The notes beneath the pieces were generated by a model that was not told the origin of the DNA, searched no databases, and worked only from the letters and a program-made list of their open reading frames with translations. Of a stretch of DNA of 50,885 nt, positions 1 through 50,885 are shown piece by piece; the first letter of the stretch is position 1, and each line of letters opens with the position of its first letter. Position numbers and translations under genes: made by a program. This stretch comes from Solobacterium sp. (GTDB lineage Bacteria; Bacillota_I; Bacilli_A; Erysipelotrichales; Erysipelotrichaceae): positions 1 to 50,885 of the forward strand of contig JAFOMZ010000284.1 of the NCBI GenBank assembly GCA_017421125.1, given 5' to 3'.

Positions 1-878
1 AGGACATGATCAAACAGCGCAGGCGTGATCCTGTGCGCTTCATCGATCAGCACATACCTGTAAGCAGACAGGTCAGGCATGTCTTCTTCACTGGAACATA
101 TGGTAAGACGGTCAAAGGCTTTCATGATCTGCCTGTGTTCGTCCGACAGTTTTCCGTAATGCACGAGCAGCACTTCATCTGTCTGTGCAAAGGTGACAGC
201 CAGATCATACAGGAGCAGTGTTTTGCCGGTTCCCGATCTGCCGTCGATGCAGTGACAGTGAAAGGAAAGGTTCTTCAGGATCTTGTTTTTGATCTGTTCC
301 TGGGCAGGCGTCAGGAAGTATTCGTTCCTGATAAAGAGCTCCGGTGTGATCAGCGGTGAAACCAGATACAGGGAAGCCTTGAACAGGTCATCGATCCTGG
401 ATATATAGTCTGTAAAGCAGGCATGGACAGCGTAAACGACCTCACTGAGCGAGGCTTCCTGCAGACACCCGTTGTTCAGCGTCCAGCATTTCATCGTATT
501 CGTTTCGACCGTAAACAGCATGCATTCTTTCCCCAGGCGGGAGAGATAATAATCATTCTTTTCCAGCTGTTCCCGGATCTGCCGGGCAGAAACATTCTGG
601 GACTTGAGCTCGATATTCAGGCATGTTGAATCCGTGAATTTCAGGAGATCGAATTCCTTTCCGATGCGGGGGATATGATAGCCGAAGAAAAAACCGTCCA
701 GTTCACTGACTTCTACACCGTTTTCCACCAGTGCATTGACCAGGAAACGCAGCGATTCGATCTCATGATATCTTGTAACGGCTCCGGAAGTCTTATGCGA
801 CTGGTGCCGTTTGATAATATGAAAAGCATATTCTTCCCTGATCCTCGATAATGTATAAATGTTTACCGGCTCGGTCAT
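1..878 (-). CDS. PD-(D/E)xK nuclease-like / P-loop NTPase fusion (3' part outside window)
   Basis: The first 292 codons of a leftward gene that runs off the left edge; no in-frame stop is present from the ATG at 878. An AGGT ribosome-binding site sits 7-8 nt upstream and a TATAAT lies at 895-900. The N-terminal part has a nuclease-like pattern: E40/E42, D77 in EFDLLKF, and E90-x-K92 in NIELKSQ. A P-loop NTPase domain follows, with Walker A GRSGTGKT at 213-220 and Walker B VLIDEAH at 276-282, resembling DUF2075/superfamily 1 helicase-like ATPases. The probable role is nucleic-acid processing or defence, an inference from domain order only. The C-terminal motifs are outside the window, so helicase activity cannot be judged. 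Confidence 0.75.
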   Translation of the reverse strand, partial: MTEPVNIYTLSRIREEYAFHIIKRHQSHKTSGAVTRYHEIESLRFLVNALVENGVEVSELDGFFFGYHIPRIGKEFDLLKFTDSTCLNIELKSQNVSARQIREQLEKNDYYLSRLGKECMLFTVETNTMKCWTLNNGCLQEASLSEVVYAVHACFTDYISRIDDLFKASLYLVSPLITPELFIRNEYFLTPAQEQIKNKILKNLSFHCHCIDGRSGTGKTLLLYDLAVTFAQTDEVLLVHYGKLSDEHRQIMKAFDRLTICSSEEDMPDLSAYRYVLIDEAHRITPALFDHV

Positions 879-894
879 ATGGTTACCTGCAATT

Positions 895-900
895 ATTATA
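895..900 (-). promoter_or_regulatory. -10 box for the nuclease/NTPase gene
   Basis: A consensus TATAAT reads leftward, 16 nt before the ATG at 878. No convincing -35 element is seen at 16-18 nt. It lies just beyond the T-tract of the upstream terminator, so it would restart transcription. Confidence 0.4.
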
Positions 901-907
901 AACCGCG

Positions 908-941
908 CAAAAAGAAAACTGCAGAATATTTGATTCTGCAG
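908..941 (-). terminator. Intrinsic terminator of the PBP gene
   Basis: Perfect 9-bp inverted repeat CTGCAGAAT/ATTCTGCAG with a 5-nt loop. On the minus strand it is followed by a TTTTCTTTTT tract. It starts 9 nt after the PBP stop codon. Confidence 0.85.
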
Positions 942-950
942 TAATTCTGA

Positions 951-3635
951 TTACCAGTCGACTGTGATCGGTCTTGCGACTGCGCAGGCGTTCTTGTAGC
1001 TGCCGTCTGCCGCGGTATACCCGCCGCACACCTTGACGTTGCCCCAGAGGTCTGCTACCCAGCCCTCAAAGTAGTTTGTATCACTGTATGCTTCACCGGC
1101 ATATCCGTCATCACAGTATACGGTCGCCCAGTATCCGCTGCCGCCGCTGTATCCGACGAGCCAGCCCAGATCCACCAGACATGCGCCCCATGCGTCGATG
1201 TCATTGCCCCACTGGTCATGCAGGGAGATGTTTCTTGAACCGCCGGTACAATAGGCATCACCGGCACCGGACCAGGTGATCCTGAGTGTGTTGTACTGGT
1301 CATAGGTTGCCGAGATACCGAAGCTGCCTGTGTTCTTTGCAGCTTCATTGGCAACATACTGACGGTATTCCTCAGAGCTTACCAGAGGCTGTGCTTCAAG
1401 ACCTGCCTTGGAGACCTGGGATGTGATATAGGCACTTCCGTCGATCCATTCTTCCGGACGTACATGCGGATATGTACCGTATACATAAGTTACGTTTTCA
1501 ATATCTTCCGGCTCTTCAACACCCATCGGAGGGGATGTCAGAACGGTATCTTCAATATCCAGCAGGAGCTTGTTGATCTGTCCGGGAATATTCAGGTTCT
1601 GTTTGTAATCGTTGAAGTACGTTCCCTGACCGGCGATCGCCATGTCATAACCGACCCACACGGCATTGGTATATTTGCTGGTGGATGAGATCATCCACTT
1701 ATCTTTCATGGCACCGGAAGGGATGCCGTACTGGATACCGTCGGAGCCCCAGTCGGATGTACCTGTCTTGGCGTAGACCGGATAATCTCTTCTCAGGACC
1801 TGCATCCAGTTCACGTTGCCGAAGCCGTAACCGTCGACATTGTTCTTCATGAGCTGGGATACGAGATACGCGCTTCCGCTGCTCAGTACTTTTCTGTTCT
1901 GGTTTTCCGGATAGTATTCGGAACCGTCCGACAGAACGGTTTTCCGGATCGTATGCGGTTCATTGTAGATACCGCGGTTGATGATCATACCATGCGCGCC
2001 GGCCATTTCCTTGACGGTCGTTTCGAACCATGTACCGCCGATTGCGAACGACAGGTGGAAGTTCTCCGCGGTGACCCTGGAATAACCGATCGCATTCATG
2101 TAGCTGGCGATCCTGTCGCCGCCGATGGCATCCTGTACTTTGCCGAGAGTGAGGATCGCCGGGATATTCAGTGAATATGCCAGGGCATCCTTGATCTCGA
2201 TATCGCCTCTGTAGTTGCCGGTCGCGTTGACCAGAACTCTCTTTTCATGCGGATATGTGATCGGTCTGTCCATCAGCACTTCGTTCATGGAGTAACCGAG
2301 ATATTCAAATGCGAGCGCGTATGACAGGACAGGCTTGACGGAAGAACCGGGCTGTTTGAATCCCATGGTAGCGCGGTTGAACAGACGGCCGCCGTCATAG
2401 TTTCTGCCGCCGCCGACACCGACGACTTCACCGTTGGTGTTGTCAATGACCATGATCGCTGTCTGCATCAGGTCATCCGGGAAGGCAACGCTTGATTCAC
2501 TGTTCTGAATAGCCTCGATCTGATCCTGGATGGTCTGGTTCATGCAGGTGTAGATCTGCATGCCGGTCACGGTAGGATCCTTGCCGGTCAGCTTCATGAC
2601 TTCATCAAGCACCGTATCGATATAAGACTGGTTTCTGGCATCAACGGAAGCGACACGTGTTTCACCGGCAAGCTGGTCCTCGACCTTGATCGTCTTGGCA
2701 AGCGCTGCTTCTTCTGCTGTGATGTATCCGTGATACACCATCATATCCAGTACTTCATTTCTTCGTTTTGTTGCTGAATCAAGGAAATAGTACGGGTTAT
2801 AACCGTTAGGCAGGTTGACGATGCCTGCCAGCATAGCGGACTCCGTGAGGTTCAGTTCGTTGCAGTTCTTGCCGAAATAGTACAGGGCTGCTTTCTGAAC
2901 GCCTCTGACGTGACCGCCGAAGTTCAGCTTGTTCATGTAAAGCTGGAAGATCTCTTTCTTGTCGATCAGCTGTTCCAGCTTGATCGCAAGGTAGATCTGC
3001 TGAACTTTGTAGGGGATGCCTCTGGCGACCTGGATACCTGCTTCATCGTTCTGGAAGTAGGTATTCTTTACCAGCTGCATCGTGAATGTAGAACCGCCCT
3101 GGGAGAAATCCCTGGATTTCAGGTTCTCAAGGATCGCCTTGGTAAAGCGGGGGATATCGAATCCGAAATGCGTGAAGAAACGTGAGTCCTCAATGGAGAG
3201 GAACGCGTCGACCAGGCTTTCCGGACAGCTGGCGTAAGTGATGTTTTCACGAAGATAGACACCGACTTCGGCGATTGTATTGCCGTCATTGTCGTATATA
3301 ATGGTGGACTCTTCATTGACGAAGTCCGTGAGCTTCAGCTCGGGGGAATCTTCCACCATCTGCCATGCGACAGCAGAACCGACCGCACCGACCGTGATCA
3401 TCACGATCAGCATCACCATCAGCAATGCCGTGACGACCGCGAACCCGCGGTGTTTCCTGACCTGCTTTTTGCGCTTTTTTTCTTTTTCAAGCGTTTCATG
3501 CGGATCCTCATGGATGACGGAATATATCTTGGTCGGTCCATCGGAATCGACAGGCGGCTTCTTCTTATTTACTGCGTGAGCATTCTCGGAATCCATCTGT
3601 TCCTTGATCTCACGATAGTCGATTTTTCTGGTCAT
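951..3635 (-). CDS. Class A penicillin-binding protein (PBP1A-type)
   Basis: Bifunctional peptidoglycan synthase of 894 aa that polymerises lipid II and cross-links peptides at the outer membrane face. Residues 1-63 are cytoplasmic and very basic near the end, followed by a single membrane segment (about 64-91). The glycosyltransferase-51 domain shows EDSRFF (149-154) and QGGSTFTMQLVKN (179-191). The transpeptidase domain shows SSVK (431-434, nucleophile Ser431), SLN (488-490) and KTGT (623-626). A C-terminal extension of about 150 aa rich in Gly, Trp and Tyr follows. The start was set at MTRKIDY because GGAGG lies 7 nt upstream; an in-frame ATG 11 codons earlier lacks such a site. All catalytic motifs are intact. 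Confidence 0.93.
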   Translation of the reverse strand: MTRKIDYREIKEQMDSENAHAVNKKKPPVDSDGPTKIYSVIHEDPHETLEKEKKRKKQVRKHRGFAVVTALLMVMLIVMITVGAVGSAVAWQMVEDSPELKLTDFVNEESTIIYDNDGNTIAEVGVYLRENITYASCPESLVDAFLSIEDSRFFTHFGFDIPRFTKAILENLKSRDFSQGGSTFTMQLVKNTYFQNDEAGIQVARGIPYKVQQIYLAIKLEQLIDKKEIFQLYMNKLNFGGHVRGVQKAALYYFGKNCNELNLTESAMLAGIVNLPNGYNPYYFLDSATKRRNEVLDMMVYHGYITAEEAALAKTIKVEDQLAGETRVASVDARNQSYIDTVLDEVMKLTGKDPTVTGMQIYTCMNQTIQDQIEAIQNSESSVAFPDDLMQTAIMVIDNTNGEVVGVGGGRNYDGGRLFNRATMGFKQPGSSVKPVLSYALAFEYLGYSMNEVLMDRPITYPHEKRVLVNATGNYRGDIEIKDALAYSLNIPAILTLGKVQDAIGGDRIASYMNAIGYSRVTAENFHLSFAIGGTWFETTVKEMAGAHGMIINRGIYNEPHTIRKTVLSDGSEYYPENQNRKVLSSGSAYLVSQLMKNNVDGYGFGNVNWMQVLRRDYPVYAKTGTSDWGSDGIQYGIPSGAMKDKWMISSTSKYTNAVWVGYDMAIAGQGTYFNDYKQNLNIPGQINKLLLDIEDTVLTSPPMGVEEPEDIENVTYVYGTYPHVRPEEWIDGSAYITSQVSKAGLEAQPLVSSEEYRQYVANEAAKNTGSFGISATYDQYNTLRITWSGAGDAYCTGGSRNISLHDQWGNDIDAWGACLVDLGWLVGYSGGSGYWATVYCDDGYAGEAYSDTNYFEGWVADLWGNVKVCGGYTAADGSYKNACAVARPITVDW

Positions 3636-3789
3636 AGTTAACCTCCAGACGTCTTTATATTGTAACATAATCCATAGTCAGTGTATATTTCACGGGTTAA
3701 CGATGTTTTAAGATTTATGACGAAATCACAGCACTGCCGCCGATACTGCGGGGCAGTCTGAGGGCATCTCTTTTATTGCACGCGAAGAA

Positions 3790-3798
3790 TGGTAAAAT
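3790..3798 (+). promoter_or_regulatory. Extended -10 promoter placing +1 at the dnaE ATG
   Basis: TGGTAAAAT (TGn plus TAAAAT) ends 6 nt before the ATG at 3805. There is no good -35 and no ribosome-binding site, so the mRNA would start at or beside the A of the ATG and be leaderless. Confidence 0.5.
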
Positions 3799-3804
3799 AG
3801 GTAT

Positions 3805-6800
3805 ATGACTGTTCATCTTTATGTAAGAAGCAGTTTTTCACTGCTCGATTCAACGATCCGTATCAATGACCTGGTGCGCAGGGCAAAACAGTACGGGTAT
3901 CAGGCACTGGCGCTCACCGACCACAATGTGATGCACGGGGCACCGGTCTTTCTGCGTGCCTGCGCAAGGGAAGGCATACGCCCGGTATTCGGCCTGGAAG
4001 CGGACTGCATGTATCACGATGAGATCGTGCCGTTCCTGCTGCTGGCAAAGGACAATATCGGTTTTTCCGCGCTGATGAAGCTCAGCTCGGTCATTGCCTC
4101 GGGTGCCGGGTACTGTACGACGGAACAGCTGATCGAAAGCTGCCGGCATTGTTTCCTGATCGTCTTCACCGAAGGCGGGTGGTTTGAATCAGCAATCATT
4201 TCCGAAGACAGGGACGAGGTGACCAGACGCCTGTCCGTCATGAAGGAAGAACTGCCGCCTTTTGATGTCGCGCTGTCCTATATGGACGCCGCGCTCTGGA
4301 AAGCACGCAGCGGCATGATCAAGCGGATCTGTTCCGCATTGTCCGTCCGGACGTGCGCGTTGAACCGGATCTACTATCTGGACGAAGAAGACAGCGAAAG
4401 TTACCGGATCCTGAGAGGAATCGGACAGGGCAGGACGATCAAGGACCAGTCACTGCCGCTGATCACGGGCAGAAGCTTTCTGAACAAACAGGCAATGGAA
4501 CAGCTGTATGACAGCGATGACCTGGCCAGGACGGATGAGATCGCAGCCCAGTGCAGGGCAGATATGGAACTGGAAAAAACAGGTCTTCCGGTTTTCGAAA
4601 CACCGGAAGGCGTCAGCAGCGCGCAGTATCTGACACAGCTGTGCATTGCCGGACTGAAAAAACGAATGAACGGAAATGTACCGGACCAGTACATCAAACG
4701 TCTGAAATATGAACTGGATGTGATCATGGAAATGCATTTTGAAGACTATTTCCTGATCGTCTATGACTTTATCCGCTATGCCAGAAAGCAGTCCATCTAT
4801 GTCGGACCGGGAAGAGGCTCCGCAGCCGGAAGCCTTGTTTCCTATACCCTTGGCATTACCCAGATCGATCCGCTGAAATACGGTCTGCTGTTTGAACGCT
4901 TCCTGAATCCAGAACGTATATCCATGCCTGATATCGATACGGATTTCCCTGACGACCGCCGTCAGGAAGTGATCGATTATGTGTACAGGAAATACGGAAG
5001 CGAGCATATCGCGAATATCGTAACGTTCGGAACACTTGGCGCCAAACAGGTGATCCGTGATGTCGGCAGGGTGCTCGACATCGATAAGCGTGATGTGGAT
5101 ATGCTGGCAAGGATGATCCCGAATACACAGAAGATCACGCTGGGCGATGCGCTCAGACAGTCCGCGCGGCTTTCCCAGGTCGTCAATGCAGAGAAACGCT
5201 ACCAGAGACTCTTCCGCATCGCGCAGAAACTGGAAGGTCTGCCAAGACACACAAGCCTTCATGCGGCAGGCATCGTCATGAGCCGTCTGCCTCTGCAGCA
5301 GGTCGTACCTGTGATGCAGGTGGAAGAGGGCATGTCGACCGTCCAGTATACGATGGAGCACCTGGAGAGCAGGGGACTGATCAAGATGGACTTCCTGGGC
5401 CTGCGCAACCTGACGATCATCGATGACATCGTCAGACGCATCCAGAAGGAAGATCCCGGCTTCCGGATCATGAACATCCCAATGGATGACCCTGCGGCAT
5501 ACGAAGTATTCCGCACATGTGATACGACAGGCATTTTCCAGTTCGAATCCTCCGGGATGAAGAACCTGCTGAGAAAGATGAAGCCGGACTGTTTTGAAGA
5601 CATCGTTGCGGCACTTGCGCTGTACAGACCCGGACCGATGGAAAACATCCCGGTCTATCTGAACAACCGCATGGATCCTGAACATATTACTTATCCCGAC
5701 AGGAAGCTTGAGCCCGTCCTGAAGAGCACGTACGGGGTCATGATCTATCAGGAACAGGTCATGCAGACAGCGAGGATCGCTGCCGGTTTCACGCTGGGCA
5801 AAGCGGATGTGCTGAGAAAAGCTGTCTCGAAAAAGAATCTCTCCGAGATGGAAAACCTGAAGCAGGATTTCCTGAAGGGCTGCCGGCAGAACGGCTATCC
5901 GGACAACGTCAGTGAATCGCTGTTTGCCTGGATCGAAAAGTTTGCCGGATACGGCTTCAACCGTTCCCACGCCGTCGCCTATGGCGTGGTGGCGTACCAG
6001 CTGGCATACCTGAAGGCCCAGTATCCGCTCTATTTCTACTGCGCTTTGATCGACTCCGTGATCGGGGACGATACGAAGTGCGCCCAGTATATCGACGAGT
6101 GCAGAAGACGCCGGATCAGCGTATCCGGTCCGGATGTCAGTCTGAGTGAAGCGGGCTGTACGGACGTGAAGGGGAAACTCGTGCTTCCCCTGACTGTCGT
6201 CAAATCGATCGGTGAGCATGTGGCGGACGAGATCCTGGCAGAACGGGCACAGAAGCCGTTTGATGATTATTTTGACTGCATCGTCAGACTGAGCTGCCTG
6301 AAGATCAGCCGGAAGATGTTTGAGATGCTGATAGATGCAGGTGCGTTTGACTGCTTCGGGGAGAACAGGAGCACGATGAAGGGCTCCCTGGATGAAGCGC
6401 TCAGCTACGCGGATCTTGTCAGGATCGAAAAAGGCGGGATGAGCCTGATCGATATGTCGCTCGTTTCCCGGCCCGTCATGATCCGCATGGCGGATGATGA
6501 GGCGGTCAGGAGCGAGTGTGAAAAGCAGGCACTGGGGTTCTATATCGGTACCCATCCGATCGCCCTGATGCGCAGGAAATACAGCCTGAATACGGAATCG
6601 ATCGCTGCCCTGAAGGAGGCTTCGGGTGAAGTGACCGGGTTTGCGATGATCCAGAAGGTGCATCAGCACAGAACCAAAAAAGGTGATATGATGGCATTCC
6701 TGAATGTCATGGATGAAACGGGAAACATCGACCTGACGGTCATGCCGAATCTTTACAGGCAGTACGGGCAGGACCTTGTGAAAGGGAATTACATCCTGTT

Positions 6801-6876
6801 TCATGGTAAAATAGAAAAAGAAGATTCCTGCCTGTGCGGGAAACTCAAGGTTTTGAAAGCGGAAAGGAGCAGATGA
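3805..6876 (+). CDS. dnaE: DNA polymerase III alpha subunit, DnaE type
   Basis: Replicative C-family DNA polymerase of 1023 aa. The N-terminal PHP domain begins HLYVRSSFSLLDS, resembling Bacillus-type DnaE. The palm carries GPGRGSAAGS (334-343), the catalytic aspartates in PDIDTDF (375-381) and a further Asp in KMDFLGLRN (527-535). Helix-hairpin-helix and OB-fold regions follow, the latter at about 940-1020. In most Bacillota DnaE works beside PolC, which is not in this window. The start has no ribosome-binding site but sits 6 nt after an extended -10 box, and the N-terminus aligns with the family. The stop overlaps the start of the response regulator gene. Confidence 0.95.
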   Translation: MTVHLYVRSSFSLLDSTIRINDLVRRAKQYGYQALALTDHNVMHGAPVFLRACAREGIRPVFGLEADCMYHDEIVPFLLLAKDNIGFSALMKLSSVIASGAGYCTTEQLIESCRHCFLIVFTEGGWFESAIISEDRDEVTRRLSVMKEELPPFDVALSYMDAALWKARSGMIKRICSALSVRTCALNRIYYLDEEDSESYRILRGIGQGRTIKDQSLPLITGRSFLNKQAMEQLYDSDDLARTDEIAAQCRADMELEKTGLPVFETPEGVSSAQYLTQLCIAGLKKRMNGNVPDQYIKRLKYELDVIMEMHFEDYFLIVYDFIRYARKQSIYVGPGRGSAAGSLVSYTLGITQIDPLKYGLLFERFLNPERISMPDIDTDFPDDRRQEVIDYVYRKYGSEHIANIVTFGTLGAKQVIRDVGRVLDIDKRDVDMLARMIPNTQKITLGDALRQSARLSQVVNAEKRYQRLFRIAQKLEGLPRHTSLHAAGIVMSRLPLQQVVPVMQVEEGMSTVQYTMEHLESRGLIKMDFLGLRNLTIIDDIVRRIQKEDPGFRIMNIPMDDPAAYEVFRTCDTTGIFQFESSGMKNLLRKMKPDCFEDIVAALALYRPGPMENIPVYLNNRMDPEHITYPDRKLEPVLKSTYGVMIYQEQVMQTARIAAGFTLGKADVLRKAVSKKNLSEMENLKQDFLKGCRQNGYPDNVSESLFAWIEKFAGYGFNRSHAVAYGVVAYQLAYLKAQYPLYFYCALIDSVIGDDTKCAQYIDECRRRRISVSGPDVSLSEAGCTDVKGKLVLPLTVVKSIGEHVADEILAERAQKPFDDYFDCIVRLSCLKISRKMFEMLIDAGAFDCFGENRSTMKGSLDEALSYADLVRIEKGGMSLIDMSLVSRPVMIRMADDEAVRSECEKQALGFYIGTHPIALMRRKYSLNTESIAALKEASGEVTGFAMIQKVHQHRTKKGDMMAFLNVMDETGNIDLTVMPNLYRQYGQDLVKGNYILFHGKIEKEDSCLCGKLKVLKAERSR
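6804..6812 (+). promoter_or_regulatory. Candidate internal promoter for the two-component genes
   Basis: TGGTAAAAT, identical to the extended -10 in front of dnaE, lies near the dnaE 3' end, about 64 nt before the response regulator ATG. It may allow independent expression of the downstream genes. Confidence 0.35.
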
Positions 6877-7538
6877 TGGCCAGAATACTGATCGTGGATG
6901 ATGAGAAGAATATCAGGGAGGTCGTCCGTGAATATGCCGTATTGAACGGATATGAAACGGATGAAGCGGAAGACGGCATGCAGGCGATGAGCATGGTGAC
7001 CGAGACAGAATATGACTGTGTGATCCTGGATGTCATGATGCCGAGGCTTGACGGCTTTTCCGCATGCAAGCAGATCAAGAAGATCCGCAACGTGCCGGTG
7101 ATCATGCTGTCGGCACGTCAGGAGGAATATGACAAGCTGTTCGGTTTTGAGCTCGGTGTTGATGACTATGTCGTCAAGCCGTTCTCACCGAAGGAACTGA
7201 TGGCAAGGGTCAGGGTCGTGATCGACCGCTCGAGAAAGAACGATCATCAGGTCATGCGCTATGACGGACTGGTGATCGACGCGGACGGAAGAAGCGTCAC
7301 GGTCGACGGCGTACGCGCGGAAATGACACCGAAGGAGATCGACCTGCTCATCTATCTTGCCAGACATGCGAATGTCGCGCTTTCCCGTGACAAGCTGCTG
7401 GAAGATGTATGGGGCTATGATTATTTCGGGGATGACCGCACGGTCGACACACATATCAAGATGCTCAGACATAATCTGGGCGATTACCGCAATAAGATCG
7501 TTACTGTAAGAGGCATGGGGTACAAGTTTGAGGATTGA
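6876..7538 (+). CDS. Two-component response regulator, OmpR family
   Basis: 220-aa DNA-binding regulator. The receiver domain has acidic residues D8/D9, phospho-acceptor D52 (VILDVMMP), S79 and K101 (VVKPFSP). The C-terminal winged helix includes MTPKEIDLLIYLARH and the OmpR-type wing ending RGMGYKFED. The ATG at 6876 was chosen because AAGGAG lies 6 nt upstream; the ATG three bases earlier is only 3 nt from it. The start codon shares one base with the dnaE stop. The cognate kinase gene follows with an 11-nt overlap, so the two are translationally coupled. The target genes and signal cannot be read from sequence. Confidence 0.93.
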   Translation: MARILIVDDEKNIREVVREYAVLNGYETDEAEDGMQAMSMVTETEYDCVILDVMMPRLDGFSACKQIKKIRNVPVIMLSARQEEYDKLFGFELGVDDYVVKPFSPKELMARVRVVIDRSRKNDHQVMRYDGLVIDADGRSVTVDGVRAEMTPKEIDLLIYLARHANVALSRDKLLEDVWGYDYFGDDRTVDTHIKMLRHNLGDYRNKIVTVRGMGYKFED

Positions 7539-9003
7539 CCGGCACGGAATCGTTTATACGATCTGGAAATACTTTGTTGCTTTTGCTGTGGGCATCCTTC
7601 TGATGCTCGGTTTCATGCAGATCCTGCTGATCAAGCCGTATTACCGCAACAACAAGATCGTTACGGTATCACGCGTTACGGATCTGATCAGGGAATATAT
7701 CCTGGAGAACAGCAGTTCGGCGGATGACCTGACGAGGGCATTCCAACTGACAGTCGACAACAATGTATGCGTCTGCATCTACAATGATGCAGGCAGACGG
7801 ATCTACGATGCGGACTCACTTGGGTCCGGATGTGTTTTTCATGTGGCCAATAAGGTAGAAGGAGCCGGCGGCATCAACCTGACGGACGGCAAGGTCCTGA
7901 AGCAGGCAGTCCAGGAAAACAATGGAGAATGGAGCCTGAATGTCGTCAATGCCAGGACACAGCAGGAAATGATCGTCTACGGCAGACAGTATCGGTTCAA
8001 TCTCGGAAGCTATTATGTATTTGTCAACTCACCGCTGGAACCGGTCGATTCGATCATTTCGTTTTTCTCCAGACAATACCTGTTGTACGGCCTGATTGTA
8101 GTCCTGGCGGCATCATTGATCTCGGTCTACTTCTCCAGAAGGCTGACCATGCCGATCGTCAGGATGAATTCCGAAGCGCTCAAGCTTGCCCACGCGGACT
8201 ATTCCGCCAGCTTTGAAGGCGGCGCGCTGACGGAGACGAGGGAGCTTGCGGATACGCTGAACAACGCAAACAGGAAGCTTTCCAGGATCGATGAACTGCG
8301 GAAAGACCTGATTGCCAATGTATCGCACGATATCAAAACACCGCTGACCTCGATCAAGGCCTACGCTGAGATGATCAAGGACATTTCCGGAAACATTCCG
8401 GAAAAACGCGAACAGCATCTCAATGTCATCATTGACGAGGCGGATTATCTCGATCACCTTGTTTCGGATATGAATGAACTTTCCAAGATGCAGTCGGGCA
8501 ACTATGTGCTGAAGCGCAGGAATTTTGACCTGGCGGAAAAGATCCGCGAGATCATCTATCTGCACGATGTCATGATCCAGGAAGGCGGTCTTACGGTGAC
8601 AGCCGATCTCCCCGATACGCTGACCGTCTACGCAGACGAGATCAAGATCGGACAGGTGATCTCCAACTTCCTGTCAAATGCGATCAAGCATACGCCGGCC
8701 GGCAGAAGCATTCATATCAGGGCGTACCTGAAGCCGGATGAGGAAACGGTACGCATGGAGATCAAGGATGAAGGTGAAGGCATCAAGAAAGAAGACCTTC
8801 CGAATATCTGGGACAGATATCAGAAGTCCAGCCGTTCCTTCTCCCGCAGTATGACCAATACGGGTCTGGGTCTGTCGATCGTCAAGGCGATCCTCGATAC
8901 CCATGGCGCAAAGTACGGCGTTGAAAGCGAAGAGGGCAATGGTTCGATGTTCTGGTTTGAACTGAGCAATCCCACGGAAGTGGAGGAACCTGATGAAGAC
9001 TGA
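7528..9003 (+). CDS. Membrane sensor histidine kinase
   Basis: 491-aa kinase partnering the preceding regulator. It has membrane segment 1 (about 10-35), an extracytoplasmic sensor domain of about 145 aa with no recognised fold, membrane segment 2 (about 184-203) and a HAMP region (203-255). The phosphorylated His267 is in NVSHDIKTPL. The ATPase domain shows the N box (FLSNAIKHTP), G1 (DEGEGI) and G2 (TGLGLSIVK). Translation probably starts at TTG 7528 inside the regulator gene, with GGGG 7 nt upstream; no ATG gives a complete first membrane segment. The 3' end overlaps the methyltransferase gene by 11 nt. Confidence 0.92.
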   Translation: MRIDRHGIVYTIWKYFVAFAVGILLMLGFMQILLIKPYYRNNKIVTVSRVTDLIREYILENSSSADDLTRAFQLTVDNNVCVCIYNDAGRRIYDADSLGSGCVFHVANKVEGAGGINLTDGKVLKQAVQENNGEWSLNVVNARTQQEMIVYGRQYRFNLGSYYVFVNSPLEPVDSIISFFSRQYLLYGLIVVLAASLISVYFSRRLTMPIVRMNSEALKLAHADYSASFEGGALTETRELADTLNNANRKLSRIDELRKDLIANVSHDIKTPLTSIKAYAEMIKDISGNIPEKREQHLNVIIDEADYLDHLVSDMNELSKMQSGNYVLKRRNFDLAEKIREIIYLHDVMIQEGGLTVTADLPDTLTVYADEIKIGQVISNFLSNAIKHTPAGRSIHIRAYLKPDEETVRMEIKDEGEGIKKEDLPNIWDRYQKSSRSFSRSMTNTGLGLSIVKAILDTHGAKYGVESEEGNGSMFWFELSNPTEVEEPDED

Positions 9004-9649
9004 TTATCTGCCGGGCACGGAGTTTACGCTGGTCCAGCAGGATGATATGTATCACTTCAATTCCGATACGGTCCTGCTCGGCCGGTTTATGAAAGCAAAA
9101 CAGAAAGACAGTGTTCTGGATATCGGATGCGCATCCGGAGCACTTTTGCTGTATGCGTCCCTGCATCATCCGCGTCAGATCACGGGGATCGATCTGTTTG
9201 ACGAAGTGCTCGAACAGGCGAGGGAGAATCTTGAGCGCAATCATGTCCGTGCTGAGCTTGTATGCACCAGGGTACAGGACTACCGTCCGGCTGAACAGTT
9301 TGATGTGATCGTCTGCAATCCGCCGTACTTTGATACGGAGAATGAAGAACTGATCAGTACGAATCCGTATCTTGCCGGTGCAAGACACGAATCGTTCCTG
9401 ACGATGGATGAGCTTTTCAAAAATGTGCGCAGGCTGCTGAAAACAAACGGGCATTTCTACCTGGTGCACAGAGTGTCCAGGCTGAATGAACTGCATCAGA
9501 CATCTTCCGCATACGGCCTGCAGGCTGTCGAGCTGGTGCCTGTATATAAAAACAGGACATCCGGGGCATCGGGAGTCCTGCTGGAATACTGCTTCGGCAA
9601 AAAAAGACAGCTGCGCATATCGCAGCCTGTCTATCTGAATGAAATGTGA
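8993..9649 (+). CDS. TrmN6-like tRNA adenine-N6 methyltransferase
   Basis: 218-aa class I SAM-dependent methyltransferase. Motif I DIGCASG is at 43-49 and the N6-adenine signature NPPY at 109-112 (IVCNPPYF). The N-terminal QQDDMYHFNSDTVLLGRF stretch is typical of the TrmN6/YfiC family, which modifies A37 of tRNA1(Val). GGAGG lies 6 nt before the ATG, inside the end of the kinase gene. It is the last gene of the dnaE operon, and its stop directly abuts the stop of the convergent phosphatase gene with no spacer. Confidence 0.82.
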   Translation: MKTDYLPGTEFTLVQQDDMYHFNSDTVLLGRFMKAKQKDSVLDIGCASGALLLYASLHHPRQITGIDLFDEVLEQARENLERNHVRAELVCTRVQDYRPAEQFDVIVCNPPYFDTENEELISTNPYLAGARHESFLTMDELFKNVRRLLKTNGHFYLVHRVSRLNELHQTSSAYGLQAVELVPVYKNRTSGASGVLLEYCFGKKRQLRISQPVYLNEM

Positions 9650-10402
9650 TCAGGGGTCCAGAAGTCTGGACTTTACTTTTAATATGTCGTGTTCACTGAC
9701 GCCGCAGTCATAGAGATAGGGCAGGACACCGGCATATTTGTTTTCGATGAATTCATAGCACTGCATGATCGTATCCGGTCTTGAGAACAGGAATTCAGCG
9801 CTGTCCTCATCACCCGGATCCGTCAGGTGCGATGCGTAGAAGATGTTGCCTCTGCGGAGGTTGGAATAGCTCTGCTCATAATTGCTCATGCAGTCTTCCT
9901 TGTCGGCACCGGCCAGGTACATCAGCAGCATCGCCAGTACGCCTGTCCTGTCTTTGCCGGCATGGCAGTGGAAGAGGATGCAGCCTTCCGGGGCCTGCGC
10001 GATGTAGTTGAAGATATCACGCACGGCATCGGTCTGCTCGATCATTTCCCTGACATACAGCTTGGCAATGGACAATGTCAGCCGCTGATAGGCGAGATTG
10101 TCTGTATCTACAGGCTGATTGCCGGCAAAGGGGATGATGCGGTAATCGATCCCTTCAACACCCTCAAGCCTGTCCGGAGATGCGCTGATCTCAGCCCTTG
10201 AACGCAGATCGATGTCCGCGGTGACCCCGTAGCCTTTCAGAAACGCGATATCATTGTCCGTCAGTCTGGAGGTATTGCTGGCCCTGATAAAGCGGTGATA
10301 CTGTATGATCTTTTCATCATCACCGGGATATCCGCCGATCTCCCTGAAATTATTGCCGTTTTCGAGCGGGAGCCTTGTCCAGTTCAATGTGAAGTCATAC
10401 AT
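9650..10402 (-). CDS. Tyrosine-protein phosphatase (dual-specificity fold)
   Basis: 250-aa phosphatase with the P-loop CHAGKDR at 146-152 (nucleophile Cys146, Arg152). The N-terminus has NFREIGGY, common in bacterial PTP/lipid phosphatases of the triple-specificity type. The ATG at 10402 was chosen because GGTGA lies 5 nt upstream. A TTG at 10417 would overlap the preceding gene by 3 nt and is a possible alternative. It pairs with a PPP-type phosphatase just upstream. Substrate unknown: protein, inositol phosphate or phospholipid are all possible for this family. Confidence 0.85.
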   Translation of the reverse strand: MYDFTLNWTRLPLENGNNFREIGGYPGDDEKIIQYHRFIRASNTSRLTDNDIAFLKGYGVTADIDLRSRAEISASPDRLEGVEGIDYRIIPFAGNQPVDTDNLAYQRLTLSIAKLYVREMIEQTDAVRDIFNYIAQAPEGCILFHCHAGKDRTGVLAMLLMYLAGADKEDCMSNYEQSYSNLRRGNIFYASHLTDPGDEDSAEFLFSRPDTIMQCYEFIENKYAGVLPYLYDCGVSEHDILKVKSRLLDP

Positions 10403-10413
10403 GATATTCACCG

Positions 10414-11157
10414 TCAATCATATTCATCCGGGAAAATGAACGGCTTGTGCGGATAGGAGGAAGGTACATAGAACTCCTGCATATCATCAAGTCTCAGGCA
10501 GCCGAGATTCCTTCCGTAAACACAGCCGCAGTCAATGTGGATGATCTTATCCCTGACACAGATCTTTCCGTCGTACGGTCTTCCGTAGAAGAATGTCGGG
10601 GTATGGCCGACGATCATGATACAGTCATCGAACGGATTGTCATCGATCTCGACATAAGCCCAGATCATCTCCGTCTTGTCCGCATCCTTGACACGGAAAT
10701 TCTTTTTGTGATCCATGAAGAATCCTGCGTGCACAAGCAGATACTGTTTTCCGTTGAGTTTCAGGTAGTGGTAATAAGGTGCTTTTTTCCAGTAGTTCAG
10801 AATGTCCATACACTTGGTATAGCTCAGCGCGAGGAACTGCTCGATCGTATCATCGCCGGAGTTGCTCCTGCGCCACAGGATATAGTCTTCACGCTGATCG
10901 CATCTGTCATACAGACCTTTTTTCATGATGATGAGTTCACGTGAAAACTTCTTCAGCCACTCGTCATGATTGCCGATGATACAGTGTATATTTTTCATTG
11001 AAATGATCTGCAGCAGCAGTTCCATGGAATGCGTTCCGCGGTCACAGATGTCGCCGACGATCCAGAGGGTATCGGACGATGAAAAATTGATCTTTTCGAG
11101 CATCTGATCAAACTCGTCTTTGCATCCATGCAGGTCACTCATTACATATGTTGCCAT
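10414..11157 (-). CDS. PPP-family metallophosphoesterase
   Basis: 247-aa protein with the metal-binding motifs of the PP2A/ApaH superfamily: SDLHGC near residue 7, GDICDRG near 35 and GNHDEWL near 61, then GHTP and the later His ligand. It could be a Ser/Thr protein phosphatase or a diadenosine-tetraphosphate hydrolase-like enzyme; sequence alone does not decide. Only a weak GGGAAAA ribosome-binding site precedes the ATG. A TATAAT-like -10 is present about 15-20 nt upstream. It forms a leftward two-gene unit with the tyrosine phosphatase gene, 11 nt apart. Confidence 0.85.
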   Translation of the reverse strand: MATYVMSDLHGCKDEFDQMLEKINFSSSDTLWIVGDICDRGTHSMELLLQIISMKNIHCIIGNHDEWLKKFSRELIIMKKGLYDRCDQREDYILWRRSNSGDDTIEQFLALSYTKCMDILNYWKKAPYYHYLKLNGKQYLLVHAGFFMDHKKNFRVKDADKTEMIWAYVEIDDNPFDDCIMIVGHTPTFFYGRPYDGKICVRDKIIHIDCGCVYGRNLGCLRLDDMQEFYVPSSYPHKPFIFPDEYD

Positions 11158-11257
11158 GATCTTTTCCCATTAATTTCTATTATAATCATAACATTTTTTT
11201 AACAGAATATAACAATCTATGCATCGAATGAACGGAATTATGACCGAAGGGAAGGCA

Positions 11258-11266
11258 TGGTAAAAT
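11258..11266 (+). promoter_or_regulatory. Candidate upstream promoter of the rplU operon
   Basis: TGGTAAAAT extended -10, identical to that at dnaE, lies about 80 nt upstream of the main rplU promoter. No -35 is obvious. Confidence 0.35.
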
Positions 11267-11314
11267 ACAGGAGCGGAAATCCTTTGTCAAACGCAAAGGA
11301 AAAAAAGAATCCGG

Positions 11315-11343
11315 TTGACGTAAGCCTTTGTTTCTGCTAGAAT
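11315..11343 (+). promoter_or_regulatory. Main promoter of the rplU-ruvB cluster
   Basis: TTGACG and TAGAAT are separated by exactly 17 nt, giving a predicted +1 near 11350. Each hexamer differs from consensus at one position, the best promoter in the window. Confidence 0.8.
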
Positions 11344-11349
11344 CTCTAT

Positions 11350-11445
11350 GTTATCAGCCCTCCCTGGAGGTCTGTAACCGCTCAGAATAGGATTTTAAGC
11401 ACAGAAATGTCTCCTTAATGGCGCGTCTTATGATAAATGTGACAG
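11350..11445 (+). ncRNA. Ribosomal protein L21 leader (candidate)
   Basis: About 95 nt of structured-looking untranslated RNA lie between the promoter and rplU, including a CCTCCCTGGAGG palindromic stretch. Bacillota commonly carry an autoregulatory L21 leader at this exact place. The call rests on position and the hairpin, not on a covariance-model match. Confidence 0.5.
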
Positions 11446-11457
11446 GAGGTGCAAAGG

Positions 11458-11769
11458 ATGTACGCAATTATCGAAACAGGCGGCAAGCAGCTGAAGGTTG
11501 AAGAAGGACAGTCCATCTTCGTTGAAAAACTGGAAGTCAATCCCGGTGATGAAGTTGTATTTGACAAGGTCAACCTGGTAGCAGGCGCTGCTACAAAGAT
11601 CGGCACACCGTATGTAGACGGTGCGAAGGTAACCTGCAAAGTTGAAAAGCAGGGCAAAGAAAAGAAGATCATCATCTTCAAGTACAAGCAGAAGAAGGGT
11701 TCCACCCGTCGTAAGCAGGGTCATCGTCAGCCGTATACAAAGCTGACAGTTGTCTCCATCGAGGGATAA
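11458..11769 (+). CDS. rplU: 50S ribosomal protein L21
   Basis: 103 aa, the normal family length. It starts [14 protein letters not shown] and ends with the [11 protein letters not shown] motif characteristic of L21. It binds 23S rRNA in the large subunit. The ATG at 11458 follows AGGAGGTG by 8 nt; three codons upstream of it are in frame but precede the family N-terminus. First gene of rplU-prp-rpmA. Confidence 0.97.
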
Positions 11770-11770
11770 C

Positions 11771-12082
11771 ATGATCCAGATCAGCGTTTATACCCATGAA
11801 GGAATGATCCGGGAGATCCGGGTCAGCGGACACAGCGGATCTGCTGAAAAAGGAAAAGATCTGATCTGTGCAGGTGTAAGCGCAATTACTTTCGGACTCT
11901 GCAATGCCCTGGATATCCTGACAGACGTGCAGGACATTGAAGTGAACGGAAACAGGATCGTCATCAGAACGGATGACACGTCAGAGAAGGTACAGACGAT
12001 CCTTCAGGCAGGCGTGATCCAGCTGGAGACGATTCAGGAAACAGCTGAACAATTTATTCAAATGAAAAAAACGGAGGTGTAA
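11771..12082 (+). CDS. prp: Ribosomal-processing cysteine protease Prp
   Basis: 103-aa protease (YsxB family) that removes the N-terminal extension of L27, needed for ribosome assembly in Bacillota. The catalytic pair is visible in [16 protein letters not shown]: His in GHSG and Cys in ICAG. It starts 2 nt after the rplU stop and lies between rplU and rpmA as in other Bacillota. Its substrate, with an intact predicted cleavage site, is encoded 4 nt downstream. Confidence 0.93.
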
Positions 12083-12086
12083 TCCC

Positions 12087-12371
12087 ATGAAATTCACACT
12101 TGATATTCAGTTCTTCGCATCCAAGAAGGGTGTATCTTCCACAAAGAACGGCCGTGATTCCGCTGGCCGCAGACTCGGTGCGAAAGTTGCTGATGGTCAG
12201 TTCTGCACAGCAGGTTCCATCATCTACCGTCAGAGAGGCACACGTATCTATCCCGGAAAGAATGTTTCCAAGGGCGGAGATGATACACTGTTCGCTCTGT
12301 GCGATGGTGTTGTTAAGTATGAGCGTCTGGGCAGAGACAAGAAACAGGTTTCTGTTTACCCTGAAGCTTAA
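12087..12371 (+). CDS. rpmA: 50S ribosomal protein L27 with cleavable extension
   Basis: 94 aa. The N-terminus reads [11 protein letters not shown] followed by [14 protein letters not shown]. In Bacillota, Prp cuts after the QFFA motif so that the mature N-terminus reaches the peptidyl-transferase centre; the site is intact here. GGAGGTG precedes the ATG. A strong terminator follows, partly separating the ribosomal genes from obgE. Confidence 0.97.
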
Positions 12372-12390
12372 GGAAAATACTGACTGACAC

Positions 12391-12419
12391 AGCTCCTGAT
12401 CAAGATCGGGAGCTTTTTT
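12391..12419 (+). terminator. Intrinsic terminator after rpmA
   Basis: AGCTCC...GGAGCT stem with inner GATC pairing, followed by TTTTTT. It ends 19 nt before the obgE start, so obgE-ruvAB probably depend on read-through or a weak promoter of their own. Confidence 0.8.
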
Positions 12420-12437
12420 CGGAAAAGGAGGACGGAT

Positions 12438-13712
12438 ATGATCGATCTGATCAAAATCAAAGTAAAAGCCGGAGACGGCGGCAAAGGCGCAGTAGCTTTC
12501 CGGCATGAAAAATACTATCCAAACGGCGGTCCGTCCGGAGGCGACGGCGGCCGGGGAGGCAACATTTACATCCAGGTGGATACGAATGAGACCACGCTCG
12601 TCCGTCTGCGCTTTACAAAGAATGTAAAAGCCGGGAACGGAAGTCCCGGACTGACCAAAAAGATGCACGGCAAGGATGGTGAGGATGTCATCATCAAGGT
12701 ACCGCTCGGTACGATGGTCCGCAATGCTGAAAACGGGGACCTGATGGCAGACCTGACAAAGCCTGACCAGAAGGTGCTGATCGCGCATGGCGGCAAGGGC
12801 GGACTCGGCAATCATCATTTCGCGACAGCCCGTGACAATGCCCCGGAATATGCACAGCCGGGTGAGATCGGTGAAAGCTTTGAGCTGCAGCTCGAGCTCA
12901 GGCTGCTTGCGGATGCCGGACTGATCGGTTTCCCGTCTGTCGGCAAATCGACATTCCTGTCGATCGTGTCGGCAGCCCGTCCCGAGATCGCCGCATATCC
13001 CTTTACGACACTGGAGCCGAACATCGGCGTCGTGACGCTGCCCGATGAGAGGAGCTTTGTCCTGGCGGATATGCCCGGACTGATCGAAGGCGCTTCGGAA
13101 GGCAAAGGACTCGGACATGAATTCCTGCGTCATATCAGACGCTGCCGTGTGCTGATCCATGTGATCGACATGAGCGGTGAAGAACGTGACCCTGTCGAGG
13201 ATTACAGGATCATCAACGAAGAGCTCGCAGGCTATGACCTGGAACTGGAAGCTAAACCGCAGATCGTTGTCGCAAACAAGATGGACAGCGAACTGGCTCC
13301 CGAATTCCTGGAACTGTTCAAGCAGGCATATCCTGACCTGAAGGTATATGAGACGAGCACCCTTGAACATAAGGGACTGGATGCCGTGCTGTATGCCGCA
13401 ATGGACTGCATTGAAGAAGCCAGAAAGAATGCCGAGGAGACTGTGGAAGAAGCCGAGGATATCGTTGTTTACCGTTATGAACCGAAACGTCCTGACTTTG
13501 AGATCGTAAATCTCGGAAACGGCAGATGGAAGGTCGACAGCAAAAAGGTCGACAGACTTGCCGAGCAGGTCGACTTCGACAAGGAAGATGATACATATCA
13601 GTTCGCTCTCACGCTTCAGAAGATGGGCATTGATGCCGCGCTGTATGAAGCAGGAGCCAGGGACGGTGATACGGTCATCATCGGAACCTATATTATGGAC
13701 TATACCGAATAA
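12438..13712 (+). CDS. obgE: GTPase Obg/CgtA
   Basis: 424-aa ribosome-associated GTPase linked to 50S assembly and stress response. A glycine-rich Obg domain occupies about 1-158. The G domain shows G1 GFPSVGKS (164-171), G3 DMPGLIEG and G4 NKMD. The C-terminal OCT domain (about 345-424) is the form found in Bacillota. GGAGG lies 7 nt before the ATG. It sits downstream of rpmA as in many bacteria. Confidence 0.96.
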   Translation: MIDLIKIKVKAGDGGKGAVAFRHEKYYPNGGPSGGDGGRGGNIYIQVDTNETTLVRLRFTKNVKAGNGSPGLTKKMHGKDGEDVIIKVPLGTMVRNAENGDLMADLTKPDQKVLIAHGGKGGLGNHHFATARDNAPEYAQPGEIGESFELQLELRLLADAGLIGFPSVGKSTFLSIVSAARPEIAAYPFTTLEPNIGVVTLPDERSFVLADMPGLIEGASEGKGLGHEFLRHIRRCRVLIHVIDMSGEERDPVEDYRIINEELAGYDLELEAKPQIVVANKMDSELAPEFLELFKQAYPDLKVYETSTLEHKGLDAVLYAAMDCIEEARKNAEETVEEAEDIVVYRYEPKRPDFEIVNLGNGRWKVDSKKVDRLAEQVDFDKEDDTYQFALTLQKMGIDAALYEAGARDGDTVIIGTYIMDYTE

Positions 13713-13729
13713 CGGACTGGAGGTCTTGT

Positions 13730-14314
13730 ATGATCGCATTTATTGAAGGCAGGGTCGCCGCATACGGTGCTGACTGGGCTGTTGTGAACAATCAGGGGAT
13801 CGGATGGAAGATCGCTTATCCGCACACGGATGAGATTTCCCTGAACCAGGAGGTCAGGATCTATACATATATGCACATCACGGAGAATGATGTCGCATTG
13901 TACGGATTCCGTTCCCAGGAGGAACAGGACCTGTTCATCCGCCTGATCGGAGTCAAAGGACTCGGACCCAAAACAGCACTGAACATGCTGACAAGATCCA
14001 GCATGGACAATATTATAGCTGCTGTAGAACAGGGCAATGTCGCTGCGCTCAAGGCACTTCCGGGTGTCGGAGCCAAGACAGCCAGCCAGATCGTGCTTGA
14101 TCTGAAGGGAAAGCTTGTTCAGGTTCCCGTCAAGCAGAGTGCCGGTGCACAGCCTGTTTATTCAAATGAGATCATGGATGCTGTCGAAGCTTTGAAGAGC
14201 CTTGGCTGGAAACCTGCCGAGGCAAACAATGCCGCAAAGGTCATGAACGAGCATCCCGGACTGACTGTCAATGAGTATCTGAGGATCGGCATGCAGTACC
14301 TTTCGAAACAGTAG
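13730..14314 (+). CDS. ruvA: Holliday junction branch migration protein RuvA
   Basis: 194-aa DNA-binding subunit of the RuvAB motor. An N-terminal OB fold starts MIAFIEGRV. Two helix-hairpin-helix motifs follow: LIGVKGLGPKTAL and LPGVGAKTASQIVLDLKGK. A C-terminal domain of about 45 aa contacts RuvB. TGGAGG lies 7 nt before the ATG. Directly followed by ruvB. Confidence 0.96.
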   Translation: MIAFIEGRVAAYGADWAVVNNQGIGWKIAYPHTDEISLNQEVRIYTYMHITENDVALYGFRSQEEQDLFIRLIGVKGLGPKTALNMLTRSSMDNIIAAVEQGNVAALKALPGVGAKTASQIVLDLKGKLVQVPVKQSAGAQPVYSNEIMDAVEALKSLGWKPAEANNAAKVMNEHPGLTVNEYLRIGMQYLSKQ

Positions 14315-14329
14315 CTTGGAGGCTGAACT

Positions 14330-15346
14330 ATGAGTGATAAAGAACGTTTGCTGACAGGAGAACTGGCTCCGGGCGAAGATGAAGAACAGCTTCGTCCCCA
14401 GCGCCTGGATGAATATGTCGGACAGGACAAGCTGAAGGAAAACCTGAAGATCTTCATTCAGGCTGCACTGCAGAGGGATGAGGCACTGGACCATGTCCTG
14501 CTTTACGGTCCTCCGGGACTCGGAAAGACGACGCTTTCCTATATCCTGGCCAATGAAATGCACACAAAAGTCAGAACGGTCAGCGGACCGAGCGTAGCCA
14601 AAGCAGGTGACCTGGCTGCGGTATTGTCTGTACTTGAACCAGGGGATGTGCTGTTTATCGATGAGATCCACAGACTTCCCAAGGTCGTTGAAGAAGTGCT
14701 GTATCCGGCAATGGAAGACTTCGTGATCGACGTCATGATCGGAGGCGAAGGCTCCGGCGCAAGAAGCGTCAGGCTGGAACTGCCGCCTTTTACCCTGGTC
14801 GGCGCAACGACGAGGGCAGGTGACCTTTCCGCACCTCTGAGAGACCGTTTCGGTATCGTATCAAAGCTGGAATACTACACGAATGAACAGCTGCAGCAGA
14901 TCGTGCGCAGAACAGCGCGTGTGCTCGGAGCGAAGATCGACGATGATGCTGTGGTAGAGATCGCCAGACGTTCACGCGGTACACCACGTATTGCAAACAG
15001 ACTGCTGAGAAGGATCAGGGACTTTGCCCAGGTGCTGAATAACGGCGTTATCTCGAAAGAGATCGCTGAAACTTCCCTTGACCGTCTGCAGGTAGACTCA
15101 CTCGGACTCGATGAAGTCGACCTGAGATACCTCAGAGGCGTCATTGAACGCTTCAAAGGCGGACCGGTCGGTCTGGAAGCACTGGCAAATTCCATCAGTG
15201 AAGAAACAACGACACTGGAAGATGTTTATGAACCGTATCTGATCCAGATCGGATTCATCAACCGTACAAGCAGGGGACGTGTTGCGACTGAAAAGGCATA
15301 CCGTCATCTCGGTATTACCCAGCATCACCAGAATTCGCTGTTCTGA
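14330..15346 (+). CDS. ruvB: Holliday junction branch migration ATPase RuvB
   Basis: 338-aa AAA+ motor. Walker [10 protein letters not shown] is at 60-68, Walker B LFIDEIH follows, then sensor 1 GATTRAG and the arginine finger in PLRDRFG. The C-terminal winged helix ends with [27 protein letters not shown] precedes the ATG. ruvC is not in this cluster. Confidence 0.97.
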
Positions 15347-15379
15347 TCGGAACAGGTCCTGTTTAAACAATAATAAAAG

Positions 15380-15428
15380 ATGCTTTCTGCTTATGATGGG
15401 AGTTCATCATACCAGGAAGCATTTTTAT
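15380..15428. terminator. Bidirectional terminator between ruvB and the SRAP gene
   Basis: Long two-part hairpin: outer stem ATGCTTTCTG/CAGGAAGCAT and inner stem TATGATG/CATCATA. TTTTTAT follows on the plus strand and CTTTTATTATTG on the minus strand. Confidence 0.85.
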
Positions 15429-15464
15429 ATGGAATATCAACAGAGTGCCTGATCTGTTCTTTAT

Positions 15465-16028
15465 TTAAACAGGCTTGATCAGACGTTCCTGCAGGGAATA
15501 TGTGAGAGCTTTCCGGTAGTCACCGTTCCTGCACCAGAATGCACAGTGTTCCTTGTCAAACATGACAGGCTGTCTGTCATGGATCTCTGCCTGTGCCAGT
15601 ACGGCATCCTCTGTCAGGATCACCATGCGCAGACCATCTTCAAACTGTTTATACAGTGCCGCCAGGTAGACCGGTGTTTCTGCTGCGGTAAAGTAGTATT
15701 TTCTGCGCGGGTTCTGAGACCATTCGTAATAACCCGACGCGCCGATCAGGCAGCGGGAGGAACCGGCAAAGAAACGGCTGTGTTCAGCGGTCTCACTTCT
15801 TGCGTTGATGATGAGTTTTCCGTCTGTTCCCGGATAACCCCAGATCATCGGTGTCAGTACGCCTTTGCCGGAAGCGTCTGCGGTAATTGCCAGCAGTGAT
15901 TCCGAAGGATGCACTTCAAACAGGGACAGCTTTGAAAAGGCCTCTTCACCCATCTGTGACCTGGCTGAAGAGATCCAGCGTTCCACTGTCTGATTCTGAC
16001 CGTCAAAATAAAGATACCGTCCGCACAT
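15465..16028 (-). CDS. SOS response-associated peptidase (SRAP/YedK/HMCES)
   Basis: 187-aa protein that forms a DNA-protein crosslink with abasic sites in single-stranded DNA. The catalytic Cys2 is in MCGRY, which fixes the start because Met1 must be removed. Conserved NARSET, GYYEW and HDRQPVMF segments complete the active site. An upstream in-frame ATG exists but would destroy Cys2 exposure. The start has no ribosome-binding site and lies 6 nt after an extended -10 box, suggesting a leaderless message. Confidence 0.93.
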   Translation of the reverse strand: MCGRYLYFDGQNQTVERWISSARSQMGEEAFSKLSLFEVHPSESLLAITADASGKGVLTPMIWGYPGTDGKLIINARSETAEHSRFFAGSSRCLIGASGYYEWSQNPRRKYYFTAAETPVYLAALYKQFEDGLRMVILTEDAVLAQAEIHDRQPVMFDKEHCAFWCRNGDYRKALTYSLQERLIKPV

Positions 16029-16034
16029 GAGCTT

Positions 16035-16043
16035 ATTGTAGCA
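16035..16043 (-). promoter_or_regulatory. Extended -10 promoter of the SRAP gene
   Basis: On the minus strand TGCTACAAT ends 6 nt before the ATG at 16028, the same spacing as at dnaE and at 25483. Confidence 0.45.
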
Positions 16044-16134
16044 GAAGTGGAGGATGTATGTACGCAGCAGGATATTCATTCCGGTACAAAGAAAGAAAAG
16101 AATTGTTTATGATGATGGCGGAGGAATCAGGCGT

Positions 16135-16845
16135 ATGAAGGAATTTGAAGGAAAAACAGCTGTCATCACAGGCGGGGCACACGGCATCGGGAAATGCATT
16201 GCAGAACAGTTTGCCAAAGAAGGAGCAGCCGTAGAGATCATAGACATCCGGGAAGGAGACTGGTTTACCGGAGACATTTCCGATCCTGCGGTACTGGAAC
16301 AGTTTGCGTCATATGTCATTCAAAAACATGGTTCGGTCGATTATCTGGTCAACAATGCGCTTCCGAAGATGAAGGGGATCAATGAATGTTCCTATGAAGA
16401 GTTCATGAATGCGCTGGCTGTAGGAACAGCTGCACCGTTTTATCTGACAAAACTGTTTCTGCCGTATTTCAATGAACATGCGGCGGTCGTGAATATTTCT
16501 TCTTCACGTGACAGGATGAGTCAGCCTCAGACGGAAAGCTATGCCGCAGCGAAAGGGGGCATCCATGCCCTGACGCACGCCATGGCGGTCTCACTCGGTC
16601 CGCGTGTCCGTGTGAATTCCGTTTCCCCGGGATGGATCGACACATCGTACAAAGTATATGAAGGTCCGGACGCCCTGCAGCAGCCGGTCGGCAGAGTGGG
16701 AAATCCCCTGGATATTGCCAACATGGTCCTGTATCTCTGCTCTCAAAAAGCAGGATTTATTACCGGAGAAAATATCTGTATCGACGGCGGCATGACGAAA
16801 CTGATGATCTATCACGATGATCACGGATGGACATACAGCAGGTAA
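16135..16845 (+). CDS. Short-chain dehydrogenase/reductase (SDR)
   Basis: 236-aa classical SDR. The cofactor loop TGGAHGIG is at 13-20, NNA follows, then the catalytic Ser in NISSSRD and YAAAK. The C-terminus has the PGWIDT and ICIDGGMTK motifs. The substrate is unknown; the acidic DIREGD after strand 2 favours NAD(H) over NADP(H). The start MKEFEGK was chosen for its match to the family and a GGAGGAA about 10 nt upstream; longer upstream reading has no family similarity. Confidence 0.88.
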   Translation: MKEFEGKTAVITGGAHGIGKCIAEQFAKEGAAVEIIDIREGDWFTGDISDPAVLEQFASYVIQKHGSVDYLVNNALPKMKGINECSYEEFMNALAVGTAAPFYLTKLFLPYFNEHAAVVNISSSRDRMSQPQTESYAAAKGGIHALTHAMAVSLGPRVRVNSVSPGWIDTSYKVYEGPDALQQPVGRVGNPLDIANMVLYLCSQKAGFITGENICIDGGMTKLMIYHDDHGWTYSR

Positions 16846-16901
16846 AGCTTCCCGTATCATGCCTGATCTGTGCTGACATGAACTTATTCCTGAAGAAGAG
16901 A

Positions 16902-16931
16902 TTGAAGAATGAGTGCATGTTGGTTTAAAAT
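16902..16931 (+). promoter_or_regulatory. Promoter of the small membrane protein gene
   Basis: TTGAAG and TAAAAT are 18 nt apart. The -10 ends 6 nt before the ATG at 16938, and no ribosome-binding site is seen, again predicting a leaderless mRNA. Confidence 0.5.
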
Positions 16932-16937
16932 AACCGC

Positions 16938-17195
16938 ATGGATGACAACAAAGAGATCGAGATCACACGCGGTTCCAGACTGACGAAGATGAAGGTGACA
17001 TACTTCCTGTCTGTCATGGGCATTTACTTCCTGACTTTTATGGTGCTCTACGGCATATCGGCAGTACTCCTGACGATCTTTCCCGTTCATCCGTACATTA
17101 CACTGGCTGTGAACCTGCTTCTGATGGCAGCTTCTGTGTCAGTTACGAAATTCATTGTCGATATTGAGCTGAAAGATCATTGGCTTCGGCATTGA
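16938..17195 (+). CDS. Small two-helix membrane protein, unknown function
   Basis: 85 aa. A charged N-terminus (MDDNKEIEITRGSRLTK) precedes two hydrophobic segments at about 22-48 and 52-74, and a short charged C-terminus follows. I do not recognise the family. The promoter and start are compatible with leaderless translation. Its 3' end overlaps the -35 region of the valS promoter, but nothing else links it to valS. Confidence 0.6.
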   Translation: MDDNKEIEITRGSRLTKMKVTYFLSVMGIYFLTFMVLYGISAVLLTIFPVHPYITLAVNLLLMAASVSVTKFIVDIELKDHWLRH

Positions 17196-17208
17196 AAAAG
17201 AGTATAAT
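17180..17208 (+). promoter_or_regulatory. valS promoter
   Basis: TTGGCT and a perfect TATAAT are separated by 17 nt, giving +1 near 17215, just before the T-box leader. Confidence 0.75.
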
Positions 17209-17214
17209 CTTTTC

Positions 17215-17420
17215 ATAAGCGCTGAACAGGAGCAGTAATTGCCGGAAACTGTCAGAGAGCTGCCGGGTGGTGCGAGGCAGTGAGCGGAAAGCAGTGAAGT
17301 CGTCTGGGAGCTGGGTCCCCGAACCTCAGTAAGGGATCACGTGTATGCACGTTACGCATTTGAGAAGCAATTAAGGTGGTACCACGCAAGACCGGCGTCC
17401 TTTGTTAAGGACGCCTTTTT
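17215..17420 (+). promoter_or_regulatory. T-box leader controlling valS
   Basis: The conserved T-box AAGGTGGTACCACG is at 17373-17386. It is followed by a terminator with stem GGCGTCC (17394-17400)/GGACGCC (17409-17415) and TTTTT. Upstream are a GCAGTAATTG element and a stem I region. A GTC in GAAGTCGTC is the likely valine specifier codon. Uncharged tRNA(Val) would stabilise the antiterminator and allow valS transcription. The downstream gene confirms the amino acid. Confidence 0.93.
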
Positions 17421-17434
17421 ATACAGGAGGGATT

Positions 17435-20047
17435 ATGGAAAAGAATCTGGAAACAAAATACGACCATCTGAAGGTCGAATCCGGGAAGTATGACGAATGG
17501 GTGAAAAAGGGTTATTTCACTGCCGGTGACAAATCAAAGGATCCGTTTACGATCGTCATTCCGCCGCCGAATGTCACGGGCATTCTGCACATCGGACACG
17601 CCTGGGACAACACGCTGCAGGATATCATTTCCCGCTATAAGAGAATGCAGGGATATGACATGCTGTATCTGCCGGGCATGGACCATGCAGGTATTGCAAC
17701 GCAGGCAAGAGTCGACGCAAGACTGAAGTCCGAAGGAACGAACCGCTATGAGATCGGACGTGAAAAGTTCCTGGAACGCGCATGGGAATGGAAAGAGGAA
17801 TATGCCGCAACGATCCGCAAGCAGTGGGCAAAGCTCGGCAATTCCCTGGATTATACAAGGGAACGCTTTACGATGGACGAAGGCTTCAACGCTGCTGTCA
17901 GACATGTATTCGTTACGCTGTATAATGAGGGACTGATCTACCGCGGCTGGAGGATCATCAACTGGGATCCGGTCGCCCGTACAGCCCTCAGCAATATCGA
18001 GGTCTACCATCAGAGTGACCCCGGCAAAATGTATTATTTCAGGTACCATGTTGTGGATTCCGAAGAAACATTTACCGTCGCTACAACAAGACCGGAAACG
18101 ATGTTCGGTGACGTATGCGTCGTCGTACATCCGGAAGATCCCAGATTCGCACACCTGATCGGAAAGAAAGCGATCAACCCGGCAAACGGTGAAGCGCTTG
18201 AGATCATTGCGGATGACTATATCGATATGGAATTCGGTACCGGTGCGATGAAGTGCACGCCGGCACACGACCCCAACGACTTCCAGATCGCTGAACGTCA
18301 TGGTCTGCCGAGGCCTATCTGCATGAACCCTGACGGAACGATGAACGCGCTGGCCGGTGAATATGAAGGCATGGACCGCTACGAGTGCAGAGACCTCGTC
18401 ACAAAACGCATCGAGTCGGAAGGAAACCTGGTAAAGATCGAAGATATCCAGCACGATGTCGGTCATTCCGAACGTACACACTGCGTTGTGGAACCGTATC
18501 TTTCCCAGCAGTGGTTCGTCAAGATGAAGCCGCTGGCACAGGATGTTCTTGATCACCAGAATGACCCGGACCAGAAGATCACATTCTATCCCGAGCGCTT
18601 TGAGCGTACATTCTCCCAGTGGCTGGAAAACATTGAAGACTGGTGCATTTCCAGACAGCTCTGGTGGGGACACAGGATCCCGGCATGGTACAACAACACG
18701 ACAGGGGAGACCTATGTCGGCGATACGGAACCGGAAGATATCGAAAACTGGACACAGGATGAAGACGTCCTGGATACATGGTTCTCCAGTGCGCTCTGGC
18801 CGTTTGCAACACTGGGCTGGCCTGAGGAAACAGATGACTACCGTCATTTCTATCCGACGACGACAATGGTCACCGGATATGACATCATCTTCTTCTGGGT
18901 CGCAAGAATGGCATTCCAGGCAAGACACTTCACACATGACCGTCCGTTCAGGGATGTCCTGATCCACGGTCTGATCCGTGACGCGCAGGGCCGTAAGATG
19001 TCCAAGTCACTGGGCAACGGCATCGACCCGATGCAGGTCATCGATGAGTACGGTGTTGACGCTCTGAGATTCTTCCTTACGACAAACTCCACGCCCGGCC
19101 AGGATATGCGTTATATCCCCGAAAAGGTCGAGGCTGCCTGGAACTTCATCAACAAGATCTGGAATGCGAGCAGATTCGTTCTCATGAACCTGCCGGAAGG
19201 CATGAATGCTGATGACGTCGATCTGAGTCATCTGTCACTGGCTGATACATGGATCCTGAATAAGCTGAATGAAACGATCGCTCATGTCAACGCGAATATG
19301 GATAAGTATGAATTCGCGCTTGTCGGAAATGAGCTGTATGCATTCGTCTGGGATGATTTCTGCAGCTGGTATGTGGAAATGAGCAAGGCAAGCCTGTCTT
19401 CGGACGATCCTGAAGTCGTTAAGGCGGCGCAGTCAACGCTGTACATCATGCTTGATCATATCGTCAGGCTGCTGCATCCGTTCATGCCGTTCGTGACTGA
19501 AGAGATCTTCGGCATGCTGAATGAGAAGGAAGAAAGCATCTGCATCGCGAAGTGGGCTGAGCCGGTCGAAGGTCTGCCTGCATGCGATATGGAATCCATG
19601 GAACGCCTGATCTCCATCATCAAGAAGACAAGAGAAGTCAAGATCGCAAACGACCTGAAGCCCGGCGCGCACCTGGATATCCTTGTCAAGGATATCGACA
19701 ACCGTCTGATCGAACCGGATGACCAGCTGAGCGCGATCCTGGAACGCATGGCGAAAACAACATGGAAGTCTGCTTTGGACGGCGACCTGACGGTACATCC
19801 TGTCAAGTCCGGATCCATCTATATTCCTTCCGACCAGCTGCTTGACAAAGCTGCTGAGATCGCGAAACTGACGAGTGAAAAAGCACGTCTGGAGAACGAG
19901 ATCAAGCGTTCAACGGGCATCCTTTCCAACCAGGGATTCCTTGCGAAAGCGCCTGCAGCCAAAGTCGAGAACGAAAAGAAAAAACTCGAAGATTACAAAA
20001 AGCAATATGATGTTGTTATTGCGAGATTACAGGCTTTAAACGCATAA
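17435..20047 (+). CDS. valS: Valyl-tRNA synthetase
   Basis: 870-aa class I synthetase. HIGH is at 52-55 within PPPNVTGILHIGH, and KMSKS is near residue 521. The editing domain lies between (TTRPETMFGD). An anticodon-binding domain and the C-terminal coiled coil characteristic of ValRS (about 805-870) follow. AGGAGGG lies 5 nt before the ATG at 17435; 11 further in-frame codons upstream lie inside the T-box terminator and are not coding. A folC gene, often next to valS, is absent. Confidence 0.97.
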   Translation: MEKNLETKYDHLKVESGKYDEWVKKGYFTAGDKSKDPFTIVIPPPNVTGILHIGHAWDNTLQDIISRYKRMQGYDMLYLPGMDHAGIATQARVDARLKSEGTNRYEIGREKFLERAWEWKEEYAATIRKQWAKLGNSLDYTRERFTMDEGFNAAVRHVFVTLYNEGLIYRGWRIINWDPVARTALSNIEVYHQSDPGKMYYFRYHVVDSEETFTVATTRPETMFGDVCVVVHPEDPRFAHLIGKKAINPANGEALEIIADDYIDMEFGTGAMKCTPAHDPNDFQIAERHGLPRPICMNPDGTMNALAGEYEGMDRYECRDLVTKRIESEGNLVKIEDIQHDVGHSERTHCVVEPYLSQQWFVKMKPLAQDVLDHQNDPDQKITFYPERFERTFSQWLENIEDWCISRQLWWGHRIPAWYNNTTGETYVGDTEPEDIENWTQDEDVLDTWFSSALWPFATLGWPEETDDYRHFYPTTTMVTGYDIIFFWVARMAFQARHFTHDRPFRDVLIHGLIRDAQGRKMSKSLGNGIDPMQVIDEYGVDALRFFLTTNSTPGQDMRYIPEKVEAAWNFINKIWNASRFVLMNLPEGMNADDVDLSHLSLADTWILNKLNETIAHVNANMDKYEFALVGNELYAFVWDDFCSWYVEMSKASLSSDDPEVVKAAQSTLYIMLDHIVRLLHPFMPFVTEEIFGMLNEKEESICIAKWAEPVEGLPACDMESMERLISIIKKTREVKIANDLKPGAHLDILVKDIDNRLIEPDDQLSAILERMAKTTWKSALDGDLTVHPVKSGSIYIPSDQLLDKAAEIAKLTSEKARLENEIKRSTGILSNQGFLAKAPAAKVENEKKKLEDYKKQYDVVIARLQALNA

Positions 20048-20051
20048 AACA

Positions 20052-20145
20052 TGTTATAATCGTTACAGGGAGAAATTCTTGTATGAACAATCGGAGATGG
20101 CATACAGTCTGAATGAAAAAAGCACTTGTTTTGCCATCTCTTTAT
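20052..20145 (+). promoter_or_regulatory. Promoter and attenuator-like leader of the 20182 gene
   Basis: An extended -10 TGTTATAAT (20052-20060) predicts +1 near 20067. A GGGAG site then precedes a 9-codon reading frame at 20083-20112 (ATG to TGA). A hairpin follows with 9-bp stem GAGATGGCA (20094-20102)/TGCCATCTC (20132-20140) and TTTATT. The hairpin may simply be the valS terminator; because it overlaps the mini-ORF, an attenuator is also possible. Confidence 0.4.
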
Positions 20146-20181
20146 TAGGGTTTCAGAACAGAAGACCGGGAGGTTTTATTT

Positions 20182-21120
20182 GTGAGTAAAAAAGAAAAGA
20201 AACACAGACTTCTGAAAGCAGTCGGGATCACCGCCGCGGCCGGATGTGCTGCCTACGGCGGGCTTTCGTATTACATTTTCAGGGAAGCCTTTGATACGGA
20301 GGGTTCCTCTTTCTATGCGAAGATCCCCTGGGACAGATCACCCAATCAGGAGCGCAATGATGAGTGGTTCGCTTCCAGCGTGCGCGATGAAGACTATATC
20401 GAATCATTCGACGGCCTGAAGCTTCATGCGATCCGTGTGACGAATCATCCCGAGCATCATAAATGGGTGATGGTGATCCACGGATACCATTCCAGCGCAA
20501 GCGCCATGATGGACTGGCTGTACCGCTTTGACCAGATGGGCTACAACGTCTTCGCGCCTGACATGCGTGCAAGCGGCCTGTCGCAGGGCAGGTACACGGG
20601 CTTCGGATGGCCTGAGCATTATGACGTCATTTCCTGGATCAACTATCTGATCCGTCTGGATCCCGAAGCTGAGATAGCGCTGTTCGGTGCTTCAGCAGGC
20701 GCGGCTGCCGTCATGTATACGACAGGCGATTATCTGCCGGCAAATGTGAAGTGCGCCGTGGAAGACTGCGGCTACAGTGATCTGCGTGAGATCATCATCA
20801 ACAAAGTAAGCGAAATGGCAAACGGCATCCCGTCCGATGTATTCATGCGCGGCGTCGATCTGTTTGTTGCCCAGATCCTGCATTATTCATTGTATGACGT
20901 GAACATCCGCCGTGCGCTCTCACAGTCACGGACACCGACACTGTTCATCCACGGTGAAGCGGATACGCTCGTACCCGTCAGTATGGTCTATGAAAACTAT
21001 TATGCATGTGCTGCGGAAAAAGACCTGCTTGTTGTAGAGAATGCAGGGCACTGCGCTTCATGCATGTCGGAAGAGTACGATCAGAAGATCCGGGAATTCC
21101 TGAATAAGTACGGAATGTAA
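20182..21120 (+). CDS. Membrane-anchored alpha/beta hydrolase
   Basis: 312-aa serine hydrolase. The N-terminus is basic (SKKEKKHRLLK), then a hydrophobic segment at about 12-33 acts as anchor or signal. The oxyanion region HGYHSS is near 100. The nucleophile Ser171 is in GASAG, the acid in HGEADTLVP and the His in NAGHCAS. The fold matches the YqkD/BAAT-like hydrolases of Bacillota, whose substrates are mostly unknown. The start is GTG with GGGAGG 8 nt upstream. A weak palindrome and then ppdK follow. Confidence 0.85.
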   Translation: MSKKEKKHRLLKAVGITAAAGCAAYGGLSYYIFREAFDTEGSSFYAKIPWDRSPNQERNDEWFASSVRDEDYIESFDGLKLHAIRVTNHPEHHKWVMVIHGYHSSASAMMDWLYRFDQMGYNVFAPDMRASGLSQGRYTGFGWPEHYDVISWINYLIRLDPEAEIALFGASAGAAAVMYTTGDYLPANVKCAVEDCGYSDLREIIINKVSEMANGIPSDVFMRGVDLFVAQILHYSLYDVNIRRALSQSRTPTLFIHGEADTLVPVSMVYENYYACAAEKDLLVVENAGHCASCMSEEYDQKIREFLNKYGM

Positions 21121-21129
21121 TTCTGGTTT

Positions 21130-21150
21130 CAAAGGGACATGTGTCCTTTG
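21130..21150. repeat. Palindrome upstream of ppdK
   Basis: CAAAGG-G-ACA paired with TGT-CCTTTG, one bulged G and a 2-nt centre. No T-tract follows, so it is not a good terminator; it may be an operator or an mRNA stem. Confidence 0.45.
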
Positions 21151-21198
21151 ATCATAAAACAGCTTCAAAAACATTTTTATAAAAAGAAGGAGGAAACA

Positions 21199-23916
21199 AT
21201 GGCTGTAAAAAAGTATGTCTACAAATTCTCTGAAGGCGACGGAACGATGAGGGAACTGCTCGGCGGTAAGGGTGCAAACCTTGCTGAAATGAGCAAACTG
21301 GGAATGCCCGTTCCGAACGGCTTCACAATCACAACAGAGGGATGCACTGCTTACTATGAGGATGGTCAGAAGATCAATGACGAAATCATGGGACAGGTCC
21401 GCAAGACTCTGGCGTGGCTCGAAAAGGATACCGGCAAAAAGCTGGGTGATCCGAAAAATCCTTTGCTCGTATCGGTACGTTCCGGTGCGCGTGCTTCCAT
21501 GCCCGGTATGATGGACACGATCCTGAACCTCGGTATGAACGATGAAGTAGTTCTGTCTGTTGCTGAAGCTTCTCAGAACAAGCGTTTCGCATATGACAGC
21601 TACCGCCGTTTCATCCAGATGTTCTCTGACGTTGTCATGGGACTGAGCAAAGCAAAGTTTGAAGAAGTAATCGATGAAGTAAAAGCAGCTAAGGGTGTTA
21701 AACTCGATATCGAACTCGACGCTGATGACATGGTCGAACTGACAGCCAGATTCAAGGAATTCTACAAAGAGAACCTGAAGGAAGATTTCCCGCAGGACGC
21801 AAAAGTTCAGCTTGAACGTGCAATCGAAGCAGTATTCCGCTCCTGGAATAACGAAAGAGCGATCTACTACCGTCGTATGAACGATATCCCTGACAGCTGG
21901 GGAACAGCAGTCAACGTTCAGTCCATGGTATTCGGAAACATGGGTGAAGACTGCGGTACAGGTGTTGCATTCACACGTAACCCCGCTACAGGCGAAAAGA
22001 AACTGTTCGGCGAATTCCTGATGAACGCTCAGGGTGAAGACGTTGTTGCCGGTATCCGTACACCGCAGCCGATCTCACAGCTGAAGAAGACATTGCCTGA
22101 AGCATACAAGCAGTTCGTAGAGATCTGTGACAGACTGGAACACCATTATCATGATATGCAGGATATGGAGTTCACGATTGAACATGGAAAACTCTTCATG
22201 CTGCAGACAAGAAACGGCAAGAGAACAGCTGCTGCTGCTCTGAAAGTTGCTGTTGACATGGTCAAAGAAGGCCTCGTTACAACTGATCAGGCTCTGATGA
22301 TGGTTGAACCGAAGCAGCTCGATGACCTCCTCCACCCGATGTTCGACGCTGCTGACCTGAAGGCAAAAGCAGGTGATGTCATTGCCAAGGGTCTGGCTGC
22401 TTCTCCTGGTGCAGGTTCCGGTGCTGTTGTCTTCACAGCTGAAGACGCTAAGGCATGGAGCGACGCAGGCAAGAAGGTCGTACTCGTACGTCTCGAAACA
22501 TCTCCTGAAGATATCGAAGGTATGCATGTATCACAGGCTATCGTCACTGTCCGCGGCGGTATGACAAGCCACGCTGCAGTCGTAGCAAGAGGCATGGGCG
22601 CATGCTGCGTATCCGGATGCGGTGATATTTCCGTTAATGAAGCTGCTAAGACATTCACAGTCAACGGCGAAACATTCAAAGAAGGCGATGTTATTTCCGT
22701 TGATGGTACAACAGGTCTCGTTTACAGAGGCGAGATCAAGACCGTTCCTGCAACGATCTCCGGAAACTTCAAGAAGTTCATGGATTGGGCAGATGCTCGC
22801 CGTACTCTGAAGATCCGTACAAATGCAGATACACCGACAGATGCTAAGAGAGCTGTTGAATTCGGTGCTGAAGGCGTTGGTCTGGTTCGTACAGAACATA
22901 TGTTCTTCAACACACCTGAAAGAATCAAAGCGATCCGTATGCTGTGCGTAGCACGCAATGACGAACAGCGTGCAAAGGCTCTTGCTGAGCTCGAACCTTA
23001 TCAGCAGGAAGACTTCGAAGGTATCTTCGAAGCTATGGGCGGCAGAAGCGTAACGATCCGCCTCCTGGATCCGCCTCTGCATGAATTCCTCCCGAAGACA
23101 GAAGCTGACGCAAAAGACGTCGCTGCTGACCTTGGCATTACGATCGAAGATGTAGCCGCAGCTGCTGCTGACCTGCATGAATTCAACCCGATGATGGGCC
23201 ACCGCGGATGCCGTCTTGACGTTACATATCCGGCAATCGGTGAAATGCAGACACGTGCTATCATCAACGCTGCGATCGCAGTCAACAAAAAGCACCCCAG
23301 ATGGAAGCTCGTTCCTGAGATCATGATCCCGCTGGTAGGCGAACCGAAGGAACTTGAATTCGTAGCAGACATCGTCAGAAAGACTGCTGATGCTGTTATC
23401 GCTGAAAAGAAAGCTTCCAAACAGGAATACGCTATCGGTACAATGATCGAGATCCCGAGAGCTGCTCTGCTCGCAGGCGAACTCGCTAAGACAGCTGAAT
23501 TCTTCAGCTTCGGTACAAACGACCTGACACAGATGACATTCGGCTTCTCAAGAGACGACGCAGGCAAGTTCCTGGGCGACTACTATGACAAGCATGTCTA
23601 TGAATCCGATCCGTTCGCTCATGTTGACCAGGAAGGCGTTGGCCAGCTGATCAAGATGGCTTCTGCAAGCGGAAGAGCTACACGTCCTGACATCCACCTG
23701 GGTGTCTGCGGCGAGCACGGCGGCGATCCTGCTTCCATCGAATTCTTCCAGAGAGTCGGCCTGACATATGTCAGCTGCTCACCTTACCGTGTACCGATCG
23801 CAAGACTGGCTGCTGCACAGGCTGCGATCAAGGTTGACAGAGAAGCTGAAGCTGCAAAAGCTGCCGCAAAAGCTGCTAAAAAACCTGCCAAGAAACCTGC
23901 AAAGAAAGCTAAGTAA
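21199..23916 (+). CDS. ppdK: Pyruvate, phosphate dikinase
   Basis: 905-aa enzyme interconverting PEP, AMP and PPi with pyruvate, ATP and Pi. An N-terminal ATP-grasp domain starts VYKFSEGDG and contains LLGGKGANLAEM. The phosphohistidine is His458 in GGMTSHAAV, and the C-terminal PEP/pyruvate barrel has Cys837 in GVCGEHGGDP. The family usually ends near IARLAAAQAAI, about residue 879. Here about 26 extra residues follow, almost only Ala, Lys and Pro. Codon use is strongly biased to GCT/AAA/GAA, unlike its neighbours, suggesting very high expression. AGGAGG lies 5 nt before the ATG. Confidence 0.97.
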   Translation: MAVKKYVYKFSEGDGTMRELLGGKGANLAEMSKLGMPVPNGFTITTEGCTAYYEDGQKINDEIMGQVRKTLAWLEKDTGKKLGDPKNPLLVSVRSGARASMPGMMDTILNLGMNDEVVLSVAEASQNKRFAYDSYRRFIQMFSDVVMGLSKAKFEEVIDEVKAAKGVKLDIELDADDMVELTARFKEFYKENLKEDFPQDAKVQLERAIEAVFRSWNNERAIYYRRMNDIPDSWGTAVNVQSMVFGNMGEDCGTGVAFTRNPATGEKKLFGEFLMNAQGEDVVAGIRTPQPISQLKKTLPEAYKQFVEICDRLEHHYHDMQDMEFTIEHGKLFMLQTRNGKRTAAAALKVAVDMVKEGLVTTDQALMMVEPKQLDDLLHPMFDAADLKAKAGDVIAKGLAASPGAGSGAVVFTAEDAKAWSDAGKKVVLVRLETSPEDIEGMHVSQAIVTVRGGMTSHAAVVARGMGACCVSGCGDISVNEAAKTFTVNGETFKEGDVISVDGTTGLVYRGEIKTVPATISGNFKKFMDWADARRTLKIRTNADTPTDAKRAVEFGAEGVGLVRTEHMFFNTPERIKAIRMLCVARNDEQRAKALAELEPYQQEDFEGIFEAMGGRSVTIRLLDPPLHEFLPKTEADAKDVAADLGITIEDVAAAAADLHEFNPMMGHRGCRLDVTYPAIGEMQTRAIINAAIAVNKKHPRWKLVPEIMIPLVGEPKELEFVADIVRKTADAVIAEKKASKQEYAIGTMIEIPRAALLAGELAKTAEFFSFGTNDLTQMTFGFSRDDAGKFLGDYYDKHVYESDPFAHVDQEGVGQLIKMASASGRATRPDIHLGVCGEHGGDPASIEFFQRVGLTYVSCSPYRVPIARLAAAQAAIKVDREAEAAKAAAKAAKKPAKKPAKKAK

Positions 23917-23934
23917 TCAAGCTTTCAGGATAGT

Positions 23935-24004
23935 AATGTCCGTCATCCCGGACATTGATCACAGATGAAACAGAGTCCGCGTCTCATATGATGCGGACTT
24001 TTTT
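23935..24004 (+). terminator. Tandem hairpins ending ppdK
   Basis: The first hairpin has stem AATGTCCG/CGGACATT (23935-23956) without a T-tract. The second has stem AGTCCGC/GCGGACT (23974-23999) followed by TTTTTT. The second is the intrinsic terminator; the first may protect the abundant ppdK mRNA 3' end. Confidence 0.8.
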
Positions 24005-24010
24005 CCATGT

Positions 24011-24031
24011 AAAAAGCCATCCCGGAGGATG
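24011..24031 (-). terminator. Terminator of the amidohydrolase gene
   Basis: On the minus strand a CATCC/GGATG stem is followed by GGCTTTTTAC. It begins about 12 nt after the stop. Confidence 0.6.
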
Positions 24032-24043
24032 ACCTTGTACTGA

Positions 24044-25339
24044 TCAATATAATCTGGTGATCGATTCTTTGACCTGTCTGCGCACATCGTCTGCGTCGAT
24101 CGTCAGGAATCTTCCGTTTTCATAGAGGATCTTTCCATCGACCATGGTCATGCAGACATCAGAGCCCTGGGCGGAATAGACGATCAGTGCTGTTGTATCA
24201 TGATCGGGATACAGGTGAGGCCGGCTCATATCAAGCGCTATGATGTCCGCTTTCTTTCCGGTTTCCAGTGATCCGGTATCCGGACGTCCCAGCGCTTTTG
24301 CACCGTTGATCGTAGCCATCTTCAGGATATCAGGTGCTTTCATGATCGTTGAATCGAGATGAAAGCCGTTGTGGATCACGGAAGCCAGGTGCATTTCTTC
24401 AAACATATTCAGGTTGTTGTTGGAAGCTGCACCGTCCGTACCGAGCGCTACATTGATGCCCATTCTCAGCATGTGCGGGATCGGAGCGAACCCTGAGCCC
24501 AGTTTCATGTTGGAAGAAGGGTTATGAACACACGTAACACCGTTATCACGCATGATATCCATATCATCTTCGTTTACCCAGACACAATGCGCGACGTATG
24601 ACGGGTTTTCAAACGCTCCCAGGTCATAAAACCATTTCAAAGGTGTCTTTCTGTGTTTTTCTAAGCATTCGTCATGTTCTTTTTTTGTTTCGCTGATATG
24701 TGTATGGAAGAGAGCGCCATGTGCTTTGCAGTCTGCCGCATATCGTCTGACCATTTCCTCATTGCAGGTGTATTCAGCATGGACCATATAATCGATCCTG
24801 ATCCTTCCGTCGGAACTGTTGTTGTACTTCTCAAACAGCATGTTGTTTACGGCACCGCGTCCGTTGTCTTCATATGATTCATGCGGGTCAAAGCTCTGCA
24901 TGACCCTGGAGAAGTGTGCCTTCATGCCTGCTTCCGCGCAGAAATGTACAGCGTCCTCCGGTTCCATGTACATATCCGAGAATGTGGTCGTGCCTGTGGC
25001 GAGCATCTCCATCATGGCAAGCGCTCTGCCTGCATGGATGTCTGACAGCGTCATCCTGTCCTCAACGGGGATCATGCAGTCGTACAGCCAGTCCTGCAGG
25101 TTGAGGTCGCTTCCCGAGCCTCTCAGCAGTGTCATGGCAGTATGACCATGGCAGTTGATCAGACCGGGCATCAGAAGCTTTCCGGACATGTCTTTTTCTT
25201 CGCCATATTTCTTTTCGGGCTTTTCCGTACTGATCCAGTCGATCACGGAACCTTCGATACCCAGATACGCATTCTTCAGCGTGATGAATTCATTGTTTTC
25301 TGTCTTCAGAATGTCACAGTTTTTTAATAACAGACTCAT
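24044..25339 (-). CDS. Amidohydrolase, S-adenosylhomocysteine/methylthioadenosine deaminase type
   Basis: 431-aa metal-dependent deaminase of the amidohydrolase superfamily. Metal-ligand motifs are NCHGHTAM near residue 62, HTHISETKKEH near 210, HCVW and GTDGAASNN. The SETKKE and SNNNLNMFEEM segments fit the MtaD/SahH-deaminase and chlorohydrolase group; guanine or cytosine-type specificity is less likely. AAGGAG lies 8 nt before the ATG. A single gene with its own terminator, divergent from the 25483 gene. Confidence 0.87.
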   Translation of the reverse strand: MSLLLKNCDILKTENNEFITLKNAYLGIEGSVIDWISTEKPEKKYGEEKDMSGKLLMPGLINCHGHTAMTLLRGSGSDLNLQDWLYDCMIPVEDRMTLSDIHAGRALAMMEMLATGTTTFSDMYMEPEDAVHFCAEAGMKAHFSRVMQSFDPHESYEDNGRGAVNNMLFEKYNNSSDGRIRIDYMVHAEYTCNEEMVRRYAADCKAHGALFHTHISETKKEHDECLEKHRKTPLKWFYDLGAFENPSYVAHCVWVNEDDMDIMRDNGVTCVHNPSSNMKLGSGFAPIPHMLRMGINVALGTDGAASNNNLNMFEEMHLASVIHNGFHLDSTIMKAPDILKMATINGAKALGRPDTGSLETGKKADIIALDMSRPHLYPDHDTTALIVYSAQGSDVCMTMVDGKILYENGRFLTIDADDVRRQVKESITRLY

Positions 25340-25467
25340 TGCGGTTTCTCCTTATACCGGGACAGGAACATACGGAACCAGGTCCTGTATTCACCGGTTC
25401 AAAGAATATACTATCATAAAAAATACAGGTTGATGAGATGGCGGAGAAGGGGAAGCGGTCTTCGGAA

Positions 25468-25476
25468 TGGTATAAT
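25468..25476 (+). promoter_or_regulatory. Extended -10 promoter of the 25483 gene
   Basis: TGGTATAAT ends 6 nt before the ATG at 25483. It combines a perfect TATAAT with the TGn extension; no -35 and no ribosome-binding site are seen. Confidence 0.55.
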
Positions 25477-25482
25477 ATTTAT

Positions 25483-25944
25483 ATGCATGAAATACCTGTG
25501 GTGCTGCTGAAAATGATCGAAACGGAGTACGGCAAAACGGCACAGCTGAAAACAGCCGGTGCTGATCCGTTTGTTTTCAATATGGATGTCGTAAATATGG
25601 ATGTAAGAGCAGTGGAAGGATTTACCTATTCGGCTGAGATATTCGGACTCTGCATCAATCTGTCTGCCAATTACGAAGCACTTCCCGATCACGATAAAGA
25701 TGATCTGATCGCCAGCGGTCTGTTTGAACGTGAGGCAGAGGACAGTTCCCATGCCTGGATCAGCGGTATCGCTGAAGAAGTCTGGAAAGATGACAAAAAT
25801 GAAGAGGAACTGCGTACATCCGTGCTGGTCAGGATACGGAATGCAGAGATCATCCTGTTTGCGGAAGATCCCGCATATATGGAGCCGGGATACCGGGTAC
25901 AGGCCAGTGTGCTTCTGTATGGCAATCTGCTGCGTATGTCATGA
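25483..25944 (+). CDS. Acidic protein of unknown function
   Basis: 153 aa, strongly acidic, with no membrane segment, signal peptide or metal motif that I can see. It contains a repeated FNMDVVNMDV stretch near residue 31 and a C-terminal strand-rich part ending VLLYGNLLRMS. I do not recognise it. The start was placed at 25483 because an earlier in-frame ATG (25438) would put a perfect extended -10 promoter inside the coding region. It is a lone gene between the divergent amidohydrolase and the GH32 gene. Confidence 0.6.
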   Translation: MHEIPVVLLKMIETEYGKTAQLKTAGADPFVFNMDVVNMDVRAVEGFTYSAEIFGLCINLSANYEALPDHDKDDLIASGLFEREAEDSSHAWISGIAEEVWKDDKNEEELRTSVLVRIRNAEIILFAEDPAYMEPGYRVQASVLLYGNLLRMS

Positions 25945-25997
25945 ATGAATACATCGGCAGGTAAGCACTGATCATGCTGAAAACCGATGTGTTTTTA

Positions 25998-26006
25998 TGT
26001 TATGAT
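25998..26006 (+). promoter_or_regulatory. Extended -10 promoter of the GH32 gene
   Basis: TGTTATGAT, with TGAAAA 17 nt before the hexamer as a weak -35. It gives +1 near 26013 and a leader of about 38 nt with AAGGAG. Confidence 0.45.
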
Positions 26007-26050
26007 TTTAACAGAAGGTTTCAGACAAAAAATAATATAAGGAGACTCGT

Positions 26051-27511
26051 ATGAGAGAATGGACACGTGAAGAACGCTACAGAGTTTTAAAGAGTGCGGA
26101 TGAGATCGTTGACCTTCATGAACAGATCTGTCACTCTGCCTACAGACAGGCTTATCACATTCAGCCTGTTACCGGTCTTTCCTCAGATCCGAACGGCTTT
26201 GTCAAGCACAAGGGCGTATGGCATCTGTTTTATCAGTGGTGCCCCTGGGGAGCCGTACACGGACTGAAATACTGGTATCATGTATCTTCACCTGATCTGG
26301 TGCACTGGAAGAATGAAGGCCTCGGACTGGCTGCCGATACGGAATATGACAACAGGGGAGCACATTCCGGCTCTGCATTCTCAAAGGGAGATGACCTGTA
26401 TCTGTTCTATACCGGAAACCACAGAGATGAAGACTGGACAAGAACAGCTTATACATGTGTTGCCCAGCTCCATGAAGACGGTACGATCACAAAACTGGAA
26501 AAACCGCTGTTCGGACCTCATCCTGACTATACCGAGCATCAGAGAGACCCGAAGGTATTCTATGTTGAAGAAAAGCAGAGATACTTTATCTTCATCGGAG
26601 CCCAGGACAAGGATCTCAGAGGAAAGATCGTTGTCTATTCCAGTGAGGAACTGCTGAGCGGATGGAAGTTTGAAGGCGAACTGAAGGTTCCCGGATATGA
26701 ATCATTCGGCGGTATGTGGGAATGTCCTTCCATCGAACATTTCAGCGGTAAGGACCTGCTGATCTTCTCCCCGCAGTATATGAAGTATCCGGAGCGCGGT
26801 GAAAGCACGAACCATAACGGATATATCGTTGGTCATATGGACTTCGATACACTGACATTTGTGCCGGAAACAGAATTCACGCTGCTGGACTATGGATTTG
26901 ATTTCTACGCTGCCCAGTGCGCATCCGGCGTCAACGCTGATGATCATGCGATCATGGTCGCCTGGATCGGTCTGCCCGACAACCACTATCCTAGTGAGGA
27001 AGAGGATTGGGAAGGCACACAGACGCTGTGCAGAAAGATCACGATCGATGAGAACAACCGTCTCATACAGCAGCCGGTAGAGGCTCTGAAAGGCCTGAGA
27101 AAAGATACGGAAGTACCTGCAGGAACACTGCCTTATGCATGCGAGATGGATGTTGAGGTCGCTGAGGGAGACTTTGATCTGAACCTGTTTACAAAAGAAG
27201 ACGGCAGCGGCGGACTGACTATGCATTATGACAGTGCTGCTCAGAGGTTCACGGTAGACAAGTCGAAGATGGACAAGCGCTTCAATGAAAAGGTATTTGA
27301 ACAGGTCTATCTGCCTGCCCTGACACCTCTGAAGACGATGCAGGTGTTCATCGACCACAGTTCCATTGAGATCTTTGTCAACGGCGGTGAAACAACATTC
27401 ACAGCACATATCTATCCGACAGAGAGAGAACACTTCTATACGATCAGCGATAACGGATGCGCAAAGGTATATGAACTTGAAGCATCCGTCAAGGATGATT
27501 TCGTAGTCTGA
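26051..27511 (+). CDS. Glycoside hydrolase family 32 (sucrose-6-phosphate hydrolase/fructosidase)
   Basis: 486-aa enzyme releasing fructose from sucrose-phosphate or fructans. The nucleophile motif is SSDPNGF with Asp46; the usual WMNDPNG has Asn where Ser45 stands here. RDPKVF is near 165 and the acid/base Glu is in MWECPS near 224. The C-terminal beta-sandwich has DHSSIEIFVNGGE. There is no signal peptide, so it is cytoplasmic, favouring a phosphorylated or imported substrate. No transporter, fructokinase or LacI regulator lies next to it. AAGGAG lies 7 nt before the ATG. Confidence 0.92.
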   Translation: MREWTREERYRVLKSADEIVDLHEQICHSAYRQAYHIQPVTGLSSDPNGFVKHKGVWHLFYQWCPWGAVHGLKYWYHVSSPDLVHWKNEGLGLAADTEYDNRGAHSGSAFSKGDDLYLFYTGNHRDEDWTRTAYTCVAQLHEDGTITKLEKPLFGPHPDYTEHQRDPKVFYVEEKQRYFIFIGAQDKDLRGKIVVYSSEELLSGWKFEGELKVPGYESFGGMWECPSIEHFSGKDLLIFSPQYMKYPERGESTNHNGYIVGHMDFDTLTFVPETEFTLLDYGFDFYAAQCASGVNADDHAIMVAWIGLPDNHYPSEEEDWEGTQTLCRKITIDENNRLIQQPVEALKGLRKDTEVPAGTLPYACEMDVEVAEGDFDLNLFTKEDGSGGLTMHYDSAAQRFTVDKSKMDKRFNEKVFEQVYLPALTPLKTMQVFIDHSSIEIFVNGGETTFTAHIYPTEREHFYTISDNGCAKVYELEASVKDDFVV

Positions 27512-27513
27512 TC

Positions 27514-27867
27514 ATGTATACGTTCGTATGCTATGACCGCTGCGGTACCTGTAAAAAAGCGGAAAAGTTTCTGCAGGAGCATGGGATCGCATATACAAAA
27601 CGTCCGATCAAGGAAGAGCGTCCGACTGTTGAGGAACTGAAAGAATGGCAGGCTGCCTCTGGCAGGGAACTCAGGAAGTTCTTCAATACATCCGGTCAGC
27701 TGTACCGTTCCATGAATATCAAGGAACAGCTGAAGACCCTGACGGATGAAGAGATCTTCAGCCTGCTCGCGCAGGACGGGATGCTGGTAAAGCGTCCTGT
27801 ACTGATCGGCGGGGACCTGGTACTGGTAGGCTTCAACGAAAATGAATGGTCTGAAAAACTGCTTTAA
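27514..27867 (+). CDS. ArsC/Spx-family thioredoxin-fold protein
   Basis: 117 aa starting MYTFVCYDRCGTCKKAEKFL. The CGTC (CxxC) motif and the GRELRKFFNTSG and PVLIGGDLVLVGF segments identify the ArsC/Spx/YffB family. It could be a small reductase or a Spx-like RNA polymerase-binding regulator. The conserved Cys pair does not decide, because Spx also has CxxC. It begins 2 nt after the GH32 stop without a clear ribosome-binding site, so it is probably translated by coupling. Confidence 0.85.
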   Translation: MYTFVCYDRCGTCKKAEKFLQEHGIAYTKRPIKEERPTVEELKEWQAASGRELRKFFNTSGQLYRSMNIKEQLKTLTDEEIFSLLAQDGMLVKRPVLIGGDLVLVGFNENEWSEKLL

Positions 27868-27872
27868 CAAAT

Positions 27873-27900
27873 GTCCGGAAATCAAATTCCGGACTTTTAT
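27873..27900 (+). terminator. Terminator of the GH32-ArsC unit
   Basis: Perfect 8-bp stem GTCCGGAA/TTCCGGAC with a 6-nt loop, then TTTTAT. Confidence 0.85.
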
Positions 27901-27919
27901 ACGGGCTGTGATCAATAAT

Positions 27920-27947
27920 TTGATTATTTCCGGCAATGCGTTATGAT
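27920..27947 (+). promoter_or_regulatory. Candidate promoter of the 27970 gene
   Basis: TTGATT and TATGAT are 16 nt apart, giving +1 near 27954, just before AGGAG. Confidence 0.45.
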
Positions 27948-27969
27948 ATTCGGGTTACAGGAGATAACT

Positions 27970-28383
27970 ATGAAGAACTTTCTGAGAGATCTTGAATATA
28001 AAGCAGCCAGGCTTATGTACGGCAGATACGGTGCGGATGAACTGTCGCGTGCATGTCTGTTCATTGCAGGAGTGATGCTGATAGCCTCGGTATTATTGAA
28101 ACTGCCCGTATTGAATCTGATCGGACTCGTCCTGCTGATCTGGACAGAGTTCAGGATGTATTCTAAAAATATCGCGAAACGCAGGGCAGAACGGCAGGCA
28201 TACCTGAACCTGAAGTACAGCATACAGCGTCCTTTCAGGGTCATGAAACTGAACCGGACGGAAAAAGACTACAAGCATTTTGCATGCCCGCAGTGCGGCA
28301 GGATCGTACGTGTACCGAGAGGTCACGGACGTATCACCGTCACCTGCAGCCAGTGCGGAAGATCATTTGACCGCCGATCATAA
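27970..28383 (+). CDS. Small membrane protein with C-terminal zinc ribbon
   Basis: 137 aa. Two hydrophobic segments lie at about 27-55, separated by a short turn. A basic stretch (NIAKRRAERQ) follows, then a zinc ribbon with CPQC near 107 and CSQC near 128. The ribbon is presumably cytoplasmic. No function is known to me; the ribbon could bind nucleic acid or act as a structural module. AGGAG lies 6 nt before the ATG. Confidence 0.75.
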   Translation: MKNFLRDLEYKAARLMYGRYGADELSRACLFIAGVMLIASVLLKLPVLNLIGLVLLIWTEFRMYSKNIAKRRAERQAYLNLKYSIQRPFRVMKLNRTEKDYKHFACPQCGRIVRVPRGHGRITVTCSQCGRSFDRRS

Positions 28384-28452
28384 ATCAGATGCAGGTATTC
28401 AAATGGTGCTGCATATCATGTAAAATAGAAACGGGAAGAGAACACAACATTC

Positions 28453-28488
28453 AGGACGCGGGTTATTTTCATCATACTCCGTCCTTTT
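28453..28488 (+). terminator. Weak terminator-like hairpin
   Basis: AGGACG/CGTCCT stem with a 21-nt loop followed by TTTC. The short T-tract makes it uncertain; it would end the zinc-ribbon gene. Confidence 0.3.
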
Positions 28489-28535
28489 CATATGAATATT
28501 TTGTATCTGTGATCCGGAATGAAGGAGGAACACAT

Positions 28536-29228
28536 ATGAACGAAATACAGAAGCAGCTCTTTGCAATGCGGGATATTGAATACTGTCTCTTTATCGCCAA
28601 ACTGATGCCGACTGTTCAGGCGGACAAAGTGATCGGCATCAAAACACCGGAACTGAAAAAACTGGCGAAAGAGCTGGTAAAAACAGACCGGGGGACGGTA
28701 TTTCTGAATGAACTGCCGCATGAATACTTTGAAGAAAACCAGCTCCACGCGTTCATGATATCTGAGATCAGGGACTATGATCAGGCACTGGATCGGGTTC
28801 AGGCATTCCTGCCTTACGTGGATAACTGGGCTACATGCGATCAGATGATCGTGAAGGCATTCAAGAAAGATCCTGAAAGACTGCTGCCGTATATTGAGAC
28901 ATGGCTCTGCTCGGATCATCCGTATACCGTACGATATGGGATCGAGTGCCTGATGAAACTGTTCCTGGATCAGAAGTTCGATCCGGCTTATCCGAAGCGC
29001 GTATCCCGTATCAGAAACGATGACTACTATGTCAGAATGATGGCCGCATGGTACTTTGCCGAAGCTCTGGCAAAGCAGTATGATTCAGTCATTGACTATA
29101 TCAGGCAGTATCAGCTGCCTGAATGGGTACATAACAAAGCGATCCAGAAAGCCTGTGAAAGCTTCCGCATCAGCGATGAAAGGAAACAGGAACTGAGAGA
29201 GTACCGGATCAAACGTTCCGGCAAATAA
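28536..29228 (+). CDS. DNA alkylation repair protein (AlkD-like)
   Basis: 230 aa of HEAT-like helical repeats. The DNWATCD motif near residue 93 carries the Trp and Asp that position alkylated bases in AlkD-type glycosylases. The family removes N3/N7-alkyl purines without flipping the base. The start is set by AAGGAGG about 6 nt upstream; the open frame extends 49 codons further upstream but without family similarity or a site. A single gene, ending 25 nt before the FNR-type regulator gene. Confidence 0.87.
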   Translation: MNEIQKQLFAMRDIEYCLFIAKLMPTVQADKVIGIKTPELKKLAKELVKTDRGTVFLNELPHEYFEENQLHAFMISEIRDYDQALDRVQAFLPYVDNWATCDQMIVKAFKKDPERLLPYIETWLCSDHPYTVRYGIECLMKLFLDQKFDPAYPKRVSRIRNDDYYVRMMAAWYFAEALAKQYDSVIDYIRQYQLPEWVHNKAIQKACESFRISDERKQELREYRIKRSGK

Positions 29229-29253
29229 ATGACGAAGTGAAGGAGGGATGTTA

Positions 29254-29958
29254 ATGGCAGAAAAAACTGTACTGAACTGCGAAAACTGTGAAAACGAGTC
29301 ATGTATGAATATACTGCCGGTGCTGAAAGATCTGCCGGAACATCTCCGGCAGGACATGCAGCAGTATATGAAAACGGATCATTTTGAAAAAGGTGAATAT
29401 CTGTTCCGTGAAAATGATCCGGCTGACCGGATCCTGATCATCCGCAGCGGCAGGATCAAGATCGGCAGGGTGGACTCGGACGGCAATGAGAGGATACTGG
29501 ATATCCTTCACGGCGGTGAAGTGATCTGGGATTCCCTGACGGAAGGACAGACTGTGTTTCCCTACAGCGCAGCAGCACTCACGGAAGTGGATCTCTGTAT
29601 GATCGATGGCGAAACATTCATGAAGACCATGTCAGACCACCCGTATGCCGTGGTGGACCTGATCAGGGCTTTGGGCAGGAGACTGCGTGAAGCGAATGAA
29701 AAAGCATTGCTGCTGAGCATACAGAATCCCATGAAGCGTCTGGCAGGTTTTCTGCTGGACAGGGATATCCGGTGTGTCGGACCGGAGATCAATCTGAAAC
29801 TGGAAGATATCGCGTCTTCGATCGGCATGCGTCCGGAAACAGTCAGCAGGAATCTTTCCAAACTGGAAAAGCAGGGAATGATCAGGCGCATCGGCAAGGG
29901 CAGGATCCTGGTAACCGACAGAAATGCACTGGAAGAGATATATGAGGAGCAGTCATGA
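29254..29958 (+). CDS. FNR-type oxygen-responsive Crp-family regulator
   Basis: 234 aa. N-terminal cysteines C9, C12 and C17 (CENCENESC) plus C115 in EVDLCMID match the four [4Fe-4S] ligands of E. coli FNR in order and context, with spacing C-x2-C-x4-C instead of C-x2-C-x5-C. A cyclic-nucleotide-like beta barrel (about 25-125), dimer helix and C-terminal helix-turn-helix follow. The recognition helix has PETVSRN; the E-xx-SR residues are those by which FNR reads TTGAT. The start at 29254 lies 7 nt after AGGAGG. The pflA gene overlaps the end by 4 nt. A perfect FNR box lies before pflB. Confidence 0.88.
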   Translation: MAEKTVLNCENCENESCMNILPVLKDLPEHLRQDMQQYMKTDHFEKGEYLFRENDPADRILIIRSGRIKIGRVDSDGNERILDILHGGEVIWDSLTEGQTVFPYSAAALTEVDLCMIDGETFMKTMSDHPYAVVDLIRALGRRLREANEKALLLSIQNPMKRLAGFLLDRDIRCVGPEINLKLEDIASSIGMRPETVSRNLSKLEKQGMIRRIGKGRILVTDRNALEEIYEEQS

Positions 29959-30695
29959 ATACGATCAAAGGAAATATCCATTCAATTGAAACATTCGGGT
30001 CCGTTGACGGTCCCGGCGTACGTTTTCTGATCTTCCTGAAAGGCTGTCATCTCAGATGCAGATACTGCCACAACGCGGATACGTGGGAAGAATACAGTGC
30101 AGATCAGAGAACAGCAGATGAACTGCTGGAACAGGCGCTTCGGTACAGATCATACTGGGGCAGTGAAGGAGGGATCACCGTGAGCGGCGGTGAACCGCTG
30201 CTTCAGATCAGTTTCCTTACCGAGCTGTTTACAAAGGCAAAGGCAAAAGGTGTACATACGTGCATCGACACTGCAGGAGAACCGTTCAGGCGGGATCCGG
30301 AATGGTTCGGGCAGTTTGAACAGCTGATGCAGGTGACGGACCTGCTGCTGATGGACATCAAGCATATTGACCGGAACAAGCATATCGGCCTGACCGGAAA
30401 GCCGAATGACAATATCCTGGATATGTTCCGTTATCTTTCCGATATCGGAAAGCCTGTATGGATCAGATATGTGCTCGTACCTTTGCTGACCGATGATGAG
30501 AACGACCTCAGAAGGACGGGAGAGTTCATATCACAGCTCGGCAATGTCCAAAAGATCGACGTCCTGCCGTATCACTCGATGGGAGCCTACAAATGGGAAA
30601 AGCTTGGCTACCGTTATACACTCACTGATACCGGAACACCATCTGCGGAAGAAACTGACAAAGCACTGCGGCTGCTTTCCGGAAAATCCGTGTGA
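29955..30695 (+). CDS. pflA: Pyruvate formate-lyase activating enzyme
   Basis: 246-aa radical SAM enzyme that installs the glycyl radical on PflB. The iron-sulfur motif is CHLRCRYC (C31, C35, C38). The GGEP motif in VSGGEPLL follows, then a typical PflA C-terminus (LPYHSMGAYKWEKLG). The ATG overlaps the regulator stop as ATGA, so they form one operon. In many bacteria pflA follows pflB; here it precedes it. Confidence 0.95.
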   Translation: MNTIKGNIHSIETFGSVDGPGVRFLIFLKGCHLRCRYCHNADTWEEYSADQRTADELLEQALRYRSYWGSEGGITVSGGEPLLQISFLTELFTKAKAKGVHTCIDTAGEPFRRDPEWFGQFEQLMQVTDLLLMDIKHIDRNKHIGLTGKPNDNILDMFRYLSDIGKPVWIRYVLVPLLTDDENDLRRTGEFISQLGNVQKIDVLPYHSMGAYKWEKLGYRYTLTDTGTPSAEETDKALRLLSGKSV

Positions 30696-30709
30696 TTTAT
30701 TGCTTAAAC

Positions 30710-30723
30710 TTGATTGTGATCAA
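30710..30723 (+). promoter_or_regulatory. FNR box upstream of pflB
   Basis: Exact TTGATTGTGATCAA, the perfect TTGAT-N4-ATCAA consensus. A -10 region follows (TACAAT at 30741-30746 or TATTCT at 30746-30751). The box centre would be at -36.5 or -41.5 respectively; the latter is the classic class II activator position. It overlaps the -35 region, which has no recognisable -35 hexamer. Confidence 0.85.
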
Positions 30724-30778
30724 GGAACATGTTATATATTTACAATATTCTTATGGCGGTTAAAGGAGAAGGCAAAAA

Positions 30779-33028
30779 ATGAGAGAAGAATGGAGAGGAT
30801 TCAGCGGTACACGCTGGACAGAAGAGATCAACGTCCGGGAATTTATTCAGAAAAACTATACAGAGTATCTCGGGGATGAATCATTCCTCGAAGGTCCGAC
30901 AGAAGCTACCGATCAGCTGTGGGGAAAAGTTCAGGAACTCCAGAAGGAAGAACGTGCCAAGGGCGGCGTTCTCAATATGGAAACAGATATCGTCTCCGAT
31001 GTTGACGCATACGGCGCCGGCTATATCAGTGAAGATCTGAAGGATCTGGAAAAGATCGTCGGTCTCCAGACAGATAAGCCTCTGAAGCGTGCCTTCATGC
31101 CTTACGGCGGCATCAATATGGCTGAGCAGGCATGCAAAGCATACGGCTATACACCGAATGCGGATCTGCATCATATCTTCAATACATATCACAAGACACA
31201 TAACCAGGGCGTATTCGATGCCTATACATCGGAGATGCTGCATGCACGCCATAACAAGATCATCACGGGTCTGCCTGATACATACGGCAGAGGCCGTATC
31301 GTCGGTGACTACAGACGTGTTGCGCTGTATGGCATCGACCACCTGATCGACTGCAAGCTGAACGATCTGCAACATCTCGGCGGCGGTGACCTGACTGAGG
31401 AAGATATCCGTCTGAGGGAAGAAGTCGCTGATCAGATCAAAGCACTGAAGAAGATGAAGACCATGGCTGAAGCATACGGCTATGATATTTCCTATCCCGC
31501 CAGTAATGCGAAGGAAGCAGTCCAGTGGCTGTACTTCGGATACCTGGCTGCCATCAAATCACAGAACGGCGCAGCGATGTCCGTCGGACGTGTTTCGACA
31601 TTCCTGGATATCTATATCCAGAGAGACCTTGAAGAAGGTACATTGACGGAAAAAGAAGCGCAGGAACTGATCGACCACTTCGTTCTCAAACTGAGAATGG
31701 TCAAATTTGCGCGTATCGCTTCCTATAACGAACTGTTCTCCGGTGACCCTGTATGGGCAACGCTGGAAGTAGGCGGAATGGGCGGCGATGGCCGTGCGCT
31801 CGTTACAAAGAATGACTTCCGCTTCCTGCATACACTGGAAAATATGGGACCGGCACCGGAACCGAACCTCACGGTTCTGTATTCCCCGCGCCTGCCGCTC
31901 AACTTCCGCAGATACGCTTCCAAGATCTCCATCAAGACAAGCTCGATCCAGTATGAGAACGACTGTGTCATGAGACCTGTATGGGGCGATGACTACAGCA
32001 TCTGCTGCTGTGTATCCGCGACTGAAACAGGCAAGGAAATGCAGTTCTTCGGCGCACGCGCCAACCTTGCAAAGTGCCTGCTTTATGCGATCAACGGAGG
32101 CGTTGACGAAAAGACACTCCAGCAGGTAGGTCCGAAGTACCGTCCGATCGAAGGAGACGGACCGCTGGACTTCGTCGAAGTGCTTGATAAGTACAATTCC
32201 ATGATGGACTGGCTGGCAGGACTGTATGTCAACATCCTGAACCTGATCCACTTTATGCACGATAAATACTACTATGAGGCAGCTGAGATGGCACTGATCG
32301 ATACGAATGTCAGAAGGACATTCGCTACCGGTATTGCCGGCTTCTCTCATGTCGTTGACTCCCTGTGCGCGATCAAATACGCAAAGGTATATCCTGTCAG
32401 AAATGAGCAGGGTATCGTCATCGATTACAGGATCGAAGGCGACTTCCCACGTTACGGAAACGATGATGACCGTGCCGACAATATCGCTGTATGGCTGCTG
32501 AAGACATTCATCACAAAGATCTCTTCACATCATACATACAGGAATTCCCAGCCGACAACTTCCATCCTGACGATCACATCCAACGTTGTATACGGCAAGA
32601 ACACAGGTTCCATGCCGGATGGAAGAAAAGCAGGCGAACCGCTGTCACCCGGCGCAAATCCTGCATATGGCGCAGAGAAGAACGGCCTGCTCGCTTCCCT
32701 CAACTCGGTAGCGAAGCTGCCGTATGAGTATGCGCTTGACGGTATCTCCAACACCCAGACGATCAGCCCGGGTGCACTCGGACACAATGATGACGAGCGC
32801 AGGAACAACCTGGTCAGCGTACTTGACGGTTACTTCTACAAGGGAGCGCACCACCTCAATGTCAACGTATTCGGAACGGAAAAACTCTATGACGCGATGG
32901 AGCATCCGGAAAAGCCTGAATACGCAAACTTCACGATCCGTGTCAGCGGCTATGCGGTCAAATTCATTGACCTGACAAGAGAGCAGCAGCTCGATGTCAT
33001 CGCAAGGACCTGCCACGATCATATGTGA
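30779..33028 (+). CDS. pflB: Formate C-acetyltransferase (pyruvate formate-lyase)
   Basis: 749-aa glycyl-radical enzyme converting pyruvate and CoA to acetyl-CoA and formate. The active-site cysteine pair is C410-C411 in SICCCVS; a third Cys, C409, precedes it. The radical Gly724 is in RVSGYAV near the C-terminus. AAAGGAG lies 10 nt before the ATG. It has its own FNR-box promoter and is also downstream of the regulator-pflA unit. Oxygen cleaves such enzymes at the glycyl radical, consistent with anaerobic use. Confidence 0.97.
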
Positions 33029-33051
33029 TCACAATACGATTCAAACACATC

Positions 33052-33076
33052 AGACCGTGAACGATCCGGTCTTTTG
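33052..33076 (+). terminator. Terminator of pflB
   Basis: AGACCG/CGGTCT stem with a 9-nt loop, then TTTG; weak T-tract. Confidence 0.6.
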
Positions 33077-33091
33077 TTATCCTTCGCAATG

Positions 33092-33116
33092 AAAAAGAAG
33101 CACGTCACTGTGCTTC
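33092..33116 (-). terminator. Terminator embedded in the end of the GDPD-hydrolase gene
   Basis: On the minus strand GAAGCAC/GTGCTTC with a 6-nt loop is followed by TTTTTC. The stop codon of the gene (33105-33107) lies inside the hairpin loop. Confidence 0.8.
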
Positions 33117-34793
33117 TGTTTTCTTCAGGAAGTCCTGTATGATCGTGAACCATTCTTCACGTTCTTTCTCGTTGGAATAGTAGATCTCATGCCTTGATTC
33201 AGGGAAGAGATGCAGTACGGCAGAAGGAATCTTTCTGACCAGTTCCTCGATCGCTTCATTGACGACCATCTTGTCATGACCTGCTTCAAGTACGAGCAGG
33301 GGCACCTGGATGTCAGCTGTATGCTTGATGACATAGTCCATCGCGCGCAGCGATGCATTCAGCCATCCGGCTGTGCCGGCAATGGTCTGGTAGTCTTCAT
33401 CAGCGAGCCTCTGATCGAACTGATAGTTGAAGCGGATCTCCGAAAGGGTATTGCTGTTCTTGAAGTCCCTGATGCCGTCAAAGCGCTTCTGGTTCGGCAG
33501 CAGGATCATATCCCTGTGCGTGACCTTTGTGGCGGCAGCCAGTGTCTTGATGACAGGGAGATGCCAGCCTCCGAAGTCCAGCTGGATCATCGGGGATGAC
33601 ATGATGCCTGCTTCATATTCCTCCGGATATTTTTCCAGATAGATCGCCGTCAGACATCCGCCCATACTGTGGCCGAACAGGAAATGCCTGTCATCCGGTG
33701 TAAGGGGGAATACGATCTGATGGGTAAAGCTGTAAATGTCATCCAGGTATTCATTGTATGAGCCTACATAGACGATATCTTTTTCCTTGGCGACTCTTGC
33801 GGATTTGCCGTATCCTCTCAGTTCCAGGAAGAAGACGGAATAGCCTGCCTGGTAGAAACGGTAAAGCACTTCATGGTATTTACCGAAGAATTCGCAGAAT
33901 CCGTGGACAAAGGTAATGGATGCCTTTGCGTTGGGATTCAGGGCATAGTAATAACGGATCCTAGTGCCGTCACCGGTCAGAATGTCATCGCTGACGATAT
34001 GGTCTTTCAGCCATGGCTTGATCTGATGTTCCAGCAGGTCATTGAATGAATCATTTTCGAACACATATGATTCCGCGGTCTCCCTGGTCGTATCCGGTCT
34101 GTTGGTGATGATCGTTGTAACACCGAGATCGATGCATCTGCGGATATGGTCCGGATCATCAACTGTCCAGACGTTGATATCAAGACCCTTTTCTGCGCAG
34201 TCTTTTGTCATATCGGGATACTGGAGGTTGTATACGGCAGGATTGAGCGCATCCATGCCATGCTCCTTTGCATAGGAAGGCATGTCGATCGGTCCGTCTG
34301 CGTAGAGGAAACCGACATAAGCGTCCTTGTTCAGTTCCTTGATGCGTCTGCATGTGTAGTGGTTGAAGGATGAATAGTTGACACGGTCTTCCATTCCTTT
34401 TTCCTTCACCAGCGCGAGTATCTTCTCCTCCAGATGATCATAGAAAACGATGCCTGTCTTCAATTCGATATCGATCGTCAGATCAGTCGGCTTCAGAAGG
34501 TCCAGCACTTCATCCATCGTTGGGATGTCCGCATGTTCATATTCCGGATGAGTCCTGTTGTAGTTGAATTTTCTGAGCTCTGCCAGAGTCATATCTTTGA
34601 CCCAGCCCGAACCGTTGCTGGTACGGTCAATGGTCTCGTCATGGATGACAACGATCCTGTCATCTTTTGTCAGCTGAATATCAAGTTCAACACCGTCAGC
34701 CTTCATTTCGATCGCTTTCTGAAAAGCCGGGATGGTATTTTCCGGCGCATAGGCACTGGCACCTCTATGCGCCCAGATCAATGGTTTCTTCAT
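33105..34793 (-). CDS. Glycerophosphodiesterase-alpha/beta hydrolase fusion
   Basis: 562 aa with two catalytic domains. Residues 1-240 are a glycerophosphodiester phosphodiesterase: His9-Arg10 in AHRGAS, Glu36 and Asp38 in VELDIQ, His51 in VIHDET. Residues about 270-562 are a monoacylglycerol-lipase/lysophospholipase-like hydrolase: HGF (297-299), Ser376 in GHSMGG, and acid and His near the C-terminus (LEAGHDKMV, PESRHEI). No signal peptide or membrane segment is visible, so both activities should be cytosolic. Together they could strip acyl chains and cleave the head group of lysophospholipids. The second of two nearby ATGs was chosen for spacing to AGGAG. Confidence 0.9.
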   Translation of the reverse strand: MKKPLIWAHRGASAYAPENTIPAFQKAIEMKADGVELDIQLTKDDRIVVIHDETIDRTSNGSGWVKDMTLAELRKFNYNRTHPEYEHADIPTMDEVLDLLKPTDLTIDIELKTGIVFYDHLEEKILALVKEKGMEDRVNYSSFNHYTCRRIKELNKDAYVGFLYADGPIDMPSYAKEHGMDALNPAVYNLQYPDMTKDCAEKGLDINVWTVDDPDHIRRCIDLGVTTIITNRPDTTRETAESYVFENDSFNDLLEHQIKPWLKDHIVSDDILTGDGTRIRYYYALNPNAKASITFVHGFCEFFGKYHEVLYRFYQAGYSVFFLELRGYGKSARVAKEKDIVYVGSYNEYLDDIYSFTHQIVFPLTPDDRHFLFGHSMGGCLTAIYLEKYPEEYEAGIMSSPMIQLDFGGWHLPVIKTLAAATKVTHRDMILLPNQKRFDGIRDFKNSNTLSEIRFNYQFDQRLADEDYQTIAGTAGWLNASLRAMDYVIKHTADIQVPLLVLEAGHDKMVVNEAIEELVRKIPSAVLHLFPESRHEIYYSNEKEREEWFTIIQDFLKKTEAQ

Positions 34794-34936
34794 GAGTTTC
34801 ATTCTCCTGTGAATATTATAACAGTGTTGTCTGAAACAGGCTCCTGTTCTTTTGACCGTTTCTCAAAAAACAGCCTGATCGTTTGCCTGTTACTTGTATT
34901 TCATCTGTTGTATCATTGTGGGAAAGGAGTCACATT

Positions 34937-35995
34937 ATGGAACAATTACTGAAAGAACTGATCTCAATTCCCGGTCCCTGCGGCTATGAGCACAAGGTGA
35001 TCGCATATCTCAAGGACAGGATCGAAGATAAAGTAGATGAACTGCATGTCAACGGTCTGGGAACCCTGATCGCTGTCAAGCACGGCGGACATCCCGGACC
35101 GACAGTCGCGGTCTCCGCGCATACGGATGAAGTAGGCTTCATCGTCAAAAAGATCGAAGCGAACGGTCTGATCAGATTTGAAAAACTCGGCGGTCATGAT
35201 GACAGGATCCTGCTGTCACAGAAAGTATTCGTCGACAGTGAAAAGGGCAAATGGCCGGGTGTGATCGGTACGATCTCCGCTCATATGATGAAGTTCGATG
35301 ACCCGAAGCTCGTCAGGAATCACCGTCAGCTTTACATCGATGTCGGTGCGGCTGACAGTGCTGAAGTGAAGGAAATGGGCATCAGGATCGGTGACCCGAT
35401 CGTATGGGACACGCCTTGGACACTGTCAGGTCTGCACAGGGTATACGGACACGCATTTGATGACCGCGCAGGATGTGCGGTACTGGTCAACGCGATCGAA
35501 AAGACGGACTGGGCGAATGTGCACGGTACATTGATCGCGATCTTCTCCACACAGGAGGAAGTCGGTCTCAGAGGGGCGCACAGTGCTGCAACCGAGATCA
35601 GGCCGGATGTTGTTGTAGCAGTCGATACGACAGCAGTCAGCGATACACCGGAAAGCATGATGGACAATACACTGAAACTGGGTGAGGGAGCAGGCATCAA
35701 GATCATGGACGCGAGCCTGGTCGCTTCCAAGGCTGCCTGGCAGTATCTGCGTGATACCGCGGAAGAAGCGGGCATCAGATACCAGCTGGAGATCTTTACC
35801 GGGATCGGCACGGATGCCGGAGCTCTTCATATGGGTTATGCAGGTGTTCCGACAACATGCATCTCGATCCCTACAAGATATGCGCATTCCTCTGTTGAGA
35901 TGATGGATCTGCAGGACTTCGATGACTGCGGAAAACTGCTGACCGCATTCCTGGAAAGGATGAGGGATCCTTCGGAATTTGCATTCCTGAAATAA
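34937..35995 (+). CDS. M42 family aminopeptidase
   Basis: 352-aa metallo-aminopeptidase or cellulase-M-type protein. Metal and catalytic motifs in order: SAHTDEVGF, AFDDRAG, STQEEVGLRGA, AVDTT and YAHSSVEMMD. These enzymes form large tetrahedral complexes that trim oligopeptides in the cytoplasm. AAAGGAG lies 7 nt before the ATG. Divergent from the GDPD-hydrolase gene; single gene with a terminator. Confidence 0.93.
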   Translation: MEQLLKELISIPGPCGYEHKVIAYLKDRIEDKVDELHVNGLGTLIAVKHGGHPGPTVAVSAHTDEVGFIVKKIEANGLIRFEKLGGHDDRILLSQKVFVDSEKGKWPGVIGTISAHMMKFDDPKLVRNHRQLYIDVGAADSAEVKEMGIRIGDPIVWDTPWTLSGLHRVYGHAFDDRAGCAVLVNAIEKTDWANVHGTLIAIFSTQEEVGLRGAHSAATEIRPDVVVAVDTTAVSDTPESMMDNTLKLGEGAGIKIMDASLVASKAAWQYLRDTAEEAGIRYQLEIFTGIGTDAGALHMGYAGVPTTCISIPTRYAHSSVEMMDLQDFDDCGKLLTAFLERMRDPSEFAFLK

Positions 35996-35998
35996 AAA

Positions 35999-36047
35999 CA
36001 AAAAGTCATATTCACATATCACGGTATGCGGGTATGACTTTTATTGT
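35999..36047. terminator. Bidirectional terminator
   Basis: AAAAGTCATA (36001-36010)/TATGACTTTT (36033-36042) stem, followed by TATT on the plus strand and TTGTTTTTATT on the minus strand. It serves both convergent genes. Confidence 0.85.
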
Positions 36048-36049
36048 GT

Positions 36050-37561
36050 TTACAATATCAGCAGAACGATCACCAGGATCACTGCCGGAACGGTTACCGT
36101 ATCCCACTCACTGGATGAGACCAGTTCGGTAAATGCACCTGCTGCAGCACCGAGCAGGGATGCGGAAAGAGATACAGAAGCCGGATAGCCGCAGTACAGG
36201 CCGAGCAGGGCGGCTCCTGTCAGGAACGACACCACCAGCATGGCACATGTGCCTTCCCATGACTTCTTTCCGTTGACGGGAGGGAACATGACCTTATGTC
36301 TGCCAAACGGGATACCGACCAAGGCAGCGGCAGCGTCTCCCTGACCCCACATCAGGATTGCCGCGGCAGCCGCGTGAGGCTTGTCCATCATGCCCCAGGC
36401 AGCACTGATCAGTGCTGCAAACATCAGGAACAGCTTCAGGAGACTGCGCTTGATCTCTCCCGGTGTTTTCTGTACAAAAAGTCTTCCATACCATGGTTCG
36501 TGCTCAAATACAGCCAGCAGAGGATAGATCAGGACTGCGATCAGCGTGCTTGTAAGTGCTGCAGCCTGCCAGCTCGCGGCTGCCAGCAGCATCACCGTAA
36601 TACATGTAAACGCGATCATATGCAGGAGCTTCCGGAAGACAAAAGACGGGATCCATGTGAATATGCGGACCGGCAGCGCGATGAGAACGCAGGGAATGAT
36701 ATACAGGATCAGCGTTGTCAGGCAGTCCAGAACATCCGCCGCAAGCGGTACAGACATGATCTGTTCGCGGAAATTCAGCACCAGCATGGCTGACCCAAGC
36801 AGGGTCAGGACAATGCCTGTCGTCAGTCCTACCGTACGGCTGCTGACACGGTTGGCATAGCGGGCGGATATCAGGGACGCTGCGGTAGCCGTCACGATGC
36901 AGATGATCATGACCGGCCATTTTTCCAGCAGGATCGCAGGATGGATCAGGATGTGGCTGACGGATGCGATCAGCGCCGTGAACGTCATGATGAACGTGCT
37001 CGTGCCGACGGCTGTCTTGAGTTCCATTCCCAGAAACATCGTGAACACCACCAGCATCATCATGCCTCCGCCGGTACCGACGAAACCTGTTCCGAAACCG
37101 ATCGTAATACCGAAGAAGAGAGAGATCAGGATGCCTTTCAGATCCAGCGGATGTCCTTTGTCCGGACGGTCTTCTTTAGAACTGTCGGGCTTCACCAGGA
37201 AACGGATGCCGATGAAAAATGTCAGGAACAGCGTGAAGCTTCCCAGGACGACATTGCCGACAAGGAATGCGGCATAGCTGCCGACTGTGCACATGCACAG
37301 GATGCATACCAGCATGATCCAGCCGCGCTTCAGGTCGATGTTTTTATGCTTTGCGTATGTATATGCCGTGACTGCAGAGCCAACGATGTCCGATGCCAGA
37401 GCGATCGCCGTTGCCTGGTAGGCTCCGGTCTCACCTGAAAAGGAGGGACACAATACGATCAGGATCGGTACCATGACCGTAGCGGCAGACAGTCCTGCCA
37501 GCCCTGTCCCGATCCCGGCGCCAAGAGAAGCGATGATATACCAGAATAGTTCCAAAATCAT
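36050..37561 (-). CDS. TauE/SafE permease fused to phytol/dolichol-kinase-like domain
   Basis: 503-aa polytopic membrane protein with two recognisable halves. Residues 1-265 are a TauE/SafE (DUF81) anion exporter: paired glycine-rich helices GAGIGTGLAGLS (14-25) and GTGFVGTGGGMMM (157-169). Residues about 285-503 carry the phytol/dolichol kinase signature: FRKLLHM (309-315), GQGDAAAALVG (406-416), GKKSWEGT (431-438), TE near 478 and WDTVTVP near 486. Such enzymes use CTP or UTP to phosphorylate isoprenoid alcohols. The frame is open through the junction. AGGAGG precedes the ATG closely. The esterase gene ends 9 nt upstream, so they share an operon. Substrates are unknown. Confidence 0.82.
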   Translation of the reverse strand: MILELFWYIIASLGAGIGTGLAGLSAATVMVPILIVLCPSFSGETGAYQATAIALASDIVGSAVTAYTYAKHKNIDLKRGWIMLVCILCMCTVGSYAAFLVGNVVLGSFTLFLTFFIGIRFLVKPDSSKEDRPDKGHPLDLKGILISLFFGITIGFGTGFVGTGGGMMMLVVFTMFLGMELKTAVGTSTFIMTFTALIASVSHILIHPAILLEKWPVMIICIVTATAASLISARYANRVSSRTVGLTTGIVLTLLGSAMLVLNFREQIMSVPLAADVLDCLTTLILYIIPCVLIALPVRIFTWIPSFVFRKLLHMIAFTCITVMLLAAASWQAAALTSTLIAVLIYPLLAVFEHEPWYGRLFVQKTPGEIKRSLLKLFLMFAALISAAWGMMDKPHAAAAAILMWGQGDAAAALVGIPFGRHKVMFPPVNGKKSWEGTCAMLVVSFLTGAALLGLYCGYPASVSLSASLLGAAAGAFTELVSSSEWDTVTVPAVILVIVLLIL

Positions 37562-37570
37562 CTCCTCCTG

Positions 37571-38371
37571 TCATTGTCTCATGATCCATGAATCATAGAT
37601 CTCACAAAGCTTCTGTTTTGCGGCTTTGCTTGTTTTCAGCCACGGACAGAGCAGATCGAATGCATGGATGTCTCCATGGTAAACATCAAGGCATGTTCTG
37701 ATGCCTGCCTGATCCAGGCGGGCAATATAGTCGAGCGTTTCCTGATAAAACGGCTCCCCGTCCTGAACGAATGTACAGCAGGGAGGCATGCCGCTCAGGT
37801 CTTCTGCCAGGGCGGGACTTGCATATGCAGGTACATGGTCTGTTCCGTAAAGTGAACGCAGATAATATGACCATCCCCAGTGATTCCGCTTTGTGTTCCA
37901 GACTTTTCCGTGATTATCACGGGAAGAGGAGGTGTCGCGGCAGTCGATCATCGGATACAGCGGGATCTGCATGGCTACCGGGATGTTTTCGTGGTCCCGG
38001 TTGTACAGACATACTGCCGCGGCAAGTCCGCCGCCGGCGCTCTCACCGCCGGCAATGATGCGCTGCACATCGATGCCCAGTTCTTCCGCATGATCATGCA
38101 TATAGACCAGCGCAGCATAACAGTCATCCAGGGCTGCGGGATAAGGCGCCTGTTTTGCAAGTCTGTATTCAGGTGACAGGACAACGGCTCCGTACCGTTC
38201 CGCCAGCATTTTCCCGCAGGAAAAGCTGACCATGGATGCCATGCCCAGCACATATCCTCCGCCATGGATCCAGAGGATCCCGGGCAACGGATGTATGGTA
38301 TGATCCGGCTTCAGCACGATGCAGTCCATATATCTGCCGGATGTTTTGATCTTGATCATTGTTTTTTTCAT
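37571..38371 (-). CDS. Alpha/beta hydrolase, acetyl-esterase (HSL/Aes) family
   Basis: 266-aa serine esterase. HGGG (36-39) forms the oxyanion hole and Ser111 sits in GGESAGGG; the His is in GDIHAFD. The family hydrolyses short acyl esters in the cytoplasm. The start was placed at MKKTMIKI; a TTG 9 codons upstream is an alternative but overlaps the promoter area. It is co-transcribed with the permease-kinase fusion and divergent from a TetR regulator, which probably controls it. Confidence 0.87.
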   Translation of the reverse strand: MKKTMIKIKTSGRYMDCIVLKPDHTIHPLPGILWIHGGGYVLGMASMVSFSCGKMLAERYGAVVLSPEYRLAKQAPYPAALDDCYAALVYMHDHAEELGIDVQRIIAGGESAGGGLAAAVCLYNRDHENIPVAMQIPLYPMIDCRDTSSSRDNHGKVWNTKRNHWGWSYYLRSLYGTDHVPAYASPALAEDLSGMPPCCTFVQDGEPFYQETLDYIARLDQAGIRTCLDVYHGDIHAFDLLCPWLKTSKAAKQKLCEIYDSWIMRQ

Positions 38372-38423
38372 TGTTTTCCCGGGTTGTCTGATTGACAAAT
38401 CAGTTTACCTGTTTATATTTTTA

Positions 38424-38472
38424 TTCAACAGATGTCGGGTTTGCAACCGACAGATGTCAGGATTCTGTTGAA
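38424..38472. promoter_or_regulatory. Nested operator in the tetR/esterase divergent promoter
   Basis: Outer inverted repeat TTCAACAGA (38424-38432)/TCTGTTGAA (38464-38472) surrounds an inner inverted repeat TGTCGG (38433-38438)/CCGACA (38447-38452). ACAGATGTC is also repeated directly at 38428 and 38450, 22 bp apart or two helical turns. It lies directly upstream of the tetR ribosome-binding site. Likely binding site of the TetR protein. Confidence 0.7.
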
Positions 38473-38488
38473 TTGGAAAGGGGCATTT

Positions 38489-39049
38489 ATGGCACAGAAA
38501 GATAACCAGAGAGTCAGACATACGAAGCATCTGCTGACACAGGCACTGACAGATATGCTGCAGGAAATGCCGATCCAGGCTGTATCGATCAAGGAATTGT
38601 GCGAACGTGCAGGCATCAACAGAACGACATTTTATTATCATTACGGTAATCAGTATGATCTGCTGGAAGAGATCAGTGATTCATTTCTGATTTCAGTCAG
38701 GCAGCGGCTGTCATCAGCTGAACCCAACAGCAGGGAAAGCGTGCTTGAAATGGTGACGCTGGTGTTCACCTATATGGAGGAACATATCCAGCTGTCACGT
38801 CTGCTGCTGAACAATATGGTCGACCAGGGATTTGCCTACCGTATTATTACGCTTCCGGAGATCCCGGACCTGCTCAGCGTTTGCCGCAATGATGAGTTTG
38901 ATCCGGCTCTTCAGCATGCGGCAGATACATTTGCCGTATCAGGAAGCTACAGACTGCTGCAGTTATGGATCAAGGATGATCACAGGAGAAGTGCCGCAGC
39001 AGAAGCTGAAATGATCCTGGAACTCGCAAGAAAGGTATATCAGAAATAA
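38489..39049 (+). CDS. TetR/AcrR family transcriptional regulator
   Basis: 186 aa. The N-terminal helix-turn-helix includes SIKELCERAGINRTTFYYHYG, with the TetR recognition-helix signature RTTFYYHYGN. The C-terminal ligand/dimer domain resembles the DhaS-type TetR group but is not diagnostic. AAAGGGG lies 5 nt before the ATG at 38489. It is divergent from the esterase and permease-kinase operon across a shared palindromic region, the standard layout for autoregulated local repressors. Confidence 0.92.
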   Translation: MAQKDNQRVRHTKHLLTQALTDMLQEMPIQAVSIKELCERAGINRTTFYYHYGNQYDLLEEISDSFLISVRQRLSSAEPNSRESVLEMVTLVFTYMEEHIQLSRLLLNNMVDQGFAYRIITLPEIPDLLSVCRNDEFDPALQHAADTFAVSGSYRLLQLWIKDDHRRSAAAEAEMILELARKVYQK

Positions 39050-39072
39050 AAGCCCTCATTTGGGCTTTATTC
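39049..39072. terminator. Bidirectional terminator between tetR and the racemase gene
   Basis: AAAGCCC/GGGCTTT stem with a 6-nt loop. TTTATTTC follows on the minus strand and ATTCTTT on the plus strand. It overlaps the stop codons of both genes. Confidence 0.8.
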
Positions 39073-39759
39073 TTTGATCGCGAGGAAGGCTGCTTCCTGG
39101 GCGTGTATCATGGTCGTATCAAATACCGGTACAGATACATCATGTTCACCGATCAGAAGATCGAGTTCCGTGCATCCCAGGATCAGTCCCTGACCGCCTT
39201 TATGGGCAAGCTTTTCGGTAATGGCTGTCAGAATCTCGCGTGAATCTTCCCGGATGATCCCTTTGCACAGTTCATCGTAGATGATCCTGTTTACCATTTC
39301 GATCTCGTAATCCTCGGGGATCATGACTTCAATACCAGCATTGATGATCCTGCTTTTATAAAAGTCCTGGCACATCGTATATTTCGTACCGAGCAGGATG
39401 ACTTTGGAGATCTCCTGTTCCTTCAGTCTTGCAATCGTCGCGTCCGCAATATGCAGGATGGGGATGCTGAGATGTTTTCCCATGTCTTCCACGCATTTAT
39501 GCATCGTATTGGCACCGATGACGATAAAGTCAGCTCCTCCTTTTTCCAGGATGAGCGCAGCATCTGTCATCGCCTTGGAACAGAGATTCCAGAGACCGGA
39601 AGACTGATATTTTTCGATCTCATCGAAGTCCACGCTGTACATCAGGATCTTTGCGGAATGCAGTCCTCCGCAGATATTCCTGATCGTCTCATTGATGATC
39701 TGATAGTAAGTTACCGTGCTTTCCCAGCTCATGCCGCCGATAATTCCGATCGTTTTCAT
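39067..39759 (-). CDS. Aspartate/glutamate racemase family protein
   Basis: 230 aa with the family N-terminus MKTIGIIGGMSWEST. The second catalytic cysteine is present in GLILGCTELDLL. The first active-site segment reads GANTMHK, where the residue before NT is Ala; Asp racemases have Cys there and YgeA-type enzymes Thr. This could mean altered or lost racemisation, or a related lyase/isomerase role. GAGGTGG lies about 4 nt before the ATG at 39759. The leftward gene is alone between tetR and the EIIB gene. Confidence 0.87.
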   Translation of the reverse strand: MKTIGIIGGMSWESTVTYYQIINETIRNICGGLHSAKILMYSVDFDEIEKYQSSGLWNLCSKAMTDAALILEKGGADFIVIGANTMHKCVEDMGKHLSIPILHIADATIARLKEQEISKVILLGTKYTMCQDFYKSRIINAGIEVMIPEDYEIEMVNRIIYDELCKGIIREDSREILTAITEKLAHKGGQGLILGCTELDLLIGEHDVSVPVFDTTMIHAQEAAFLAIKE

Positions 39760-39852
39760 AATCCACCTCAACCATAGTATGACATATTCCGCCGTTATGT
39801 TTGAAATAATTGCATCTGTACCATGAGAACCGTTCTTTTGTCAGAAACGGTA

Positions 39853-39877
39853 CAAAACAAGGCTGGTTTTCCGGCCT
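39853..39877 (-). terminator. Terminator of the EIIB gene
   Basis: On the minus strand an AGGCCGG/CCAGCCT stem (one G-U pair) with an AAAA loop is followed by TGTTTTG. Confidence 0.7.
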
Positions 39878-39887
39878 GTAATTCTGG

Positions 39888-40322
39888 TTATTTTTTCTTT
39901 TCCTCTACAAGGTGATAATCACCATAAGTCTTCCGGTAGGAATTATAGCGCTTCAGCGTCAGGGGATTCGGTTCATTCGGGAAATGAACAGGATTCATGC
40001 CTGTTTCTTTGTAGATCTGCAGAACATCCTTAACATCCTCATAGATCTCCGAGATCTTCATCATTCCGTACATTCTTGTCGGCAGGATGTAGAGCGGGAT
40101 CTTCACATCATGTTCTTTCATGAAGACGGGGATCTCAGGTCTCAGATGCGGACAGCATACGATGACATCCTTCTGGTCCAGTACTCTGTAAGCAAGTGTA
40201 AACGGATAGTATTCCACGCTGACCTCGTCTTCCATATGCTGGGCAATGATCTCATCCTGCATATGTTTTGCCATGGCGCTGGAGGAAAAACCGCCTCCGC
40301 AGCACAGTAATATTCTAATCAT
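39888..40322 (-). CDS. PTS EIIB component, lactose/cellobiose family
   Basis: 144 aa starting MIRILLCCGGGFSSSAMAKHM. The phosphorylated Cys is C7 or C8 in LCCGGGFSSS, the P-loop-like site of lactose/cellobiose-class EIIB. Length exceeds the usual 100-105 aa; the extra C-terminal 40 residues are basic and end EEKKK. No EIIA or EIIC gene is nearby, so it is an orphan subunit that may serve a transporter elsewhere or act in regulation. AAGGAG lies 7 nt before the ATG. Divergent from lacA-lacB. Confidence 0.82.
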   Translation of the reverse strand: MIRILLCCGGGFSSSAMAKHMQDEIIAQHMEDEVSVEYYPFTLAYRVLDQKDVIVCCPHLRPEIPVFMKEHDVKIPLYILPTRMYGMMKISEIYEDVKDVLQIYKETGMNPVHFPNEPNPLTLKRYNSYRKTYGDYHLVEEKKK

Positions 40323-40370
40323 GAAAAATCTCCTTGTTATTGTGTTTATCATATAATAAAAGTCTTTTCA

Positions 40371-40399
40371 TTGGCATGAAAACCTTCCTGTTTTATACA
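40371..40399 (+). promoter_or_regulatory. Promoter of lacAB
   Basis: TTGGCA and TATACA are separated by 17 nt, predicting +1 near 40406. TGTTTTATA occurs twice (40389 and 40408), which may be an operator. Confidence 0.55.
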
Positions 40400-40445
40400 A
40401 AATGTCTTGTTTTATAAATGACAGACAGCTGCCTGATGTGATTCC

Positions 40446-40482
40446 GTTTCAGGTGTTCCGCTGCCAGTCTGAAACTTCTTTT
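40446..40482 (+). promoter_or_regulatory. Attenuator-like hairpin in the lacA leader
   Basis: GTTTCAG/CTGAAAC stem followed by TTCTTTT, in a 180-nt untranslated leader that has no upstream rightward gene to terminate. It may control entry of transcription into lacAB. Confidence 0.4.
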
Positions 40483-40584
40483 ACAGAAGGCATTCTGTAC
40501 GGGAGAGCGGGCCGCAGATATTGACGGATGATCTGCCGGACAGTTATGCTAAAAAAAGAAACACAAATGAAGGAGGTACCGGGA

Positions 40585-41034
40585 ATGCTGTTTGTGCTTG
40601 GGGCTGATCCTGCAGGCAGAAAGCTGAAGGATCATCTGAAGGAATATCTGGCCGGTCAGTCATATGAAGTGATCGACGCAACAGGAGAACAGGACTATGA
40701 TTTTGTTGATGCGGCGCTGAGTGTTGTGCATGAGGTTTATCAGTCAGACGACCGTTTCGGGATCATCATCGATGCCTATGGAGCAGGACCGTTTATGACA
40801 GCCTGCCGCATCAAGGGCGTGATCGCTGCAGAGGTATCCGATGAGCGTACTGCTTATATGACCAGGGCACACAATAACGCCAGGATCATCACGCTCGGCT
40901 CCCTGGTGACCGGAACCGCTGTCGCTGAAAACATCGTGAAATGCTTTGCCGAAGGTTCCTATGACGGCGGCAGGCATCAGGTACGCGTGGATATGCTGAA
41001 CAAAATGGGAAAAGTACGGGAGGACCTGCAATGA
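40585..41034 (+). CDS. lacA: Galactose-6-phosphate isomerase subunit LacA
   Basis: 149-aa RpiB/LacAB-fold subunit. Segments [53 protein letters not shown] and [16 protein letters not shown] match LacA of Gram-positive tagatose-6-phosphate operons. With LacB it forms the heteromeric isomerase of galactose-6-phosphate and tagatose-6-phosphate. The ATG lies 8 nt after AGGAGG. A 4-nt overlap with lacB indicates coupling. The other pathway genes lacC and lacD are not in the window. Confidence 0.93.
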
Positions 41035-41543
41035 AGATCGCGATCGGCTGTGACCACATCGTCACACAGGAAAAAATGGCAGTATCCGATCATCTCAAGT
41101 CACTCGGACATGAAGTGATCGACTGCGGCACATATGACAACTTCCGCACACATTATCCAATCTATGGAAAAGCCGTAGGTGAGGCTGTTGCACAGGGAAG
41201 GGCAGATCTCGGCATCTGCATCTGCGGTACAGGTGTCGGCATCAACAACGCCGCCAACAAAGTCCCCGGGATCCGGGCAGCGCTGGTGCGTGACATGACG
41301 ACAGCCATCTATGCAAGAAAAGAACTGAACGCGAATGTGCTCGGCTTCGGCGGCAAGATCACAGGCGTATTCCTGATGAATGATATCATCGACGCATTCC
41401 TGGAGACGGAATATATTCCGACAGAAGAAAACAGGAAGCTCATCGCAAAGATCAATGCGCTGGATACGGAAGCGGACGGACAGGAAGAGCCCGGCTTCTT
41501 CGACGACCTGATCGCAAAGTATCAGCGCGGTGAATATGTCTGA
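41031..41543 (+). CDS. lacB: Galactose-6-phosphate isomerase subunit LacB
   Basis: 170-aa partner of Lac[48 protein letters not shown] and the C-terminal YQRGEYV match LacB closely and separate it from ribose-5-phosphate isomerase B. Catalytic Cys and Thr are in CGTGVG. It starts within the end of lacA (ATGA overlap) and is followed by an intrinsic terminator, so lacAB is a two-gene unit. Confidence 0.95.
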
Positions 41544-41566
41544 TCAGATACAGCAGAAAAGAACAG

Positions 41567-41590
41567 GATCATCTACGGATGGTCTTTTTT
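41567..41590 (+). terminator. Terminator of lacAB
   Basis: GATCATC/GATGGTC stem of 7 bp (one T-G pair), TACG loop, then TTTTTT. Confidence 0.85.
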
Positions 41591-41610
41591 ACGAAACAGG
41601 TGTCTTGCTT

Positions 41611-41616
41611 TATAAT
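41611..41616 (+). promoter_or_regulatory. -10 box of the zinc-ribbon/TPM operon
   Basis: Perfect TATAAT; +1 near 41623 and a short leader with GGGAGG. No clear -35. Confidence 0.5.
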
Positions 41617-41640
41617 GTGGTCAAGGGAGGCGTACAGAAT

Positions 41641-43185
41641 ATGTTTAACTGTCCTGAATGCGGGGGAAGCCTTGTGTTTGACATCAAAAGCCAGCAGCTG
41701 AAGTGTCTGCACTGCTCCTCTGAGATTCCCGTTGAGGAATATCATACAGCCAATCATGCGGATGAAGACAGCGACAGCTTCGGCGCAGCCGTTTACAGGT
41801 GTCCGAACTGTTCTGCCGAGATCATCGCTCCCGATGAGGCTTCGACCGGTTTCTGCAGCTACTGCGGCTATGAAGCAGTTCTGAAAGGACGGATGAGCAG
41901 GGAACAGCGTCCGCGATATATCATTCCATTCCAGCTTTCCAAAGAGGACTGCAGGTCGAAATTCAGGTGGAAGACACATGTCCCGTATCTGCCAAGGGAA
42001 TTCAGGAATGAGGAATTCCTGGAGAAATTCAGGGGGATCTACATTCCTTACTGGATGTATGAAGTTGGATACAATGATCCGATCGTCCTGAATGCCGAAA
42101 AGCAGTACCGCAAGGGAAACTATCAGTATACCGAGAAATATGATGTCAGTGTCGACCTGAAGGGAAAGACATACGGTATCCCGTATGACGCCTCCAGGGG
42201 ATTTGATGACCGTGTTGCCGATGAACTGGCTCCGTTTAAAAAAGAAGACCTGAAGGATTTCCGGGAGGAATATCTGGCCGGTTTTTACGCGGACAGACCG
42301 ACCGTAAGACCGGAGATATACAGTCCTGAAGCGGAAGATCTTGCGGCAGACCGTATCCTCGACCAGGTCGATGATATGCTGGAATACAATATGAGTCTCA
42401 GCCGTACTGAGGAAGCCATGAAAAAGCGCATCAATGCGGAGGCTGTGAACAGTGATACCGCGTTATTCCCGGTATGGTTTCTGACATGGCGGGACCATAA
42501 CAGGGTCGCCTATGCGATCATGAACGGCCAGACAGGAAAGCTTTCATTTGATGTCCCCGCTGATGTAAAGAAGGTACTGATCGGATCACTGCTTACCGCC
42601 ATTCTGGTCTATTTCGGCCTGGATAAATACATCGCTGTGACAGCGATCACGGCTTTGTTCTTCGTCAGTCTCTGCACGCCGATCATTGCGAATATGATCC
42701 GGGCGGAGGCAGAGAAAGTATTCATCAGGGAAAACCATCTCCATGACAAAGGCTATGGAGTGATAGATGGCAAAAAGGCCGGACTGGTACAGGCGTCAAC
42801 AGCGCATGGGATCGGGGTATTCATTGCCATCGCTGCCGCCGCATTCATCTGGGTGGGCGAAGCCCGTGTTTCCAGCATGGTCATCCTTCTGCTGGCAGAT
42901 CTTTATATGGCATACTGGACGATCAGGTATTCCGGTTCGATCAGCAGGAAGGCTCAGTTTATCGTGCCTGCGCTGTTCACTGCGCTGATCCCGGTCATGG
43001 CTGCCGTGATCTACTGGATCGATCCGGTCAGCGACCTGAATTACTATGCAGTGATCATTCTCGCGCTGATCGTTATGCTGTACAGCTGTGTGTCACTGAT
43101 CCTGAATTACAATCTCTCTGCGACGAGACCGATCCCGGACTTTACGGAACGGAAAGGAGGGGATGACAGTGAAAAGGATTATTGA
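41641..43185 (+). CDS. Membrane protein with two N-terminal zinc ribbons
   Basis: 514 aa. Zinc ribbon 1 uses C4/C7 and C22/C25, ribbon 2 C54/C57 and C72/C75, resembling TFIIB-type ribbons. A soluble middle domain of about 200 aa follows, then four to five hydrophobic segments from about 315 to 500. In other Bacillota such proteins sit beside TPM-domain and SPFH proteins in putative membrane-stress clusters; here the TPM gene follows with a 17-nt overlap but no SPFH gene is present. The ATG follows GGGAGG by about 11 nt. Role unknown. Confidence 0.8.
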   Translation: MFNCPECGGSLVFDIKSQQLKCLHCSSEIPVEEYHTANHADEDSDSFGAAVYRCPNCSAEIIAPDEASTGFCSYCGYEAVLKGRMSREQRPRYIIPFQLSKEDCRSKFRWKTHVPYLPREFRNEEFLEKFRGIYIPYWMYEVGYNDPIVLNAEKQYRKGNYQYTEKYDVSVDLKGKTYGIPYDASRGFDDRVADELAPFKKEDLKDFREEYLAGFYADRPTVRPEIYSPEAEDLAADRILDQVDDMLEYNMSLSRTEEAMKKRINAEAVNSDTALFPVWFLTWRDHNRVAYAIMNGQTGKLSFDVPADVKKVLIGSLLTAILVYFGLDKYIAVTAITALFFVSLCTPIIANMIRAEAEKVFIRENHLHDKGYGVIDGKKAGLVQASTAHGIGVFIAIAAAAFIWVGEARVSSMVILLLADLYMAYWTIRYSGSISRKAQFIVPALFTALIPVMAAVIYWIDPVSDLNYYAVIILALIVMLYSCVSLILNYNLSATRPIPDFTERKGGDDSEKDY

Positions 43186-43972
43186 TCTTCTGATCTGCAT
43201 CACTGCAGTATTCGTCCTTGTCCTGCCTGTATTTGCCGAGGAGGGTGCGCTTTATACAAATCCCGATACCGGTTATTCTGTATACATCCGGGATGACGCA
43301 GACCTGTTAAGCGATGAAGAGGAAGCGAAACTGGCTGAAGACATGAAGCCGGTCACGGAATTCGGCAATGCGGTCTTTGCCAGCAATACCGAATACAACA
43401 GTTCTACAACGCAGCTTGCCAAAGACCTGTATCGGACGTATTCCGGCACAGACAGCGGGACGCTGTTCATGGTAGATATGTACAACCGGTATATCTATAT
43501 CTTCTCGGACGGTGAGATCTATAAAACAGTCACCAGATCATATGCCGATACGATCACGGACAATACCTATGCAAAGGCATCCAAAGGTCTGTACTATGAG
43601 TGTGCTTCTGAAGCATTCGGGCAGATCCATACATTGCTGGAAGGCGGAAAGATTGCCAGGCCGATGAAGGTGATCACCAACATCCTGATGGCGGTATGCA
43701 TTGCCATGATCCTGAATTATGAGCTTGTCATGATCAGCAGAAGAAAGAAGTACGTGTCTCCTGAAGCAGCAGCGGCTGCGATCTCATCATTCGCTGCGAT
43801 CGCTGCGATCACACCGAAATTCCTGAAAGTGATCAAACGGTATATTCCTCCCGCATCCGTTTCTTCCGGCGGCGGATCTTCCTCCGGCGGATATTCCGGC
43901 GGGGGCGGCGGAGGAGGCGGCTTCTCCGGCGGCGGAGGTTCATCAGGAGGCGGGGGAGGCCACAGATTCTGA
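43169..43972 (+). CDS. TPM-domain protein (YgcG-like) with glycine-rich tail
   Basis: 267 aa. A signal peptide or anchor comes first (ICITAVFVLVLPVFA), then a TPM domain at about 35-150 with DDADLLSDEEE. A membrane segment is near 170-190, and a Gly/Ser-rich tail ends GGGGGHRF. Proteins with this architecture are linked to membrane quality control or photosystem repair in other lineages. The start is GTG 43169 with AGGAGG 8 nt upstream; an ATG 6 nt earlier is too close to it. It overlaps the zinc-ribbon gene, implying joint function. Confidence 0.85.
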   Translation: MKRIIDLLICITAVFVLVLPVFAEEGALYTNPDTGYSVYIRDDADLLSDEEEAKLAEDMKPVTEFGNAVFASNTEYNSSTTQLAKDLYRTYSGTDSGTLFMVDMYNRYIYIFSDGEIYKTVTRSYADTITDNTYAKASKGLYYECASEAFGQIHTLLEGGKIARPMKVITNILMAVCIAMILNYELVMISRRKKYVSPEAAAAAISSFAAIAAITPKFLKVIKRYIPPASVSSGGGSSSGGYSGGGGGGGGFSGGGGSSGGGGGHRF

Positions 43973-44316
43973 TGATCGGAAACTACAGAGTGATCACGCT
44001 GTGCGGCAGCACACGCTTCAAGGATGCCTTTATGGAGGCACAGAAACGCCTGACACTGGACGGCAATATCGTCATCAGCGTCGGACTGTTCGGTCATTCG
44101 GGTGACGCGGAAGTGTGGGAGAACATGGATGAAGGCACACTGACGAAGACCAAGGAAATGCTGGATGATATGCATAAGCGCAAGATCGATCTTTCCGACG
44201 GGATCTACGTGATCAACGTCGGAGGATATATCGGCGAAAGCACAGGAAGTGAGATCGAATACGCACGAATGACAGGCAAAAGCATACAGTACCTGGAACC
44301 TGTCGGGGAGGACTGA
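43972..44316 (+). CDS. Nucleoside 2-deoxyribosyltransferase-like protein
   Basis: 114 aa. LCGSTRF near residue 10 and INVGGYIGESTGSEIEYA near 80-97 match the nucleoside deoxyribosyltransferase-like fold; the Glu in SEIEYA would be the nucleophile. Related DUF4406-type proteins cleave or transfer the glycosidic bond of nucleosides or nucleotides. Its start shares one base with the TPM stop and its stop one base with the next start. Whether it has a metabolic or signalling role is unknown. Confidence 0.75.
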   Translation: MIGNYRVITLCGSTRFKDAFMEAQKRLTLDGNIVISVGLFGHSGDAEVWENMDEGTLTKTKEMLDDMHKRKIDLSDGIYVINVGGYIGESTGSEIEYARMTGKSIQYLEPVGED

Positions 44317-44933
44317 TGACAAAAGTACATTGGAGAGCCGGGAATATGCTGTATCCGGTTCCGGCTGTTATGGTAACGACGCTGGATCAGGACGGCAAAC
44401 CGAATATCCTGACCGTAGCCTGGGCGGGAACAGTATGTTCCGATCCTGTCATGGTATCGATATCCGTCAGGCCGAAACGGTATTCCTATCAGGCTTTGAA
44501 GGACAACGGTGAGTTTGTGATCAACCTGGTCAGCGAGGAACTGACAAAGGCAGCTGATACGTGCGGTGTCAGGACCGGTGCCAAGGTCGATAAGTTCAAG
44601 CTCTGCGGACTGACGGTACAGGAATCGCAGCATATCCGTACACCGGGTATTGCCGAGAGTCCCGTAAACATTGAGTGCAAAGTCAGACAGATCATTCCGC
44701 TCGGCGTGCATGACCTGTTCATCGCTGAAGTTGTCGGCGTATCCGTTGATGACAGATATCTCGATGATCAGGGAAAACTGGATCTGGCAAAAGCCAGGCT
44801 GATCGCGTACTCCCATGGTGAATACCGTGCGCTCGGCAGGTGCATCGGTACATTCGGTTATTCGGTCAGAAAACATAAAACACCGAAAAAACAGACTGCT
44901 CCAAGAAAGAATAACGGTGTTATCAAAAGATAA
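44316..44933 (+). CDS. Flavin reductase family protein
   Basis: 205 aa, FMN-binding split-barrel fold. PVPAVMVTTLD, ILTVAWAGTVCSDP and VSISVRPKRYSY are typical of the flavin reductase-like/flavoredoxin family. Cys residues near 41, 85 and 98 are scattered and may be redox-active, an inference. A basic Lys-rich tail follows residue 185. GGGAGG lies 4 nt before the ATG, which overlaps the previous stop by one base. Confidence 0.87.
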   Translation: MTKVHWRAGNMLYPVPAVMVTTLDQDGKPNILTVAWAGTVCSDPVMVSISVRPKRYSYQALKDNGEFVINLVSEELTKAADTCGVRTGAKVDKFKLCGLTVQESQHIRTPGIAESPVNIECKVRQIIPLGVHDLFIAEVVGVSVDDRYLDDQGKLDLAKARLIAYSHGEYRALGRCIGTFGYSVRKHKTPKKQTAPRKNNGVIKR

Positions 44934-44942
44934 TAAACTGAT

Positions 44943-45698
44943 ATGCAGGAATTCTTTATCAAAGAAGGTGAGATCAGGCTCCATGCAAAGCTTGATATGC
45001 TGGAAGAAAACGGACCTTGTCCGCTGGTCATCCTGGTGCATGGTCTGACAGGACACATGGAAGAGCCTTTCCTGAGGGCTGTGCAGAAAGCTATGAATGA
45101 AGCAGGTTTCGCTGTGCTGAGGGCTGATCTGTACGGGCATGGCAAGAGTGACGGCACATTCAGGGATCATACCCTGGATCAATGGTCTTCCGATCTCAGG
45201 ACTGTCACGGAATATGCAAAGCAGCTGCCGTTTGTGACTGATCTGTATCTGTGCGGGCATTCCCAGAGCGGTCTTCTGGCAGCGATGGCAGCGGGCATGA
45301 GACCGGATGATTATCAGGCACTGATCCTTCTGTCACCGGCACTTACGATCCCGGAAGATGCCAGGAAAGGGAAGTTTCTGGGCATCACATTTGATCCTCT
45401 GCATATACCGGAGGAACTGGAAATATGGGAAGATCAGCTGGGAAGTGCATATTTCCGGACGGTACAGCAGATCCATCCTGAAGAGTACATCAGACGATAC
45501 AGGAAGCCTGTGCTGATCGTGCACGGGGAAAAGGATGAACTGATCCCGGTCAGCAGTTCCGTAATCAACTCCGGGCAGTATGAAAACTGCCGCCTGGCAG
45601 TCATACCGGATGATGATCATGAATATGACTTCCATCCTCAAATGATGTGTGAGGCAGTCACTGCGTTCCTGAAGGAACAGGTCTGCCGGTCAGAATAA
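44943..45698 (+). CDS. Alpha/beta hydrolase, cinnamoyl/feruloyl-esterase-like
   Basis: 251 aa. HGLTGHMEEP near 33-42 is very like the HGFTGH motif of bacterial cinnamoyl esterases such as those of gut lactobacilli and Butyrivibrio. Nucleophile Ser107 is in GHSQSG, Asp in HGEKDELIP and His in DDDHEYD. There is no signal peptide. It could release hydroxycinnamates or other short esters inside the cell. It starts 9 nt after the flavin reductase stop with no clear ribosome-binding site. Confidence 0.82.
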   Translation: MQEFFIKEGEIRLHAKLDMLEENGPCPLVILVHGLTGHMEEPFLRAVQKAMNEAGFAVLRADLYGHGKSDGTFRDHTLDQWSSDLRTVTEYAKQLPFVTDLYLCGHSQSGLLAAMAAGMRPDDYQALILLSPALTIPEDARKGKFLGITFDPLHIPEELEIWEDQLGSAYFRTVQQIHPEEYIRRYRKPVLIVHGEKDELIPVSSSVINSGQYENCRLAVIPDDDHEYDFHPQMMCEAVTAFLKEQVCRSE

Positions 45699-45708
45699 GA
45701 AAACAGAA

Positions 45709-45754
45709 AGCTCCGTGAATGATCAATGATCATACAACGGAGCTGTTTATTAAT
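45709..45754. terminator. Bidirectional terminator
   Basis: AGCTCCGT/ACGGAGCT stem with an inner ATGATCA/TGATCAT palindrome. TTTATTAATT follows on the plus strand and TTCTGTTTTC on the minus strand. Confidence 0.85.
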
Positions 45755-47636
45755 TCCAGATATCACCGATCCAGCTGCGGATGATCTCATAATCCATCCG
45801 GTCGTCCAGCTCTTCCTGTACGGTGCGGGCCAGTTCAATGTTGTCGGTAATGATCGCATTCACACCGGAATCCAGATATTTTTCCATGGAGGTCCTTGTA
45901 TTGACGGTCCATACCGCGGTCTTTTTGCCGGTGCCGGAAGCTCTTTCCAGGCGGGTATCGGTGGCGGTCTCTTCTTCCATGATCAGGATGTCGCAGTTCA
46001 GGGCACCGATATCCCCATATGCCCCGAAGAACAGCAGTCCGGTCTCAAATTCCGGATAACGTGTTTCTGCATAATTGATGACATCATAATTCAGGGAAAT
46101 CAGGACGATATCATCAGCGCAGTCTTTTTCACGGATCATGGCTGCCAGATCGTCCACCATCTTTCTGTCAGCGGTCTCTCCTTTTAGTTCGATAAACAGC
46201 GTGATCCTGTCTTTGGCCGCATCCAGCATTTCTTCAATCGTCGCGACCTGTACAGCAGCATTACTGCCGGTCGTATCTTTGAGCTTCAGTGATCTGATCT
46301 CCTGCAGCGTCATCTCACGGGATGTTTTGGATATACCTGCCAGTCTTCTGAAGTCATTGTCATGATTGATGATGTAATAGCCGTCCGATGTTCTCTGCAC
46401 ATCGATCTCGCTTCCGTAACACTCATATCGGGCAGCCGCATAGATCCCCTCAACGGAGTTTTCCGGAGCCAGCGTGCCCCCGGCCCTGTGGGCAATGATA
46501 TCAACGGGTGTTTTTTCCTGCAGATAAAGATCGAACAAGGCACCGGCCGGTATGGAAGCCAGAGCGATCAGCCCGGCAACCAGCAGGGAACGGATCAGCT
46601 TCGCCGTATAGGAATACCGGTGCGGCCGGCTGAGATAAAGACGGTTTGTCTGCGGACGTGTATATTCCAGATAGAAACGCAGGAACCGTACGACCAGTAG
46701 ACCTCCCATCAGCATCGATACGACTGAGTTCAGGTATCCGCCCTCAAGAACGGAAAACACTGACAGGATGCGGTTCAGCAGGATGCGCTGTTCAAGAGCG
46801 CTCAGCTGTCTGCCGGTCTCAATGATGGAAAGAATATCGAGACTGTAATGTTTCGGAAGATCCAGCCCGGCCAGAGTCAGAAGGAAAGCCGGCAGGACCA
46901 GGAACACAATATATCCGCTGAATTCGATCAGGGCGAGCTTCAGCATATATTTCAGCATCTTCGGGAAGAAATCCTTCCAGTGCATGCGGATCAGTTCATT
47001 GGAGCTCTGCATGGCTCTTTTCGGTTCGAGTCCGTCGATCAGGATCGCCGGAAGCACAAAGATATGACGCAGACAGATCAGTACCGCCGCAATGACCAGT
47101 ACCAGGTAGATGAGCAGGTAAAGCGGGGTGGAGAGCACCACATCCATAATGAAATTCGGTATATAGTATGTGCTGGTCAGGCTGACGGTAAAACCGATCC
47201 CGATCAGAGGAATGACGAACAGGATGAACAGAAGGACAGGAATGCCGGAAGGGGTCATGAACCGTTTCAGGGCGAGCATGCCTTTTTTTACCGACGCAAG
47301 CACACCGGTGTATCTGCCGCCCTGCCTTCCGTTAAGAAGATCATCCGCGAAATAGAAGCTTGCGAACAGCTCCATGGAAGTGTAGGCCAGTACAAGCAGA
47401 ACACCGGACAGCAGAAGGACGTATCCTTCCCAGCGGGTGAACAGGTCCGTCAGATTGGCGGTCGTAATGATCACATTCCGCCCGGTGATGATCTCTGAGG
47501 TCTTTTTGATGATCCAGGCTGCAGCCGCAACAAGTAGGGAAGTGTGAAAGGTAAAATCCCAGAGCTCCGGAAGGATCTCCAGTGCCAGCCTGCCCCAGCC
47601 GATCTGTTTCTGTCTGTTTGTGTTCTGTTCTGTCAT
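45750..47636 (-). CDS. Membrane glycerophosphodiester phosphodiesterase
   Basis: 628 aa. The N-terminal half (about 20-370) has six to eight hydrophobic segments, the GPDPase membrane domain. The C-terminal half is a GDPD catalytic domain: HRAGG near 390, SEIDVQ and INHDND with metal and catalytic His. The catalytic domain follows a final membrane helix at about 350-370 and is probably outside the cell, releasing glycerol-phosphate from deacylated lipids or teichoic acid. GCGGAG lies 7 nt before the ATG. This is the second GDPD of the window; the first is cytosolic and fused to a hydrolase. Confidence 0.92.
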   Translation of the reverse strand: MTEQNTNRQKQIGWGRLALEILPELWDFTFHTSLLVAAAAWIIKKTSEIITGRNVIITTANLTDLFTRWEGYVLLLSGVLLVLAYTSMELFASFYFADDLLNGRQGGRYTGVLASVKKGMLALKRFMTPSGIPVLLFILFVIPLIGIGFTVSLTSTYYIPNFIMDVVLSTPLYLLIYLVLVIAAVLICLRHIFVLPAILIDGLEPKRAMQSSNELIRMHWKDFFPKMLKYMLKLALIEFSGYIVFLVLPAFLLTLAGLDLPKHYSLDILSIIETGRQLSALEQRILLNRILSVFSVLEGGYLNSVVSMLMGGLLVVRFLRFYLEYTRPQTNRLYLSRPHRYSYTAKLIRSLLVAGLIALASIPAGALFDLYLQEKTPVDIIAHRAGGTLAPENSVEGIYAAARYECYGSEIDVQRTSDGYYIINHDNDFRRLAGISKTSREMTLQEIRSLKLKDTTGSNAAVQVATIEEMLDAAKDRITLFIELKGETADRKMVDDLAAMIREKDCADDIVLISLNYDVINYAETRYPEFETGLLFFGAYGDIGALNCDILIMEEETATDTRLERASGTGKKTAVWTVNTRTSMEKYLDSGVNAIITDNIELARTVQEELDDRMDYEIIRSWIGDIWN

Positions 47637-47781
47637 GTGTATCTCCGCTCAACATTGTATTACATAGCCTGGCGCACACACATTCTTTTCGTTCTGAAAA
47701 AACCATTTTTCCGTGCGCTGCAGTAAATATTAAGAGTTTCTGAAGAATGACCGCTTTATTCCATGTTGGTTTTCAGAACTG

Positions 47782-47787
47782 TATAAT
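47782..47787 (+). promoter_or_regulatory. -10 box of the M48 peptidase gene
   Basis: TATAAT preceded by TG; +1 near 47794. TTCCAT at 17 nt is a poor -35. Confidence 0.45.
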
Positions 47788-47828
47788 GGATGTGTATGCC
47801 GGTCATACAGCAGTAAAGGAGTTTGCAT

Positions 47829-49163
47829 ATGAGTCTTGATTCAAGATTGTTTGTACATGAGAAGGATCTGTCTTCTCTTGAAGCTTTAAAAGCAATACCC
47901 GGTTTTACATCGTTTGTAAAATCATTTATGAAGGACTGGAATGAGAAACAGTTCAGAATACAGAACATGTCTTCCAGGCTCCGCATCAGCAGGGATCAGC
48001 TGCCGAAGTACTACGCGATGCTGGAGGATGTCTGTGAAAAAATGGAGATCGATGTTCCGGAGATGTATCTTGAACTGAATGTTGTTCCCAACGCATATAC
48101 ATACGGCGATGACAAGCCGTTTATCGTTGTGACATCCGGCCTGATCGAAACGATCCCCGATGAACTGATTCCGTCAGTGCTCGCGCATGAATGCGGTCAT
48201 ATCGTCTGCCACCATACGCTCTATACAACGATGGGTTCACTGATCCTCAACGGAATGGCATCCATGATCCCGGCAGCGCTCAGGGCACTGGTCACACTGC
48301 CGCTGCAGATGGCATTTGCCTACTGGATGAGATGCAGTGAGTTTTCCGCTGACCGTGCTGCCATGATCTATGACGGAAACAGCGATCATATGATCGAGGT
48401 ATGCATGCGGCTGGCAGGGTACGGGAAGTTCATCGATGACAAGGCTGATCCCGAAGTATTTATCAGGCAGGCGGAAGAATACCGTGAGTTCGTCAAGGAT
48501 TCCAAGCGGAACAAGACGATGGAATTCCTCCTGCTGGCCGGGCAGACACATCCGCTGACAGCAGTACGTGCCTATGAATGCAGGGAATGGTCAGGATCGG
48601 ATGCTTACCGCCAGATCATGACGTACTGGAATGAGCACAAAGAAGGCAGAGCATATTCGGAGATCCCTCTGTTTGAGACCATCCAGTCATATGTCGGAAA
48701 GAATGCCGAAGCGGTGGAAAAGGAACTGAGAAACCTTGGCTTTACCAATATCAGCACGCAGACGACAGCGGAAAAGGAAAAGAATACTGTCCGCAGCGGG
48801 ATCACAGAGATCCGCATCAACGGTCTGAACGAAACTGAGGGCTGCACCTGGTTCAACGCAGGCGCGCCTGTACAGATCACGTATTATGAGCCGTTCGTTT
48901 CAGTGGAAGACAGGATCATGCATCCGGATGAAGTGCAGATCCCGGGCATCAATGATTTCTTTGCCGGCAAGAACTGCAGCGAAGTATACCAGATGTTCAT
49001 CGATGCCGGTTTCGTCAATGTCATCATTGAAAAGTCGGACAAGAAGAACATCTTCGCAAAGCAGGGCAGCGTTGTGTCGGTAACGGTCGACCAGCGCACA
49101 AGATATGATCTTGGTGAATGGGTCAGCCGGGATGCGCATGTCGTGATCTATTACATCCGATAG
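47829..49163 (+). CDS. M48 metallopeptidase with PASTA-like repeats
   Basis: 444 aa. HECGH at 120-124 is the zinc site, with the third ligand in SEFSADRA near 175. A hydrophobic stretch at about 135-165 may dip into the membrane. From about 275 two PASTA-like repeats follow, each with a small helix and strands (VGKNAEAVEKELRNLGF; FAGKNCSEVYQMFIDAGF). There is no signal peptide. PASTA domains normally bind peptidoglycan outside the cell, so the topology is puzzling. AAAGGAG lies 7 nt before the ATG. The IS element begins 26 nt after the stop. Confidence 0.85.
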   Translation: MSLDSRLFVHEKDLSSLEALKAIPGFTSFVKSFMKDWNEKQFRIQNMSSRLRISRDQLPKYYAMLEDVCEKMEIDVPEMYLELNVVPNAYTYGDDKPFIVVTSGLIETIPDELIPSVLAHECGHIVCHHTLYTTMGSLILNGMASMIPAALRALVTLPLQMAFAYWMRCSEFSADRAAMIYDGNSDHMIEVCMRLAGYGKFIDDKADPEVFIRQAEEYREFVKDSKRNKTMEFLLLAGQTHPLTAVRAYECREWSGSDAYRQIMTYWNEHKEGRAYSEIPLFETIQSYVGKNAEAVEKELRNLGFTNISTQTTAEKEKNTVRSGITEIRINGLNETEGCTWFNAGAPVQITYYEPFVSVEDRIMHPDEVQIPGINDFFAGKNCSEVYQMFIDAGFVNVIIEKSDKKNIFAKQGSVVSVTVDQRTRYDLGEWVSRDAHVVIYYIR

Positions 49164-49189
49164 GTACAGAAAAAAAAGCAGGCATCAAT

Positions 49190-49208
49190 CCAATGTCATT
49201 AAGTTAAG
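49190..49208 (+). repeat. Left terminal inverted repeat of the IS
   Basis: CCAATGTCATTAAGTTAAG. A looser copy GCATTGA follows further in, matching ACATTGA at the other end after a gap. Confidence 0.9.
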
Positions 49209-49240
49209 CAAGGGCATTGAATGAGATAATCCTGAAAACG

Positions 49241-49290
49241 AAAAGCCAGAGACATGTAAGATTGTAATAAGACATGAATCTGGCTTTTTC
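49241..49290. terminator. Terminator inside the left IS end
   Basis: AAAAGCCAGA (49241)/TCTGGCTTTT (49279) stem with an inner CATGT/ACATG pair. T-tracts follow on both strands. It ends transposase mRNA and also the M48 gene, which has no terminator of its own before the IS. Confidence 0.8.
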
Positions 49291-49402
49291 ATATTCTCAT
49301 ACAGACCATGCAAAAATAAAAAAGGCATAATGAAAACAAGTAATACCATCAATATCGTTCAGATGGTTGTCACAGGAATCTCTGTAGGTTATATTTTAGG
49401 TG

Positions 49403-50719
49403 TTAAGCCGTATAGTATGAGGGTGTCTTGGCGGACTGTGGCCTCACGTTACGACTGTATGATCTTCCTGGTCTGATTGGGATCAGGAATTTTATTATCC
49501 GCTTCTCCAGTTCCTCCTCGTTGATCTCACCTGAGAGATATCTTTTGATATTTGTAACAGAAAGCTTAAAACTTGATTTGTATTTCCATTTCCATGCACT
49601 GTCCTCCCTGGGCGGTGTGTTGTTGACAGTTATACTGCAGTAATTGAACAGGATGAGTGACGCATAGATCTCCTGACATATCAGTTCCCTGTTCGAAGAA
49701 TGGAAGTACAACATGCCAATCGTGTACTTGAGCGATCGAAACGCACATTCTTCTGACCAGCGCATGTGGTACAGTTCCTTGAACTCATCGAAAACCATCT
49801 CATCCTGCATCAGGTTCGTCACCAGGCACTCGTATGTATCATCTGTTATTCTGAAACGAAGGACACGGAGCTTCATGGAATAGTATTCGTTGTTGAAATC
49901 TATAAAGTCGAACGGAGAATTGTTCATCAGCACCGCATATTCCGGGTTATTCAGTGTTGTGCTGTTATTGATACGGGTTATGATTTTCTGAATGTATCCG
50001 TCAAAAGAGGCATCCGGAAGATCCAGATTCGAGAGGATGCCGGTACTGTTGATATCTTTGACTCTGATAATAAACTTCTGATTATGTTCTATACATGTTG
50101 CCATCAGATTGTATTTCTCATATCCTCTGTCACATATGATGATGGAGTTGGCGGGATATCTCCTCTCCCTGATCATGCTTTCCAGAGCAGCACACTCCTG
50201 AGTCTTATTTGCGGCATCAATACTTACATCATGAAAAACATGATTCATCACATCAAACAGCGCACTAAGATGAAGCTGATTGTATCCTCTTGTCGCAGTT
50301 GTATTCACATGATATGTTTCTTTATCTCCTGGATTATGGGAAATGTTGATATCTGAACCGTCACAGGCCAGAAGATAGTATCCTTTATATGTTTTGTAAT
50401 TCTCGAAACTGCCGGAGAACAGCCGGAACACCTTCCTCATGGCTCCGGCATCCAGTTTGTGTCTTTGCTGGGATACTGCAGATGCAGTGGGCATGTTTTC
50501 TATACTATCAAAGTGATTCATCAGATCGGAATTGACAGAACGGTCGGACAAAAGGATCAAATATTTGATCAGATCGGAACAGTTCATTTTCCGGATGCGT
50601 GTGAAAGAAATGCCGGGATCACTGCAGTAACACGCGATATTGTTGGATACATAGTTGATTGCCTGCTCCAAACGGTTTCGAATCGTTGCGGCAGAATAGT
50701 AATAGCTGCTGGAAATCAT
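49403..50719 (-). CDS. IS4-family transposase
   Basis: 438-aa DDE transposase, full length. First Asp in CDGSDINISH, second in IICDRGYEK, and the third catalytic residue in the YREK signature Y-x2-R-x3-E-x6-K, read as YHMRWSEECAFRSLK. An N-terminal DNA-binding region precedes. AGGAGG lies 11 nt before the ATG. No frameshift or internal stop is seen, so the element may be active. Confidence 0.93.
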   Translation of the reverse strand: MISSSYYYSAATIRNRLEQAINYVSNNIACYCSDPGISFTRIRKMNCSDLIKYLILLSDRSVNSDLMNHFDSIENMPTASAVSQQRHKLDAGAMRKVFRLFSGSFENYKTYKGYYLLACDGSDINISHNPGDKETYHVNTTATRGYNQLHLSALFDVMNHVFHDVSIDAANKTQECAALESMIRERRYPANSIIICDRGYEKYNLMATCIEHNQKFIIRVKDINSTGILSNLDLPDASFDGYIQKIITRINNSTTLNNPEYAVLMNNSPFDFIDFNNEYYSMKLRVLRFRITDDTYECLVTNLMQDEMVFDEFKELYHMRWSEECAFRSLKYTIGMLYFHSSNRELICQEIYASLILFNYCSITVNNTPPREDSAWKWKYKSSFKLSVTNIKRYLSGEINEEELEKRIIKFLIPIRPGRSYSRNVRPQSAKTPSYYTA

Positions 50720-50755
50720 AGTCGTTTTTTCCTCCTACAATTTCCTTCGGATTAT

Positions 50756-50783
50756 GTAAAAAACCGGCTTGTTTTCGTGTCAA
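50756..50783 (-). promoter_or_regulatory. Transposase promoter
   Basis: On the minus strand a perfect TTGACA is followed after 17 nt by TTTACA, a weak -10. It lies 37 nt or more before the transposase ATG. Confidence 0.45.
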
Positions 50784-50807
50784 GTCTTTTTTTGAGTTCC
50801 TCAAGAA

Positions 50808-50845
50808 AAAAAGGCCTCATTGGTCTATTCCAATGAAACCTTTTC
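50808..50845 (-). terminator. Terminator at the right IS end, upstream of the transposase
   Basis: Stem TCATTGG/CCAATGA extended by GG/CC across a small internal loop. On the minus strand it is followed by TTTTTTTCTT. It would stop transcription entering from outside before the transposase promoter. Confidence 0.7.
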
Positions 50846-50864
50846 TCTCGGGTTTTATCAATGT

Positions 50865-50883
50865 CTTAACTTAATGACATTGG
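50865..50883 (-). repeat. Right terminal inverted repeat of the IS
   Basis: Reverse complement of the left repeat over all 19 positions. Confidence 0.9.
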
Positions 50884-50885
50884 CA

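Follow-up and report, generated by a model that had tools for sequence, protein, structure and literature searches.

A conserved fusion of a TauE/SafE transporter domain with a putative CTP-dependent lipid-alcohol kinase in Solobacterium and its relatives

One gene of the gut bacterium Solobacterium sp., located in the window analysed here (the whole stretch of 50,885 nucleotides), raises the question of why a transporter-type domain of the TauE/SafE (TSUP) family should be joined in a single polypeptide to a domain resembling the CTP-dependent kinases of lipid alcohols (Table 1). The gene encodes 503 amino acids in one uninterrupted frame and is present once in its own draft genome, which comprises 299 contigs and is 84.6% complete. 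The N-terminal half resembles the TauE/SafE permeases over the full length of the domain (PF01925, residues 9-259, E = 9.5e-34, 117.5 bits against a Pfam cut-off of 32.6, covering positions 2-237 of the 237 in the profile). Residues 270-503 of the protein have no match in Pfam or NCBIfam and are assigned by motifs and predicted fold; the blocks that a sequence-only reading of this DNA had quoted from them were located (RKLLH at residue 310, GDAAAALVG at 408 and GKKSWEGT at 431), and the two-domain architecture proposed in that reading stands. A full-length AlphaFold model of the fusion has a pLDDT of 85 and a pTM of 0.74. The fusion is a new combination of two known families, and no published description of a TauE-kinase fusion was found in the open-access literature searched, including the undecaprenyl-related literature.

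Table 1. Features of the fusion locus and of related kinase-DUF92 genes (positions are those of the window unless a locus is named).
Feature	Position	Strand	Remarks
Whole fusion gene	36050..37561	-	TauE/SafE (TSUP) domain, then SEC59/VTE5-type CTP-dependent lipid-alcohol kinase domain (putative)
N-terminal TauE/SafE domain, residues 1-264	36770..37561	-	PF01925
C-terminal kinase-type domain, residues 270-503	36050..36754	-	motifs and model; PF01148 in relatives
Abhydrolase_3 (HSL-type) esterase	37571..38398	-	PF07859, E = 3.6e-51; directly upstream, about 10 bp from the fusion
TetR-family regulator, divergent	38432..39049	+	PF00440, E = 2.7e-8
Nested palindrome, TetR/esterase intergenic region	38422..38473	.	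ATTCAACAG...CTGTTGAAT and ACAGATGTCGG/CCGACAGATGT
GDPD joined to lysophospholipase/monoacylglycerol-lipase-like hydrolase	33105-34802	-	kept in L031 and L032
VTE5-like kinase fused to DUF92 (VTE6-like), 457-aa ORF	L125:96-1469	-	
VTE5-like kinase fused to DUF92 (VTE6-like), 457-aa ORF	L126:6050-7423	+	beside carotenoid genes

A search for the same architecture, which the sequence-only reading had proposed, found the fusion conserved in about 46 non-identical proteins from independent assemblies, 35 of which were aligned (56-95% identity to the window protein). In a phylum-wide sample of genomes it is confined to two families of the window's order (Erysipelotrichales-type); public contigs that carry it bear other family names too, these being MAG labels of which several are seemingly inconsistent. 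In domain trees built by a quick method, with many weak inner branches, the 46 non-identical fused TauE domains form one clade (SH-aLRT 99) with kinase-less forms nested inside it, suggesting repeated loss or splitting. The two domains also meet in other arrangements: a protein of 533 amino acids (L026) has them in reversed order, kinase then TauE, with a TauE domain from a distant clade, and in an operon at another locus (L078) a kinase gene lies directly upstream of a TauE gene whose product nests in the fusion clade as sister to L059, the kinase belonging to a different subfamily that groups with L134. These are single cases from draft assemblies; together with the fusion they indicate that the TauE-kinase association arose repeatedly, at least three times. 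Such a conserved pairing of repeated origin suggests that the two halves probably work together. Each domain is also found alone in other genomes (kinase-less TauE in L067-L076, TauE-less kinases in L135-L139), so the partnership appears to be favoured, not obligatory. Kinase genes of an intermediate group (L134, L170 and L172) lie beside membrane-only Cation_efflux-like proteins of about 205-214 amino acids, again an enzyme adjoining a transporter-type protein.

The most literal reading of the TauE half is that, like an ordinary TSUP protein, it is an exporter of sulfite or of a small sulfonate, and that the kinase half catalyses a lipid reaction either unrelated to export or coupled to it loosely. 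This reading, which we consider unlikely, is favoured by the clear Pfam membership and by one genome (G022) in which a standalone kinase has a gene of the 2-phosphosulfolactate phosphatase type (PF04029, at L133) as its neighbour and which also has a kinase-less TauE of the fusion clade. However, that phosphatase gene is convergent and not co-transcribed with the kinase, no sulfur- or sulfonate-metabolism genes recur beside the about 46 fusions, and the recurrent union of TauE and kinase speaks against the two being unrelated. The fused TauE domain also differs from ordinary TSUP proteins in being joined to an enzyme and in forming a clade of its own (SH-aLRT 99), apart from the standalone TauE proteins that are more common in these bacteria.

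Residues 2-264 of the full-length model resemble BacA/UppP (5oon) with a Z of 14.8 and an rmsd of 4.0 over 246 residues, whereas matches of the TauE region to unrelated folds reach a Z near 5. The authors of the BacA structure termed its fold unique in 2018 and asked whether BacA might also be a flippase (PMC5852022). The structural likeness is the sole link between the two: the BacA catalytic motifs, [EQ]xxxE and PGxSRSxxT, occur in none of the 35 aligned fusions, and profile comparisons of TauE with BacA or DUF368, made from shallow alignments, gave no match. No TSUP structure appears among the solved-structure matches of the model, an absence that carries no weight, and the BacA-like fold predicted here may possibly reflect a general relation between TSUP and BacA. 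Fusions of DUF368 to lipid-phosphate enzymes are known in either order (DUF368-PAP2 and PAP2-DUF368), as is a fusion to BacA (DUF368-BacA; PMC9876793), which by analogy sets a precedent for treating fusions as hints to function; the likeness of the TauE-kinase fusion to the UndP translocases DUF368 (PopT) and DedA (UptA) is one of analogy only, as the Pfam families differ. In parallel with the known DUF368-phosphatase fusions, the TauE clade might be a BacA-fold lipid-phosphate translocase, not a sulfite exporter, and would then form with the kinase a one-protein machine that phosphorylates and flips polyprenyl or other lipid phosphates, a proposal that is speculative and rather doubtful. Compensation for missing UndP flippases was rejected: judged by eye, the presence of DedA does not distinguish congeners with the fusion from those lacking it, and DUF368 is rare in both. 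BacA/UppP (PF02673) was not found in the window's own genome and was found in 16 of 16 good-quality relatives; given the incompleteness of that genome, the absence is probably due to missing data.

Homologous kinases offer a hint to the lipid that is phosphorylated. More distant standalone kinases, which score 52-95 bits with a profile of the fused kinase, share operons in many Bacilli with a carotenoid-type desaturase, squalene/phytoene synthase and DUF92, the family to which the phytyl-phosphate kinase VTE6 belongs. Operons with the desaturase, squalene/phytoene synthase, a VTE5-like kinase and DUF92 were seen at L173, L174, L175, L177, L178, L179, L132, L128 and other loci, and look like a prenol salvage pair that feeds C30 carotenoid synthesis outside photosynthetic organisms. 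At two further loci the kinase is itself fused to DUF92 (Table 1), possibly forming a two-step enzyme that converts a prenol to a prenyl diphosphate. The kinases of these VTE5-VTE6 pairs (as in L173 and L132) and fusions (L125 and L126) are homologous to the fused kinase and were found with its profile; unlike it, they form a clade apart (support 100) and have carotenoid genes and DUF92 as neighbours, with no TauE. Their genomic context speaks for isoprenoid alcohols as the superfamily's substrates, and for the fused kinase an isoprenoid alcohol is a guess at roughly even odds.

The gene content of the genus qualifies this guess. Neither DUF92 nor squalene/phytoene synthase was found in any of the 70 congeners, which thus lack the combination of VTE5 and VTE6 that defines the salvage pair, and the relatives in carotenoid operons may therefore differ from the fused kinase in substrate. 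A kinase of the UdpK/DgkA family (PF01219) is encoded in the window's own genome and in 55 of the 70 congeners, so the fusion is not the cell's basic undecaprenol kinase, and diacylglycerol (DAG) kinases of family PF00781 are encoded in 68 of the 70; since both families are already present in the genus, replacement of either by the fusion was rejected. The recycling of polyprenols suggested in the sequence-only reading is possible. With DUF92 and squalene/phytoene synthase lacking and UdpK and DAG kinases present, the fused kinase is probably an accessory enzyme and the lipid monophosphate probably its end product.

An improbable alternative is that the kinase half is a CTP-dependent DAG kinase of the DGK1 type engaged in phospholipid turnover, with the TauE half moving the lipid or headgroup product. 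It is suggested by the fusion gene of a glycerophosphodiester phosphodiesterase (GDPD) and a lysophospholipase-like hydrolase two genes away in the window, which is kept together with the locus in L031 and L032, by a membrane GDPD that abuts a standalone kinase in L013, and by TauE relatives that adjoin cardiolipin-synthase-like genes (L018 and L023) or PlsC-like acyltransferases (L079 and L085). However, an M42 peptidase gene on the opposite strand separates the fusion from the GDPD gene, and the abundance of PF00781 among the congeners also speaks against a further DAG kinase. The lipid-gene neighbourhood, promising at a few loci, failed in a broader sample: TauE relatives across the class lie mostly beside MarR regulators and mixed genes, with no trend towards lipid genes.

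The reading of the C-terminal half as a lipid-alcohol kinase begins with its motifs. RKxxH (residues 310-314), D409xxAxxxGxxxG..K433SxEG437 and E479..DT488xxVP492 correspond to RKxxH, DxxAxxxGxxxG...K[ST]xEG and E...DT..VP, each of which is present in 35 of 35 fusions, in agreement with the CTP-kinase-type assignment of the sequence-only reading, and the catalytic-type motif residues are essentially invariant. The same motifs are common to the SEC59/DGK1/VTE5-FOLK kinases of dolichol, DAG and phytol or farnesol (PF01148), as is a membrane fold of several helices, one face of which is conserved. The CTP-binding-type motif of the window protein, D409AAAALVGIPFG...GKKSWEG437, has its loose pattern in all 35 fusions; the wording DxxAxxxGxxxG...K[KR][ST]xEG reportedly stems from the human dolichol kinase work of Shridas and Waechter. 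PF01148 (CTP_transf_1) itself matches 7 of 30 relatives of the C-terminal domain (best E = 8.8e-7), and the window protein not at all at E<=5. The fused kinases constitute a subfamily of their own, with WGxGD where the carotenoid-linked kinases have xYGDG, and differ from the SEC59/DGK1/VTE5-FOLK kinases in the fusion to a transporter and, within the genus, in the lack of a DUF92 partner. In the malarial prenol kinase PfPolK, RKxxH acts as a charged clamp in which R29, K30 and H33 close the CTP pocket (PMC10849223).

The AlphaFold model of the C-terminal domain alone (pLDDT 94, pTM 0.90) has all kinase motifs on one membrane face. The loops of that face average 2.7 and 4.6 K/R against 0.3-0.7 on the other face, and by the positive-inside rule the active site of the modelled domain should be cytoplasmic. 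The best solved-structure match of the model is CarS (5guf, Z 9.3, rmsd 2.5 over 103 residues), followed by CdsA at a Z of 7-8, values just above the level attainable by helical bundles, unrelated channels reaching the same Z as CdsA; a profile of the domain also gave a weak match to CdsA (4q2e, E = 0.012) across the GD...KSxEG region. CarS, the CDP-archaeol synthase, and CdsA are CTP-using intramembrane lipid enzymes, and their place as the nearest solved structures is what favours taking the C-terminal half as a CDP-lipid synthase, a cytidylyltransferase like CdsA or CarS, and not as a kinase. This is very unlikely, as the CdsA signature PS01315 and its loose parts are absent from 35 of 35 fusions, all of which have instead RKxxH and the dolichol-kinase-type CTP motif; most related genomes have a separate CdsA-like ORF of 255-290 amino acids (detected as weak matches of the fused-kinase profile), and the solved structures yielded no kinase of this family, which may account for CarS and CdsA being the nearest. 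A CTP-dependent lipid-alcohol kinase is thus the best reading of the C-terminal half, given the kinase motifs in all fusions, the CdsA signature in none, the clamp and the fold, and from these we infer its kinase activity and use of CTP.

The fusion itself is real and old. The spacing from G256 of TauE to R310 of the kinase is exactly 54 residues in all 35 aligned fusions, and both halves are under purifying selection (dN/dS 0.02-0.06 for TauE and 0.13-0.17 for the kinase, taken from pairs with unsaturated synonymous sites). That the window protein is a sequencing or assembly artefact, such as two ORFs joined in error near residues 270-285, or that its kinase half is a decaying remnant, is a negligible prospect even for a draft genome, since the same fusion recurs with constant spacing in independent assemblies as about 46 distinct proteins, its kinase motifs invariant and its kinase half constrained. 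A mobile or viral origin was also rejected: viral contigs searched with six peptide patterns have no related protein, and plasmid records match the TauE half only.

Adjacent genes suggest how the fusion may be regulated. The esterase and the divergent TetR-family regulator are as the sequence-only reading described them (Table 1), with true starts probably at an ATG near 38371 and near 38489, respectively. The esterase accompanies 4 of the about 46 fusions and is absent at most loci, which lends no support to the suggestion of the sequence-only reading that it could free the alcohol for the kinase from an ester; apart from the window, it adjoins the fusion upstream in L031 and L032, and downstream in L036, where it is 54% identical and differently arranged. 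The TetR cluster of the window occurs in 9 loci, and L122-L124 have another TetR gene that diverges from the fusion. From its sequence, the nested palindrome between the TetR and esterase genes, largely kept in L031 and L032, is a candidate TetR operator. Elsewhere the genes around the fusion differ greatly from locus to locus (MATE, peptidases, LarC-like and others, some named by a look at the sequence only).

Our preferred reading, held with somewhat better than even confidence, is an intact bifunctional membrane protein in which a lipid-alcohol kinase is functionally tied to a transporter. The C-terminal half, of the SEC59/VTE5/DGK1 type, would use CTP on the cytoplasmic face to phosphorylate a lipid alcohol dissolved in the membrane, an isoprenoid being the likeliest, to a monophosphate, and the TSUP-fold N-terminal half would transport a cargo tied to this reaction, either the phosphorylated lipid or an anion that the reaction takes up or gives off. 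Control by TetR-type regulators would make this an inducible accessory function and not a housekeeping one.

To our knowledge, few bacterial CTP-dependent lipid-alcohol kinases have been characterised, and a cargo is known for only a minority of TSUP transporters. A conserved and repeatedly evolved fusion links the two families, so that each gives a testable hint about the other, and if the TauE domain carries lipid phosphates, a large family of transporters would need re-annotation.
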